Source of the DNA: an uncultured Oscillospiraceae bacterium
GTDB lineage: Bacteria; Bacillota; Clostridia; Oscillospirales; Oscillospiraceae
Assembly (NCBI GenBank): GCA_944385095.1
Contig: CALWVS010000015.1
Location: 1-48,861, forward strand
Direction: 5' to 3'
Length of the DNA stretch: 48,861 nucleotides
Both the position numbers and the translations under genes were made by a program. A model generated the notes under the pieces. It had not been told where the DNA came from and made no database searches. It was given only the letters and a program-made list of their open reading frames with translations. Of this stretch, positions 1 through 48,861 are shown piece by piece. Position 1 is the stretch's first letter. Each line of letters opens with the position of its first letter.

Positions 1-77
1 TTAAAGGTCGGAGGAGCTATCCGTTACTACGACTGGGCAGTTACAAGCCCATGGCCTTTAGGCCGTGGGTTGTTGAC
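1..77 (+). mobile_element. Probable right end of an IS200/IS605-family (TnpB-type) element
   Basis: Seen: a 9-bp stem (CCCATGGCC at 48-56, GGCCGTGGG at 61-69, one G-T pair, loop TTTA) followed at once by TTGAC at 73-77. The upstream bases are G-rich and structured. Known: IS200/IS605 right ends typically carry a subterminal hairpin of the form GCCC..TTTA..GGGC followed by a TTGAC-like cleavage or target motif, and in TnpB elements this overlaps the 3' end of the omega RNA. Inference: the tnpB gene lies just upstream, outside the window. No transposase is visible here, so the call rests on the hairpin alone. Confidence 0.5.
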
Positions 78-124
78 AAAGGGAAAGCCTCCAAAAGTTA
101 TCCACAAAATTGCTCAAATATGTG

Positions 125-167
125 GAAAAAAGAATGCCAGCACCAGCCGAAAACGGCCAGGCTGGCA
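125..167 (-). terminator. Rho-independent terminator of the racemase-like/ATP-grasp operon
   Basis: Read on the minus strand, a stem of TGCCAGC/GCTGGCA (outer arms 135-141 and 161-167) continues inward with a second 6-bp arm across a one-base bulge. It is followed by TTCTTTTTT (complement of 125-133). It lies about 20 bases past the stop of the ATP-grasp gene. Confidence 0.75.
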
Positions 168-186
168 CAGACACACCACAGGAGAG

Positions 187-1404
187 TTAATTTTGTGGTT
201 TTTTGTTGTAACGCTCAAAGCGTTTGATGTTGCCCAGATGGTTTTTGATGATTCTCAGTTTTCGTTTCCAGGAAGCATCATTCACATATTCCAGAGAGTG
301 TGAGTCAGCTCCAGCCTGAATGAGGGCTTTCATCTGGCTGTGATACTCTTTGGGGATAAAGGAAAATGCCACCTGTCTGGGTACCATGCGCCACAGAGAG
401 CGAGTTTGACAGATTTCAAATTCCAAATCCTGTTTTTCAATTCGGTCCTGTACCAAGGTTCTGGCAATGTTCTGTCCCGCTCCAGTCACATAGTAATTAC
501 TGCGTCCCTGACGACAGTTAATTTCAAATGCCTTATACTTGCCATCTCTCTTGTCGTATTTGATGTCAAAATTAGAAAATCCAGTAAAATGCAAATCTTC
601 CAACATGGCTTTGATGCGCAGACACAGTTCTTCATCATACTCAGTCATGATGACAGCATGGTTGCCAATTCCATGGGGGGAGTGTTCTTCTAGCAAAACA
701 TGCCCAAGACACATCCGCTTTACCAGACCATTGCGGTCGGAATAGTTGGTCAGTACACGCATATAAGTATCATCGCCTGGGATGAACTCCTGTAAAATCA
801 TGTGGTCGGGATAGCCTGCATCATAGACCTGATCCAAAGCACGCAATAGTTCTTCCCATGTCTGGCACACATACACTTTGGCAAGTTCATGGACACCAGT
901 TGCCCAATATGCCACACCATCCGCAGGTTTTGCAATGTAAGGGGGACCAAAAGGCAGGGTAAAGTCATGTCCCATAGATTTTTCGTAGACAAAAGTGGCA
1001 GGGTGGTCAATGCCATATTGGTCACACAGGGCATAAAATTTTTCCTTGTTGATGAGAGCATCCAAAAGAGTACCACCGATGTAGGGGGCAATGATATTTT
1101 TAGGTAGTTGGTCTTTACAGTGGGCTGCTAACTGGACATAGCTGTCCCCACAGCCCAGCAGTAAAATGGTTTTGTCTGGAAATTCTTCTGATACAGCCAG
1201 TGCATTTTGGCAAAATACCTGGGCACTTTCATTATTTTCACACACACGGTAATCTATAATCTCACTGCCATAACAAGGAAAAGAAGGATACTTGCCATAG
1301 GCGATACTTTTGACACCGTATGCCTCATGAAATGCTCTGGCTACACTGTAGACATTGATATCACCGCCAAACAGCAGAGGTTGAAAGGGTAAGTCGTTTG
1401 TCAT
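187..1404 (-). CDS. ATP-grasp carboxylate-amine ligase, D-aspartate ligase (Asl)-like
   Basis: A 405-residue cytoplasmic ATP-grasp protein. The N-terminus (GGDINVYSVARAFHEAYG), the central GCGDSYV and FIPGDDTYMRVL segments, and the late FEINCRQGRSNYYVT block resemble the Enterococcus faecium D-aspartate ligase Asl(fm) family. That family ligates D-Asp to the lysine side chain of peptidoglycan precursors using ATP. The start has an AAAGGAG site 7 bases upstream. It is the second gene of a two-gene operon, 17 bases after a racemase-like gene. A D-amino-acid substrate is therefore a reasonable inference, but the actual acceptor is unknown: many clostridia have diaminopimelate rather than lysine in the wall. 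Other possibilities are peptide or natural-product ligases of the same fold. Family assignment is firm; substrate is not. Confidence 0.8.
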   Translation of the reverse strand: MTNDLPFQPLLFGGDINVYSVARAFHEAYGVKSIAYGKYPSFPCYGSEIIDYRVCENNESAQVFCQNALAVSEEFPDKTILLLGCGDSYVQLAAHCKDQLPKNIIAPYIGGTLLDALINKEKFYALCDQYGIDHPATFVYEKSMGHDFTLPFGPPYIAKPADGVAYWATGVHELAKVYVCQTWEELLRALDQVYDAGYPDHMILQEFIPGDDTYMRVLTNYSDRNGLVKRMCLGHVLLEEHSPHGIGNHAVIMTEYDEELCLRIKAMLEDLHFTGFSNFDIKYDKRDGKYKAFEINCRQGRSNYYVTGAGQNIARTLVQDRIEKQDLEFEICQTRSLWRMVPRQVAFSFIPKEYHSQMKALIQAGADSHSLEYVNDASWKRKLRIIKNHLGNIKRFERYNKKPQN

Positions 1405-1421
1405 GTTTATAACTCCTTTGG

Positions 1422-2489
1422 TTATCGGTATTCAATCTGGAACCCTCTGGCGTAGAGGGGTTCTAAATCAAATGTGGCAAGATCGCCAGCAGAACATTTA
1501 ACATTGGTCACATCTAAAATGGTTTCTGTGGCACCAATGGAGCCAATCATTCGGACGGGTTGCCCATTGATACGCAGAGAGCAGTTCTTTTTTCTTTGCC
1601 AGCGTTTAAGCAGAGACCAAAATCCAGTCTCTCGAGGGCGTTCCACGCCAAGCCCGTTCTGGTAGCCCACAGGCAGAACAGCCACACGAGTGGGACGTTT
1701 GAGGGTGACAGAATGATAGGCACCAATACTATGCCCCTTAGGCAGCCAGCGCACTTCAGAAACAGGGGCTTCTCCATACCCCACTGTTTGTAGCCCATCC
1801 CCACTGGTACGTCGGCAGCGACCCAGAATGACAGAACCTGCCCGTACTGCGTCCATACGGGCAGAATCGAAGTGCATTAAGGCATAGGAACCCGCTGTAT
1901 GAACAATGCCAGTTTCAAAACCGGCGGCATGAATGGAGTCCAGAATTTGATGAAATTGCTCTAGCTGCCCTTTGATTTCATGGGCTTTGGGAGAAATTGT
2001 GTGTAATTGGGTATAAATGCCGGAAAGAGCCACATTGGGCAGAGAACGATAGGCAAGCAAAATTTTTTCTGGCTCACTGACCAGAAATCCACCAAACCCC
2101 ATACCAGTGTCCACCTGTATATGTGCCTCTGCCACTGTGGCACGGTTTTCTGCCACGGCATTCAGGGCAAGTCCAGTATCCACAGAAGAAATGGTACATA
2201 CAATATTCAGGTCCACAAGCTGTTCCAATTCTTCTCGATCTATGGTGGAACGAAGCATGAGAATTTCCTCATCTATGAAACCGGAATCTCGCAACGTTTT
2301 TGCCTCTTCCACAGAGTTGACAGCAAAACGGCTGGCACCCTCGTCCCGAATGAGACGGGCAAGGGCGGCAATGCCAATTCCACCTCCATCCCCAGTCAAT
2401 ACGCCATACAGGGCAGCTCCCGCGGCCCGTTCTTTGATAATTGACATATTGTTGCGAATGGCGGATGTATCTACAATGAGTTTGCGCAT
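1422..2489 (-). CDS. Alanine racemase-fold protein lacking the catalytic Lys and Tyr (pseudo-racemase)
   Basis: A 355-residue protein that aligns along its length with fold-type III alanine racemases: N-terminal barrel, the VDTGMGFGGF segment near 127-135, MDAVRAGSVILG near 212-223, and a C-terminal domain with VLPVGYQNG near 271-279. The PLP-lysine motif (usually VVKADAYGHG) reads GVLTGDGGGIG at about 29-39, so Thr32 sits where the Schiff-base lysine should be. The second catalytic residue, the Tyr of the SYG motif, is Ala257 in SIGAYHS, although a Tyr follows at 258. The AN-S phosphate-binding stretch is AGS (about 199-201). By family knowledge it should not racemise alanine. It may bind a ligand or partner, perhaps the ATP-grasp enzyme encoded next to it. 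There is no frameshift; the frame is intact. First gene of the operon, with its own promoter. Confidence 0.8.
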   Translation of the reverse strand: MRKLIVDTSAIRNNMSIIKERAAGAALYGVLTGDGGGIGIAALARLIRDEGASRFAVNSVEEAKTLRDSGFIDEEILMLRSTIDREELEQLVDLNIVCTISSVDTGLALNAVAENRATVAEAHIQVDTGMGFGGFLVSEPEKILLAYRSLPNVALSGIYTQLHTISPKAHEIKGQLEQFHQILDSIHAAGFETGIVHTAGSYALMHFDSARMDAVRAGSVILGRCRRTSGDGLQTVGYGEAPVSEVRWLPKGHSIGAYHSVTLKRPTRVAVLPVGYQNGLGVERPRETGFWSLLKRWQRKKNCSLRINGQPVRMIGSIGATETILDVTNVKCSAGDLATFDLEPLYARGFQIEYR

Positions 2490-2549
2490 AGATGAGTGGC
2501 TCCCTTCTGTCTCCTGTCTCTGGGATAAAGAGGTAAATGCTTAGTCCAT

Positions 2550-2578
2550 ATTGTAGCACCTTAACAGTGAAAACGCAA
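2550..2578 (-). promoter_or_regulatory. Sigma-A type promoter for the racemase-like operon
   Basis: On the minus strand, TTGCGT (complement of 2573-2578), a 17-base spacer and TACAAT (complement of 2550-2555). It lies about 60 bases upstream of the racemase-like start and is divergent from the miaB promoter. Confidence 0.6.
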
Positions 2579-2626
2579 CGAGAAAGGGGAAAAGAAACAG
2601 GAAATGTTTTCTCTAGGGGGAATTAC

Positions 2627-2655
2627 TTGTACCTCAGTCAAAAAAATGATACAAT
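2627..2655 (+). promoter_or_regulatory. Sigma-A type promoter for the miaB-mutS-mutL-miaA-hfq operon
   Basis: TTGTAC (2627-2632), a 17-base spacer, then TACAAT (2650-2655). The miaB start lies 66 bases downstream with a GGAGG site at 2711. Confidence 0.65.
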
Positions 2656-2720
2656 AGTGTGCTATAAAAACAGTCTGTCCTTTTTCGGGCAGTTTAAACT
2701 TTTTTTGACTGGAGGACCCC

Positions 2721-4136
2721 ATGAAACGAACAACAACCACCATTTCTCAGACAGACATTGCGCGTCAGATGGCATACTGTCAGGAAATTGCAGCTATAAG
2801 CCAAACAAAGCCTGAGCAGCCACTTGCTTTTGTAGATACCTATGGATGTCAACAGAATGAGGCGGATTCTGAAAAAATTCGTGGCTATCTGCGTGCAATG
2901 GGATATGGCTTTACCCAGGATGAGGAACAGGCACAGATCATTGTCATCAACACCTGTGCCATTCGAGAACATGCCGAGCAGCGTGTGTTAGGGAATTTGG
3001 GTGCACTGGTGCATGTGAAACGGCGTCATCCAGAGCAGATTATCTGCCTGTGTGGCTGTATGGCGCAGGAGAGCCATATTGCAGAGAAAGTGAAACAGTC
3101 TTTTCGACATGTAGATTTGGTATTTGGTCCCCATGTTCTTTGGAAATTCCCTGAATTTATCCACACACTGTTGACCAGCCGTGGACGAATTTTTCAAATT
3201 CCAGATGAGGCAGGTTCCATTGCAGAGGGAATTCCTGTGGTGCGTCAGGACAATGTAAAGGCGTGGGTATCCATTATGTATGGGTGCAATAATTTTTGTT
3301 CTTATTGCATTGTTCCCTATGTGCGGGGGCGGGAGCGTTCCCGTGAGCCACAGGATATCTTAAAAGAAGTGGAAACTTTGGTGTCACAGGGCTATAAGGA
3401 TATTACATTGTTGGGTCAAAATGTAAACTCCTATGGAAAAGATTTGGAAACCCCTATGGACTTTTCTGATTTGCTGGAAAAAATCAATGCAATTCAGGGA
3501 GATTTCTTAATCCGCTTTATGACATCCCATCCCAAAGATGCCACACCAAAGCTGTTTGAAACCATGGCACACTGTGAAAAGGTGGCTCCAGTGCTGCACC
3601 TCCCCTTCCAGGCAGGAAATGACCGGATTTTGAAGGAGATGAACCGCAAGCATACCAGAGCGGAATATCTGGAGAAGGTGCGGCAATTGAAAGCGTTAAT
3701 TCCTGATATTGTGATGACCTCCGATGTGATTGTAGGATTTCCCGGGGAGACCACAGAGGAATTTGAGGACACCCTGAAAGTGCTGGAGGAAGTGCGATTT
3801 GATGCCCTCTTTACGTTTATTTACTCCCCAAGAGTGGGAACACCAGCAGCCAGTATGCCAGACCCTATGTCAAGGGAAGAAAAACTTGCCAACTTTAACC
3901 GTTTGCTTGCCCTACAGGACACCATTTCAGAGGAGAAACATGCAGCCTATATTGGAAAGACCATTCGTTGTCTGGTGGATGGGGAAAGTGGAGACATGCG
4001 ATACCCACTGGCAGCACGCACACCCGGCAACCGGTTGGTGCGTGTATCTGGACCCAAAGAGTTGATTGGTCAGTTTGTATCTGTGACCATTACAGATGCC
4101 AACAAGTGGTCACTGTGTGGAGAGCTGGCAGAGTAA
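2721..4136 (+). CDS. miaB: tRNA-2-methylthio-N6-dimethylallyladenosine synthase MiaB
   Basis: A 471-residue radical-SAM methylthiotransferase that adds the 2-methylthio group to i6A37 of tRNAs reading UNN codons. The N-terminal MTTase domain has its three cluster-binding cysteines (C43 in YGCQQNE, C79 in NTCA, C113 in CGCMAQ). The radical-SAM CX3CX2C motif is C189/C193/C196 (YGCNNFCSYC), and a C-terminal TRAM-like region ends the protein. The N-terminus is about 30 residues longer than the shortest MiaB proteins, which is usual in clostridia. GGAGG lies 5 bases from the ATG. It heads an operon with mutS 18 bases downstream. MiaA, which makes its substrate i6A, is encoded later in the same operon, so both enzymes of the ms2i6A pathway are together. 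Confidence 0.96.
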   Translation: MKRTTTTISQTDIARQMAYCQEIAAISQTKPEQPLAFVDTYGCQQNEADSEKIRGYLRAMGYGFTQDEEQAQIIVINTCAIREHAEQRVLGNLGALVHVKRRHPEQIICLCGCMAQESHIAEKVKQSFRHVDLVFGPHVLWKFPEFIHTLLTSRGRIFQIPDEAGSIAEGIPVVRQDNVKAWVSIMYGCNNFCSYCIVPYVRGRERSREPQDILKEVETLVSQGYKDITLLGQNVNSYGKDLETPMDFSDLLEKINAIQGDFLIRFMTSHPKDATPKLFETMAHCEKVAPVLHLPFQAGNDRILKEMNRKHTRAEYLEKVRQLKALIPDIVMTSDVIVGFPGETTEEFEDTLKVLEEVRFDALFTFIYSPRVGTPAASMPDPMSREEKLANFNRLLALQDTISEEKHAAYIGKTIRCLVDGESGDMRYPLAARTPGNRLVRVSGPKELIGQFVSVTITDANKWSLCGELAE

Positions 4137-4154
4137 GAGGGGAGGGGTGATTGG

Positions 4155-6758
4155 ATGGCTGAACTAACTCCCATGATGAAGCAATATCTGGACATCAAAG
4201 AAAAAAATCAGGACTCCATTTTGTTTTTTCGGTTAGGTGATTTCTATGAGATGTTCAATGAGGACGCCAAAATTGCAGCAAAAGAATTGGATTTGACCCT
4301 CACATCCAGAGACCGGGCAAAACCGGCGGAGGAACGCACCCCCATGTGTGGTGTGCCATACCACTCCTGTGAAAGTTATATTGCCCGTCTCATTGCCAAG
4401 GGTTACAAGGTGGCAATCTGTGAACAAACGGAGGACCCAGCCACAGCCAAAGGACTGGTGGATCGTGATATTATTCGGGTCATTACACCCGGTACTGTTA
4501 TTTCCTCAGCCATGCTGGAGGAGGGAAAAAACAATTTTCTGGCAGCCATAGATAGCGATGATACTACCATTGGCGTTTGTTTCTGTGATCTGTCCACAGG
4601 GGAAGTGTTTGCCACCTCTTTTTCTGCTGGGGTAGAGGGCGTTTTGCATCTGGAAAATGAACTGGGACGGTTTCAGCCCACAGAGGCAGTGCTGTCTCCC
4701 CAAGCCTGTCAGTTAGAGGGGGTGGAGGACTTTCTCCAAAACCAGCTTAACTGCCTGTGTGAACATGGGAGAGAGGAGCCATTCCATCTGGAACAGGCAA
4801 AACAGGTGGTATACCATCAGTTTCGTTCCGGTCTCGATACACTGCCACAGGAGGAGAGAGGGGCAATACAGGCAACTGGTGGTCTGCTCGCCTATCTCTA
4901 TGAGACACAGAAAACCGACTTGGGGCATATTGCAGTTTTCAGCTATTACACCTCTGGACAGTTTATGGAGCTTGACCTGAATGCACGCCAGACATTGGAG
5001 CTGACCCGGACACTTCGTTCCAAAGAGAAAAAAGGCTCTCTTTTATGGGTTTTGGATAAGACAAAGACCGCTATGGGCAGCCGATTGATGCGGGGCTGGA
5101 TGGAACGTCCCCTGCTCTCTCCAGTACAGATTCACCGCAGACAACAGGCAGTATCCAATCTGGTAGATGATATTGTACTCCGTGAGGAACTGGCGGCAGA
5201 ACTGAGAGAAGTAACCGATTTAGAGCGGCTGATTGGACGGGTGGTGTATGGTTCTGCTGGCGGTCGGGATTTGGCTGCTCTGGCGGCTGGGCTTGGAAAA
5301 CTGCCCCAAATTCGGACTCTGTTAGAGCCATGTTCCTCCACACTGTTGCAAACCCTCTGTGGGGAATTAAATGATTTACCACAGGTATGTCAGGTGCTGC
5401 AAAACGCACTGGTGGACGAACCTCCTTTTTCTGTGCGGGAAGGAAAACTGATTCGGACTGGCTACCACACAGAGGTGGACCGTCTGCGCAACATTATGGA
5501 ACATGGGGCAGATCTGCTTGCCGATTTGGAGACACGCACCAAAGAGCAGACCGGCATTAAAAATATGAAGGTCAGCTACAACAAGGTGTTTGGATACTAT
5601 ATTGAGGTAGCCAAGTCTCAGAGCAATCTGGTCCCAGAGGATTGGGTGCGTAAACAGACAACGGTCAACTCTGAACGTTACATTTCCCAGGAATTAAAGG
5701 AACTGGAGCACACCATCTTATCTGCACAGGATCAGGTGACTGCATTGGAATACCAGATTTTCTGTGAGCTGAAAGAACTGGTATGTGCCCATGTAGCAGA
5801 GATTCAGGGTTCTGCTGCTGCGGTTGCACAGGTGGACGTACTCAATGCACTGGCATCGGTTGCAGCAGCAAATGGCTACTGTATGCCCCTTGTGGACCAC
5901 TCCGCCACTTTAAATATCGTGGAAGGACGGCATCCAGTGGTGGAAAAGATGCTAAAAAATGCCCTGTTCGTGCCCAATGACACCCATATGGATGATGGGG
6001 AAAATCTGTGTACCATTTTGACAGGACCCAACATGGCAGGAAAATCCACCTATATGAGACAGGTGGCACTGATTGTACTCATGGCTCAGATGGGCTCCTT
6101 TGTGCCAGCAAAATCGGCCCATATTGGAGTGGTAGATAGAGTATTTACCCGCATTGGAGCCAGTGATGATTTAGCATCTGGGCAATCCACCTTCATGGTG
6201 GAGATGAGTGAGGTGGCACTGTTGTTGAAACATGCAACTTCCAAATCTCTGCTCATCTTGGATGAAATTGGACGGGGCACTTCTACCTATGACGGCATGG
6301 CAATTGCCAGAGCAGTGCTGGAATACTGTGCAGACCGAAAGAAATTGGGATGTAAGACCCTGTTTGCCACCCACTACCACGAATTGACTGTGCTGGAAGG
6401 GGAAGTGGATGGTGTAAAAAATTATAATATTGCAGCAAAGAAGAAAAAGGACGAAATTATTTTCTTACGCAAAATTATTCGCGGTGGAGCAGACCAGAGC
6501 TATGGAATTGAAGTAGCCAAACTGGCAGGCGTACCGGAAAAAGTCATCAAACGAGCCAGAGCTATTTTAGAGGATCTGGAGTGTGGGGAAGGACATGTGC
6601 CATCTGCCAAAGTAAAGGTACAGTCAGAGCAGCTCTCTATGGCGGATATGGGAGAACAGACTGTATTACAAAAGCTGCGTATGACAGATGTGAATGTACT
6701 GACCCCCATTGAGGCACTCAATTTACTGGTGGAACTGAAACAGGATATGAGAGGCTGA
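4155..6758 (+). CDS. mutS: DNA mismatch repair protein MutS
   Basis: An 867-residue mismatch-recognition ATPase of normal MutS1 length. The N-terminal mismatch-binding domain starts with MMKQYLDIKEKNQDSILFFRLGDFYEMF and holds the F-Y-E motif that stacks on mispairs. The C-terminal ATPase has Walker A GPNMAGKSTYMRQ near 623-635, Walker B LILDEIGRGTSTYDG near 700-714, and the FATHYHEL segment. A GGAGGGG site precedes the ATG. It is followed 16 bases later by mutL, its partner in repair. No internal damage is seen. Confidence 0.97.
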   Translation: MAELTPMMKQYLDIKEKNQDSILFFRLGDFYEMFNEDAKIAAKELDLTLTSRDRAKPAEERTPMCGVPYHSCESYIARLIAKGYKVAICEQTEDPATAKGLVDRDIIRVITPGTVISSAMLEEGKNNFLAAIDSDDTTIGVCFCDLSTGEVFATSFSAGVEGVLHLENELGRFQPTEAVLSPQACQLEGVEDFLQNQLNCLCEHGREEPFHLEQAKQVVYHQFRSGLDTLPQEERGAIQATGGLLAYLYETQKTDLGHIAVFSYYTSGQFMELDLNARQTLELTRTLRSKEKKGSLLWVLDKTKTAMGSRLMRGWMERPLLSPVQIHRRQQAVSNLVDDIVLREELAAELREVTDLERLIGRVVYGSAGGRDLAALAAGLGKLPQIRTLLEPCSSTLLQTLCGELNDLPQVCQVLQNALVDEPPFSVREGKLIRTGYHTEVDRLRNIMEHGADLLADLETRTKEQTGIKNMKVSYNKVFGYYIEVAKSQSNLVPEDWVRKQTTVNSERYISQELKELEHTILSAQDQVTALEYQIFCELKELVCAHVAEIQGSAAAVAQVDVLNALASVAAANGYCMPLVDHSATLNIVEGRHPVVEKMLKNALFVPNDTHMDDGENLCTILTGPNMAGKSTYMRQVALIVLMAQMGSFVPAKSAHIGVVDRVFTRIGASDDLASGQSTFMVEMSEVALLLKHATSKSLLILDEIGRGTSTYDGMAIARAVLEYCADRKKLGCKTLFATHYHELTVLEGEVDGVKNYNIAAKKKKDEIIFLRKIIRGGADQSYGIEVAKLAGVPEKVIKRARAILEDLECGEGHVPSAKVKVQSEQLSMADMGEQTVLQKLRMTDVNVLTPIEALNLLVELKQDMRG

Positions 6759-6774
6759 AACGTCTGAGGTGGAT

Positions 6775-8739
6775 ATGGACAGAATACAAGTATTAGACCC
6801 CCATCTTGCCGATTTAATCGCGGCTGGTGAGGTGGTAGAACGACCGGCTTCTGTAGTTAAGGAGCTGATGGAAAACGCCATTGATGCAAAAGCAGACAGT
6901 ATCACAGTGGAAATAGAACATGGTGGACTGACATTTCTACGGGTGACAGATAACGGCAGTGGTATCCCTGCTGACCAGTTAAAAACCGCCTTTCTGCGCC
7001 ACGCCACCAGTAAATTGAAATCAGAGTATGATTTGGAAGCCATTTGCACCTTGGGATTCCGTGGAGAGGCATTGGCAGCCATTGCAGCTGTCTCCCAAGT
7101 TTCGGTGATGTCCTGTACACAGGAAAGTGATATGGGGGCATGTTTGGAAATAGAGGGCGGTGTGTTTGGAGCAGTAGAGGAGGCAGGCTGTCCCAAAGGA
7201 ACCACCATGATTGTAAGAAATCTGTTTTACAATACACCTGCTAGGTTAAAGTTTATGAAACGGGACACCGCAGAAGGTGCGGCTGTGTTTGCAGTGGTGC
7301 AGCGGGTGGCATTGTCCCATCCTGAAGTGTCTGTGAAATTTGTACGGGATGGCAAACAGGAACTGCTTACGCCGGGAGATGGGCAGTTAAAATCCGCTGT
7401 GTATGCAGTGCTGGGACGGGATTTGGCATTGGGATTTCTGTCTGTGACAGGGTCTGGACAGGATATTTCTGTGACAGGTTACATTTCACGACCCACTTGT
7501 TGTAGAGCCAGCCGAAACTGGCAGTTTTTCTTTCTCAATGGCAGACAAATTAAATCCAAACTGTTGATGGCAGCGGTGGAGGAAGCCTATAAAAATCAGA
7601 AGATGGTGGGAAAATTTCCGGGCTGTGTACTCCATATCACATTGAAAGAAAATCTGGTGGATGTGAATGTTCACCCTGCAAAAACAGAGGTGAAATTTAG
7701 TGATGAGCGTATGGTATTTCATAGTGTCTACCACACCGTTTTTTCTACATTGGAAGAAAAGGATCAGAGACCAGATTTTGTTTTGCAGACAGAGCAAGTA
7801 AGTGAAAAGTCAGTGGAGCATAGTGCAGGACTGGTACAACAGAGGAGTTGTATGCCCACAAAAGGGGAACAGTTCTATGTTGCTGACAGTACCAGACCTA
7901 AGATGGTTTCTCATCCTGTTACAGTACAGCCTGTGAGCGGTGAAAAGGAGCACTTTGCACCGACTTTTACACCGGTTCAGGCGCATCGGTCAACAAAAAA
8001 AGTAAATGATGTGGATAACCCTGTGGATAATGTGGACAATCCTGTGGAAAAAGTGGAATACGTCTACACCATACAGACAAAAAATGATGAAAATGTCTAC
8101 AACACAAAGAATGAGGAGAAATCCACTAAAAATTTACAAATTAAGCCGGTGCAAACAGAGTTGGAAAACTCAGAACCTCAATGGCATATTGTGGGGGAAT
8201 TGTTTGATACCTATCTTATGGTAGAACAGGGGGAAATGGTATTTCTGATTGACAAGCATGCAGCCCATGAACGGATGCAGTTTGACCGCATGAAGGCAGA
8301 GGACTACCAACCTATGTCTCAAATGCTCCTGACTCCTGTGGTGTGTCGTTTACCTGCCGAGGAGCAGGCAGTGCTGGTGGAACACAGAAGCCAGTTGGAG
8401 GAATTTGGCTTTGTTGTAGAGGAGTTTGGTGCTGGAGCACTGATTGTCCGTCAGGTTCCGTTTGATGTACCAGAGGGGGATGTAGAGCAGACATTGTGCG
8501 AAATAGCCCAAACGATTTCAACCAAAGGCAGTGCAGACCCCAGCAGTTTTAGAGATGAATTGCTGCACACAATGGCATGTAAGGCAGCCATTAAGGGGGG
8601 CTGGAAAACCAGTTTGCCAGAGCTTGAAAAGGTGGCAGAGGCAGTGATGACGGGTCAGGTGAAGTACTGCCCACATGGTCGTCCAGTTGCCATTGAACTG
8701 ACGAAGCGACAGCTTGAAAAGCAATTTAAGAGGACATAA
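6775..8739 (+). CDS. mutL: DNA mismatch repair protein MutL
   Basis: A 654-residue GHKL ATPase that couples MutS to strand cleavage. The N-terminal ATPase motifs are all present: ENAIDAKAD, VTDNGSGIP and GFRGEALAAI. The C-terminal domain carries the nuclease motif as DKHAAHERMQFD (usual DQHA-x2-E-x4-E, here Q to K and the last E to D), ACKAAIKGG and the zinc-associated CPHGRP. It is therefore probably an active MutL endonuclease, as expected without MutH. The middle linker contains a repeat rich in V-D-N-P, encoded by DnaA-box-like DNA. I chose the ATG at 6775, with TGAGGTGG upstream; an in-frame GTG at 6769 is the alternative. It follows mutS closely. Confidence 0.96.
   Translation: MDRIQVLDPHLADLIAAGEVVERPASVVKELMENAIDAKADSITVEIEHGGLTFLRVTDNGSGIPADQLKTAFLRHATSKLKSEYDLEAICTLGFRGEALAAIAAVSQVSVMSCTQESDMGACLEIEGGVFGAVEEAGCPKGTTMIVRNLFYNTPARLKFMKRDTAEGAAVFAVVQRVALSHPEVSVKFVRDGKQELLTPGDGQLKSAVYAVLGRDLALGFLSVTGSGQDISVTGYISRPTCCRASRNWQFFFLNGRQIKSKLLMAAVEEAYKNQKMVGKFPGCVLHITLKENLVDVNVHPAKTEVKFSDERMVFHSVYHTVFSTLEEKDQRPDFVLQTEQVSEKSVEHSAGLVQQRSCMPTKGEQFYVADSTRPKMVSHPVTVQPVSGEKEHFAPTFTPVQAHRSTKKVNDVDNPVDNVDNPVEKVEYVYTIQTKNDENVYNTKNEEKSTKNLQIKPVQTELENSEPQWHIVGELFDTYLMVEQGEMVFLIDKHAAHERMQFDRMKAEDYQPMSQMLLTPVVCRLPAEEQAVLVEHRSQLEEFGFVVEEFGAGALIVRQVPFDVPEGDVEQTLCEIAQTISTKGSADPSSFRDELLHTMACKAAIKGGWKTSLPELEKVAEAVMTGQVKYCPHGRPVAIELTKRQLEKQFKRT
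8010..8051 (-). other. Cluster of four DnaA-box-like sites inside mutL
   Basis: Read on the minus strand, TTATCCACA occurs exactly at 8022-8030 and 8010-8018. One-mismatch versions lie at 8031-8039 (TTGTCCACA) and 8043-8051 (TTTTCCACA). All four point the same way within 42 bases. The same DNA encodes the repetitive V-D-N-P linker of MutL, so the cluster may simply be a by-product of a peptide repeat. Whether DnaA binds here is unknown. Confidence 0.4.
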
Positions 8740-8760
8740 ATAGAAAAAGGGGGGCGTTCT

Positions 8761-9288
8761 ATGACCTGGAATGAGTATTTATATCTATTTTGGAAGAAAC
8801 ATGGAGGCACCCTATTTGCCACTGAGGATCAGGAATGGAAGGGGACACTATTGCTGGAAAAAGAGAAAGGAACCATTCTCATTCACACAGAGGAGACAGG
8901 TACCAGCCGAAGTGGTATTTCCCTTCACCATATTGTAGTCAGTACCCAAGTGAGATTGGAGCGCCCCTACCGCCTTCAGATTACAAAATGGGTTTTGCAA
9001 AGTGAACAGTTTTGTAGTATGCTCAAGGAGAAAGAGAAATGGGGTGTACGAGTTGGCGCAATTGGAAAAGGGGACCGAATGCACACTGTTTCTGTGTATG
9101 ACAGCGAAGAAAATTATGGGCTGGATGATTTTGAACCGCTGTTAACACATGGGGAAACACTAGAGGCTGTGATGAGCTACTATGAACAAAAAGGGTTTGA
9201 TGTTGCTCTAAATCAGCTGATTGCGTTTGCAAAGGAGGCTGCTGCCAGTGTGACCGCATGGCCTATGCCAATGATTTCACCAAATTAG
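8761..9288 (+). CDS. Hypothetical protein between mutL and miaA
   Basis: A 175-residue protein I do not recognise. It has a GGGGGG site just upstream, sits 21 bases after mutL and ends 15 bases before miaA, so it is almost certainly co-transcribed with them. It has no signal peptide or membrane segment, no cysteine cluster and no NTP-binding loop. The first two-thirds alternate short beta-like stretches (TLLLEKEKGTILIHTE, GISLHHIVVSTQVRLE). The C-terminus is predicted helical and ends in AKEAAASVTAWPMP. The position suggests a role linked to repair or tRNA modification, but nothing in the sequence demonstrates one. Confidence 0.8.
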   Translation: MTWNEYLYLFWKKHGGTLFATEDQEWKGTLLLEKEKGTILIHTEETGTSRSGISLHHIVVSTQVRLERPYRLQITKWVLQSEQFCSMLKEKEKWGVRVGAIGKGDRMHTVSVYDSEENYGLDDFEPLLTHGETLEAVMSYYEQKGFDVALNQLIAFAKEAAASVTAWPMPMISPN

Positions 9289-9303
9289 TAAGGAGGTGGC
9301 AGA

Positions 9304-10245
9304 ATGCCCCCAAAACTTTTGGTTATCGTGGGTCCCACTGCTTCTGGAAAAACCAGAATGGCAGTGGAGCTTGCAAAACAACTTGATGGAGAGGTGGTAT
9401 CTGCTGACTCTATGCAGATTTACCGCCGTATGGATATTGGTACAGCAAAGCCTACGAAGGAGGATATGCAGGGGATTCCACACCATATGATTGATGTGGT
9501 TGAGCCAGATGAGGCGTTCTCCGTGGCAAGATATGTAGAAATGGCTTCTCAATGTGTGGATGATATTGTATTGAGAGGCAAAACACCAATTCTGGCAGGT
9601 GGAACTGGACTGTATATTGATTCTCTGTGTTCTGGGCGTACATTTGCCTCGTTTTCTCAGGAAAGTGGATTGAGAGAACAACTGGAGCAGGAACTATCAG
9701 AAATGGGTGGCGCAGCTATGCTGGAGAGACTCAAAAAAGTGGACCCAGAAAGTGGCGCAAGACTGCATGCCAATGACCACAAGCGGATTATACGGGCATT
9801 AGAAGTCTATGAGAGTACAGGAAAGACACTGACACAGCACAATTTAGATACACAAAAAATCCCTCCCCGATATGATGCACTGACGGTTGGTCTTGCATTT
9901 CAAGAACGGGCGCACATGTGGGGACGAATTGATCAGCGTGTGGATGAAATGGTGGCAGCGGGGCTGGAACAGGAGGTGTACAACCTGTTGGATGCAGGAA
10001 TTCCCCAAAATTGTACAGCGATGCAGGCCATTGGATATAAAGAATTTGTAGAAGTGGCAGAACAGGGAGGAAACAGGGAAAAAGCCATTGAAATGGTAAA
10101 ACTTCGCTCCCGACAGTATGCCAAACGACAGCTCACATGGTTTCGGAAAAATACCAATACGAAGTGGATTCTATGGGATGAAAATCCAAACATTTTGCAG
10201 GCAATTCAAAGTTCGACAAGTTTCGCACATGCGTTCGGATTATAA
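9304..10245 (+). CDS. miaA: tRNA dimethylallyltransferase MiaA
   Basis: A 313-residue enzyme that transfers the dimethylallyl group from DMAPP to A37 of tRNAs. It has the P-loop GPTASGKT (about 10-17), the SADSMQIYRRMDIGTAKP block, GGTGLYIDSL near 100 and the C-terminal KLRSRQYAKRQLTWFR signature. GGAGG lies about 8 bases upstream of the ATG. It makes the i6A37 that MiaB, encoded at the start of this operon, then methylthiolates. The miaA-hfq order is conserved in many bacteria and is kept here. Confidence 0.97.
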   Translation: MPPKLLVIVGPTASGKTRMAVELAKQLDGEVVSADSMQIYRRMDIGTAKPTKEDMQGIPHHMIDVVEPDEAFSVARYVEMASQCVDDIVLRGKTPILAGGTGLYIDSLCSGRTFASFSQESGLREQLEQELSEMGGAAMLERLKKVDPESGARLHANDHKRIIRALEVYESTGKTLTQHNLDTQKIPPRYDALTVGLAFQERAHMWGRIDQRVDEMVAAGLEQEVYNLLDAGIPQNCTAMQAIGYKEFVEVAEQGGNREKAIEMVKLRSRQYAKRQLTWFRKNTNTKWILWDENPNILQAIQSSTSFAHAFGL

Positions 10246-10258
10246 TGATGCCACTCAG

Positions 10259-10276
10259 GCGTTGGAGCACCAACGC
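10259..10276 (+). other. Perfect 7-bp hairpin in the miaA-hfq gap
   Basis: GCGTTGG (10259-10265), loop AGCA, CCAACGC (10270-10276). It ends 8 bases before the hfq ribosome binding site (AAAGGAG at 10285-10291) and has no U-run, so it is not a terminator. It could affect hfq translation or mRNA processing. Confidence 0.4.
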
Positions 10277-10301
10277 ACATAGAAAAAGGAGTGCGTACAT
10301 C

Positions 10302-10535
10302 ATGACCAAAGTAAATAATTTGCAAGAAATGTTTTTGACCCAAGCACGTCGAGATCACCGGCTTGTAACAATGTTTTTGATGAATGGATTTCAAATGCGT
10401 GGATATGTGGCAGGATTTGACGCCTTTACCGTTGTTCTAAACAGTGATGGCAAACAGCAGATTGTATACAAACATGCCATATCCACCATCGTTCCAGAGA
10501 GACCAATTCCATTTGGAGACGAGGAAAACATCTAA
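10302..10535 (+). CDS. hfq: RNA chaperone Hfq
   Basis: A 77-residue Sm-like protein that forms a hexamer and binds U-rich and A-rich RNA, often pairing small RNAs with mRNAs. It has the Sm1 region NLQEMFLTQARRDHRLVTMFLMNGFQMRGYVAGFDAFTVVL and the Sm2 signature VYKHAISTIVP. The proper start is the ATG at 10302 with AAAGGAG 10 bases upstream; the longer open frame back to 10245 overlaps the end of miaA and lacks a site. A strong terminator follows. In many Firmicutes Hfq is dispensable. It is notable here because possible small RNAs are seen elsewhere in the window. Confidence 0.96.
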   Translation: MTKVNNLQEMFLTQARRDHRLVTMFLMNGFQMRGYVAGFDAFTVVLNSDGKQQIVYKHAISTIVPERPIPFGDEENI

Positions 10536-10542
10536 CGAAGTG

Positions 10543-10574
10543 AGCGGGGACCAGTGGGTCCCCGCTTCTATTCT
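10543..10574 (+). terminator. Rho-independent terminator after hfq
   Basis: A 10-bp perfect stem AGCGGGGACC/GGTCCCCGCT (10543-10552 and 10557-10566) with loop AGTG, followed by TCTATTCT. The tail is only moderately U-rich, so some read-through into the next genes is possible. Confidence 0.8.
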
Positions 10575-10596
10575 ACCAACAGAAAGAGAGGGTGTC

Positions 10597-11871
10597 ATGA
10601 AGCAAGGCAAATCTCTGATTGCATTTGCGATGGTTCTATTTGCTCTGGCAATCATCTGTTATTTGGGGTATCATATATTTGAAACCTTTCAGGAACCTTT
10701 TACCACCACTTACGCCTATGAGTATGAGTTAAATGATAGTATTGAGGTAGAAGGGCTTTTGGTACGCCAGGAGCAAGTACTGGCAGGCACACAGGGAATT
10801 CTGGACGCAACCCGAGGAGAAGGGGAACAGGTAGGAGTGGGACAGACGGTAGCTCTTGTATACCGAGACGATCAGGCAAGACTGGCACAGGAGCAACAGG
10901 ATGCTCTAAATATGGAGATGGCACAGTTACAGTATGCCATTGGTCAGGGTGGCGATGCCGCTTCTGTGGCGCAAGTGGACCAGGAAATTTTAAATTCCAT
11001 TGCTGCATTGAGAGGAGCAACTGCTCTCAATGATTATAGTCAACTGGAAGACCAGGTTATGGACATGAAAAGCAATGTATTGCGCAGAGCCTATGCCTAT
11101 GGAGCGGATTTGACTTCAGATGATCTGGTTGCCAGGCTGCAAGAGTTAAAAAATCAATATACTACTCTGCAAAGCCAGACCTATGCAGCAGTGACACAGG
11201 TGACAGCACCAGCATCAGGCACCTTTTCGAATTTAGTGGATGGGTATGAAACTTTGATTAGTCTTGAGACAGCAGGCAGTTTTACTCCAACTATGCTGGA
11301 GGAACTGCTCCAACAGCCAGTCAGTGGAACACAAAACACCGCTGGAAAGATTATTACAAAAAATAAATGGTACTTTGTGGCTGTTGTTTCCAAAGAAGAT
11401 GGGGAACGGCTGGAACGTGAGAAAAAAATGACTCTGCGTTTTGCCAGTGACTTTGTTCAGGATATCCCAGTGACATTGGAGCAGGTTGGAACAGAGGAAC
11501 AGGGAAACGTGGTGGTAATTGTATCAACAGACCGCTATCTGGAACAGACTACTCTGTTGAGAAAACAGGCAGGAGAATTGATTTTCGGCAGTGACACAGG
11601 TATACGAGTGCCCAAAACGGCACTGAGAATGGTGACGAATGTAAAAACAGATTCAGAGACTGGTGAGACAACAGAGGAACAAAAAGTGGGAATTTATGTG
11701 CTGACCGCTGGAAAGGCAGAATTTAAAGCAGTGGAAATTCTGGCAGAAGGGGAAGATTTCTACCTTGTGCAGTCTGTGGATCAAGGGAAAAAGAGACTGC
11801 GCACAGGGGATGAAGTTATCGTGCAAGCCACAGATTTGTACGATGGAAAACTGCTGGAAGTGCAATCATAA
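10597..11871 (+). CDS. HlyD-like membrane-anchored protein
   Basis: A 424-residue protein with one N-terminal membrane segment (about residues 6-26, SLIAFAMVLFALAIICYLGY). A HlyD/biotinyl-lipoyl-like region follows (EYELNDSIEVEGLLVRQE, then GEGEQVGVGQTVALVYRDD). Residues 100-220 are a helical, Q-rich hairpin, and a beta-rich C-terminal part returns to the lipoyl pattern (VTAPASGTFS). Members of this group bridge membrane exporters to the outside in many clostridia, but no ABC or MFS exporter is adjacent. The ATG at 10597 has a GAGAGGG site; earlier in-frame starts lie inside hfq and its terminator. It precedes yggS by 12 bases, so it is tied to the division cluster. Its exact partner is unknown. 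Confidence 0.8.
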   Translation: MKQGKSLIAFAMVLFALAIICYLGYHIFETFQEPFTTTYAYEYELNDSIEVEGLLVRQEQVLAGTQGILDATRGEGEQVGVGQTVALVYRDDQARLAQEQQDALNMEMAQLQYAIGQGGDAASVAQVDQEILNSIAALRGATALNDYSQLEDQVMDMKSNVLRRAYAYGADLTSDDLVARLQELKNQYTTLQSQTYAAVTQVTAPASGTFSNLVDGYETLISLETAGSFTPTMLEELLQQPVSGTQNTAGKIITKNKWYFVAVVSKEDGERLEREKKMTLRFASDFVQDIPVTLEQVGTEEQGNVVVIVSTDRYLEQTTLLRKQAGELIFGSDTGIRVPKTALRMVTNVKTDSETGETTEEQKVGIYVLTAGKAEFKAVEILAEGEDFYLVQSVDQGKKRLRTGDEVIVQATDLYDGKLLEVQS

Positions 11872-11883
11872 GGGGGAAGTAAC

Positions 11884-12612
11884 ATGTCGATTCAAGCACA
11901 TGTAGAACAGGTCAAACAGGAAATCGCAAAGGCAGCCATAACAGCAGGGCGAAAACCAGAAGAAATTACCTTGTGTGCGGCTACAAAGGTGCAAAGCCAT
12001 GAAACCATTCGGGCAGCCATTCAGGCTGGTATCACAGTATGTGGAGAAAATCGAGTGCAAGAGTTGGTGAGCCACTTGGAAGTGGATGCCTATGCAGGTG
12101 CACAGGTGCACTTCATTGGTCATTTACAGACCAACAAAGTAAAGCAAGTGGTGGGAAAGGTTGCATTGATTCAATCTGTGGATTCAGAGAGATTATTACA
12201 GGCAATTGAGACACAGGCGGAAAAGCTGGGAATTGTACAGGATATTCTATTGGAAGTCAATATTGCCGGAGAGGAGAGCAAGGGAGGGTGTACCATGGAT
12301 GAGGCAAGAAGTTTAGCTGCCCTCTGTGGAACACTGAATCATGTACAGCTCAGAGGGCTGATGGCAATCCCGCCTATTTCCAGTGAGCCTGGGGCAAATC
12401 GTCCATTTTTTTCAGCCATGCGACAGCTTTTTGTTGACATAAAGGGTGCTTTGGGAGATAATCAATTCAGAATAGATTGTCTGTCTATGGGCATGAGCGG
12501 AGATTATCGGGATGCAATCCAAGAAGGTGCAACATTGGTACGGATTGGGACGGCATTGTTTGGGGCACGTCCCCCGTTATCAAAGGCTGACTGTGGAATG
12601 TTGGAAAAATGA
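11884..12612 (+). CDS. yggS: YggS/YlmE-family PLP homeostasis protein
   Basis: A 242-residue single-domain fold-type III PLP protein. The PLP-binding lysine is K35 in LCAATKVQ. The GENRVQE, HFIGHLQTNK, SVDSERL and SMGMSGDYRDAI blocks are those of the YggS/PLPBP family, which binds PLP but lacks enzymatic racemase activity and helps balance vitamin B6 and amino-acid pools. AGGGGGAAG lies upstream of the ATG. It is followed by sepF, as in the B. subtilis ylmE-ylmF order. Unlike the racemase-like protein at the window start, it has kept its lysine. Confidence 0.93.
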   Translation: MSIQAHVEQVKQEIAKAAITAGRKPEEITLCAATKVQSHETIRAAIQAGITVCGENRVQELVSHLEVDAYAGAQVHFIGHLQTNKVKQVVGKVALIQSVDSERLLQAIETQAEKLGIVQDILLEVNIAGEESKGGCTMDEARSLAALCGTLNHVQLRGLMAIPPISSEPGANRPFFSAMRQLFVDIKGALGDNQFRIDCLSMGMSGDYRDAIQEGATLVRIGTALFGARPPLSKADCGMLEK

Positions 12613-12638
12613 ATTAAGTGAGAAATGAGGTTTTCATC

Positions 12639-13127
12639 ATGGGGTTTCTGGATGAATTTAAAAGATTGGCTCGTCCCTATGAGGACGAGGAGGAAGAAGA
12701 AGGGTATGATGATGAATACGAGGCTCCTGCTCCCCGTGCATCAGAGCGCAGGGACCGTTCCAGCAGAGAACGGGATTTCAGCTATAACAGCCCAGTTATG
12801 GATGAGGTAGAAGCCCGTAGGAGCAACAAAGTGGTCAATATTCGTGCAGCCACCCAGCTGCAAGTTGTACTGGTAAAACCGGAGCGGTTTGAAAATGCCA
12901 GCGAAATTGCAGACCACTTGCGGGAAAAGAGAACAGTAGTGCTTAACTTGGAATCTACCAATAAAGATATTGCACGCCGTCTTCTGGATTTTCTCTCTGG
13001 TGTGGCCTATGCCAACGAGGGAAAAATCAAAAAGGTTGCCATATCTACTTACATTATTACCCCATACAATGTAGATATATTAGGGGATTTAATTGATGAA
13101 CTGGAGAATAACGGACTGTATTTCTAA
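12639..13127 (+). CDS. sepF: Cell division protein SepF
   Basis: A 162-residue FtsZ-binding protein that helps assemble and anchor the Z ring. It has the N-terminal membrane-binding amphipathic helix (MGFLDEFKRLARPYED), an acidic and charged linker (about 20-60), and the C-terminal SepF domain with VVLNLESTNKDIARRLLDFLSGVAYANEGKIKKV. The ATG at 12639 is preceded by GAGG; an upstream GTG at 12618 would add seven residues before the amphipathic helix and is unlikely. Its 3' end overlaps the next gene by 32 bases, which suggests coupled translation. Confidence 0.95.
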   Translation: MGFLDEFKRLARPYEDEEEEEGYDDEYEAPAPRASERRDRSSRERDFSYNSPVMDEVEARRSNKVVNIRAATQLQVVLVKPERFENASEIADHLREKRTVVLNLESTNKDIARRLLDFLSGVAYANEGKIKKVAISTYIITPYNVDILGDLIDELENNGLYF

Positions 13128-14358
13128 AAAACAGGGCAGTCGGGTTGCGCCATCTCCATCAGGAAAATGGTACTGGCTGGCAGGTATCTGCCTCCTATTT
13201 GTTGTGGTCATAGGGGGTGTGCTTTGGTATGCACATCCACAGCCTCTGGAGAAGGTCATTCCTGTTTTGACACAGGAAAATATGAATTGTGATGTGTCCC
13301 TCTACTGTGGAGATACAGAGGGCGAATATAAGGGGACATTGACCAAAGCACAGCTTGAAACATTGCTGACCTACTTTGATGGTGAGACACTGAAACGGTC
13401 GATTTTCAAGAAAACGGATGCTGCAACAGAACAACAGAGCACCGTATCAGATGGAACCACACGACTTTACTTCTGGCAAAATAATACCAATGAGCGGTAT
13501 GAGCTGCTCTTGTTGAGGGATTGTGTGATTGTGGGTGATTTATCCCATAATCAAAGAGAGACCTATTCCTTTTCTGGAGGGCAGACAAAACAGGATGATT
13601 TGTTCTGGTACTTATACACCATCATTGCACCGGAGAGTAAAAAACAGGCCATTACATCCATTCGTGTGGATTTTGATGGAGATGGGGACAATGATGTGGT
13701 AAGAGTTTGTGTAACCCCCTATTTAATGCAGACAGAAGATTCCAGATGGGTTTGGAATGAGAGCCTTTTTCATTATACATTAGAATGGGAGCAGGATGGG
13801 CAACTGGCTGCAAAAACTGCATTGAATGGTGGAAACGGTTCTGTTTATACCACCAATCCAACGATTTTTATGACACAGGATCAACAAGGCAATCCGTTGG
13901 TTGTGGCAGGTTTGCCTGCACTATCCGGTGGAGGAGCAGGGCATCTTGAGGTTTATGTGATGGGATGGGAAAATGGATCACCCGTACAACGGGAGATTCC
14001 CACATACACAGTTCAAGGCACTCTGGATGGAACAACAGCACAGGTTATTGTGCCTGAAACAGGCAATGCAGAACAACTGGATTTAAACTGGTGGTTGCGG
14101 GAGCAGAACAGGCAAATGATACAGGATAAAACAGGTGGGATGATTTGGCCAACTGCACCCTCTCAGGCAGATGGAATCTGTGCTGTGTCACAGGCAGTAC
14201 AGGGTATTCGAGTCGCACAGTATGTATGGGGCACAGCTCATACAGATGGAATGGGGTGGCTGATCACCTACCTCACATGGAACAGCGGAAAACCTGTAGT
14301 AGTGGATCAATATTTCTCCTGGAAATCTGAGACAGCAGAAGAAGCAATGAGCGAATAA
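13096..14358 (+). CDS. Membrane-anchored extracellular protein of unknown function
   Basis: A 420-residue protein with one membrane segment at about residues 24-45 and a large outside domain. Near residue 193 it has DFDGDGDNDVVRV, a calcium-loop pattern like those in FG-GAP/VCBS or dockerin repeats, followed by further beta-rich sequence. No enzymatic motif was recognised. The ATG at 13096 lies inside the 3' end of sepF with AGGGGA 8 bases upstream, so the overlap looks real. It sits between sepF and divIVA, where B. subtilis has ylmG and ylmH. A link to division or wall growth is an inference from position only. Confidence 0.8.
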   Translation: MNWRITDCISKKQGSRVAPSPSGKWYWLAGICLLFVVVIGGVLWYAHPQPLEKVIPVLTQENMNCDVSLYCGDTEGEYKGTLTKAQLETLLTYFDGETLKRSIFKKTDAATEQQSTVSDGTTRLYFWQNNTNERYELLLLRDCVIVGDLSHNQRETYSFSGGQTKQDDLFWYLYTIIAPESKKQAITSIRVDFDGDGDNDVVRVCVTPYLMQTEDSRWVWNESLFHYTLEWEQDGQLAAKTALNGGNGSVYTTNPTIFMTQDQQGNPLVVAGLPALSGGGAGHLEVYVMGWENGSPVQREIPTYTVQGTLDGTTAQVIVPETGNAEQLDLNWWLREQNRQMIQDKTGGMIWPTAPSQADGICAVSQAVQGIRVAQYVWGTAHTDGMGWLITYLTWNSGKPVVVDQYFSWKSETAEEAMSE

Positions 14359-14379
14359 GGGACATGGAGGTAACAAACA

Positions 14380-15111
14380 ATGCTGACCCCTCAGGAAGTA
14401 TCAGAACGAGCCTTTCCAAGGGCATCCTTTGGTGGATATAACATGGCTCAGGTAGATGAGTTTTTGGATGTGTTGACACAGGATTATACATCCCTTTACA
14501 GTGAAAATGCAGTACTGAAAAGCAAAATGAAGGTACTGGTTGATAAGGTAGAGGAATATCGCTCCACAGAGGATGCCATGCGCAAAGCATTGATGACTGC
14601 CCAACGAATGGCAGATGAACTCATCAAAGATGCAGAGCAAAAACGTGATAAGATTTTACAACAGGCAGAGGCAGAGGCACAGGAAAAGATTGCTGGCATA
14701 CAAAAGGCGGCAGAGGCAGAGGAGTACCGTTTGCAACAGGCACAAAAAAACACAGCCAGTTTTGTTCAACAGGTACAGGCATTGCATATGCAGGCACAAA
14801 GTTACTTAGAACATCTCAGTGAACTGGTCCCACCAGAGGAACTGAATACACAACAGACAACAGTGGAACAGGCTGCATCGGAAATTGATGACAATGTGCA
14901 GCGGTTGGTGGCACAGGCAATGGTACAAGCCGCAGCAGAAAACCAGAAAAGTAAAATGTCACAGGAGCAGCAAACCGTAGATTTGGGGGACACAACAGAA
15001 TTTCCACGCCCAAAACCCTCAAAAGAACCTCAGGAGGACCCACTGTTTGAGCAGACAACTCGCATTGACTTTGGAGAGTTGCAGTTTGGGCGGGAGTATG
15101 AAATCAAGTAA
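14380..15111 (+). CDS. divIVA: DivIVA-family cell division/polarity protein
   Basis: A 243-residue coiled-coil protein. The N-terminal membrane-curvature-binding module LTPQEVSERAFPRASFGGYNMAQVDEFLD (residues 2-30) is diagnostic. A long coiled coil covers about residues 35-150, rich in A, E, Q and K, followed by a charged, probably disordered tail. DivIVA proteins gather at negatively curved membrane at the septum and poles and recruit other factors. GGAGG precedes the ATG. It is the last gene of the division block, directly upstream of the ileS T-box unit, the same divIVA-ileS order as in B. subtilis. Confidence 0.94.
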   Translation: MLTPQEVSERAFPRASFGGYNMAQVDEFLDVLTQDYTSLYSENAVLKSKMKVLVDKVEEYRSTEDAMRKALMTAQRMADELIKDAEQKRDKILQQAEAEAQEKIAGIQKAAEAEEYRLQQAQKNTASFVQQVQALHMQAQSYLEHLSELVPPEELNTQQTTVEQAASEIDDNVQRLVAQAMVQAAAENQKSKMSQEQQTVDLGDTTEFPRPKPSKEPQEDPLFEQTTRIDFGELQFGREYEIK

Positions 15112-15139
15112 GACAGAGGGAGAATGAAGGGTAAGACCC

Positions 15140-15168
15140 TTGACATCCTATCAAAAAACAGATAAAAT
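15140..15168 (+). promoter_or_regulatory. Promoter of the ileS T-box transcript
   Basis: TTGACA (15140-15145), a 17-base spacer and TAAAAT (15163-15168): consensus -35 and a good -10. A small hairpin AAGGGT-aag-ACCCTT just upstream may end divIVA transcription. Confidence 0.75.
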
Positions 15169-15174
15169 ACCATG

Positions 15175-15434
15175 CATATAGAGTCACATGCAAAGAAAAG
15201 GACAAGTATCTGTTCTGTATACTGCAAAGAGAGCCGTCGGCAGGTGAAAGACGGAGAGTGCAGACAGAGAAACATCACCTTGGAGCAGACAGGTTGAACG
15301 AGTAGTAGATTTGTCCGGTTGCCTCCGTTATTGGGCAGTTCTTGAGGGGTTGGAGTTGTGACTTCAACAATAAGAGTGGTACCGCAGGGGTTTTGTGCCT
15401 TTGTCTCTTGCTGGGGACAAAGGCTTTTTCTTTT
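15175..15434 (+). promoter_or_regulatory. T-box riboswitch, isoleucine specifier (AUC)
   Basis: A leader that senses uncharged tRNA(Ile) and lets transcription continue when the tRNA is uncharged. The T-box core AAGAGTGGTACCGCAGG is at 15372-15388. The terminator stem GCCTTTGTC/GACAAAGGC is at 15397-15405 and 15416-15424, with a U-rich tail to 15434. Stem I spans about 15225-15290, and the likely specifier codon is ATC at 15274-15276, inside AACATCACCTTGGAGC. The specifier matches the downstream ileS. The first gene in its transcript is a small zinc-ribbon protein, with ileS second. Confidence 0.93.
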
Positions 15435-15455
15435 AAAAATGCAGGGAGTGATTAT

Positions 15456-15698
15456 ATGAATTGCCCTCGGTGTGGGATAGAAATGGAACAAGGCGTAATG
15501 CATACGGTAAAGCATCCATTCTGGACCAGGGAAAATATTCATTTTTTTCATAAGACAATGGAAAAGGTGTATTTACATCCTAAAGGACAGGATGAAAATT
15601 GTGTTTTGATTCACACTCCATTTCAGGAATATCCAGATGCATGGCTATGCCGTGAGTGTGGACTCATGGTTTTCTCAGGAAAAACAGTGGAAAAATAA
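15456..15698 (+). CDS. Small zinc-ribbon protein
   Basis: An 80-residue protein with two CXXC pairs: C3/C6 at the start (MNCPRCGIEMEQG) and a second pair near the end (CRECGLMVFSG), forming a probable zinc ribbon. It resembles small clostridial zinc-ribbon proteins of unknown function (DUF6487-like; family name from memory). AGGGAG lies just upstream. It begins 22 bases after the T-box terminator and ends 39 bases before ileS, so tRNA(Ile) charging should control it together with ileS. No function is known. Confidence 0.75.
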   Translation: MNCPRCGIEMEQGVMHTVKHPFWTRENIHFFHKTMEKVYLHPKGQDENCVLIHTPFQEYPDAWLCRECGLMVFSGKTVEK

Positions 15699-15737
15699 AA
15701 TGTTAGTTTCACTTTAGTTGAAGGAGTATATAGAGGT

Positions 15738-18554
15738 ATGGACTACAATAAGACCATTAACTTGCCAAAAACAGAGTTTCCTATGCGTGCAGGGCTGCCA
15801 AACCGTGAGCCAGCCATGCTGGAGCACTGGAATGAGTTGGATCTCTACAATGAGATGTTGAAAAAGAACGAGGGAAAGCCTCTCTTTTCTCTCCATGATG
15901 GACCTCCTTTTTCCAATGGTAATTTGCATATGGGGCATGCACTGAATAAATCATTGAAAGATTTTATTACCCGTATGTATGCCATGCGTGGCTATTATAC
16001 CCCCTATATTCCAGGCTGGGATAACCATGGTATGCCCATTGAGTCTGCCATTATCAAAGAGCAGAAACTCAACCACAAAAAAATGTCTGTTCCAGAGTTC
16101 CGCACTGCCTGCCACAACTATGCCCAGAAGTACATTGATATCCAGATGGATGGGTTTAAACGTATGGGTGTATTGGGAGATTGGGAGCACCCATACAAAA
16201 CCATGGACCCCAGCTTTGAAGCAGAAGAAGTCAAAGTCTTTGGAGAGATGTACAAAAAGGGATACATCTACAAGGGGCTGAAGCCAGTGTATTGGTGCCC
16301 AAAGGACGAGACTGCACTGGCAGAGGCAGAAATTGAGTATCAGGATGACCCATGTACCACTGTGTATGTCAAATTCCAGATGAAGCATGACCAGGGCAAA
16401 CTGTCCCAATATGACCACAGCAAGCTGTTCTTCCTGATTTGGACCACCACCATTTGGACTCTGCCTGGAAACCTTGGTATCTCTCTCCATCCAGATGAGA
16501 GCTATGCACTGGTAAAGACAGGCAATGGAGAAACCTACATCATGGCAGAAGCTCTGGTGGACAAGGTCATGAAGGTGGGAAATGTAGAACAGTATGAAAT
16601 TGTAGAAACCCACCCTGGTATTTTCTTTGAAAACATGCTGGCACAGCATCCATTTTTGGATAAAACCAGCCGTCTGTTGGTGGCGGACTATGTTACTATG
16701 GATTCTGGTACTGGTTGCGTGCACACTGCCCCTGGTTTTGGTGCAGATGACTATCAGACCTGTCGCCGCTATGGTATGGAAATGGTAGTGCCTGTGGATG
16801 ACCGTGGACGCCACACTGACTATGCTGGAAAATATGCAGGGATGAAAACAGAGGAATCAAACCCTGTGATTTTAGAGGATATGAAGGAGAGCGGGGCACT
16901 GTTTGCCAGTGAGGATATTGTGCACAGCTACCCACACTGCTGGCGTTGTAAACACCCCATTATCTTCCGTGCCACACCCCAGTGGTTCTGTTCCGTAGAT
17001 GCCTTCAAAGATGCGGCAGTGGCTGCTACTGACGATGTGCGTTGGGTTCCAGCATGGGGCAAAGACCGCATGATTTCTATGATTCGTGAGCGTGCGGACT
17101 GGTGTATCAGCCGTCAACGTCGCTGGGGTCTGCCCATTCCTGTCTTTTATTGTACCGACTGTGGGAAGCCCATCTGCACAGATGAGACCATTGCAGCCGT
17201 CAGCAAGCTCTTTGGAGAAAAGGGCTCTAACGCATGGTATGAGATGGAGGCAGCGGATATTCTCCCTCAAGACTTTGTGTGCCCTCACTGTGGGGAAAGC
17301 CATGGGTTTACCAAAGAGGAAGATACACTGGATGGCTGGTTTGACTCTGGTTCTACCCACTATGCCTCTATGCAGAAGGACCAAGGCTTCTGGCCTGCTA
17401 CCATGTATTTAGAGGGACTTGACCAGTACCGTGGCTGGTTCCAGTCCTCTATGCTCACCGCAGTGGGTGCGCTGGGGAAGGGATCACCCTTCAAAGAGTG
17501 CCTCACCCACGGCTGGACAGTGGATGGAGAAGGCAAGGCGATGCACAAGTCTTTGGGCAATGGCGTTGACCCTGCGGACATCTTCAAAAAATATGGTGCT
17601 GACCTGCTGCGTTTGTGGGCGGGTTCTGCGGATTACCATGTAGATGTGCGCTGTTCTGACCATATTTTTAAACAGCTCTCCCAGAGTTATTTAAAGTTCC
17701 GCAATACCGCCCGTTATTGTCTCGGAAATCTGGATGGATTCGACCCTAATGAGCTGGTGAAGCCAGAGGAGATGCTGGAACTGGACCGCTGGGCTGTGAC
17801 AAAACTGAACCAGTTGATTGAAAAGTGTTTTGCGGCCTACGATAACTACGAGTTCCATGTAGTTTCCCATGCTATCAATGACTTCTGTGTGGTGGACCTG
17901 TCCTCCTTCTATCTGGATGTCATCAAAGACCGTCTCTATTGCGAGGACAAGAATGGACTGGAACGCCGTTCCGCTCAAACTGCTCTATTCCTGATTCTGG
18001 ACACTATGACCAAGCTGTTTGCCCCCATTTTGGCATTTACCTGTGATGAGATTTGGCAGGCTATGCCACACCGCAAAGAGGACGATGTACGCAATGTGGT
18101 ACTCAATGAGATGAACAAGCCTTTTGTGGACTATGCACTGGATGAAGTACAGATGCTCCATTGGGGTTCCCTTGCCATGTTGCGTGACGGTGTGAATGCA
18201 GCACTGGAGACAGCCCGCAATGAAAAGAAAATTGGCAAGGCTTTGGAGGCACATGTTACCTTAGTGACAGAGAAACCAGTTGCCCAGAGTAATCTGGAAG
18301 AAACTCGTAAGAGATTTGAAAATCAGTGGGCAGACTTGTTTATTGTTTCTGATGTAGAAGTCAGTGAAGATGCTGCCCTGTATGCACAGGGTATGGAAAC
18401 CTCTGTGGAAGGTGTGCGTGTGCTGGTCAGTGAGGCAAAGGGCGAAAAGTGCGAACGTTGTTGGAAGCACCACATTCGTGTGGGTGCAGACAGCCAGCAT
18501 CCAACCCTCTGCCCACGCTGTGCCAAGGTGGTTAGTAAACTCAGTGTAGAGTAA
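15738..18554 (+). CDS. ileS: Isoleucyl-tRNA synthetase
   Basis: A 938-residue class I synthetase that charges tRNA(Ile) and edits valine. The HIGH motif is HMGH (residues 64-67 in GPPFSNGNLHMGHAL). The editing domain has the WTTTIWTLPGN block. The KMSKS loop reads AMHKS (about 601-605), so the first lysine is replaced but the second is kept. The C-terminal zinc finger is CERCW and CPRCAK. Length and zinc finger mark the bacterial IleRS1 type. It is controlled by the isoleucine T-box upstream and followed by a strong bidirectional terminator. Confidence 0.97.
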   Translation: MDYNKTINLPKTEFPMRAGLPNREPAMLEHWNELDLYNEMLKKNEGKPLFSLHDGPPFSNGNLHMGHALNKSLKDFITRMYAMRGYYTPYIPGWDNHGMPIESAIIKEQKLNHKKMSVPEFRTACHNYAQKYIDIQMDGFKRMGVLGDWEHPYKTMDPSFEAEEVKVFGEMYKKGYIYKGLKPVYWCPKDETALAEAEIEYQDDPCTTVYVKFQMKHDQGKLSQYDHSKLFFLIWTTTIWTLPGNLGISLHPDESYALVKTGNGETYIMAEALVDKVMKVGNVEQYEIVETHPGIFFENMLAQHPFLDKTSRLLVADYVTMDSGTGCVHTAPGFGADDYQTCRRYGMEMVVPVDDRGRHTDYAGKYAGMKTEESNPVILEDMKESGALFASEDIVHSYPHCWRCKHPIIFRATPQWFCSVDAFKDAAVAATDDVRWVPAWGKDRMISMIRERADWCISRQRRWGLPIPVFYCTDCGKPICTDETIAAVSKLFGEKGSNAWYEMEAADILPQDFVCPHCGESHGFTKEEDTLDGWFDSGSTHYASMQKDQGFWPATMYLEGLDQYRGWFQSSMLTAVGALGKGSPFKECLTHGWTVDGEGKAMHKSLGNGVDPADIFKKYGADLLRLWAGSADYHVDVRCSDHIFKQLSQSYLKFRNTARYCLGNLDGFDPNELVKPEEMLELDRWAVTKLNQLIEKCFAAYDNYEFHVVSHAINDFCVVDLSSFYLDVIKDRLYCEDKNGLERRSAQTALFLILDTMTKLFAPILAFTCDEIWQAMPHRKEDDVRNVVLNEMNKPFVDYALDEVQMLHWGSLAMLRDGVNAALETARNEKKIGKALEAHVTLVTEKPVAQSNLEETRKRFENQWADLFIVSDVEVSEDAALYAQGMETSVEGVRVLVSEAKGEKCERCWKHHIRVGADSQHPTLCPRCAKVVSKLSVE

Positions 18555-18596
18555 AAATGAAATTTGTGTCATGGTAGAAATGCCATAGCATAAGAT

Positions 18597-18645
18597 AAAA
18601 CATTCCGGCGGTTCATCAGTCTGATGAACCGCCGGAATGTGTTTT
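18597..18645. terminator. Bidirectional terminator between ileS and the SLH gene
   Basis: An 18-bp perfect stem (18601-18618 with 18622-18639, 3-base loop) flanked by AAAA and TGTTTT. It serves the two converging genes. Confidence 0.9.
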
Positions 18646-18663
18646 GAATCAGAAAAACTAGGG

Positions 18664-20895
18664 TTAGTTGGCAGCCAGCTTATTGTAAAGAGCCAGAATC
18701 AAGGTGTGTGCCTCCTGAATGGTGGTATTGTTTGCAGGGGACAGGGTGGTAGCAGAAGTACCGCTCATCAGACCATTGTTGGTCATAAGAGCCATACTGT
18801 CAGATGCCCAACTGGAAACCTGTGCTGCGTCAGTATAGGCACTGTTGAGTGTGGTACTGGTATTGGTCAGAGTGCTGGTGCCTTTGGCAGCATCTACATA
18901 ATCCACGACTTTCTTTAACATGACAGAAATTTGCTCACGGGTAATATTGGCATCAGGAGAGAAGGTGATCTCACTGGTACCGCCAGTAATACCAGCGGCA
19001 ACAGCCTTGCTGGCAACTGGATCCTGTGTATCACTGAAGGACTGGGAACCGGTTGGGAGAGTAGTGCCAGTGGCTTTTTCAATCAGATTGACTGCAAGCT
19101 CCGCAAACTGGAGACGGGTAATTTTATTTTTGAAATTGGAGCCTGTGCGACTGGTAATCAGACCCTGCTGATAGGCGTTGAGGATATGGGAAACTGCCCA
19201 ACTGTCTGCACTGGATACATCCAATGGCAGCCCATCAGAACCAGTTACTGTGCCATCATTGCCCACAAAAATGGTGCGGTCAATAGAATCGTTAAATGCG
19301 CCCTGAGAGGCTTTGATGGTAATGGTGTGGGCACCAGGGGTCAGGTTGGATACAGGCAGCTCATAGGCAAAAGGCTCCTGACTGGTGGTATACTGCAAGG
19401 CTCCATCTATGTAGTATTGACAGGTGGTGGTACCCTGTCCGGGGAAGCTGGCGTAAGTGGCAAGGGACAGGGTGGACAGTTTTTCATTCACTGTGGACAG
19501 ACGGGTATATCCATCCCCACTGGTTTCTCCCCACTGCAAGAAAGCACCGTCGGACACCATGGCATGGTAGGCGGAAGAGAGGGCAGAGTTGCTGGCAATG
19601 TTGTAGTGGAAGTCAGAGGTAGCAAAGTCATTTTCTACATCAAACAGGAATACCGCCTTCACCTGTGGATAGACCATAGGCAAATAGGAGTAGAATTTGT
19701 TGAACTGATCCAATGCCTCTGCATTGCGTTCTGTACCTGTGCTTTTTTGATAGTAGCCAAAGCCACATTCACTAATCATCATGGGCTTTTTGTGTGCTTC
19801 TGCAAAGGCAGCCAAATCCTCCAATACAATCAGGGGATCGTCTCCATAAATACCACTGCAATAGTAGGCATCATTGGCATAACCCTGATTGGAGTAGGTA
19901 TAGGCACTGTTGTAAAGGGAACCACCGTTTTTATAGGTGGATACACCAATCCAGTCTACATACTCATCACCTGGATAATAGGTGTCATAATCTACGGTGC
20001 GGTTTGATACATCATTGGGGGAGAATACCACTGCAATGTTGGAATATTTCTTTGCTTCTGTGGCAATTTTACGGAATGCCTGAATATAGGTGTTGGGGTC
20101 AGGTAAACTGCTCCAGCAGTTCATCTCAGCACCAATACGCAGCAGGAAGGTGGCATTGCGGGAACCCATAGCAGCCAATCCCTCAGAAATGTAGCTGTCA
20201 GCACTGAGGACAGCCTGTACACCGCTGTTACTCTCCTCAAAATTCCATGCCAATTCCACAACGCCACCGTTGTTCAGGGCTTGATTGACCACAGGGTCTG
20301 TATTGCTGTAGTAGTCCAGCCAATAGCCTACAGACTGCCCATCATTGAAGTGAGCATAGATAAGGGCAGCAGAATCAGAGACATGGGTACCGTATGGAAC
20401 AACACCATAGTATACACCAGAGGTAGGCTCACCAGTTGTACCATAGTATGGCACATCGGCTGGGTCGCTGACCAGTGCATAGACCTCCATATCACGCTGT
20501 AGATGCTTGAGCTGTGCATTCACATTGAGGAGGGTATCCTGGTAACTGCGCACATTGTCATTGAGCCATTGGGCATAGGTCAACTGGCGTTGACGCCACA
20601 GAATGGCGTTGTCCAAATCTCCCTTAATCTCATAGCACCAGGCAGCCTGATTGCAATAGGGTTCCAGAATTTCACAGATTTCCTGACAAAGTGCATCATC
20701 TTTGAACAGTTCATAGGTTTTCTGTGCTGTGGAAATGGTGGCATCCATATCCTGTGCTTCTGTTGCTTCAAACCAAGCAGCTTGTAAAGGCCAGTAGGCA
20801 CTGGGAAAACTGAATGCAGAGGACTGCATACACAGTCCAGATGCCAGAGTGCCTGTGAGTGCCAGAGAGAGAAGTCTTTTGTACCTGATTTTCAT
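18664..20895 (-). CDS. Secreted GH26-like glycoside hydrolase with C-terminal SLH repeats
   Basis: A 743-residue exported protein. The signal peptide is at residues 1-28. A helical region follows (about 30-140). Residues 155-430 form a GH26-like (beta-mannanase clan) barrel with LRIGAEMNCW, where E257 fits the acid/base, and MMISECGFG, where E376 fits the nucleophile. A beta-rich Ig-like segment at about 465-545 follows, then three SLH repeats (from about 565, with ITRLQFAELAVNL, ITREQISVMLKK and a third copy) that should bind the wall polymer. AAGGAG precedes the ATG. It acts at the cell surface, probably on a polysaccharide, but mannan is only a guess. It lies downstream of prsA on the same strand, with a terminator between them. 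Confidence 0.85.
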   Translation of the reverse strand: MKIRYKRLLSLALTGTLASGLCMQSSAFSFPSAYWPLQAAWFEATEAQDMDATISTAQKTYELFKDDALCQEICEILEPYCNQAAWCYEIKGDLDNAILWRQRQLTYAQWLNDNVRSYQDTLLNVNAQLKHLQRDMEVYALVSDPADVPYYGTTGEPTSGVYYGVVPYGTHVSDSAALIYAHFNDGQSVGYWLDYYSNTDPVVNQALNNGGVVELAWNFEESNSGVQAVLSADSYISEGLAAMGSRNATFLLRIGAEMNCWSSLPDPNTYIQAFRKIATEAKKYSNIAVVFSPNDVSNRTVDYDTYYPGDEYVDWIGVSTYKNGGSLYNSAYTYSNQGYANDAYYCSGIYGDDPLIVLEDLAAFAEAHKKPMMISECGFGYYQKSTGTERNAEALDQFNKFYSYLPMVYPQVKAVFLFDVENDFATSDFHYNIASNSALSSAYHAMVSDGAFLQWGETSGDGYTRLSTVNEKLSTLSLATYASFPGQGTTTCQYYIDGALQYTTSQEPFAYELPVSNLTPGAHTITIKASQGAFNDSIDRTIFVGNDGTVTGSDGLPLDVSSADSWAVSHILNAYQQGLITSRTGSNFKNKITRLQFAELAVNLIEKATGTTLPTGSQSFSDTQDPVASKAVAAGITGGTSEITFSPDANITREQISVMLKKVVDYVDAAKGTSTLTNTSTTLNSAYTDAAQVSSWASDSMALMTNNGLMSGTSATTLSPANNTTIQEAHTLILALYNKLAAN

Positions 20896-20932
20896 AGTTC
20901 CTATCTCCTTTTTCTCATTTTATTTATCCAAA

Positions 20933-20970
20933 ACACAAAGCGGTGGTGCCCCTGCACCACCGCTTTGTGT
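20933..20970 (-). terminator. Terminator of the mfd-prsA unit
   Basis: A 17-bp stem (20933-20949 with 20954-20970, loop CCCT or its complement), centred on GCGGTGGTGC. On the minus strand it follows the prsA stop by about 34 bases and is followed by a short TTTTGG tail. Confidence 0.7.
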
Positions 20971-21003
20971 CAGTGGAACAAAGTAAAACTGACAACGCTA
21001 TTG

Positions 21004-22320
21004 TTATTCGCTTTGAGAAGAAGTTGCACCGGTTTCTGTCTGAGAGGAATCTCCCGTTTGAGTCTCGTTGATTGCAGCCACTTCTGTTTCTACTGTTGCA
21101 CGCAGAGAGGACAACTGGCTGTAGAAATCAGATGGGTCAATGGTCTCATAGACCTCTGTGGTTTCGATGGGGTATTCCTCCAACCATTGTGTCTGTTGTT
21201 CCTCCATCTGTTTTGCAATGTAGCTGTCACGATAGGCTTCCAAGTCCAGAGGCAGACGGAGAATAATGTGATAGCCAAAGGGACTTTCCACCAGACCGCT
21301 GATTTCCCCAGGCTGAAGGGCAAGGGATGCCTCCTCAAATGGTGCTACCATCTGCCCGAGCTGTGCCTCGTAGCCGTTGGGACTGTTCACAGCACCGGTG
21401 GAATCTGTGTCCTCACTGTACTGATTCATCAGCTCATCAAACAAGGTCTCTTTGTCAGTGGCAGATTGTAACTGCAATAACAAATCCTCAGCCAAAGCCT
21501 TCTTTTCTGTGACGGTTGCTTCATCCAGAGGGGTATATTCTCCAGTTGCGTTTCCATCCTCATCTAAAATGGGGCTGTTGGTATCTACCGTCTTGATAAG
21601 AATGTGTTTCACACGGTAGGCAATGCCCAAATCATTTGTAATGTAGTTGGTGAGCTGTTCTTCTGTGGGTGCACTGGGTGCATTTTCACCAAACATGACC
21701 TCTTTCAGTTGATAGTTCAAGTCATTGGTCTGGAACATGCTGATATAGTTGTCAGAAGTTAATGCACTGCTCCAGAGCATGTGGTCCAGCAGCTCCTGAC
21801 TGCCTGTATCTGCCAGCATGGTATCTAAAACGGACTGAATTTTAGACATGGTGTCCTCAGAAACAGTAAGTCCCTCTCTGGCTGCAATGTTGGGAATCAG
21901 GGTGTAGAGGGCAGCGGTATCCAGAGCAGATTTTTTAAAGGTCTCCTCCAGTGTGACACCATCTGATTCTGTGTCCCAAGGAAGATCAGTCAGTCCCATC
22001 ATAGCACCATAATACTGCATGGCACTGTCAATGCCGTAGGTGAGCCAATAGAGGTACTGGGCTACTGTGATATCACTGCCATCAATGGTAGCAATGACAG
22101 TATCACCGGAGACACCAGCAGTGGCAAGATAAGGGTCTGTGACGTTGGTCAAATCCATAGGAGTAGGAGTTGTAGTGGAGGTGTCAGAACCAGAACCTGA
22201 GAGACTAGAGGAATTGGAGGAGCCAGAAGTGCTCCCTTCCTGAGTTTGGCATCCGCTTAAAGTAGACAATGCCAGAACGATTGAGAGGGAGAGAGCTCCC
22301 AGCCGGGTGAAATTCATCAT
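21004..22320 (-). CDS. prsA: PrsA-like lipoprotein foldase (parvulin peptidyl-prolyl isomerase)
   Basis: A 438-residue lipoprotein that helps fold exported proteins outside the membrane. The N-terminal signal ends in the lipobox LSTLSGC, with the lipidated Cys at residue 24. A Ser/Thr-rich linker follows. The central part is SurA/PrsA-like helical. The parvulin (PpiC) domain covers about residues 230-370, with YRVKHILIKT and ESPFGYHIILRL. I chose the ATG at 22320, which has AAAGGA 8 bases upstream; the ATG at 22338 has none. It lies 81 bases downstream of mfd, and the large secreted GH26-like protein is next on the same strand and could be a client. Confidence 0.88.
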   Translation of the reverse strand: MMNFTRLGALSLSIVLALSTLSGCQTQEGSTSGSSNSSSLSGSGSDTSTTTPTPMDLTNVTDPYLATAGVSGDTVIATIDGSDITVAQYLYWLTYGIDSAMQYYGAMMGLTDLPWDTESDGVTLEETFKKSALDTAALYTLIPNIAAREGLTVSEDTMSKIQSVLDTMLADTGSQELLDHMLWSSALTSDNYISMFQTNDLNYQLKEVMFGENAPSAPTEEQLTNYITNDLGIAYRVKHILIKTVDTNSPILDEDGNATGEYTPLDEATVTEKKALAEDLLLQLQSATDKETLFDELMNQYSEDTDSTGAVNSPNGYEAQLGQMVAPFEEASLALQPGEISGLVESPFGYHIILRLPLDLEAYRDSYIAKQMEEQQTQWLEEYPIETTEVYETIDPSDFYSQLSSLRATVETEVAAINETQTGDSSQTETGATSSQSE

Positions 22321-22401
22321 AATTTTAATCCTTTCCATGTTTCAAATGGCAGAATATTGCCATACAGGTATCATATCACAAACAAAATGTGGAAGCAAGG
22401 C

Positions 22402-25400
22402 TTATTGCGTAAAGAGAAGTTGTGTATAAGCGTCCACAAGCTGTTGGGCACAGGGGAGAGGCTCCTCTCCTTTCTTTAATTTCAGGCGGAAACGGGGTGT
22501 ATCACCAGAAGCCAATGTCAGACGTTTGGCATACTGAGGAAGTCCATATAGTTTGGAGAATACAGGGAGAGGCAGGTCTGTGAGGGTAACAACCAGAGTA
22601 TCATTCCGCTGGGAAATATCGGTGATATTGACCTGAGATGCGGCAGCACGCAGCAGAGCCACAGACATGAGGTTGTGTACAGAATGGGGTGGTTCTCCAT
22701 AGCGGTCCACCAGTTCGTCCAAAAGGTCGTCTGCATCCTCCTGACTGCGAATGGCTGCAATACGGCGGTATACATCCATCCGCTGTTCAGAGGCTGGAAT
22801 ATAGCGCTCTGGAATGGAGGCAGATATGGTCAAGTCAGCGGAACATTCTGTTCGGGCAGGAGGTGTCAGTCCCTGCTGTGTCAGCACTGCTTCTTCTAAT
22901 AGTTTCAGGTACATATCATAGCCTACAGACAGCATGAAACCAGACTGTTCTGGACCAAGAATATTTCCAGCCCCTCGAATTTCCAAATCTCGCATGGCAA
23001 TTTTAAAGCCAGAACCAAACTCTGCAAATTCACGGATTGCGCCCAGTCGTTTGGTAGCAACTTCCGTTAATACTTTACCGCGGCGATAGGTCAGGTAGGC
23101 ATAGGCACGGCGGTTGGAGCGACCCACACGACCACGAATCTGATGCAGTTGGGCAAGTCCCAGATGGTCTGCATCTTCAATGATGAGGGTATTGGCGTTG
23201 GGTAAGTCAATTCCAGTTTCAATAATGGTGGTACAGACAAGCACATTCAGCTCTCCATCTGTCATACGGCTCATCACATCGTTGATTGCCTCTTGATTCA
23301 TTTTGCCGTGAGCCACCCCAATGGCAGCATCTTCCCCCAGCATCTTCCCCAGACGGGCGGCGGTTCGGTCAATGGTTTCCACTCGGTTATGCAGATAGTA
23401 AACCTGCCCACCACGTCCCAATTCTCGCCGCATGGCATCCAATAGAATGGACCAATCATGTTCCAATACATAGGTCTGAACTGGCAGACGGTCAGCGGGA
23501 GGTTCTTCCAAAGTGGACATATCACGAATCCCAGACATAGCCATATTTAATGTTCTGGGGATGGGGGTAGCAGACAGAGTTAAAACATCCACCTGGCGGA
23601 AGGTTTCCTTCAAATGTTCTTTGTGCTGTACCCCAAAACGCTGTTCTTCATCCACCACCAGCAGTCCCAAATCTTTGAATTTGACATCCTTATTGAAAAG
23701 GCGATGGGTTCCAATCAGAATATCTACACCACCAGTTTCTACTTTTCGGAGTGTTTCTTTCATCTGGGCAGGGGTGCGGAAGCGTGATACCACATCCACG
23801 GTCACAGGATACTTGGAGAATCGATTGAGTGTGTTTAAATAGTGCTGTCTGGCAAGGACTGTGGTAGGAACCAGAATGGCAGCTTGTTTTCCATCCAGTA
23901 CACATTTCATAATAGCTCGAAATGCCACTTCTGTTTTTCCATAGCCCACATCACCGCACAGAAGTCTGTCCATAGGGACAGGACGCTCCATATCTCGTTT
24001 GATTTCTGCCACAGAGCGCAGCTGGTCTGCGGTTTCTGCATAGGGAAATTGTTGTTCAAATTCCAGTTGCCACTCTGAATCGGGAGAAAAGGCAAAGCCG
24101 GGCTGTCGCTGCCGCTGTGCATACAGCTCTATAAGCCCTTTGGCAAGGTCTGCCACGGCTTTTTTTGCCTTTTTCTTTGCTTTTTCCCAGTCGGTTCCCC
24201 CTAATTTTGACAGTTTTTTGGTCTGTTGTGCTTCTTCACTTCCGCCAATGTATTTGGAAATCAAGTCCAGTTGTGTGGCAGGAACATAGAGTACATCAGA
24301 CCCTGCATAGGCAACTTTTACATAGTCCTTGTTTACACCGTCTGTCTGCATTTGTACCATGCCAGCAAAGCGACCAATGCCATGATGTTCATGCACCACC
24401 AAGTCACCAGGGGAGAGGTCGGCATAGGATTTCAGTTTTTGGCGGTTGGTTGCATCCTGCTTGTGAGGTTTTGGCTTTCTTATGGTTCCCTGTCCCTCTG
24501 TCAGAATGGCAAGATGGAGCAGTGGATACTCTAATCCAGAAGATAGACCACCAACTGCAATCATAATTTCGCCCTCTTTGGGCAGTTGTTTCAAGGAGAG
24601 GTCTACGCCAGATTTGACAGACTGTTCCTGTAATGTAGTTTGAAGTTTAAATGCTCTCTGTTCACTGGACACCAAAACAATGGTGGCATAGTTGCCCGAT
24701 TGATAATGAATCATATCCTGTATGGCAGCCTCTAAATTTGTGCCAAAAGCAGGAAGCTGTTTTGCAGTCCAGGAGAGAATGGCACAGGGTGGAACTGGGT
24801 AGCTGGACAATAAAAAAGAATCCAGATAGAGAGTGGGATGGGAGCTGAGCAGTTTGGGGAGATCCTCATGGGTTAGGGCAAATTGCCCACAGATGCCAGC
24901 CAAAATATCCTGTTCCAGCAGAGAGGTCACATCTGCCTCTATCTGCCATTGATAGGACTTCATACACTCAATGACCCGACTGCTTTCAGAAAGCAAGAGA
25001 AAAGCATTGGGAGGCAGGTAATCCAGTGCAGTTGACATAGTGGGGTAAATCAGGGGAAGATAGCGGTCAATGGATGCAAGGGTTCCATGTTCTTTCAAAG
25101 CATCCCTGTCCTGTTGCAGTGTGGCAGAAAGCTGGTCTAAGCCCTGTTTTTGAGAAAAATCAATTTGTTTTTCTAATTGGACAATCAGACCCTCTAATCC
25201 CCCATTGGCAGCATAAGGACTAACTTCCACAGCGGGAAGCAAAAGAAAGGAGGAGAGATTTTCCACTCGACGCTGGGAAGCAGGGTCAAAACTGCCCATT
25301 GCGTCCACTTCATCTCCAAAAAATTCAATACGGATGGGCAGCGACATGGACGGGGTGTAAACGTCCACAATGCCGCCTCGCACTGCGAATTGCCCCACTC

Positions 25401-25905
25401 CTTCCACCTGCTCACAGCGGGTGTAGCCACTGTGAATGAGTTGTGTAATGAAATCAGATGGGTCTAGCTGCTGTCCCATAGCAATGGTATAAGATAAGTT
25501 GGATAGTACATCTGGGGGCAGGGTTCTTTGCAGAATGGCTTCCACAGTCGTCACAAGATAGGGGACAGTACCCTGTTGAATCTGATGGAATAAAGAAAGT
25601 CTCTGTTGTTCCCACTGGTGGGACACAGAGGTCATGTGATGAAATACAAAGGGGCGTGAGGGCAGCACAGGCACAGTAGCACCCGTGAAACAGGCAATGT
25701 CATGCGCCATACGGTTTGCCTCCAGTTCATCTGTACAGACCACCACTACAGGTTGATGAGACTGTTCACCTAAAATAGAAGCGAGATGGGCGCGATGAAT
25801 GGCAGACAGACCAGAAATGGAAATGGGGAAGCGGTTTTCCTGTAATGCCTCCCAAAATTGCTGATATTCTGTTGATTGGGACAGGATTGTGTGGAACAAT
25901 TCCAA
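22402..25905 (-). CDS. mfd: Transcription-repair coupling factor Mfd
   Basis: A 1,167-residue translocase that removes stalled RNA polymerase and recruits UvrA. The UvrB-like N-terminal part includes VRGGIVDVYTPS. The RNA-polymerase-interacting region is SYADLSPGDLVVHEHHGIGRFAGM. The helicase core has Walker A CGDVGYGKTEVAFRA, motif II VVDEEQRFG and the RecG-like QIRGRVGRSN. The C-terminal UvrA-binding domain is intact. The likely start is the TTG at 25905, with AGGAGG 8 bases upstream; the GTG at 25914 lies inside that site. It sits in the order pth-mfd-prsA. Confidence 0.96.
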   Translation of the reverse strand: MELFHTILSQSTEYQQFWEALQENRFPISISGLSAIHRAHLASILGEQSHQPVVVVCTDELEANRMAHDIACFTGATVPVLPSRPFVFHHMTSVSHQWEQQRLSLFHQIQQGTVPYLVTTVEAILQRTLPPDVLSNLSYTIAMGQQLDPSDFITQLIHSGYTRCEQVEGVGQFAVRGGIVDVYTPSMSLPIRIEFFGDEVDAMGSFDPASQRRVENLSSFLLLPAVEVSPYAANGGLEGLIVQLEKQIDFSQKQGLDQLSATLQQDRDALKEHGTLASIDRYLPLIYPTMSTALDYLPPNAFLLLSESSRVIECMKSYQWQIEADVTSLLEQDILAGICGQFALTHEDLPKLLSSHPTLYLDSFLLSSYPVPPCAILSWTAKQLPAFGTNLEAAIQDMIHYQSGNYATIVLVSSEQRAFKLQTTLQEQSVKSGVDLSLKQLPKEGEIMIAVGGLSSGLEYPLLHLAILTEGQGTIRKPKPHKQDATNRQKLKSYADLSPGDLVVHEHHGIGRFAGMVQMQTDGVNKDYVKVAYAGSDVLYVPATQLDLISKYIGGSEEAQQTKKLSKLGGTDWEKAKKKAKKAVADLAKGLIELYAQRQRQPGFAFSPDSEWQLEFEQQFPYAETADQLRSVAEIKRDMERPVPMDRLLCGDVGYGKTEVAFRAIMKCVLDGKQAAILVPTTVLARQHYLNTLNRFSKYPVTVDVVSRFRTPAQMKETLRKVETGGVDILIGTHRLFNKDVKFKDLGLLVVDEEQRFGVQHKEHLKETFRQVDVLTLSATPIPRTLNMAMSGIRDMSTLEEPPADRLPVQTYVLEHDWSILLDAMRRELGRGGQVYYLHNRVETIDRTAARLGKMLGEDAAIGVAHGKMNQEAINDVMSRMTDGELNVLVCTTIIETGIDLPNANTLIIEDADHLGLAQLHQIRGRVGRSNRRAYAYLTYRRGKVLTEVATKRLGAIREFAEFGSGFKIAMRDLEIRGAGNILGPEQSGFMLSVGYDMYLKLLEEAVLTQQGLTPPARTECSADLTISASIPERYIPASEQRMDVYRRIAAIRSQEDADDLLDELVDRYGEPPHSVHNLMSVALLRAAASQVNITDISQRNDTLVVTLTDLPLPVFSKLYGLPQYAKRLTLASGDTPRFRLKLKKGEEPLPCAQQLVDAYTQLLFTQ

Positions 25906-25937
25906 AAAATTCACCTCCTATAAGAAATACGACAAGT

Positions 25938-25964
25938 ACCCCCACACCCAAAGGGAATGGGGGT
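25938..25964 (-). other. Hairpin in the pth-mfd gap
   Basis: ACCCCCA (25938-25944) pairs with TGGGGGT (25958-25964), with an inner CCC/GGG pairing. It ends about 19 bases before the mfd ribosome binding site and has no U-run on the minus strand. It may slow or control mfd expression rather than stop transcription. Confidence 0.35.
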
Positions 25965-26029
25965 CGTCTATTTTGTAAACAGAAGTGTATCTGTTTTTGT
26001 GTTGTGCGTCAAGGGGAAACAGGGGGTAC

Positions 26030-26623
26030 TTATCCATTAAATCGGTTCATGGCACGGTCAATTCCATCTTGAATGAGACACTCCACTGCATCCGCAGCCC
26101 GTTTTACAGCCAGTGAAATTGTCTTTTGATCCTCTCCCTGAAATTTCCCCAAAACCCAATCTGCCATATCATAGTCTGGGTGTGGTTTTTCTCCCACTCC
26201 TACACGAATTCGAGGAAATTGGTCTGTTCCCAGATGTTGAATGATGTTTTTCAACCCATTGTGCCCACCGGCACTGCCATCCTTGCGGATGCGCAGACGC
26301 CCCACAGCAAGAGCAGTGTCGTCAGAAATCACCAGTACATGGTCTGGTTGAATTTTATAAAAATCCACTGCCTGACGGACTGCCTCACCAGACAGGTTCA
26401 TATAGGTGACTGGTTTCATAACCAAAACAGATTCCCCACCAATAGAAAATACATTGGTCAACGCTTTATACTTCAGTTTTTGGATGGGGGCATTGCACCG
26501 TTCACCGAATTCATCAGCAACCATAAAACCTACATTATGACGTGTATTTTCATATTTTTCGCCGGGATTACCCAGACATACCAGCAGCCAGGAAACACCA
26601 CCAGATTTTTTTTGAAAGAACAT
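26030..26623 (-). CDS. pth: Peptidyl-tRNA hydrolase
   Basis: A 197-residue enzyme that releases tRNA from peptidyl-tRNA dropped by ribosomes. It has LVCLGNPGEKYENTRHNVGFMV with the catalytic His in NTRHN (about residue 29), KPVTYMNLSGEAV, and the GGHNGLKNI substrate-binding motif. AAAGGAG precedes the ATG. It lies between prs and mfd, as in B. subtilis (spoVC position). Confidence 0.96.
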   Translation of the reverse strand: MFFQKKSGGVSWLLVCLGNPGEKYENTRHNVGFMVADEFGERCNAPIQKLKYKALTNVFSIGGESVLVMKPVTYMNLSGEAVRQAVDFYKIQPDHVLVISDDTALAVGRLRIRKDGSAGGHNGLKNIIQHLGTDQFPRIRVGVGEKPHPDYDMADWVLGKFQGEDQKTISLAVKRAADAVECLIQDGIDRAMNRFNG

Positions 26624-26642
26624 GAACTACTTTCTCCTTTAC

Positions 26643-26675
26643 AAAAAATGGGAGGTGGAACAAGCCCCACCTCCC
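26643..26675 (-). terminator. Terminator after prs
   Basis: On the minus strand, a 9-bp stem GGGAGGTGG/CCACCTCCC (26667-26675 with 26650-26658) followed by ATTTTTT (complement of 26643-26649). It separates prs from pth by only about 20 bases, so pth needs its own promoter or read-through. Confidence 0.8.
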
Positions 26676-26692
26676 TAAGATAACATATGAAA

Positions 26693-27676
26693 TTAAGAGA
26701 ACAGACGGGAAACAGAGGTCTCCTCATAAATATGACTGATTGCCTCAGCAAACAGATGGGCCACAGAGATGTAGCGAATCTTGTCACACTTGGCACCAGT
26801 TTTGGGAGGAATGGTGTCCAAAAATACCACCTCATCAATGACGCTGTCGGTAATGCGCTGAATAGCAGGACCAGAGAGCAGACCATGAGAAGCACAGGCG
26901 GTAACACTTTTTGCCTTACCAATATCCACAAGGGCTTTGGCAGCATGGCAGAGAGATCCACCGGTGTCCACCATGTCATCCAGAAGAATGACATGCTTAT
27001 CGTGTACATCACCGATGATGTTCATCACCTCGGAGGAGTTTGCCTTCTGACGGCGTTTGTCTACAATGGCAAGAGGCATTCCCAACTTCTGAGCAAAGGC
27101 ACGGGCACGGGCCACAGAGCCTACATCAGGGGAGACCACCATAGTGTCATCCTGTACAGCAGCGAACTTACGGAAGAACTCATTGACAAAGATTGGAGAA
27201 CCAAGCAGGTTATCAACAGGGATATCAAAGAAGCCCTGAATCTGGTTGGCGTGTAAATCCATAGTCAGTACACGGTCAGCACCGGCACGAGTAATCAGAT
27301 TTGCCACCAGCTTTGCAGAAATGGGGTCACGGGGCTTTGTTTTACGGTCCTGACGGGCATATCCAAAGTAGGGAATTACAGCAGTAATACGACCAGCAGA
27401 GGCACGACGCAGTGCATCAATCATAATCAACAGTTCCATCAATGCGTCATTGACTGTGTGGAACACGCCATCCTTTTCAAAGGGACAGGTGGACTGTACC
27501 ACAAAGACGTCAGCACCACGAACCGTCTCATAGATGGATGCGAAATTTTCTCCATCAGCAAAAGAACCGACTTCAGCGTTGCCCAGAGGGACGCCCAGTT
27601 CCTGACAGATAGCCTTCGCAAGGTTGGGATTTGAGTTACCAGTAAAAATCTTGATGCTCTTCCCGTGTGTAAACAT
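26693..27676 (-). CDS. prs: Ribose-phosphate pyrophosphokinase (PRPP synthetase)
   Basis: A 327-residue class I PRPP synthetase that makes PRPP from ribose-5-phosphate and ATP for nucleotide, histidine and NAD synthesis. It has the N-terminal KIFTGNSNPNLA and LGNAEVGSFADGE, the flexible-loop region YFGYARQDRK, and the PRPP loop VILLDDMVDTGGSL. The ATG at 27676 has GAAGGAAG upstream; a TTG at 27682 is less likely. It follows the GlmU-like gene, matching the conserved glmU-prs pair. Confidence 0.96.
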   Translation of the reverse strand: MFTHGKSIKIFTGNSNPNLAKAICQELGVPLGNAEVGSFADGENFASIYETVRGADVFVVQSTCPFEKDGVFHTVNDALMELLIMIDALRRASAGRITAVIPYFGYARQDRKTKPRDPISAKLVANLITRAGADRVLTMDLHANQIQGFFDIPVDNLLGSPIFVNEFFRKFAAVQDDTMVVSPDVGSVARARAFAQKLGMPLAIVDKRRQKANSSEVMNIIGDVHDKHVILLDDMVDTGGSLCHAAKALVDIGKAKSVTACASHGLLSGPAIQRITDSVIDEVVFLDTIPPKTGAKCDKIRYISVAHLFAEAISHIYEETSVSRLFS

Positions 27677-27777
27677 ACTCAACTTCCTTCCATTTTGTGG
27701 GTGTGCACATAGGCAGACCCGTTTCTATTCCTACACTTAAACTTAATAAAGCGGGCAAACCGCTAGGAATAACAGAT

Positions 27778-28449
27778 TTATTTTTTTTCTTTCTTTGCTC
27801 GGTGTGCAGCGGCCCAGCCGGGCAGTTCAGTCTGGCGGGCACGGGCAACTGCCAGTGCATCCGGCGAGACATCCTTGGTAATGGTAGAACCGGCAGCAGT
27901 ATAGGCTCCATCTCCCAGATGGACAGGGGAGACCAGATTGGTATTGCAGCCAATGAAGCAGTGGTCCCCAATGGTGGAACGGTATTTTTGGTTTCCATCA
28001 TAGTTCACCAACACAGTCCCACAGCCAAAATTGACCTTTTTCCCCACATCTGCATCCCCTACATAGGTGAGATGAGAAATTTTGGTTCCTTCTCCAATGT
28101 TGGAATTTTTTAGTTCCACAAAATCCCCCACCTTGACATCCTGTCCCACATGGCAGTTGGGGCGGATGTAGGCAAAGGGACCTACATGAGCACCAGACTC
28201 TATGGTGCTCTCATTACACTGGGAGGAATTGATGGTCACATGGTCCCCCACAGTACAGTCTACCAGCATGGTGTTGGGACCAATTTCGCACTGTTCCCCT
28301 ACCACTGTTTTTCCACGCAAAATAGTGCCAGGCAAAAGAAGGGTGCCAGCACCTACGGTGACACTTTCCTCCACATAAACTGTGCTAGGGTCCATCATCT
28401 GGACACCTGCATCCAAAAGAGCTTGACGTTTTGCGGAAAAATCATCCAT
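27778..28449 (-). CDS. Free-standing GlmU acetyltransferase half (LbH domain)
   Basis: A 223-residue protein matching only the C-terminal half of GlmU, the left-handed beta-helix that acetylates glucosamine-1-phosphate. The catalytic His is H126 in SHLTYVGDADVG (His363 in E. coli). R96, K114 and the NYDG motif (149-152) are kept, so the acetyltransferase looks active. The whole N-terminal uridylyltransferase (about 230 residues) is missing, and no trace of it lies upstream: AGGAGGT and a normal promoter precede the ATG at 28449. It stands exactly where B. subtilis has full-length glmU (gcaD) before prs. The uridylyltransferase activity must be encoded elsewhere. Confidence 0.85.
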   Translation of the reverse strand: MDDFSAKRQALLDAGVQMMDPSTVYVEESVTVGAGTLLLPGTILRGKTVVGEQCEIGPNTMLVDCTVGDHVTINSSQCNESTIESGAHVGPFAYIRPNCHVGQDVKVGDFVELKNSNIGEGTKISHLTYVGDADVGKKVNFGCGTVLVNYDGNQKYRSTIGDHCFIGCNTNLVSPVHLGDGAYTAAGSTITKDVSPDALAVARARQTELPGWAAAHRAKKEKK

Positions 28450-28540
28450 AAAAGCTTGACCTCCTGAATATGATTCAGACAATGAAACATGTGTAATCAA
28501 TACCAAAAATACATGCTGTTGTCTGCACATACATAATAGC

Positions 28541-28569
28541 ATATTAGCAGGGAATTTTTGAAGGGACAA
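28541..28569 (-). promoter_or_regulatory. Promoter of the GlmU-like/prs unit
   Basis: On the minus strand, TTGTCC (28564-28569), a 17-base spacer and TAATAT (28541-28546), about 90 bases upstream of the GlmU-like start. Confidence 0.55.
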
Positions 28570-28633
28570 GGGGAAAATTCAAAAAAAATTTAGATTCTGT
28601 AAAGTTTGTGCAAAATTCCACACAAATGGCAAA

Positions 28634-28664
28634 ACCGCCGTCCAAATTACAACAGGACGGCGGT
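28634..28664 (-). terminator. Terminator of the HD-domain gene
   Basis: A 10-bp perfect stem ACCGCCGTCC/GGACGGCGGT (28634-28643 and 28655-28664) with an 11-base loop. A-runs and T-runs flank both sides. It lies 10 bases past the stop of the HD-domain gene. Confidence 0.75.
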
Positions 28665-28674
28665 AAAAAATCCA

Positions 28675-29184
28675 TTAACAGGGAACAGTTGCAGGGGTAT
28701 CTATGATTGGTTCCACACCAATTTGTTCCCGAAGTTTTCCCGGGTGATACATATGAGACAATTCAAGACCTGCACAGAAGGTATCCACCACATCTACCAG
28801 CCATGCTTCCATAGAGCGGGGAAACTGACCGCCCAGGGGCCACATATGGGACAAAATAATATTCCGTTCCTTTGGACTTAACTCTGTGAGCTGCTCTGCA
28901 TTGCGGGCAGCCGCTTTGGGGTGGTCAAAACACTGCCAACCGGGGTGGGCAGATTTGTCTTTGGAGTTGTAAAGATACAAGTCGTGGAGCAGTCCTCCAC
29001 GGGCAGCCGCTGAAGCATCCAGTCCCAGCTTTCTGGCAATACGGAATGACCAGTAGGCCACAAAAAGAGAGTGGTCCAAAGTGGAGATATGCCCATGGTG
29101 GTTCCACTGTCCCATACGACGAACAGCATCAGAGCCTAACAGTTCCTCAGTGGTACGACAAAACTCTTTTAAATGATGATTCAT
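28675..29184 (-). CDS. HD-domain metal-dependent phosphohydrolase
   Basis: A 169-residue HD-domain protein. The metal-binding residues are visible as a His in STLDHSLFVA, the paired GGLLHDLYL, a later His in LSHMWPL, and an Asp in VDVVDTF. This group includes nucleotide and phosphate-ester hydrolases; the substrate cannot be read from the sequence. The ATG at 29184 has GGAAAGGA upstream; an open frame back to 29256 has no site. It is 89 bases downstream of proC on the same strand and may share its promoter. Confidence 0.82.
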   Translation of the reverse strand: MNHHLKEFCRTTEELLGSDAVRRMGQWNHHGHISTLDHSLFVAYWSFRIARKLGLDASAAARGGLLHDLYLYNSKDKSAHPGWQCFDHPKAAARNAEQLTELSPKERNIILSHMWPLGGQFPRSMEAWLVDVVDTFCAGLELSHMYHPGKLREQIGVEPIIDTPATVPC

Positions 29185-29273
29185 AAAAAAGTCCTTTCCC
29201 GTCTGAACAAAATGATACAATACAGTCATTGTACACCCAAACTGCAAACTTGTCACCTGAGAAAAACAACCAA

Positions 29274-30080
29274 TTATTTCTTAGCCATTTCTACGGTTTT
29301 TTCATAGGCAGTGATGACTGCCTCCATTGCAGCTGAGCGAAATCCCAGACGTTCCAGTGTACGCACACCCTGAATGGTGGTGCCACTGGGAGAACACACA
29401 CTGTCTTTCAGTTGACCGGGATGCCGTTTCCCGTTCAGAATCAACTGGGCAGTGCCAGATACCATCTGAGCGGCATAGAGGAGAGACTTTTCACGGGACA
29501 GACCACAGGCAACACCAGCGTCTGCAATGGCATCTACAAACAGAGCACAAAAGGCGGGACCACAGGCAGAAACTGCACTGGCGGCATCCAGATAGTCTGG
29601 GTTTACACGGTCCACAAGACCAGTAGAAGCCAGCAAAGTCTGGAAATCTTCCAGTTCCTGTTCGGTGGTATTGACACCATAGTATTGAATGATCCCAGCT
29701 CCCACATCAATGGGAGTATTGGGCATAAGACAGATGACTGGGTATTCCCCACCTGCCAGTGTTTGAATGTGTTCTGCATTTAAGCCAGCAGCCATAGAAG
29801 CGAGTACAAATCGGTCGTTACGTTCTTTCAAAATGGGAATCAGAGGTTTTAATGTGCGCTCCATCATTTGAGGCTTCACGCCTAAGAAGATTAGATTGCA
29901 GGTTTTGGCAATGGATGCATTGTCAGTGGCAGTGGCATGGATTTCTTCTGCCAGAATTTGTGCTTTTTTTGGGGTACGGTTGGCCAAATAGATGGGGGAG
30001 CCCTGTGCTCCTTCAGAGGCAGCACGGGCAAGAGAAGAACCCATAGCACCAGTTCCAATAAAGCCAATGGATGTATACAT
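29274..30080 (-). CDS. proC: Pyrroline-5-carboxylate reductase
   Basis: A 268-residue NADPH-dependent enzyme for the last step of proline synthesis. The Rossmann motif is IGFIGTGAMGSSLA (5-18), then LGVKPQMM near 70. The C-terminal substrate-binding signature is VCSPSGTTIQGVRTLERLGFR. AAGGAGGA precedes the ATG. No other proline genes are nearby. Confidence 0.95.
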   Translation of the reverse strand: MYTSIGFIGTGAMGSSLARAASEGAQGSPIYLANRTPKKAQILAEEIHATATDNASIAKTCNLIFLGVKPQMMERTLKPLIPILKERNDRFVLASMAAGLNAEHIQTLAGGEYPVICLMPNTPIDVGAGIIQYYGVNTTEQELEDFQTLLASTGLVDRVNPDYLDAASAVSACGPAFCALFVDAIADAGVACGLSREKSLLYAAQMVSGTAQLILNGKRHPGQLKDSVCSPSGTTIQGVRTLERLGFRSAAMEAVITAYEKTVEMAKK

Positions 30081-30111
30081 AAAGAAAATCCTCCTTACTC
30101 ATGTGACCACT

Positions 30112-30139
30112 ATCATATCATGGAACCACAGAATGTCAA
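30112..30139 (-). promoter_or_regulatory. Promoter of proC
   Basis: On the minus strand, TTGACA (30134-30139), a 16-base spacer, then TATGAT (30112-30117). The proC start lies about 30 bases further on. Confidence 0.6.
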
Positions 30140-30182
30140 ACACAAAATAAAGAACCTTAAAGCAATCTTAAACAGTTCTTAA

Positions 30183-30236
30183 TTGACTTTTCCCTATGGA
30201 GAAGCTACACTGACTGTACTAATACAGTTAGTACAG
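30183..30236 (+). promoter_or_regulatory. Promoter with overlapping palindromic operator of the GntR/ABC operon
   Basis: TTGACT (30183-30188), a 17-base spacer and TACACT (30206-30211). Immediately downstream, a perfect 9-bp inverted repeat CTGTACTAA (30214-30222) and TTAGTACAG (30228-30236) is separated by TACAG. It covers the expected transcription start. Known YtrA-type GntR operators are similar palindromes containing GTAC. Binding by the GntR protein encoded next would block transcription, so autorepression is the natural inference. Confidence 0.75.
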
Positions 30237-30254
30237 AAGGAAGGAGGAATCTGT

Positions 30255-30626
30255 ATGCTTCATCTGGATTATCGAGATGCAAGACCAATTTATGAACAGG
30301 TAAAAGATGGCTTAAGGCGGCTAATGGTAGCCGGAATCATGCAGGAAGGGGAGAAGTTGCCCTCTGTGCGTGCGATGGCAAGCAGTCTGGCAATCAACCC
30401 CAATACCATACAAAAAGCCTACGAGGCTTTGGAGTCAGAGGGCTATGTATACTCTATTCCTGGGAAAGGGTCATTTGTAGCCCCTCACACAGAAGTAGAT
30501 GAACAGAGAAAACAGCAGTTATTTTGTCAGTTTGACACAGCAACAATGGAGTTACTGTATTTGGGTGTGACAACGGAGGAACTTGTAGCACGGATTCACA
30601 ATAGAGGGAGAGGAGTGAGTGTATGA
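30255..30626 (+). CDS. GntR-family transcriptional regulator (YtrA type)
   Basis: A 123-residue repressor-like protein. The winged-helix DNA-binding domain (about residues 1-75) has YEQVKDGLRRLMVAGIMQEGEKLPSVRAMASSLAINPNTIQKAYEALESEGYVYSIPGKGSFV. The short helical C-terminus is typical of the YtrA subfamily, which controls ABC transporter operons. AAGGAGG lies upstream of the ATG at 30255. Its 3' end overlaps the ABC ATPase start by 4 bases, and a palindromic operator sits at the operon promoter. The inducer is unknown; YtrA relatives often respond to cell-wall antibiotics. Confidence 0.92.
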   Translation: MLHLDYRDARPIYEQVKDGLRRLMVAGIMQEGEKLPSVRAMASSLAINPNTIQKAYEALESEGYVYSIPGKGSFVAPHTEVDEQRKQQLFCQFDTATMELLYLGVTTEELVARIHNRGRGVSV

Positions 30627-31525
30627 TTCAGGTCAATCATGTGGTCAAGAGCTTTGATGGCTTTAAGGCATTGGATGGACTGGATATGCATGTGAAAGGT
30701 GGTTCTATTTATGGTCTTGTAGGACCAAATGGAGCGGGAAAATCAACCATTATCCGGCATATTACAGGGATTTACAGACCGGATTCCGGCTCTGTTGTAG
30801 TGGATGGAGTGTCGGTATATGAAAATCCTCAAATCAAAAGTCGAATTGCATGGATTCCCGATGAACTGTACTATTTTGTATCAGCATCCACCAGAGATAT
30901 GATGAAGTTTTATCGAGGAATTTACCCACAGTTTGATGACAAACGGTACCAAGCTCTGCGGGAGGCATTTCCGGCAGTGGATGAAAAGGCACCGATTCGC
31001 AGATTATCAAAGGGCATGCAAAAACAATCTGCGTTCTGGCTTGCTCTGTGCTGTAACCCTGATATTTTGGTACTGGATGAGCCAGTGGATGGGCTTGACC
31101 CTGTGATGCGCCGTCAGGTGTGGTCACTATTGATGAATGATGTGTCCCAGCGTGGGACTACAGTATTGGTATCCTCCCATAATTTGAGAGAGCTGGAGGA
31201 TGTGTGTGACCATGTGGGTATTCTGTCCCATGGAAAAGTGCTGCTGGAACGCTCTCTCAGTGAACTGCAAGACAACATTTTGAAAATGCAAGTGGTATTT
31301 CAGGAAACCGAAATGCCCAAAATGCCAGAGGAAATGAATGTGCTTCATGTAACCAAGGTGGGACGGATTCATACTCTCATTATTCGTGGCAATATGGAGG
31401 AAATTAAGGCACAGATTGCCACCTATAATCCCATTTTAATGGAGGCACTGCCTCTTTCTCTGGAGGAAATCTTTATTTATGAATTGGGAGGTGAGGACTA
31501 TGCGGTTCGGGACATCGTTCTTTAA
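30623..31525 (+). CDS. ABC transporter ATP-binding protein
   Basis: A 300-residue ABC ATPase. Walker A is GPNGAGKST (34-42). The signature loop is degenerate, LSKGMQ (128-133) instead of LSGGQ. Walker B is ILVLDEP (148-154), followed by D-loop GLDP and switch SSHNL. The YtrB-like C-terminal extension ends in LSLEEIFIYELGG. It overlaps gntR by 4 bases at the start and the permease gene by 26 bases at the end, indicating a translationally coupled operon. Export is inferred from family. Confidence 0.93.
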   Translation: MIQVNHVVKSFDGFKALDGLDMHVKGGSIYGLVGPNGAGKSTIIRHITGIYRPDSGSVVVDGVSVYENPQIKSRIAWIPDELYYFVSASTRDMMKFYRGIYPQFDDKRYQALREAFPAVDEKAPIRRLSKGMQKQSAFWLALCCNPDILVLDEPVDGLDPVMRRQVWSLLMNDVSQRGTTVLVSSHNLRELEDVCDHVGILSHGKVLLERSLSELQDNILKMQVVFQETEMPKMPEEMNVLHVTKVGRIHTLIIRGNMEEIKAQIATYNPILMEALPLSLEEIFIYELGGEDYAVRDIVL

Positions 31526-33362
31526 TGGCACACTGTATCAAAAAACAGTAATGCGGTTTTGGCCGGTGTGGGCATTGTATTTCATTTTCTGGCTGATGGT
31601 TCTGCCCATGCGGTTTCTCTCTGAGGCAATGCGGCGCAGTCAATGGGACTCCAATGCAAATTTGACAGCCTATTTGCAGCAGCAGGCACAGGACATTCCT
31701 TCTATGCTGAGAGGACTTCTGGTTTTATCTGCAATTATGGGAATTTTATGTGCCATGGCAGTGTTCAGCTATTTGTATTCCCATCGCTCCGCCTGTATGA
31801 TTCACGCTCTGCCCATGCGGAGAGAGACCATTTTTGGCTCTCAATATCTGGCTGGATTGTCCTTCTTTATGGTACCTCACATTATCATTTATGTGCTCAT
31901 GCTGGCAACTGAGGTATCTATGAACTGTTTGAACCTGTGGTCACTGACTTTGTGGTTCCTGGTACAGAGTGGAACCTGCTTTTTCTTCTACTCATTTGGT
32001 GTATTTTGTGCCATGTTTACAGGGCATTTGTTGGCACTCCCTATTTTCTATGGTATTCTAAATTGGCTTGTTTTGACTGTTTTTGGATTGTTACAGGAAG
32101 TTTGTCGTATTTATCTCTATGGATTTGCAGGTTTTGGAACCTTGATGGATGAGGCAGTTCTTTGGCTGACTCCGTTTATGAAGCTGGTCATGGCAGTAGA
32201 TACCACCTATGTGGAAGATTTGAATCAAATGCGTCTGTTTGATGCAAAAGTTGTGGTGGTCTATGTAGTGGTTGGAGTGTTGATGACTGTGGCAGCTCTG
32301 TTGCTGTACCGTGGTCGGCACATTGAATCTGCTGGTGATGTGGTATCTGTGAAGATAGTTCGCCCCATTTTCAAATATGGATTTGCCTTATGTGCTGGGC
32401 TTTCCGGCGGTATGATGACAAAGGCAATTCTCTATTTGGAAAGTGATATGGTTTTCATGCTGTGGATGGTCATCTGGGGTATAGTGGGTTATTTTGTGGC
32501 AGAGATGTTCCTGCAAAAATCCTTCCGTGTGCTGAAAGCATGGAAAGGCTCCATTGCTGTGATTGCAGCGATTGTGCTCTTTTCTGTGAGTATTTATCAG
32601 GACTGGTACGGCTTTGAACAGTGGGTTCCCAATCAGGAACAAGTGGAAAGTGTACGGATGTCTGGACTGAGAGGAGCACCTTGGGACAGTGGCAGCAATG
32701 GGGACATTGTGCGAAGTGATGTGCAGGGAATTGGACAGGCACTGGCACTGCATGATGCAATTGTCAATCACAATACCACTGGAGTGGGGCATCAAAACGA
32801 CGGATGGATGACAATTATCTATTCCATGAAAGATGGACGTACGATTCAACGTAGCTATGATGGGATTTCCATGTACGAAGCGGATTTGACCACAGAGGGA
32901 ACGATTGCCTATGCAGCCCAGGCAATTTTAGACGACCGTGAGAATGTGTTGCAGCTCTATGATATGGAGGAGGTAGAAGAAGGTCGTTTGGTAGAGTGTT
33001 ATATAAACTCCATTTGGAATGAGGAGACAAAGAACACAGAGACTTTGTACATTGATGGTGGAACCCAACAGCTCTGGGACGCAGTACAGCAGGATTTTGC
33101 AGAAGGAACTCTTGGGGTACGCTATCTGTTTAATGGGAGCCAGGAGAGACAGGACAACACCTACTACGCTGATTTGACGTTTATCTATGAGGTAAGTAGT
33201 ATCAATGCCTCTACTGGCGAGGATGAGAGCTATCAGATGGATTGGAGCATTACTCTTACCCCACAGGCAACGCATACTTTAACTGCATTGAATGAGTTAG
33301 GGGTGCTGAACGAGCCATATAAGCTCCTGACCAATGCAGAATATAATATGTTAGATTTTTAA
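31500..33362 (+). CDS. ABC transporter permease with a large extracellular domain
   Basis: A 620-residue membrane protein. About eight hydrophobic segments lie in the first 400 residues (for example [21 protein letters not shown] and [20 protein letters not shown]). A soluble region of about 220 residues follows, without membrane segments and rich in Y, T and E, ending in FLTQ-less acidic sequence. The ATG at 31500 has GGGAGGTG upstream; a start at 31479 is less likely. The soluble C-terminal part is unusual for a simple ABC-2 permease and may sense or bind the substrate. Substrate unknown. Confidence 0.87.
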
Positions 33363-33369
33363 CAATTTT

Positions 33370-33400
33370 GGGGCAGTCTTTTGGGACTGTCCCTCTATTT
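33370..33400 (+). terminator. Terminator of the GntR/ABC operon
   Basis: A 9-bp stem GGGGCAGTC/GACTGTCCC (33370-33378 and 33385-33393, one G-T pair) followed by TCTATTTTG. Confidence 0.75.
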
Positions 33401-33466
33401 TGTTGCAAAAAACGTCAAATTTAAGTAAAATCGCACAGAGGCAACAGAATAAGAGAAAAAAATTCA

Positions 33467-33495
33467 TTGATTTTTTCCCAGAAAACCAGTATAAT
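33467..33495 (+). promoter_or_regulatory. Promoter of the thiolase gene
   Basis: TTGATT (33467-33472), a 17-base spacer and consensus TATAAT (33490-33495). The thiolase ATG is about 60 bases further, with GGAGG. Fits the strongly biased codon use of the gene. Confidence 0.75.
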
Positions 33496-33558
33496 GACCC
33501 CAAGAGCGGAAGAGCGTATCCCTATGATAGAATTCAAAATTATGGAGGTAACAGAAGA

Positions 33559-34818
33559 ATGAAAGAGGTCTATGTCGTAAATTGCTGCCGTACCGCCATC
33601 GGCTCTTTTGGTGGAAGCCTGAAGGATGTTCCCGCAACTGAGATGGGTGCAACTGTCATTCAGGAGGCACTGAAGCGTGCAAATGTAAAGCCTGAGAATG
33701 TAGATGAAGTCATGTTCGGTTGTATCCTCACCGCTGGTCTGGGTCAGAATGTGGCTCGCCAGTGCGCCATTAAGGCTGGCATTCCTACCAGTGTTCCTGC
33801 TTACACAGTTGGTATGGTGTGCGGTTCTGGCATGAAGTCTGTCATTGAGGGTGCTCGTGCCATTCTGACAGGGGATGCTGATGTGGTCGTTGCCGGTGGT
33901 ACTGAAAATATGTCTGCTGCCCCCTATGCCATTCCTGCTGCCCGTTGGGGTGCCCGTATGGGTGACAATAAGATGGTAGATACCATGATTAAGGATGGTC
34001 TGTGGGATGCTTACAATAACTATCACATGGGCACTACCGCAGAGAACATCTGTGATGTATGGGGCATCACCCGTGAGGAGCAGGATGAGTTTGCTGCCTG
34101 CTCTCAGAACAAGGCTGAGGCTGCTCTGAAGTCTGGTCGTTTTGAGGATGAAATTGTTCCCATCATGGTCAAGCAGAAGAAGCAGATGGTGGAGTTTAAG
34201 GTGGACGAGTATCCCAAGGCTGGTGTGACTGCTGAGAGCGTTGCAAAGCTGCGTGGTGCTTTCCCTGTTGGTCCTGAGGGTGTAGAGGACACCATTGAGC
34301 ACACCTTTGAAGTAACCGAGTGCCATGAGGCTGATGCAAAGAAGCATGTCCAGCGTGTTACTGCTGCAAACGCTTCCGGCATCAATGATGGTGCTGCTGC
34401 CATTGTGCTGGCTTCTGGTGAGGCTGTGGAGAAGTACGGTCTGAAGCCCATGGCAAAGCTGGTAAGCTGGGGTCAGGGCGGCGTAGATCCCAAGATTATG
34501 GGTGTTGGTCCTGTGCCTGCTTCCCGTCAGGCTATGAAAAAGGCTGGTCTGACCATTGATGACATTGACCTGATTGAAGCAAATGAGGCTTTTGCTGCTC
34601 AGTCCATTGCAGTGGGTCGTGAGCTGCACTTTGACCCAAGCAAGCTGAATGTCAATGGTGGCGCCATTGCTCTGGGACATCCTGTGGGTGCTTCCGGTGC
34701 TCGTATCATTGTCACTCTGCTCCATGAGATGCAGAAGCGTGACGAGGCTAAGAAGGGTCTTGCCACTCTGTGCATCGGCGGCGGTATGGGCGTTGCCACC
34801 ATTTTCGAGAAGTGCTAA
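33559..34818 (+). CDS. Acetyl-CoA acetyltransferase (thiolase)
   Basis: A 419-residue thiolase that condenses two acetyl-CoA to acetoacetyl-CoA, the entry to butyrate formation in clostridia. Active-site residues are C88 ([11 protein letters not shown]), H373 ([14 protein letters not shown]) and C405 (LATLCIGGG). It is about 25 residues longer than typical AtoB/ThlA proteins because of an insertion at about 236-266, after LRGAF and before [13 protein letters not shown]. Codons are strongly biased to GCT, GGT and CTG, unlike neighbours, pointing to high expression. The gene stands alone with its own promoter and terminator; no other butyrate genes are in the window. Confidence 0.93.
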
Positions 34819-34834
34819 TGAGACAATAAAGTAC

Positions 34835-34866
34835 AATCTCCGAGGCGATTGCCTCGGAGATTTTTT
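34835..34866 (+). terminator. Terminator after the thiolase
   Basis: A 12-bp perfect stem AATCTCCGAGGC/GCCTCGGAGATT (34835-34846 and 34851-34862), loop GATT, then TTTT. Clear Rho-independent terminator. Confidence 0.92.
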
Positions 34867-34933
34867 GTTCTAGGAATGGACTACGCCTCATACAGTGTGT
34901 ATATGGAGCACACAGGATGAGGAGTGGTCATGT

Positions 34934-36139
34934 ATGGCAGTGAGACGGAAAAGGAAAGGACTTCTGTTGACACTTCGACGGGGAATTGGATTGGGGTTGG
35001 GACTGGTAGGGCTGTGGGGAATTGGAATGATGACAGACCGAACAGGTACCACAGAATATGTTTTGAACTGGTTGCATGAACCTGAAACTGTGGTGACATT
35101 TTTTGCTCAACAGCTACATGATAAAACACAACAGGACACAGAGTTGGAAGGCTGGGGCAGTATTTTGGTCAAACAGTCAGGAATTTTGTCTCAGGGGTTA
35201 GGGCTAATCCAAAAAGTAGAATCAGAGACTGAACCACAGGAGAGCACACCACCACCCATAGAGGAAAAAAATGAGGAGGAATTAGCGCCACTGGAACAGG
35301 ATAACGATGATGAGAGCAAACCACAACTACAACCACCAGAAGAATTAGATCAGGTAAAAGAGATGACCAGTGTGGGGACATCCGGGGCACAGGCAATCGA
35401 AAAAAATGGTGTATATCTCTACAATAAAACCAATCGAACCTTCGATGCGTCATTATTTGACTACGGAACCATTGCTTTAGAACAGACAGAAGGACCGCAG
35501 ATTTTGATTTTGCACAGCCACGGCAGTGAGGCATACTCCATGAATGATGGGGACCTTTATCAAGAGAGTGACCCATATCGCACCACGGACTGCACCCATA
35601 ATATTGTGAGAGTGGGAGAAGAAATGGCTGCTGTATTACGTCAGCAGGGATTTGAGGTGATTCACGACACCAACCTCTATGACTATCCCTCTTATAATGA
35701 TTCCTATGTCAACTCAAAAGCAGCCGTAAAAAAATGGCTGGAAAAGTACCCAAGCATCCAGATTATACTGGATGTGCATCGAGATGCACTGGCTGGCAGT
35801 GATGGAACCATTTATAAGCTGGTCAGTGAAGAACAGGGACAGAAGGTGGCACAGACCATGTTAGTAGTGGGAACCAATGTAGGGGGAGCCAACCATCCAG
35901 CCTGGTGTGATAATCTGGCTCTGGCAGTGGCACTGCAAGAAAAGCTAATGGCAGATTATGAAACCTTAGCAAGACCAATTGTTTTGCGCAACAGCAGCTA
36001 TAATCAACAGCTTTTGCCCGGATATTTACTGGTAGAAGTGGGTGGGCACGGGAACACCCTCACAGAAGCAATTCAGGGAGGCAAGCTATTCGCACAGAGT
36101 ACAGGGCAGGCATTAAAAAGCTTAATGAATGGAAAATAA
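34934..36139 (+). CDS. spoIIP: Stage II sporulation protein P (SpoIIP)
   Basis: A 401-residue peptidoglycan hydrolase, acting with SpoIID and SpoIIM during engulfment. It has one N-terminal membrane segment (about residues 15-35), a charged disordered stretch (about 90-160), then the SpoIIP domain: LILHSHGSEAYS, ILDVHRDA, and VEVGGHGNTLTEA, which contain the metal-binding His and Glu residues. The ATG at 34934 has GGAG upstream. CATACAGT at 34889-34896 resembles a sigma-E -10 element but I could not find a good -35. It shows the organism forms endospores. Confidence 0.93.
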   Translation: MAVRRKRKGLLLTLRRGIGLGLGLVGLWGIGMMTDRTGTTEYVLNWLHEPETVVTFFAQQLHDKTQQDTELEGWGSILVKQSGILSQGLGLIQKVESETEPQESTPPPIEEKNEEELAPLEQDNDDESKPQLQPPEELDQVKEMTSVGTSGAQAIEKNGVYLYNKTNRTFDASLFDYGTIALEQTEGPQILILHSHGSEAYSMNDGDLYQESDPYRTTDCTHNIVRVGEEMAAVLRQQGFEVIHDTNLYDYPSYNDSYVNSKAAVKKWLEKYPSIQIILDVHRDALAGSDGTIYKLVSEEQGQKVAQTMLVVGTNVGGANHPAWCDNLALAVALQEKLMADYETLARPIVLRNSSYNQQLLPGYLLVEVGGHGNTLTEAIQGGKLFAQSTGQALKSLMNGK

Positions 36140-36179
36140 AATTCTGCTCTCCTTCTCAAGTGAGGGAGAGCAGAATTTT
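36138..36179. terminator. Bidirectional terminator between spoIIP and the TSUP gene
   Basis: AAAATTCTGCTCTCC (36138-36152) pairs with GGAGAGCAGAATTTT (36165-36179), a 15-bp stem with A/T ends on both sides, serving converging genes. Confidence 0.88.
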
Positions 36180-36951
36180 ATACAAGCAAGTCATATACAA
36201 GGCGACCAACCAACAGAGCCATAACCACAAAAAACATGGGACGAATGATTTTAGCACCACTTTTCAGAGCCAGACTGGAACCCACATATCCACCTAAAAT
36301 ACCACTAATAGCAGCAGGAACTGCCACAGCCCACATTACCTCTCCAGCCATTGCAAAGGTAATCAGAGAGGCAATGTTAGAGGCAGAGTTTGCCACTTTG
36401 GTATTACCTGAGGCGGTCAAAAGGTCAAATTTACAAATTCCAGTGTAAGCCAGCATCAAAAATGTACCAGCACCAGGACCAAAAAAACCATCATAAGTAC
36501 CTACCACAAGACTGATAATACCGACTAATACACACATCTTTAAGGCAGAAAACTGATTGGATTCATTTTCATTTCCAAAATCCTTTTTCAGTAATAGAAA
36601 GATTGCCATAACAGGCACAATTGCCAACATGATATAGTAGAGGTACTGCTCAGGCATAATAAGATTGAGCTTTGCACCAATCCAAGCCCCCACCAATGCA
36701 CCAATACCGCCCCAGATGGCACTGGGGAAGTGGACATCGCCACGCTTTAAAAAACGATAGGCAGTGAGCATGGTACCCCACATATTGCCAAATTTATTTG
36801 TGCCAGCAGCCGTGTGAGGGGGTAATCCTGCCAATAAGTAGGCAGGAAGTGTGATGAGACCGCCGCCGCCAGCCACTGCATCAATCAAACCACCTAAAAA
36901 AACCAGAGGGCACACAATGAGCCATATTTGAAACAGATCATTCCAATCCAC
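36178..36951 (-). CDS. TauE/SafE (TSUP)-family permease
   Basis: A membrane protein of about 257 residues from a GTG start at 36951, with around eight hydrophobic segments. The TSUP signature is visible: GGLIDAVAGGGGLITLP, GTNKFGN, and the repeat-half signature GTYDGFFGPGAGTF. The family moves small anions such as sulfite, sulfoacetate or organic acids; the substrate is not readable. The start is unsure: AAAGGAG lies 15 bases before the GTG, and an open frame reaches back to a TTG at 37026. It has a single-gene unit. Confidence 0.88.
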   Translation of the reverse strand: MDWNDLFQIWLIVCPLVFLGGLIDAVAGGGGLITLPAYLLAGLPPHTAAGTNKFGNMWGTMLTAYRFLKRGDVHFPSAIWGGIGALVGAWIGAKLNLIMPEQYLYYIMLAIVPVMAIFLLLKKDFGNENESNQFSALKMCVLVGIISLVVGTYDGFFGPGAGTFLMLAYTGICKFDLLTASGNTKVANSASNIASLITFAMAGEVMWAVAVPAAISGILGGYVGSSLALKSGAKIIRPMFFVVMALLVGRLVYDLLV

Positions 36952-37046
36952 GTTGCTGTTCTTCCCCTCCTTTAAAAAATTCAGACACAGAAAAAGCCCC
37001 ACCTGTTTTAAAAGCAGCAGAGGCAAAAAATGGGGATAGTTACCAC

Positions 37047-37055
37047 ATTATATCA
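37047..37055 (-). promoter_or_regulatory. Extended -10 promoter of the TSUP gene
   Basis: On the minus strand, TGATATAAT: a TGn extended -10 plus consensus TATAAT (complement of 37047-37055). No good -35 was seen. The distance supports the GTG start at 36951. Confidence 0.5.
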
Positions 37056-37134
37056 CAAAAGAGGGAAGAATGCTACACACTAAATGGACAAAATCCAAGG
37101 AACATGATAGGGAAAGTCTCTCATGGAAAATACC

Positions 37135-37163
37135 TTGACGGTATGGGGTCTTATGCGTAAAAT
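37135..37163 (+). promoter_or_regulatory. Promoter of the DUF1846 gene
   Basis: TTGACG (37135-37140), a 17-base spacer and TAAAAT (37158-37163). Confidence 0.65.
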
Positions 37164-37210
37164 AGATAGGTATTATTTTAAGAAATCAACCAAAAGATAG
37201 GGGTGAGGTC

Positions 37211-38698
37211 ATGGCCAAACAGGGCTTTGACAACGAAAAATATTTGACTCTCCAGTCACAGCATATTCAGGAGAGAATTGCACAGTTTGGTGGCAAGTTG
37301 TATCTGGAATTTGGTGGAAAGCTGTTTGATGATTTCCATGCCAGTCGTGTACTGCCTGGATTTGAACCAGACAGCAAAATTCGGATGCTGGCACAGATGA
37401 AAGAAAAAGCAGAAATTATCATTGCCATTAACGCATCCGATATTGAAAAAAATAAGGTGCGTGGTGATTTAGGCATTACCTATGACAGCGATGTGCTGCG
37501 TCTCATTGACGCCTTTCGTTCTATGGGGCTGTATGTAGGCAGTGTGGTTGTGACCCAGTATGCAGGTCAGCCAGCCGCCGATGTGTTTCAAAACCGTTTG
37601 GAGGATTTGGGAATTCGGGTATACCGCCACTATCCTATTGCAGGCTATCCCCATAATATTACAAAAATTGTATCTCCAGAGGGATATGGAAAAAATGACT
37701 ACATTGAGACCAGCCGTCCTCTGGTGGTGGTCACAGCTCCAGGTCCCGGCAGTGGCAAAATGGCAACCTGTTTGAGTCAGCTCTACCATGAGCATGAACG
37801 AGGGATTACAGCCGGATATGCGAAGTTTGAGACATTCCCAATTTGGAACTTACCCCTGAAGCATCCAGTGAATGTAGCCTATGAGGCAGCAACCGCAGAT
37901 CTGGATGATGTCAATATGATTGACCCATTCCATTTACAGGCATATGGGGAGACAACTGTCAACTACAACCGAGATGTAGAAGTGTTTCCTGTTCTGGCAG
38001 CCATGTTTGAGAAAATTTTGGGTACTTGCCCCTATAAATCCCCTACCGATATGGGAGTAAATATGGCTGGTAAGTGTATTTATGATGATGAGGCAGTACA
38101 GGCAGCGGCAAAGCAGGAAATTATCCGCCGTTATTATGATGCATTGTGTGAACGCAGACAGGGCAAGGGTTCTGACCACACAGTATATAAGCTGGAGTTG
38201 TTGATGCAACAAATGGGGATTACTGCCGAAATTCGCCCAGTTGTGGCAGCAGCCAACGAGATGGCAGAAAAGACTGGAGAGCCAGCTATGGCCATTGAAC
38301 TGGCAGATGGTCAGATTGTACTGGGAAAAACATCTGATTTGATGGGCTGTTCAGCGGCTGCACTGCTTAATGCACTGAAGGTACAGTCTGGCGTGGGTGG
38401 ACATGGTGTGCATCTGGTGGCACAGTCAGCCATTGAGCCAATTCAGACAGTAAAAGTAAAGCACTTGGGTTCCAATAATCCAAGACTGCATAGCGATGAA
38501 ATTTTAATTGCGTTGGCAACCTCTGCTAATGCAGATGAGAAAGCCGCAAAAGCACTTGCCTCCTTGGCAGCACTGCGAGGCTGTCAGGCCCATTCTTCTG
38601 TGATTCTGTCACCAGCCGATGAAATGACCTATCGCAGATTGGGGATTCAACTGACCTGTGAACCACAATATCAAACCAATAAACTGTATCATAAATAA
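37211..38698 (+). CDS. DUF1846 family protein
   Basis: A 495-residue cytoplasmic protein of the DUF1846 family, common in Firmicutes and of unproven function. Blocks seen include [15 protein letters not shown] at the start, [13 protein letters not shown], a glycine-rich [20 protein letters not shown] (about 176-195) that resembles a phosphate-binding loop, and [16 protein letters not shown]. Length is normal for the family. It is a single-gene unit with its own promoter and terminator. Confidence 0.9.
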
Positions 38699-38700
38699 AC

Positions 38701-38746
38701 AGCAGAGGCATTCCCAAGACAAAAAAGTTTTGGGAGATGCCTCTGC
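38701..38746. terminator. Bidirectional terminator after the DUF1846 gene
   Basis: AGCAGAGGCATTCCCAA (38701-38717) pairs with TTGGGAGATGCCTCTGCT (about 38729-38746) with one bulged base; it sits between converging genes. Confidence 0.85.
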
Positions 38747-38751
38747 TTTGT

Positions 38752-39777
38752 TTAAACATGATAAAGAAATGATGGTAATAGATCAGAAAGTTCAATGAGT
38801 GCGAGGGGAAATCCAAAATCCTGTTCTAACTTTGGTGTGTGGACAGAGAGAGATTTGGGCATAGGTGACAGGGGAAGGGAGACAACGGTGCGATATTGCT
38901 GTTCTGACTGGGTATCCCATAGCAATGTTCCTTTATGAAGGGAAACAATATGTTGTGCAATGGGAAGTCCCATCCCTGCACCATCATTGGGCAGAGGCAG
39001 TTTCCGGGAACATGCCAGACGGGAAGGTGCTATTTCGTTGAGAAAGGTAAAGACACCACGTCCCTGCTGTTTTTCCAGTGTAAATTGTACAGGAACAGAG
39101 GGGGGTGTTGCTTTCACTGCATTGGATACAAGAGTATAAAATAATTTCCGGAGCAGGGCAGGGTCTCCAGGCATAAGCAGAGAGGAAAGTGTGGTGTCAA
39201 ATTGCAGTTCATATCCAGCCAGTTTTAAAAGACCAGCGGTTTCCGATGTGAATTGTCTGCAAAAGGCAACTGCATCCATCGCAATGGGGTGATAGACGAT
39301 GCCAGAGGGTAGCCCCATCTGCTGTAAAAATTGAGTATTGGATAAAAGACGCAAAGCTCGACAGTAGTTTTTGTTAATATGTTCCACACATTCCACAACC
39401 GCTGGGGCATTATCATATTCTGCTGAGAGTGTTTGCAGCTCCAAGAGAATTTCCTGCATACAGGAGCGTGTCTGGTGCAGTAGCCCTGTAATTTGTTCAT
39501 CATTGAGGGAGGACATGGGAAAGGGACGAATCAGCAGAAGGAGCGAGGTATGCCCTGTAATTTTTCCCCAAGTGTAGCTATGTCCATTCAAAAACACAGT
39601 TCCAGTAGACTCCTCACTTTCCAACAGACTAGAGAGTGGAGATGGAAGGGGACATGGGGGCTGTAAAGAAGGAAATTCCTGTTTAGTATGCGAGTTAATA
39701 CCAACAATGACACCATTGGATATCTCAATGGCGCAGTCGGGAAATGTTTCAAGGGAGACATTAAAAAATTCTGACAT
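38752..39777 (-). CDS. Orphan histidine-kinase-like protein (HATPase domain)
   Basis: A 341-residue soluble protein. The N-terminal 95 residues look PAS-like. A helical region (about 95-160) lacks the usual H-E-L-R-x-P phosphoacceptor box. A GHKL ATPase domain follows, with N box FYTLVSNAVKA (about 215-225) and G2 box NDGAGMGLPIAQHI (about 270-283). The DxGxG G1 box is replaced by LNEIAPS. No response regulator is adjacent and there is no membrane segment. It may be a kinase that phosphorylates another residue, an anti-sigma-type kinase or an inactive ATP-binding sensor. GGAGG lies close to the ATG. Confidence 0.75.
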   Translation of the reverse strand: MSEFFNVSLETFPDCAIEISNGVIVGINSHTKQEFPSLQPPCPLPSPLSSLLESEESTGTVFLNGHSYTWGKITGHTSLLLLIRPFPMSSLNDEQITGLLHQTRSCMQEILLELQTLSAEYDNAPAVVECVEHINKNYCRALRLLSNTQFLQQMGLPSGIVYHPIAMDAVAFCRQFTSETAGLLKLAGYELQFDTTLSSLLMPGDPALLRKLFYTLVSNAVKATPPSVPVQFTLEKQQGRGVFTFLNEIAPSRLACSRKLPLPNDGAGMGLPIAQHIVSLHKGTLLWDTQSEQQYRTVVSLPLSPMPKSLSVHTPKLEQDFGFPLALIELSDLLPSFLYHV

Positions 39778-41251
<1,474 letters not shown>

Positions 41252-41274
41252 GAGAGTTCTCTTTCTGGTCGTTC

Positions 41275-41312
41275 AAAGCTGCCACAGGATTTCATCCTGT
41301 GGTAGCTTTTTT
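41275..41312 (+). terminator. Terminator after gapA
   Basis: A 16-bp stem (41275-41290 with 41294-41309, one G-T pair, loop TTC), followed by TTT. Confidence 0.93.
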
Positions 41313-41471
41313 GTTTTGAGGAGAGAAAAAGGAATTATTTTCTTTTTCTTCCTAATGTCGACAAAGAGACAAAGATTGCTTTTGAAAATTCAGTTTTTTC
41401 GTAGGAATAGCTAAAACAAATCCTTGCATGTTTTCTATGAATATGCTACACTGAACCCACTTTGAAAAGCA

Positions 41472-41595
41472 AAGTAGAATTCTGTGCGTCCAGTGAGAAA
41501 GTGAAACTCAAAAGTGCCTGCCGAATGGGGAGTTGTCGGTGGGACGAATAGCGAAAAAAGCTAACGATACAGAATTTGCATCCCATTGCTACATA
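41472..41595 (+). promoter_or_regulatory. Tetrahydrofolate (THF) riboswitch
   Basis: The sequence matches the THF riboswitch layout: GTAGAATTCTGTGCG as 5' P1/P2, the core block GAATGGGGAGTTGTC at 41523-41537, then GACGAATAGCGAAAAAAGC, and the conserved TTGCATCCC at 41577-41584 next to the closing strand GCTAC. These line up with the folT riboswitch of streptococci as I recall it. The loop AGTGAGAAAGTGAAACTC is longer than usual. It stands upstream of a folT-like gene, the expected context. Confidence 0.85.
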
Positions 41596-41655
41596 GAGAA
41601 AGATTGTAAAAGACCTCTTTTTATGTAGCGACTTGTTACATAGAAGGAGGTTTTA
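41588..41655 (+). promoter_or_regulatory. Expression platform of the THF riboswitch
   Basis: GCTACATA (41588-41595), the last strand of the aptamer, can also pair with TATGTAGC (about 41622-41629). GACCTC (near 41613) can pair with the GAGGTT of the ribosome-binding-site-like GAAGGAGGTT at 41643-41652. This suggests alternative folds controlling access to that site. The true folT site is a second one at 41702. Confidence 0.45.
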
Positions 41656-41716
41656 TTGCACTGTAAAAGAGGGCGACAGACGAACAGAATGCAACACAAA
41701 ACAGGAGGCTATTTTT

Positions 41717-42253
41717 ATGAATCATTCCAATCAAATGGTGCGGAAAATTGCCATTATCGGTATGCTGTTGGCAGCGCAGGTGGTGGCAGGGATGTTTATT
41801 TCCATTCGCACACCTTGGGCAACCATCGGCTTTACCTTTTTACCTTTAAGCTTAACCGCAATTTTGTATGGACCTTTTTGGGGAGCTGCGGCGGCTGTGA
41901 TGGGTGACTTTCTCATTGCTACCCTTGGACCATATGGCTACTATCCACCTATGGCAACAACAGCATTACTCAGTGGACTGGTTTTTGGGCTTTTCTTATA
42001 CAAAAAGCCGCTGACCATCCAGCGTGTCACACTTTGCGTTTTGGTAGAGGCAATTCTTTGCAGTATTTTAGTACAGACCTTCTGGATTTCCACATTGACA
42101 GGAAAGGGATACTTTGTGTTATTGCCTGTACGAATTTTTCAAAACTTAGTAACCACTCCAGTAAGTATTGTTTGCATCAGACTGGTTGGTCCAAGAGTGT
42201 TGCAGTTGGCAGATAAACTTCAGGCTGTACGCCAGATTCCAAATCCATCATGA
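41717..42253 (+). CDS. folT: Folate-specific ECF transporter S component (FolT)
   Basis: A 178-residue membrane protein with about six hydrophobic segments. The FolT-family block TPWATIGFTFLPLSLTAILYGPFWGAAAAVMGDFLIATLGPYGYYPPM is clear. It binds folate and works with a shared ECF energizing module (EcfA/A'/T), which is encoded elsewhere. CAGGAGG lies upstream of the ATG at 41717. The THF riboswitch upstream should switch it off when folate is plentiful. Its stop overlaps the next start (ATGATAG), so the two are translationally coupled. Confidence 0.92.
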   Translation: MNHSNQMVRKIAIIGMLLAAQVVAGMFISIRTPWATIGFTFLPLSLTAILYGPFWGAAAAVMGDFLIATLGPYGYYPPMATTALLSGLVFGLFLYKKPLTIQRVTLCVLVEAILCSILVQTFWISTLTGKGYFVLLPVRIFQNLVTTPVSIVCIRLVGPRVLQLADKLQAVRQIPNPS

Positions 42254-43395
42254 TAGATATTACAACGTTTCGTGGTCACTTTGCCAAAACAACACAGCAG
42301 GGAATCTTTTTCGACAATGCATCTATGGGACCTGTGGCACCGGCTGTTACACAGGCAATGACAGACTGTATGCAGCTGCGGGAAAAAATGCCCATGAAAT
42401 ACTACCAGTATGCAGAAAATCTGTTTCCTGCTTGTCGCAGTAAATTAGCACAGTGGATTGGAGCACAGCCAGAAGAACTGGCGTGGACAGAAAATGTGGC
42501 ATATGGAATCAATACAGTGGCAAATGCGCTGCCCCTTCGTACAGGTGACAATATTATTTTGTGTGACCGTGAGTTTGCATCCAATGTCTATCCATGGATG
42601 AATTTAGAACATAGTCGAGGGGTAGAGGTGCGCCGAGTGCCAAATGATGGCGGTGGGCTGACAGTAGAGCTGTTGCACAAATATGCAGATGAGCATACCA
42701 GAGTGGTTGCAACCAGTAGTGTGCAGTTTTCAGATGGTTTTGCAACTGACCTGGAGGCAATCGGTGCATGGTGTAAAACGCAAGGTGCGTTTTTGGTTGT
42801 AGACTGTGCCCAGTCTTTGGGTGTGCTGCCTATGGACGTAAAACGGTTTGGCATTGACTGCATGGCAGGATTAAGTGCCAAATGGCTGCTTGGTCCTTTT
42901 GCAACAGGTTTCCTTTATGTTAGAAAAGAGCTGATTTCCCAACTGCATCCCCCTTTTGTTGGTGCAGATAGTGTGGTGGGAGATGTGGATAGTGTTGGGT
43001 ATGATTTTATACTCAAATCAGACGCCCAGAGATTTGAATCTGGTTTACCCAATGCCCCCGGTATTGCCGGGTTGTATGCCTCTTTGTGTCTTATGGATGA
43101 GGTAGGCAGAGATGTGATTGCGACCCAGTCCCGAGAAGTCAGTGGATATTTGAGGGATGGTCTATTGTCTATGGGTGTTTCTGTGGCAGACTGTGCCAAA
43201 ACAGAGGAGCATCGCTCCAGCATTATCTCATTTTCTGTACCAGAACTGACACAGGTCTATACAAAACTGCGTCAGAGAAAGATTGCATGTTCTGTCCGAT
43301 GTGGCTTGATTCGTATGGGAATCCACGGGTATAATACCAAAGCAGAGGTGGATGTTGTGTTATCCACGCTCAGGGAGATTATAAAACAGGGATAG
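42250..43395 (+). CDS. Class V aminotransferase / cysteine desulfurase-like PLP enzyme
   Basis: A 381-residue fold-type I PLP enzyme. The PLP lysine is K211 in MAGLSAKWLLGPFATGF, and D185/Q188 in VVDCAQSLG contact the cofactor. TENVAYGINTVANAL binds the phosphate. No active-site Cys loop typical of NifS/SufS was seen near the C-terminus, so an aminotransferase, lyase or kynureninase-like reaction is possible. The ATG overlaps the folT stop by 4 bases, so THF-riboswitch control should extend to it. A role in folate or pterin salvage is inference. Confidence 0.87.
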   Translation: MIDITTFRGHFAKTTQQGIFFDNASMGPVAPAVTQAMTDCMQLREKMPMKYYQYAENLFPACRSKLAQWIGAQPEELAWTENVAYGINTVANALPLRTGDNIILCDREFASNVYPWMNLEHSRGVEVRRVPNDGGGLTVELLHKYADEHTRVVATSSVQFSDGFATDLEAIGAWCKTQGAFLVVDCAQSLGVLPMDVKRFGIDCMAGLSAKWLLGPFATGFLYVRKELISQLHPPFVGADSVVGDVDSVGYDFILKSDAQRFESGLPNAPGIAGLYASLCLMDEVGRDVIATQSREVSGYLRDGLLSMGVSVADCAKTEEHRSSIISFSVPELTQVYTKLRQRKIACSVRCGLIRMGIHGYNTKAEVDVVLSTLREIIKQG

Positions 43396-43404
43396 GGACA
43401 GAGT

Positions 43405-43857
43405 ATGAACCATATGGATTATATGAGGCGGGCAATCGAGCTGGCACAGGAGGCAGTGACCTCAGGGGATGTACCTGTGGGCTGTGTAATTGTAAAAGAT
43501 GGGAAAATTGTAGGGGAAGGGCGCAACCGACGGGAGGCGTGTGGCGATGCCACTGCACATGCAGAAGTTGAGGCAATTCGGGCAGCGTGTCAAACGCTGG
43601 GGAGTTGGAGACTGCATGAATGTACCATGTACGTCACCCTGGAACCCTGTCCTATGTGTGCTGGAGCGATTATCAATTCCAGAATCCATACCCTACGCTA
43701 TGGGGCAAAAGATGAAAAAGCAGGGGCGTGTACCTCTGTGCTTAATTTGTTTGAGGAACGATTTAACCATAAACCACGGATTTATCAGGGGTTAATGGAA
43801 AAAGAGTGCGAAACATTGTTGCAGACCTTTTTTCAGGGGTTGAGAAAGAAAACTTAA
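43405..43857 (+). CDS. tadA: tRNA-specific adenosine deaminase TadA
   Basis: A 150-residue zinc deaminase that converts A34 to inosine in tRNA(Arg). It has the zinc-site AHAEVEAI (H52, catalytic E54) and PCPMCAGA (C82, C85). Length is normal. It starts 10 bases after the aminotransferase, with only a weak AGGGACAG site. A co-transcribed position is likely. Confidence 0.95.
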   Translation: MNHMDYMRRAIELAQEAVTSGDVPVGCVIVKDGKIVGEGRNRREACGDATAHAEVEAIRAACQTLGSWRLHECTMYVTLEPCPMCAGAIINSRIHTLRYGAKDEKAGACTSVLNLFEERFNHKPRIYQGLMEKECETLLQTFFQGLRKKT

Positions 43858-43873
43858 TTCTTTTGTAACAACT
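43857..43873 (+). repeat. 17-bp direct repeat, copy 1
   Basis: ATTCTTTTGTAACAACT, identical to copy 2 at 44055-44071. It contains the small palindrome TTGTAACAA. It overlaps the tadA stop and stands upstream of a candidate small RNA. Possibly a regulator binding site or promoter part. Confidence 0.7.
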
Positions 43874-43913
43874 AAGAGTGGTTTTGTTCACAAAAGATGG
43901 GTACAATAAGTGT

Positions 43914-43996
43914 TGTAAGGTAAGAGCACATCTTTTTCATTCTATCCTCCAATTTTCTGAGGCGACCAGCAAGGCATTGCTGGTCGCTTTCTTCTT
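43914..43996 (+). ncRNA. Candidate small RNA 1 (terminator-ended)
   Basis: A short unit between tadA and the ferredoxin-like gene. TACAAT at 43902-43907 is a good -10 with a weak -35 (TGGTTT, 17 bases ahead). It contains TTTCATTCTATCCTCC (CCTCC at 43946-43950, complementary to ribosome binding sites). It ends in an 11-bp terminator stem GCGACCAGCAA/TTGCTGGTCGC (43962-43972 and 43977-43987) with TTTCTTCTTT. The same general layout recurs 190 bases downstream. Alternatively this is just the tadA 3' end and terminator. Confidence 0.4.
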
Positions 43997-44054
43997 TGGC
44001 AACCATGTTTAAGAAAATTATTTTTATATTTAAAACTTATGTAACATTTTTCCG

Positions 44055-44071
44055 ATTCTTTTGTAACAACT
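44055..44071 (+). repeat. 17-bp direct repeat, copy 2
   Basis: Exact second copy of ATTCTTTTGTAACAACT, 198 bases after copy 1. It is followed by TGATAACAT (44075-44083), an extended -10-like element. Confidence 0.7.
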
Positions 44072-44089
44072 CTCTGATAACATAACACT

Positions 44090-44177
44090 TGCAAGAGACA
44101 GTTCGTTTCATTTTAATCCTCTTTTTCAAATGGTAGAGCCCGGATGCAGTGGAGCAGCATCCGGGTTTTGCTTTTTT
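44090..44177 (+). ncRNA. Candidate small RNA 2 (terminator-ended)
   Basis: Begins after the second 17-bp box and an extended -10-like TGATAACAT. It has GCAAGAGACA and TTTCATTTTAATCCTC, which resemble GTAAGAG and TTTCATTCTATCCTCC in candidate 1. It ends with a 9-bp stem CCCGGATGC/GCATCCGGG (44139-44147 and 44157-44165) and TTTTGCTTTTTT, the kind of U-tail Hfq favours. Alternatively it is an attenuator in the leader of the downstream gene. Confidence 0.45.
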
Positions 44178-44265
44178 CTGTTATGTTGTTAAAACAACTG
44201 ACAAAAGGAGAACAGTGTAGTAAATTTAGTATCAGAAATTGATGAAACAAAAGGGAGACAACAAA

Positions 44266-44976
44266 ATGTTGAGAAAAATCATTCATATTGATGAATCCAA
44301 GTGTAACGGCTGTGGAGCCTGTGCCAATGCCTGTCATGAGGGTGCCATTGAAATGGTCAATGGGGTTGCAAAGTTGACCAGAGAGGACTATTGTGATGGA
44401 TTGGGAGACTGTCTTCCCGCCTGCCCTACTGGTGCAATTTCCTTTGAGGAGAGGGAAGCACCAGCCTATGATGAAGCTGCGGTGAAGGCAGCTCAGGCGG
44501 CAAAGCGGCAAAATGGGCAGCCTGTCTTTTCATGCCCAGGGCAAAAAGTGCAACAGATTCAGCGAAATGAAACCCCCAACCGCTATGATGAATTGACACC
44601 TGTGCCCAGTCAACTCCACCAATGGCCAGTCCAAATCAAACTGGTTCCCATACAGGCTCCTTATTTTCAGGGGGCAAGACTTCTGGTTGCCGCAGACTGT
44701 ACTGCCTTTGCCTATGGAAATTTCCATGCACGCTTTATGCAAAACCATGTGACTTTGGTGGGCTGTCCAAAACTAGATGCAGTGGATTACAGTGAGAAAC
44801 TGACAGAGATTCTGAAACAGAATGAGATTAAAAGCGTGACAGTGGTGCGTATGGAGGTTCCATGCTGTGGAGGAATAGAACATGCAGTCAAACAAGCCAT
44901 GCAGAAAAGTGGAAAGTGGATTCCATGGCAGGTTGTGACTATATCAGTAGATGGTCACATTTTAGATGAAACATAA
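44266..44976 (+). CDS. Ferredoxin-like iron-sulfur protein with a C-terminal cysteine domain
   Basis: A 236-residue protein. The N-terminal ferredoxin module has one full motif C13-x2-C16-x2-C19-x3-C23. The second motif is C43DGLGDC49LPAC53P, where the usual second cysteine is Leu46, so the second cluster may be three-iron or use another ligand. The C-terminal half has VGCPKLD and VPCCGG. The family is common in clostridia and of unknown function, possibly electron transfer. AAGGGAG precedes the ATG at 44266. It lies after the candidate small RNAs. Confidence 0.85.
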   Translation: MLRKIIHIDESKCNGCGACANACHEGAIEMVNGVAKLTREDYCDGLGDCLPACPTGAISFEEREAPAYDEAAVKAAQAAKRQNGQPVFSCPGQKVQQIQRNETPNRYDELTPVPSQLHQWPVQIKLVPIQAPYFQGARLLVAADCTAFAYGNFHARFMQNHVTLVGCPKLDAVDYSEKLTEILKQNEIKSVTVVRMEVPCCGGIEHAVKQAMQKSGKWIPWQVVTISVDGHILDET

Positions 44977-44989
44977 AGATGGATAGGAT

Positions 44990-45027
44990 AAGCTCCTTTT
45001 TCGGTATAGACTGAAAAAGGAGCTTTT
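44990..45027 (+). terminator. Terminator after the ferredoxin-like gene
   Basis: A 13-bp stem AAGCTCCTTTTTC/GAAAAAGGAGCTT (44990-45002 and 45013-45025), followed by TT. Confidence 0.88.
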
Positions 45028-45057
45028 GTATATTATGGAAGGATTTGGGGCATAGTA
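45027..45057 (+). promoter_or_regulatory. Candidate sigma-G promoter of the gerK operon
   Basis: TGTATA (45027-45032), 18-base spacer, CATAGTA (45051-45057). The known forespore sigma-G consensus is close to TGMATA-N18-CATACTA, so both elements match with one difference each. Germination-receptor operons are normally sigma-G controlled. The leader would be very short, which lowers confidence. Confidence 0.45.
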
Positions 45058-45078
45058 ATTGGGGAAGGAGATGAATGT

Positions 45079-46596
45079 ATGGGGATTTTTCAATCAGAAC
45101 AGGGGAAAGGACACCCACACCCCCAAAAAAAGCCTCAGTTCGATTTGCCATTAAATGAGCAAAATCTATCCCATGTGTTTAAAAATTGTGCTGATTATAT
45201 GGTGCGTACTGTATATTTACATGGAGACAGTCAAAGACAGGTTACAGTTTGCTATCTTTTGGGCATGGCACGAAATGAGCGATTAAGTGACTATATTCTC
45301 CGACCGCTGGCACAAGATGCCCAGCTTGGTCATATTCCAAAGGAACAGCTTTTTTCTCATCTGCAATATGGCGCACTTTATAATCTGGCAGCCACAAAAA
45401 GAACCACTTTGGATGAGGTAGTTGACGATTTAATTATGGGATGTTGCGTCCTGTTTTTGCCAGACGAGACAGCAGCCCTTACCTATCCTGTTGTAACAGA
45501 AGAAAAACGGTCTGTTGGAGAACCTGAAAACGAACCAGCTCTAAAGGGTGTCAGGGAATCTTTTGTAGAATCCATTCGCACCAATACTTCTATGGTGCGC
45601 AGACATTTAAAAGCCCCCACTTTAAAGATACAGGAGTATATTGTGGGCAGACAGTCCAAAACACAAGTGGATATTTTGTATTTGGATGGAATTGCAGACC
45701 AAGAGTTGGTGGAGAAAATTAAAAACAGGCTAAACCATATTGACATAGATGGAGTGGAAGCCACAGGAAATATAGAGGAGTATCTGGTAGATCATCTGAA
45801 CACTCCATTTCCTACCATGCCATTTACACAAAGACCTGACCGTTTTTGTCAGGCTTTGCTGGAAGGACGGGTGGGGCTTATGGCAGATGGGCTACCATTG
45901 GCGTGGATGTTGCCAGGCACCATTGACCAGTTTTTCAAAACAGGTCAGGACAGAGCATTTCATTGGCTCGCAGCTTCTGCATTAAATTTAATTCGTTGGT
46001 TGTGTGCCTGTATTACACTCCTGCTCCCTGGATTGTATATTGCCGTTGTCACCTTTCATCCAGAGACCATTCCAGTCAAATTGGCACTATCCATTGTAGC
46101 AGCAAAACAGGAGGTACCATTTTCCACTGTTTTTGAAGTTTTGATAATGCTTTTGGCATTTGAAGTGTTACAGGAAGCAGGGCTGAGACTTCCAACTCCC
46201 ATTGGAGCAACTGTCTCTATTTTGGGTGGACTGGTGGTAGGAAATGCCGCGGTAGATGCCCATATTGTCTCGCCTGCTGTTTTAATTGCGGTTGCCATTG
46301 CAGGTGTGGCAGGATATACCATGCCTTCTCAGGATTTTGCAAGTGCATTGCGGTTATGGCGGTTTCTGCTGGCTATTTTATCTAGTTTGGCTGGCTTTTT
46401 TGGTCTGGCAGCGGGTTGTGGTGCGTTGATTTACCATTTGTCAAGTTTGGAGACATTCGGAGTTCCTTATCTGGCTCCATTTACAACAGGGGTCGGGAAC
46501 CAGACGCATCATAGCCACATCATCCGCCCCCCATTGCCCCGTATGAAATGGAGAGATGGAGCACAACACACAAAAAATCGGAGGAATCAGCGATGA
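45079..46596 (+). CDS. gerKA: Spore germination receptor subunit A (GerKA/GerAA)
   Basis: A 505-residue GerA-family protein of the spore inner membrane, the A subunit of a nutrient receptor. The soluble N-terminal part (about 1-300) carries the GerA blocks VRESFVESIRTNTSMVRRHL and GRVGLMADGLPLAWMLPGT. The C-terminus has about five membrane segments, with AALRL-like RLPTPIGATVSILGGLVVGNAAV. GGAG precedes the ATG. Its stop overlaps the gerKC start (ATGA). Confidence 0.94.
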   Translation: MGIFQSEQGKGHPHPQKKPQFDLPLNEQNLSHVFKNCADYMVRTVYLHGDSQRQVTVCYLLGMARNERLSDYILRPLAQDAQLGHIPKEQLFSHLQYGALYNLAATKRTTLDEVVDDLIMGCCVLFLPDETAALTYPVVTEEKRSVGEPENEPALKGVRESFVESIRTNTSMVRRHLKAPTLKIQEYIVGRQSKTQVDILYLDGIADQELVEKIKNRLNHIDIDGVEATGNIEEYLVDHLNTPFPTMPFTQRPDRFCQALLEGRVGLMADGLPLAWMLPGTIDQFFKTGQDRAFHWLAASALNLIRWLCACITLLLPGLYIAVVTFHPETIPVKLALSIVAAKQEVPFSTVFEVLIMLLAFEVLQEAGLRLPTPIGATVSILGGLVVGNAAVDAHIVSPAVLIAVAIAGVAGYTMPSQDFASALRLWRFLLAILSSLAGFFGLAAGCGALIYHLSSLETFGVPYLAPFTTGVGNQTHHSHIIRPPLPRMKWRDGAQHTKNRRNQR

Positions 46597-47705
46597 AGCG
46601 GTGGCTTGTCATTGGAATAACAATACTAAGTATTGGGTTGCTCACTGCCTGTGGACGGGTCTCTTTGCCATATGCACGGGAGATGGGGGATATGGCACTG
46701 ATGCGAACAATGGGGATTGATATGGAGGAAGAACAAGTAGCGGTAACTATTTCAACTGGCAGGAGAGCGGTTGGGCTGCAAGGAAACACTGAGCCACCAT
46801 TGATTATGTCATCCACACAAAGCTCCATTAGTGAAGCATGTTTTGTTATGCAGGGAATGAGCGACAGTTACCTTTTTTATGGCTATGTGGACCAGTTTAT
46901 TTTAGGGGAAACAGCAGTGCAAGCAGGAATCTTTCCAGTATTGGATTATCTAGCCCGTAATGTGGAGCTGGGACTGGGAACAAAATTGTGGGCAACCAAA
47001 GAAATGAGTGCAAAAACAGCCATTGAGACAGGTGGGGAGGAGGGATTGGAACAGAAGCTATCAATATTACAGACTGATAATGAAATGGGAGTTGCAGGCT
47101 TGACCCCAACCGCAATGGAGGTGTTTCAAAGAATTCTGGAGCATGGCAGTGCCTATCTGCCTGTGTTGGAATTGGTGCAGCAAGGAGAAGAACAAAGACT
47201 GATAGAGGCTGGATATGCCATTTTGAAAGAGGACCATCTACAGGGATATCTGTATGGGGAGCAAACAAGAGGATTGGAGTTGCTGGAAGGAAAAGATGTG
47301 TCAGATACCTTACAGGTACAGTGGGGACAAAAAAATGCTGTGGTACAAATTACAGGTGCTTCCAATGCTTATGCGCCAATTTATGAGGATGGAGAGCTGA
47401 AAAAGATACAGCTACATTGTCGTATTGCTGCGGAATTACTGGAATTTGAAAGCCCAATACAGCAGGAGGACTTGAACCAAATTCAGGAAATGGTAGAACA
47501 GACAGAACAGGAGAGAATGGAGATAACCTTGCAACAATTACAGGACTGGGGAACGGATTGTGTCACAGTGGGTTCACAGGTGGAGATGGCAGCACCAGAG
47601 GGATGGGTCAGGATAGAACAGGATTGGGAACGCATCTTCCAGGAAATTCCCATAGAAGTGACTACGCAAGTGACCATCAACAGAACCTTTGGGGATTTGG
47701 CATAG
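46593..47705 (+). CDS. gerKC: Spore germination receptor lipoprotein subunit C (GerKC)
   Basis: A 370-residue Ger(x)C-family lipoprotein. The signal ends in the lipobox LLTAC, with C20 as the lipidated residue. The three-domain Ger(x)C pattern follows, with AREMGDMALMRTMGIDMEEEQVAVTIST near the start. GGAGGAA lies upstream. It overlaps gerKA by 4 bases. It is required to assemble the receptor. Confidence 0.92.
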   Translation: MKRWLVIGITILSIGLLTACGRVSLPYAREMGDMALMRTMGIDMEEEQVAVTISTGRRAVGLQGNTEPPLIMSSTQSSISEACFVMQGMSDSYLFYGYVDQFILGETAVQAGIFPVLDYLARNVELGLGTKLWATKEMSAKTAIETGGEEGLEQKLSILQTDNEMGVAGLTPTAMEVFQRILEHGSAYLPVLELVQQGEEQRLIEAGYAILKEDHLQGYLYGEQTRGLELLEGKDVSDTLQVQWGQKNAVVQITGASNAYAPIYEDGELKKIQLHCRIAAELLEFESPIQQEDLNQIQEMVEQTEQERMEITLQQLQDWGTDCVTVGSQVEMAAPEGWVRIEQDWERIFQEIPIEVTTQVTINRTFGDLA

Positions 47706-47713
47706 GAGGTACT

Positions 47714-48811
47714 ATGGGGAGAGAAGAACTTTCAGGGGTACAATTTAAAATACTGATTTATACAGGGCTTATGGCACCAGTGGTAGAGTTGTTGCCCAGT
47801 ATTGTATTACCCATTGCAGGGAAAGGGGTATGGTTGTCGGTTTTGTTCTCATTGCCTTTGGCAGTACTGCTGGCAAAAGGGCTGTTGCACATGGCAAACG
47901 GACACACGGGGCTTGCAGGTGCCATTCAAATGGGATGTGGTGTCTGGGTAGGGAAATTCATACTCATATTGTATTTACTATGGGGTGAGTGGCTACTGGC
48001 TTTGCGATTGCGCCTGTGTGCACAAAGATTATTATCAGCTGGGGAGCGGGATGGGTCATTGTGGTTTTTTCTCCCTGTCATTGCAGTTCTTGTTTTGTGG
48101 ATGTCAAGAGGAAAGCTGACTGCATTTGCAAGGACAGCACAAATTTTCTTTTGGATTCTGTTGATATGTACAGTCCTTATCTTGGGACTTTCCCTTACTC
48201 AAGTAAAAATGCAACACCTTTTACCTGTTTGGAGGGAAGATATACAGGGTATCCTGACTGGTATAATGCCTGTTATGGGAACATTGGGCTATGGAATATA
48301 TGGAATGTTTCTTTCGGAAAATTTAAGAAAAGATAAAACAACTTCCAAAGGCTATGAGACAATAGGATTTTTATCCCTACTCATCGCACAACAGGTTGTG
48401 ATTTTAGGAAGCTTTGGAACAGCATTGACAGAACGATTTAGTATTCCCTTCTTTGCTTTGGCAAAAAGTGTGGGGGTGGAAGGTGCATTTCAACGGGTGG
48501 AAAGTATGGTAGCAGCCATATGGATGTTCGCAGATGTGGCATGTATGGGGATGTTATTGTATGGCATGTGGAATATTGCAAAAGGAATTTATACACACAC
48601 GCCACAAAAAAGCTTTGTCAGTTGTTGTGTCATTCCAGCAGTGGTCATTGGAGCAGCCGCATTTTCTGATGGATATACAGCAGAGCAGATGGGACGAGAG
48701 GTTGTTGTGATTGGAAATCTTATTTTAGGAGTGGCACTGCCTGTATTTTTGTATCTGATTTGGTATGGAAAAAGTAGTGGAATAAAAAATAAAAAAAGTG
48801 TTGACAAATGA
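47714..48811 (+). CDS. gerKB: Spore germination receptor permease subunit B (GerKB)
   Basis: A 365-residue protein with about ten hydrophobic segments, of the amino-acid-polyamine permease-like GerAB family that binds the germinant. AGGAGG lies 4 bases before the ATG at 47714; the earlier in-frame start at 47558 lies inside gerKC and is not used. It is last in the A-C-B order. A promoter for the next unit lies at its 3' end. Confidence 0.93.
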   Translation: MGREELSGVQFKILIYTGLMAPVVELLPSIVLPIAGKGVWLSVLFSLPLAVLLAKGLLHMANGHTGLAGAIQMGCGVWVGKFILILYLLWGEWLLALRLRLCAQRLLSAGERDGSLWFFLPVIAVLVLWMSRGKLTAFARTAQIFFWILLICTVLILGLSLTQVKMQHLLPVWREDIQGILTGIMPVMGTLGYGIYGMFLSENLRKDKTTSKGYETIGFLSLLIAQQVVILGSFGTALTERFSIPFFALAKSVGVEGAFQRVESMVAAIWMFADVACMGMLLYGMWNIAKGIYTHTPQKSFVSCCVIPAVVIGAAAFSDGYTAEQMGREVVVIGNLILGVALPVFLYLIWYGKSSGIKNKKSVDK

Positions 48812-48829
48812 GGAAAGGTCTGGTATTAT
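48801..48829 (+). promoter_or_regulatory. Near-consensus promoter directed out of the window
   Basis: TTGACA (48801-48806), a 17-base spacer and TATTAT (48824-48829), overlapping the end of gerKB. GCTGTC/GACAGC can form a small hairpin right after the expected start. The unit it drives lies outside the window. Confidence 0.7.
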
Positions 48830-48861
48830 AGCAAAGCTGTCTGCGAGAGACAGCGGACAAC

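Follow-up and report, generated by a model that had tools for sequence, protein, structure and literature searches.

A very probable pseudoenzyme of the alanine racemase fold, without the PLP lysine, encoded next to a D-aspartate ligase-like gene in Oscillospiraceae

We have analysed a stretch of 48,861 nucleotides from an uncultured Oscillospiraceae bacterium (hereafter the window, meaning the whole of this stretch) and find that the minus-strand gene at positions 1422..2489 encodes a 355-amino acid paralog of alanine racemase (Alr) in which the lysine that anchors PLP is absent. The protein is very probably a pseudoenzyme, that is, a dead alanine racemase. Its retention as a non-catalytic partner or regulator, and candidate scaffold of a D-aspartate branch, is our preferred reading, which the sequence comparisons leave about evenly balanced. 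The identification of the gene product draws on its ORF, Pfam and NCBIfam matches, alignments, a structure model and a tree, and we consider these together with the distribution of related genes and of their neighbours.

The open reading frame begins with ATG and has zero internal stops. Both domains of the Alr fold were recovered by Pfam (Ala_racemase_N, 1.1e-42; Ala_racemase_C, 1.8e-10) and by structure alignment of a model with a pLDDT of 91; the protein nevertheless scored below the cut-off of the NCBIfam alr equivalog (TIGR00492; 138.4 vs 168 bits), on which the canonical Alr of the same genome (L001) reached 368 bits. By ORF coordinates, a 17-base gap (1405..1421, minus strand) separates the gene from an ATP-grasp gene, and on the other side lies a divergent miaB-type gene (2721..4136, plus strand; radical SAM, UPF0004 and TRAM domains by Pfam). 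A sequence-only reading of this DNA had already described an intact Alr homologue without its catalytic Lys and Tyr, located 17 bases before an ATP-grasp ligase gene, and in these respects the ORF coordinates, Pfam matches and alignments confirmed it. It had also called the gene promoter-driven, but a sigma-70 scan of positions 1-2800 gave no minus-strand site upstream of the paralog. Since the paralog diverges from miaB, a promoter of some kind must lie between the two genes. At the Rfam gathering threshold, no riboswitch or leader was found near the paralog in the window or in L083, L089, L096, L105, L108, L122, L163 and L177; elsewhere in the window, Rfam reported a T-box leader at 15184-15411 and a THF riboswitch at 41468-41590.

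When the protein was aligned with solved racemases and with the canonical Alr of its own genome (L001), Thr32 (codon 2394..2396, minus strand) stood at the position of the PLP lysine and Ala257 (codon 1719..1721, minus strand) at that of the catalytic tyrosine, both as had been proposed from the letters; the proposed change of AN-S to AGS was likewise borne out, the paralog reading HTAGS where H.ANS is expected. Further replacements are Gly36 for Tyr43, Phe132 for Arg136, Gln161 for His166 and Gly200 for Asn203 (Tyr43 and Arg136 follow the numbering of the Geobacillus enzyme), and Arg216, Ser201 and Tyr276 are retained (Arg219, Ser204 and Tyr284, respectively). A different lysine was considered as PLP anchor, and the aligned PLP-lysine stretch offers none; this check, like the pocket comparison below, was made on alignments rather than on 3D coordinates. 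Lys142 and Lys251 were also considered as substitutes and rejected: they are conserved, but several intact relatives carry them as well.

Full-length paralogs with 66-77% identity were found in 31 of the 36 other genomes of the same genus, none of them with the lysine; in the 32 same-genus loci, the window's own included, the site holds Thr (25 loci), Ser (4) or Ala (3). Among named genomes, a scan yielded at least 51 loci, of which 49 were kept (L132 and L133, at 27% and 22% identity, were left out) and whose record titles include Flavonifractor, Pseudoflavonifractor, Lawsonibacter, Colidextribacter, Galloscillospira and uncultured Oscillospiraceae; among the matches listed, Met occurs once at the PLP-lysine site. 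Because Lys is present in 0 of the 32 same-genus loci and in 0 of the 49 named-genome loci among the matches listed (2 of the 49 are cut by contig ends), Thr32 is not a sequencing error. We judge as refuted the view that the gene is decaying and on its way out. The paralog was indeed not found in the same-genus genomes G024, G029, G031, G032 and G033, and that of G031 is a possible false absence, since an operon-type MurE fragment starts at a contig edge there. Against decay, however, 47 of the 49 named loci among the matches listed encode a stop-free protein of 354-356 amino acids, the other two being contig-end fragments; the mean column identity across 30 sequences of the paralog is 85%; and omega is low in close pairs. 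In the closest pair, the window and L083, dN/dS was 0.027 for the paralog and 0.024 for miaB, and in two more close pairs it was 0.12 and 0.19 for the paralog and 0.09 and 0.17 for miaB. Only close pairs are quoted because omega over all pairs (medians of 0.39 for the paralog, 0.25 for the ligase and 0.46 for miaB) was judged unusable, dS seeming too low given the protein divergence. The paralog gene is under purifying selection, and from this and its full length we infer a second, non-catalytic job.

For a wider view, 120 genomes were drawn evenly from the window's GTDB family, with homologues taken at a threshold of E 1e-40. A homologue occurred in 59 of the 120 genomes and a Lys-less copy in 41. 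The window-type protein (K to T, S or A in the sample) was found in 20 genomes, a second Lys-less (K-to-S) type in 21 (18 with Ser, 2 with Thr, 1 with Asn; Asp200 in 20) and the intact type, with Lys and Tyr, in 20 (19 before, and 20 after, a second and intact copy in G121 was read). One genome, G096 (L153), has a Lys-bearing copy without Tyr and is the only such genome in the family sample; intact and Lys-less copies occur together in only 3 of the 41 Lys-less genomes (G072, G121 and G134). A quick tree of 88 proteins had all 55 Lys-less rows, together with L153, on one side of a branch with an SH-aLRT of 99. In a wider quick tree (100 rows, with other families added) the fork between a small Tyr-less group and the two Lys-less groups stayed open; an AU test did not reject a single clade of all Lys-less rows (p 0.78), and the constrained tree outscored the free tree. 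At order level, where the best 30 of 71 matches were read, 23 of the 30 loci came from other families and all 23 have Lys; four of these, from one family, are without Tyr and Asn (L208, L209, L210 and L233; wider stretches L234-L237). This Tyr-less, Lys-bearing family is perhaps an intermediate state in decay. Residues were not lost in a simple order: Tyr stands at position 257 in some Lys-less members (1 of 32 same-genus loci, 5 of 49 named loci among the matches listed, and 3 of 39 Lys-less family-sample loci), and L153 has Lys without Tyr.

We scored 14 positions lining the Alr active site, as in the Geobacillus enzyme, against 5000 random position sets in each group. The mean pocket conservation of 31 intact sequences was above all 5000 random sets; the pocket mean of 21 K-to-S sequences was equalled or exceeded by 1905 of 5000 random sets, and that of 62 window-type sequences (99 thinned at 93% identity, with L127 and L128 dropped) by 1022 of 5000. 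The constraint of an active enzyme is gone from the PLP pocket, while the whole protein is kept; residues 123-163 form a strongly conserved stretch. The earlier proposal of a non-enzymatic protein is well supported by clade-wide loss of Lys, the relaxed pocket, purifying selection and the lack of an aligned lysine; a different cofactor, which had been offered beside it, is not indicated. In the window group, fixation reaches 95% or more at six of the 14 positions (Arg216, Gly218, Ser201, Gln161, Gly200 and Tyr276), which leaves room for ligand binding and for a small-molecule sensor that would bind phosphate or an amino acid at its barrel mouth, PLP being absent, and signal to the wall pathway. 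We regard such a sensor as quite unlikely, in that the pocket as a whole is conserved no better than random positions and differs between the Lys-less groups, with Asp or Gly at 200 and with Arg, Cys or Leu at 216. An enzyme still active through new chemistry, with PLP held without a Schiff base or with a cysteine mechanism (Cys98, Cys225), seems to us very improbable. Cys98, Cys225, Arg227 and Asp231 do fit such an enzyme, since each reaches 95% or more among window-group sequences and is present in less than 25% of intact relatives, but the equivalents of Lys39, Tyr43, Tyr265, Arg136 and His166 are replaced in most window-group members, and the Lys-less groups share only four new, mostly conservative sites.

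The intact relatives differ from the degenerate members in their surroundings. The gene before the intact members was identified as FemX by Pfam (FemAB, 1.7e-73), and by a script rule that ignores kinship 24 of the 30 intact (Lys and Tyr) loci with room lie directly behind it. L188 counts as 'no FemX' by this rule, yet FemX abuts it by coordinates; exceptions are L071, L073, L190 and L194, which are intact without an adjacent FemX, and L175, with FemX 2.7 kb off. Among the best 30 of 71 order-level matches, 19 of 19 intact loci followed FemX (two of these come from genomes that had entered the count above), and none of the 4 Tyr-less loci did so; the Tyr-less family has kept the rest of the old neighbourhood without FemX (a decarboxylase and, as far as the sequence extends, darA, holB and ricT after it). 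For degenerate members the count was 0 of 82 loci with room, among the matches listed and with named and sampled loci overlapping in genomes. Over whole genomes of the family sample, FemX was found in 16 of the 20 intact-type genomes (16 of 19 before the second copy of G121 was read), in none of the 20 of window type and in 1 of the 21 of K-to-S type (kinship ignored), and in 1 of 36 same-genus genomes. The latter, G035 (L201, L202), also has a Lys-less copy, and its FemX match is possibly contamination, since the genome is a draft of 72% completeness. With few exceptions, members without FemX at the site have lost Tyr and Asn and, in the window's family, Lys too. Loss of the chemistry goes with loss of FemX, a link that rests on few evolutionary events. 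We also noted that the intact paralog sits directly behind FemAB/FemX in many families of the order (L065-L070, L072, L074-L076, L207 and L211-L215 among others), and that a decarboxylase, darA, holB or ricT often comes after this FemX-racemase pair.

The window protein belongs to a large clade, within the window's GTDB family, of PLP amino-acid racemase paralogs from which the PLP lysine and most of the remaining active-site residues are missing; its nearest intact relatives lie mostly behind FemX. One may imagine that the lineage tracked a switch of cross-bridge chemistry: the intact protein served a FemX-type peptidyl transferase, the chemistry was shed and a hidden non-catalytic role kept once FemX was lost, and in the window's genus and its kin the protein then became a prozyme-like regulatory subunit of an ATP-grasp D-Asp branch within peptidoglycan precursor synthesis. 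We think this full sequence of events unlikely.

The first gene after the paralog (187..1404, minus strand), behind which the contig ends, encodes an ATP-grasp carboxylate-amine ligase of 405 amino acids that resembles Asl (D-aspartate ligase). Neither Pfam (at 0.01) nor a PDB sequence search (at 0.1) gave a match for it. Its full-length identity to carboxylate-amine ligases of lactobacilli is 35% (L. curvatus) and 34% (L. fermentum), the activity of both being itself inferred from annotation and context; the L. curvatus ligase follows a gene annotated as amino acid racemase and the L. fermentum ligase does not. For L. lactis, the accessible part of one report places racD in an operon with an aspartate ligase gene (PMC4155827). 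In L083 and similar relatives of the window we observed, in order, the dead racemase, the ligase, an Asp/Glu-family racemase and a MurE-like ligase, and in the window's own genome the last two genes lie at the end of contig C23. The lactobacillus identities and these genes, behind the ligase in relatives and on C23, agree with the earlier description of the enzyme as D-aspartate-ligase-like. The L083-type racemase scored 218 bits on TIGR00035 (cut-off 93) and 202 bits on the cysteate racemase profile (cut-off 190), so that its substrate may be cysteate; the MurE-like ligase scored 274 bits on TIGR01085 (cut-off 257). Eleven module MurE proteins carry EEDSG (5), DNPG (1) or no such pattern that we could find (5), and six other MurE proteins, from ligase-less and ligase-bearing genomes, have DNPR at that site, the mDAP signature of MurE. 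The function of the module would most likely be addition of D-Asp to the stem peptides of the cell wall.

Several single loci deserve mention. The MurE-like protein of L083 (9155-11311) has EEDSG for DNPR and a C-terminal extension of ~220 residues, which gave only a weak match, to an amino-acid N-acetyltransferase. Three genomes without the ligase (L195, L198 and L199) have a DNPR MurE paralog instead. In L077 and L078, from two other families, the ligase and an Asp/Glu-family racemase lie beside an asparagine-synthase-type amidotransferase, as expected for D-Asp amidation. In G026 (L007/L060) the ligase was read in two frames, possibly through a frameshift or an assembly error.

The pairing of dead racemase and ligase, for which other genomes had been proposed as a check, was found again in genus, named and family genomes. 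Of the 45 named loci with room among the matches listed, 28 have the ligase next to the dead racemase, to which L085 adds one, and the pair sits behind two upstream contexts, mutS-miaB or murJ-amidohydrolase-PNP. In the family sample, 16 of the 20 window-type genomes have the ligase vs 13 of 100 others; by class, none of the 21 K-to-S genomes and none of the 19 intact-type genomes has it, and it occurs in 12 of the 61 that have no member of the subfamily. These counts, and the Fisher tests of co-occurrence made on them, ignore kinship, and the tests predate the second, intact copy of G121. In the genus, own genome counted, 27 genomes have both genes, 5 the racemase only (G002, G005, G007, G008 and G035), 5 neither and 0 the ligase only. 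Neighbours were assigned by Pfam (miaB-type, mutS, mutL, miaA, dtd, darA, holB, ricT, PNP and amidohydrolase) or named by eye (hemZ, murJ and SAH deaminase). For Lys-less members of other genera mutS, mutL and miaB form a common flank; among the 36 Lys-less family loci with room, 21 have mutL behind the gene and 10 have dtd, which also follows in 10 of 45 named loci with room (the latter among the matches listed). The D-aminoacyl-tRNA deacylase gene dtd lies directly behind the dead racemase in Flavonifractor-type loci (L140, L143-L146 and L122 among others). We considered dtd as a partner and set it aside: it often lies beside the gene, but in the genome of the window it is on contig C1, away from the paralog.

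The dead racemase could also be an old resident beside miaB and mutS with a job independent of the ligase, the D-Asp cassette having landed behind it in some lineages. We hold this to be somewhat unlikely. It would account for the position of Lys-less members beside miaB across many genera, where the gene behind may be mutL, dtd or another, for the five same-genus genomes that have the dead racemase and no ligase, and for the location of dtd on another contig in the window's own genome, by which neighbours are seen to change. It accords less well with a cassette that stays behind the gene in two upstream contexts, with linkage that recurs in G086, G089, G096 and G101, and with a ligase that in 11 of the 16 ligase-bearing window-type genomes is on another contig or far off and is present all the same. 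The suggestion of the sequence-only reading that the protein is a partner or sensor for the ligase therefore stands in part: co-occurrence even without linkage favours it, and it is weakened by the ligase-less genomes of the genus, by the K-to-S class and by the 12 ligase-bearing genomes without the subfamily.

Taken together, a functional tie of the dead racemase to the D-Asp module is plausible from gene distribution. The non-catalytic job would most likely be the binding of a protein partner in peptidoglycan precursor synthesis, as prozymes and antizyme inhibitor bind theirs. In the genus, the leading candidate partners are the Asl-like ligase of the same operon, the Asp/Glu-family racemase and the MurE-like ligase; these three would jointly place D-Asp on stem peptides, and the dead racemase may scaffold or tune this D-Asp branch. 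That it acts in the window's genus through a partner belonging to the D-Asp branch we suggest only tentatively.

With a Lys-less copy in 41 of 120 family genomes, an intact sister group and a correlate in FemX, a racemase scaffold without chemistry becomes directly testable. A gene labelled 'alanine racemase' in such gut genomes may be mislabelled, with consequences for metabolic models and for predictions of D-amino acids. A term search of the open-access literature returned, in the portions of text it covered, no description of a dead alanine-racemase paralog, and did not find alanine racemase, FemX, Clostridia and operon together in any one paper; in the accessible portion of PMC6522883, the sole 'pseudoenzyme' is PDX1.2, in a reference.

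Among known systems, the window protein shares the fold and both domains with alanine racemase (Alr; TIGR00492, PF01168/PF00842) and the serine racemase VanTg, at 17-26% identity among the matches listed, but it is a paralog without the PLP lysine, the catalytic Tyr and most PLP contacts, and it falls under the alr cut-off. YggS/PLPBP is a non-enzymatic PLP protein of the same barrel family that keeps the PLP lysine and has no C-terminal domain; the window protein is likewise an Ala_racemase_N barrel without a racemase role, but has the C-terminal domain and not the lysine. A single-domain Ala_racemase_N relative at 11884-12612 of the window was taken for YggS by eye. Ornithine decarboxylase is a fold type III PLP enzyme. 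The Asl-RacD module of lactic acid bacteria, as far as the accessible text describes it (PMC4155827), similarly has an ATP-grasp ligase beside an Asp/Glu-type racemase, the window ligase being 35% identical to that of L. curvatus; here, in contrast, a MurE-like ligase and a dead racemase are added, and D-Asp is the putative substrate. Trypanosomatid prozymes and antizyme inhibitor, the latter a paralog of ornithine decarboxylase, are presented in the available part of one source (PMC3663545) as paralogs that have lost activity and act by binding and tuning another protein. Unlike them, the window protein is bacterial, its partner is a candidate only, and an intact subfamily copy stands alongside in 3 of 41 Lys-less genomes; like them, it is a dead paralog kept under selection.
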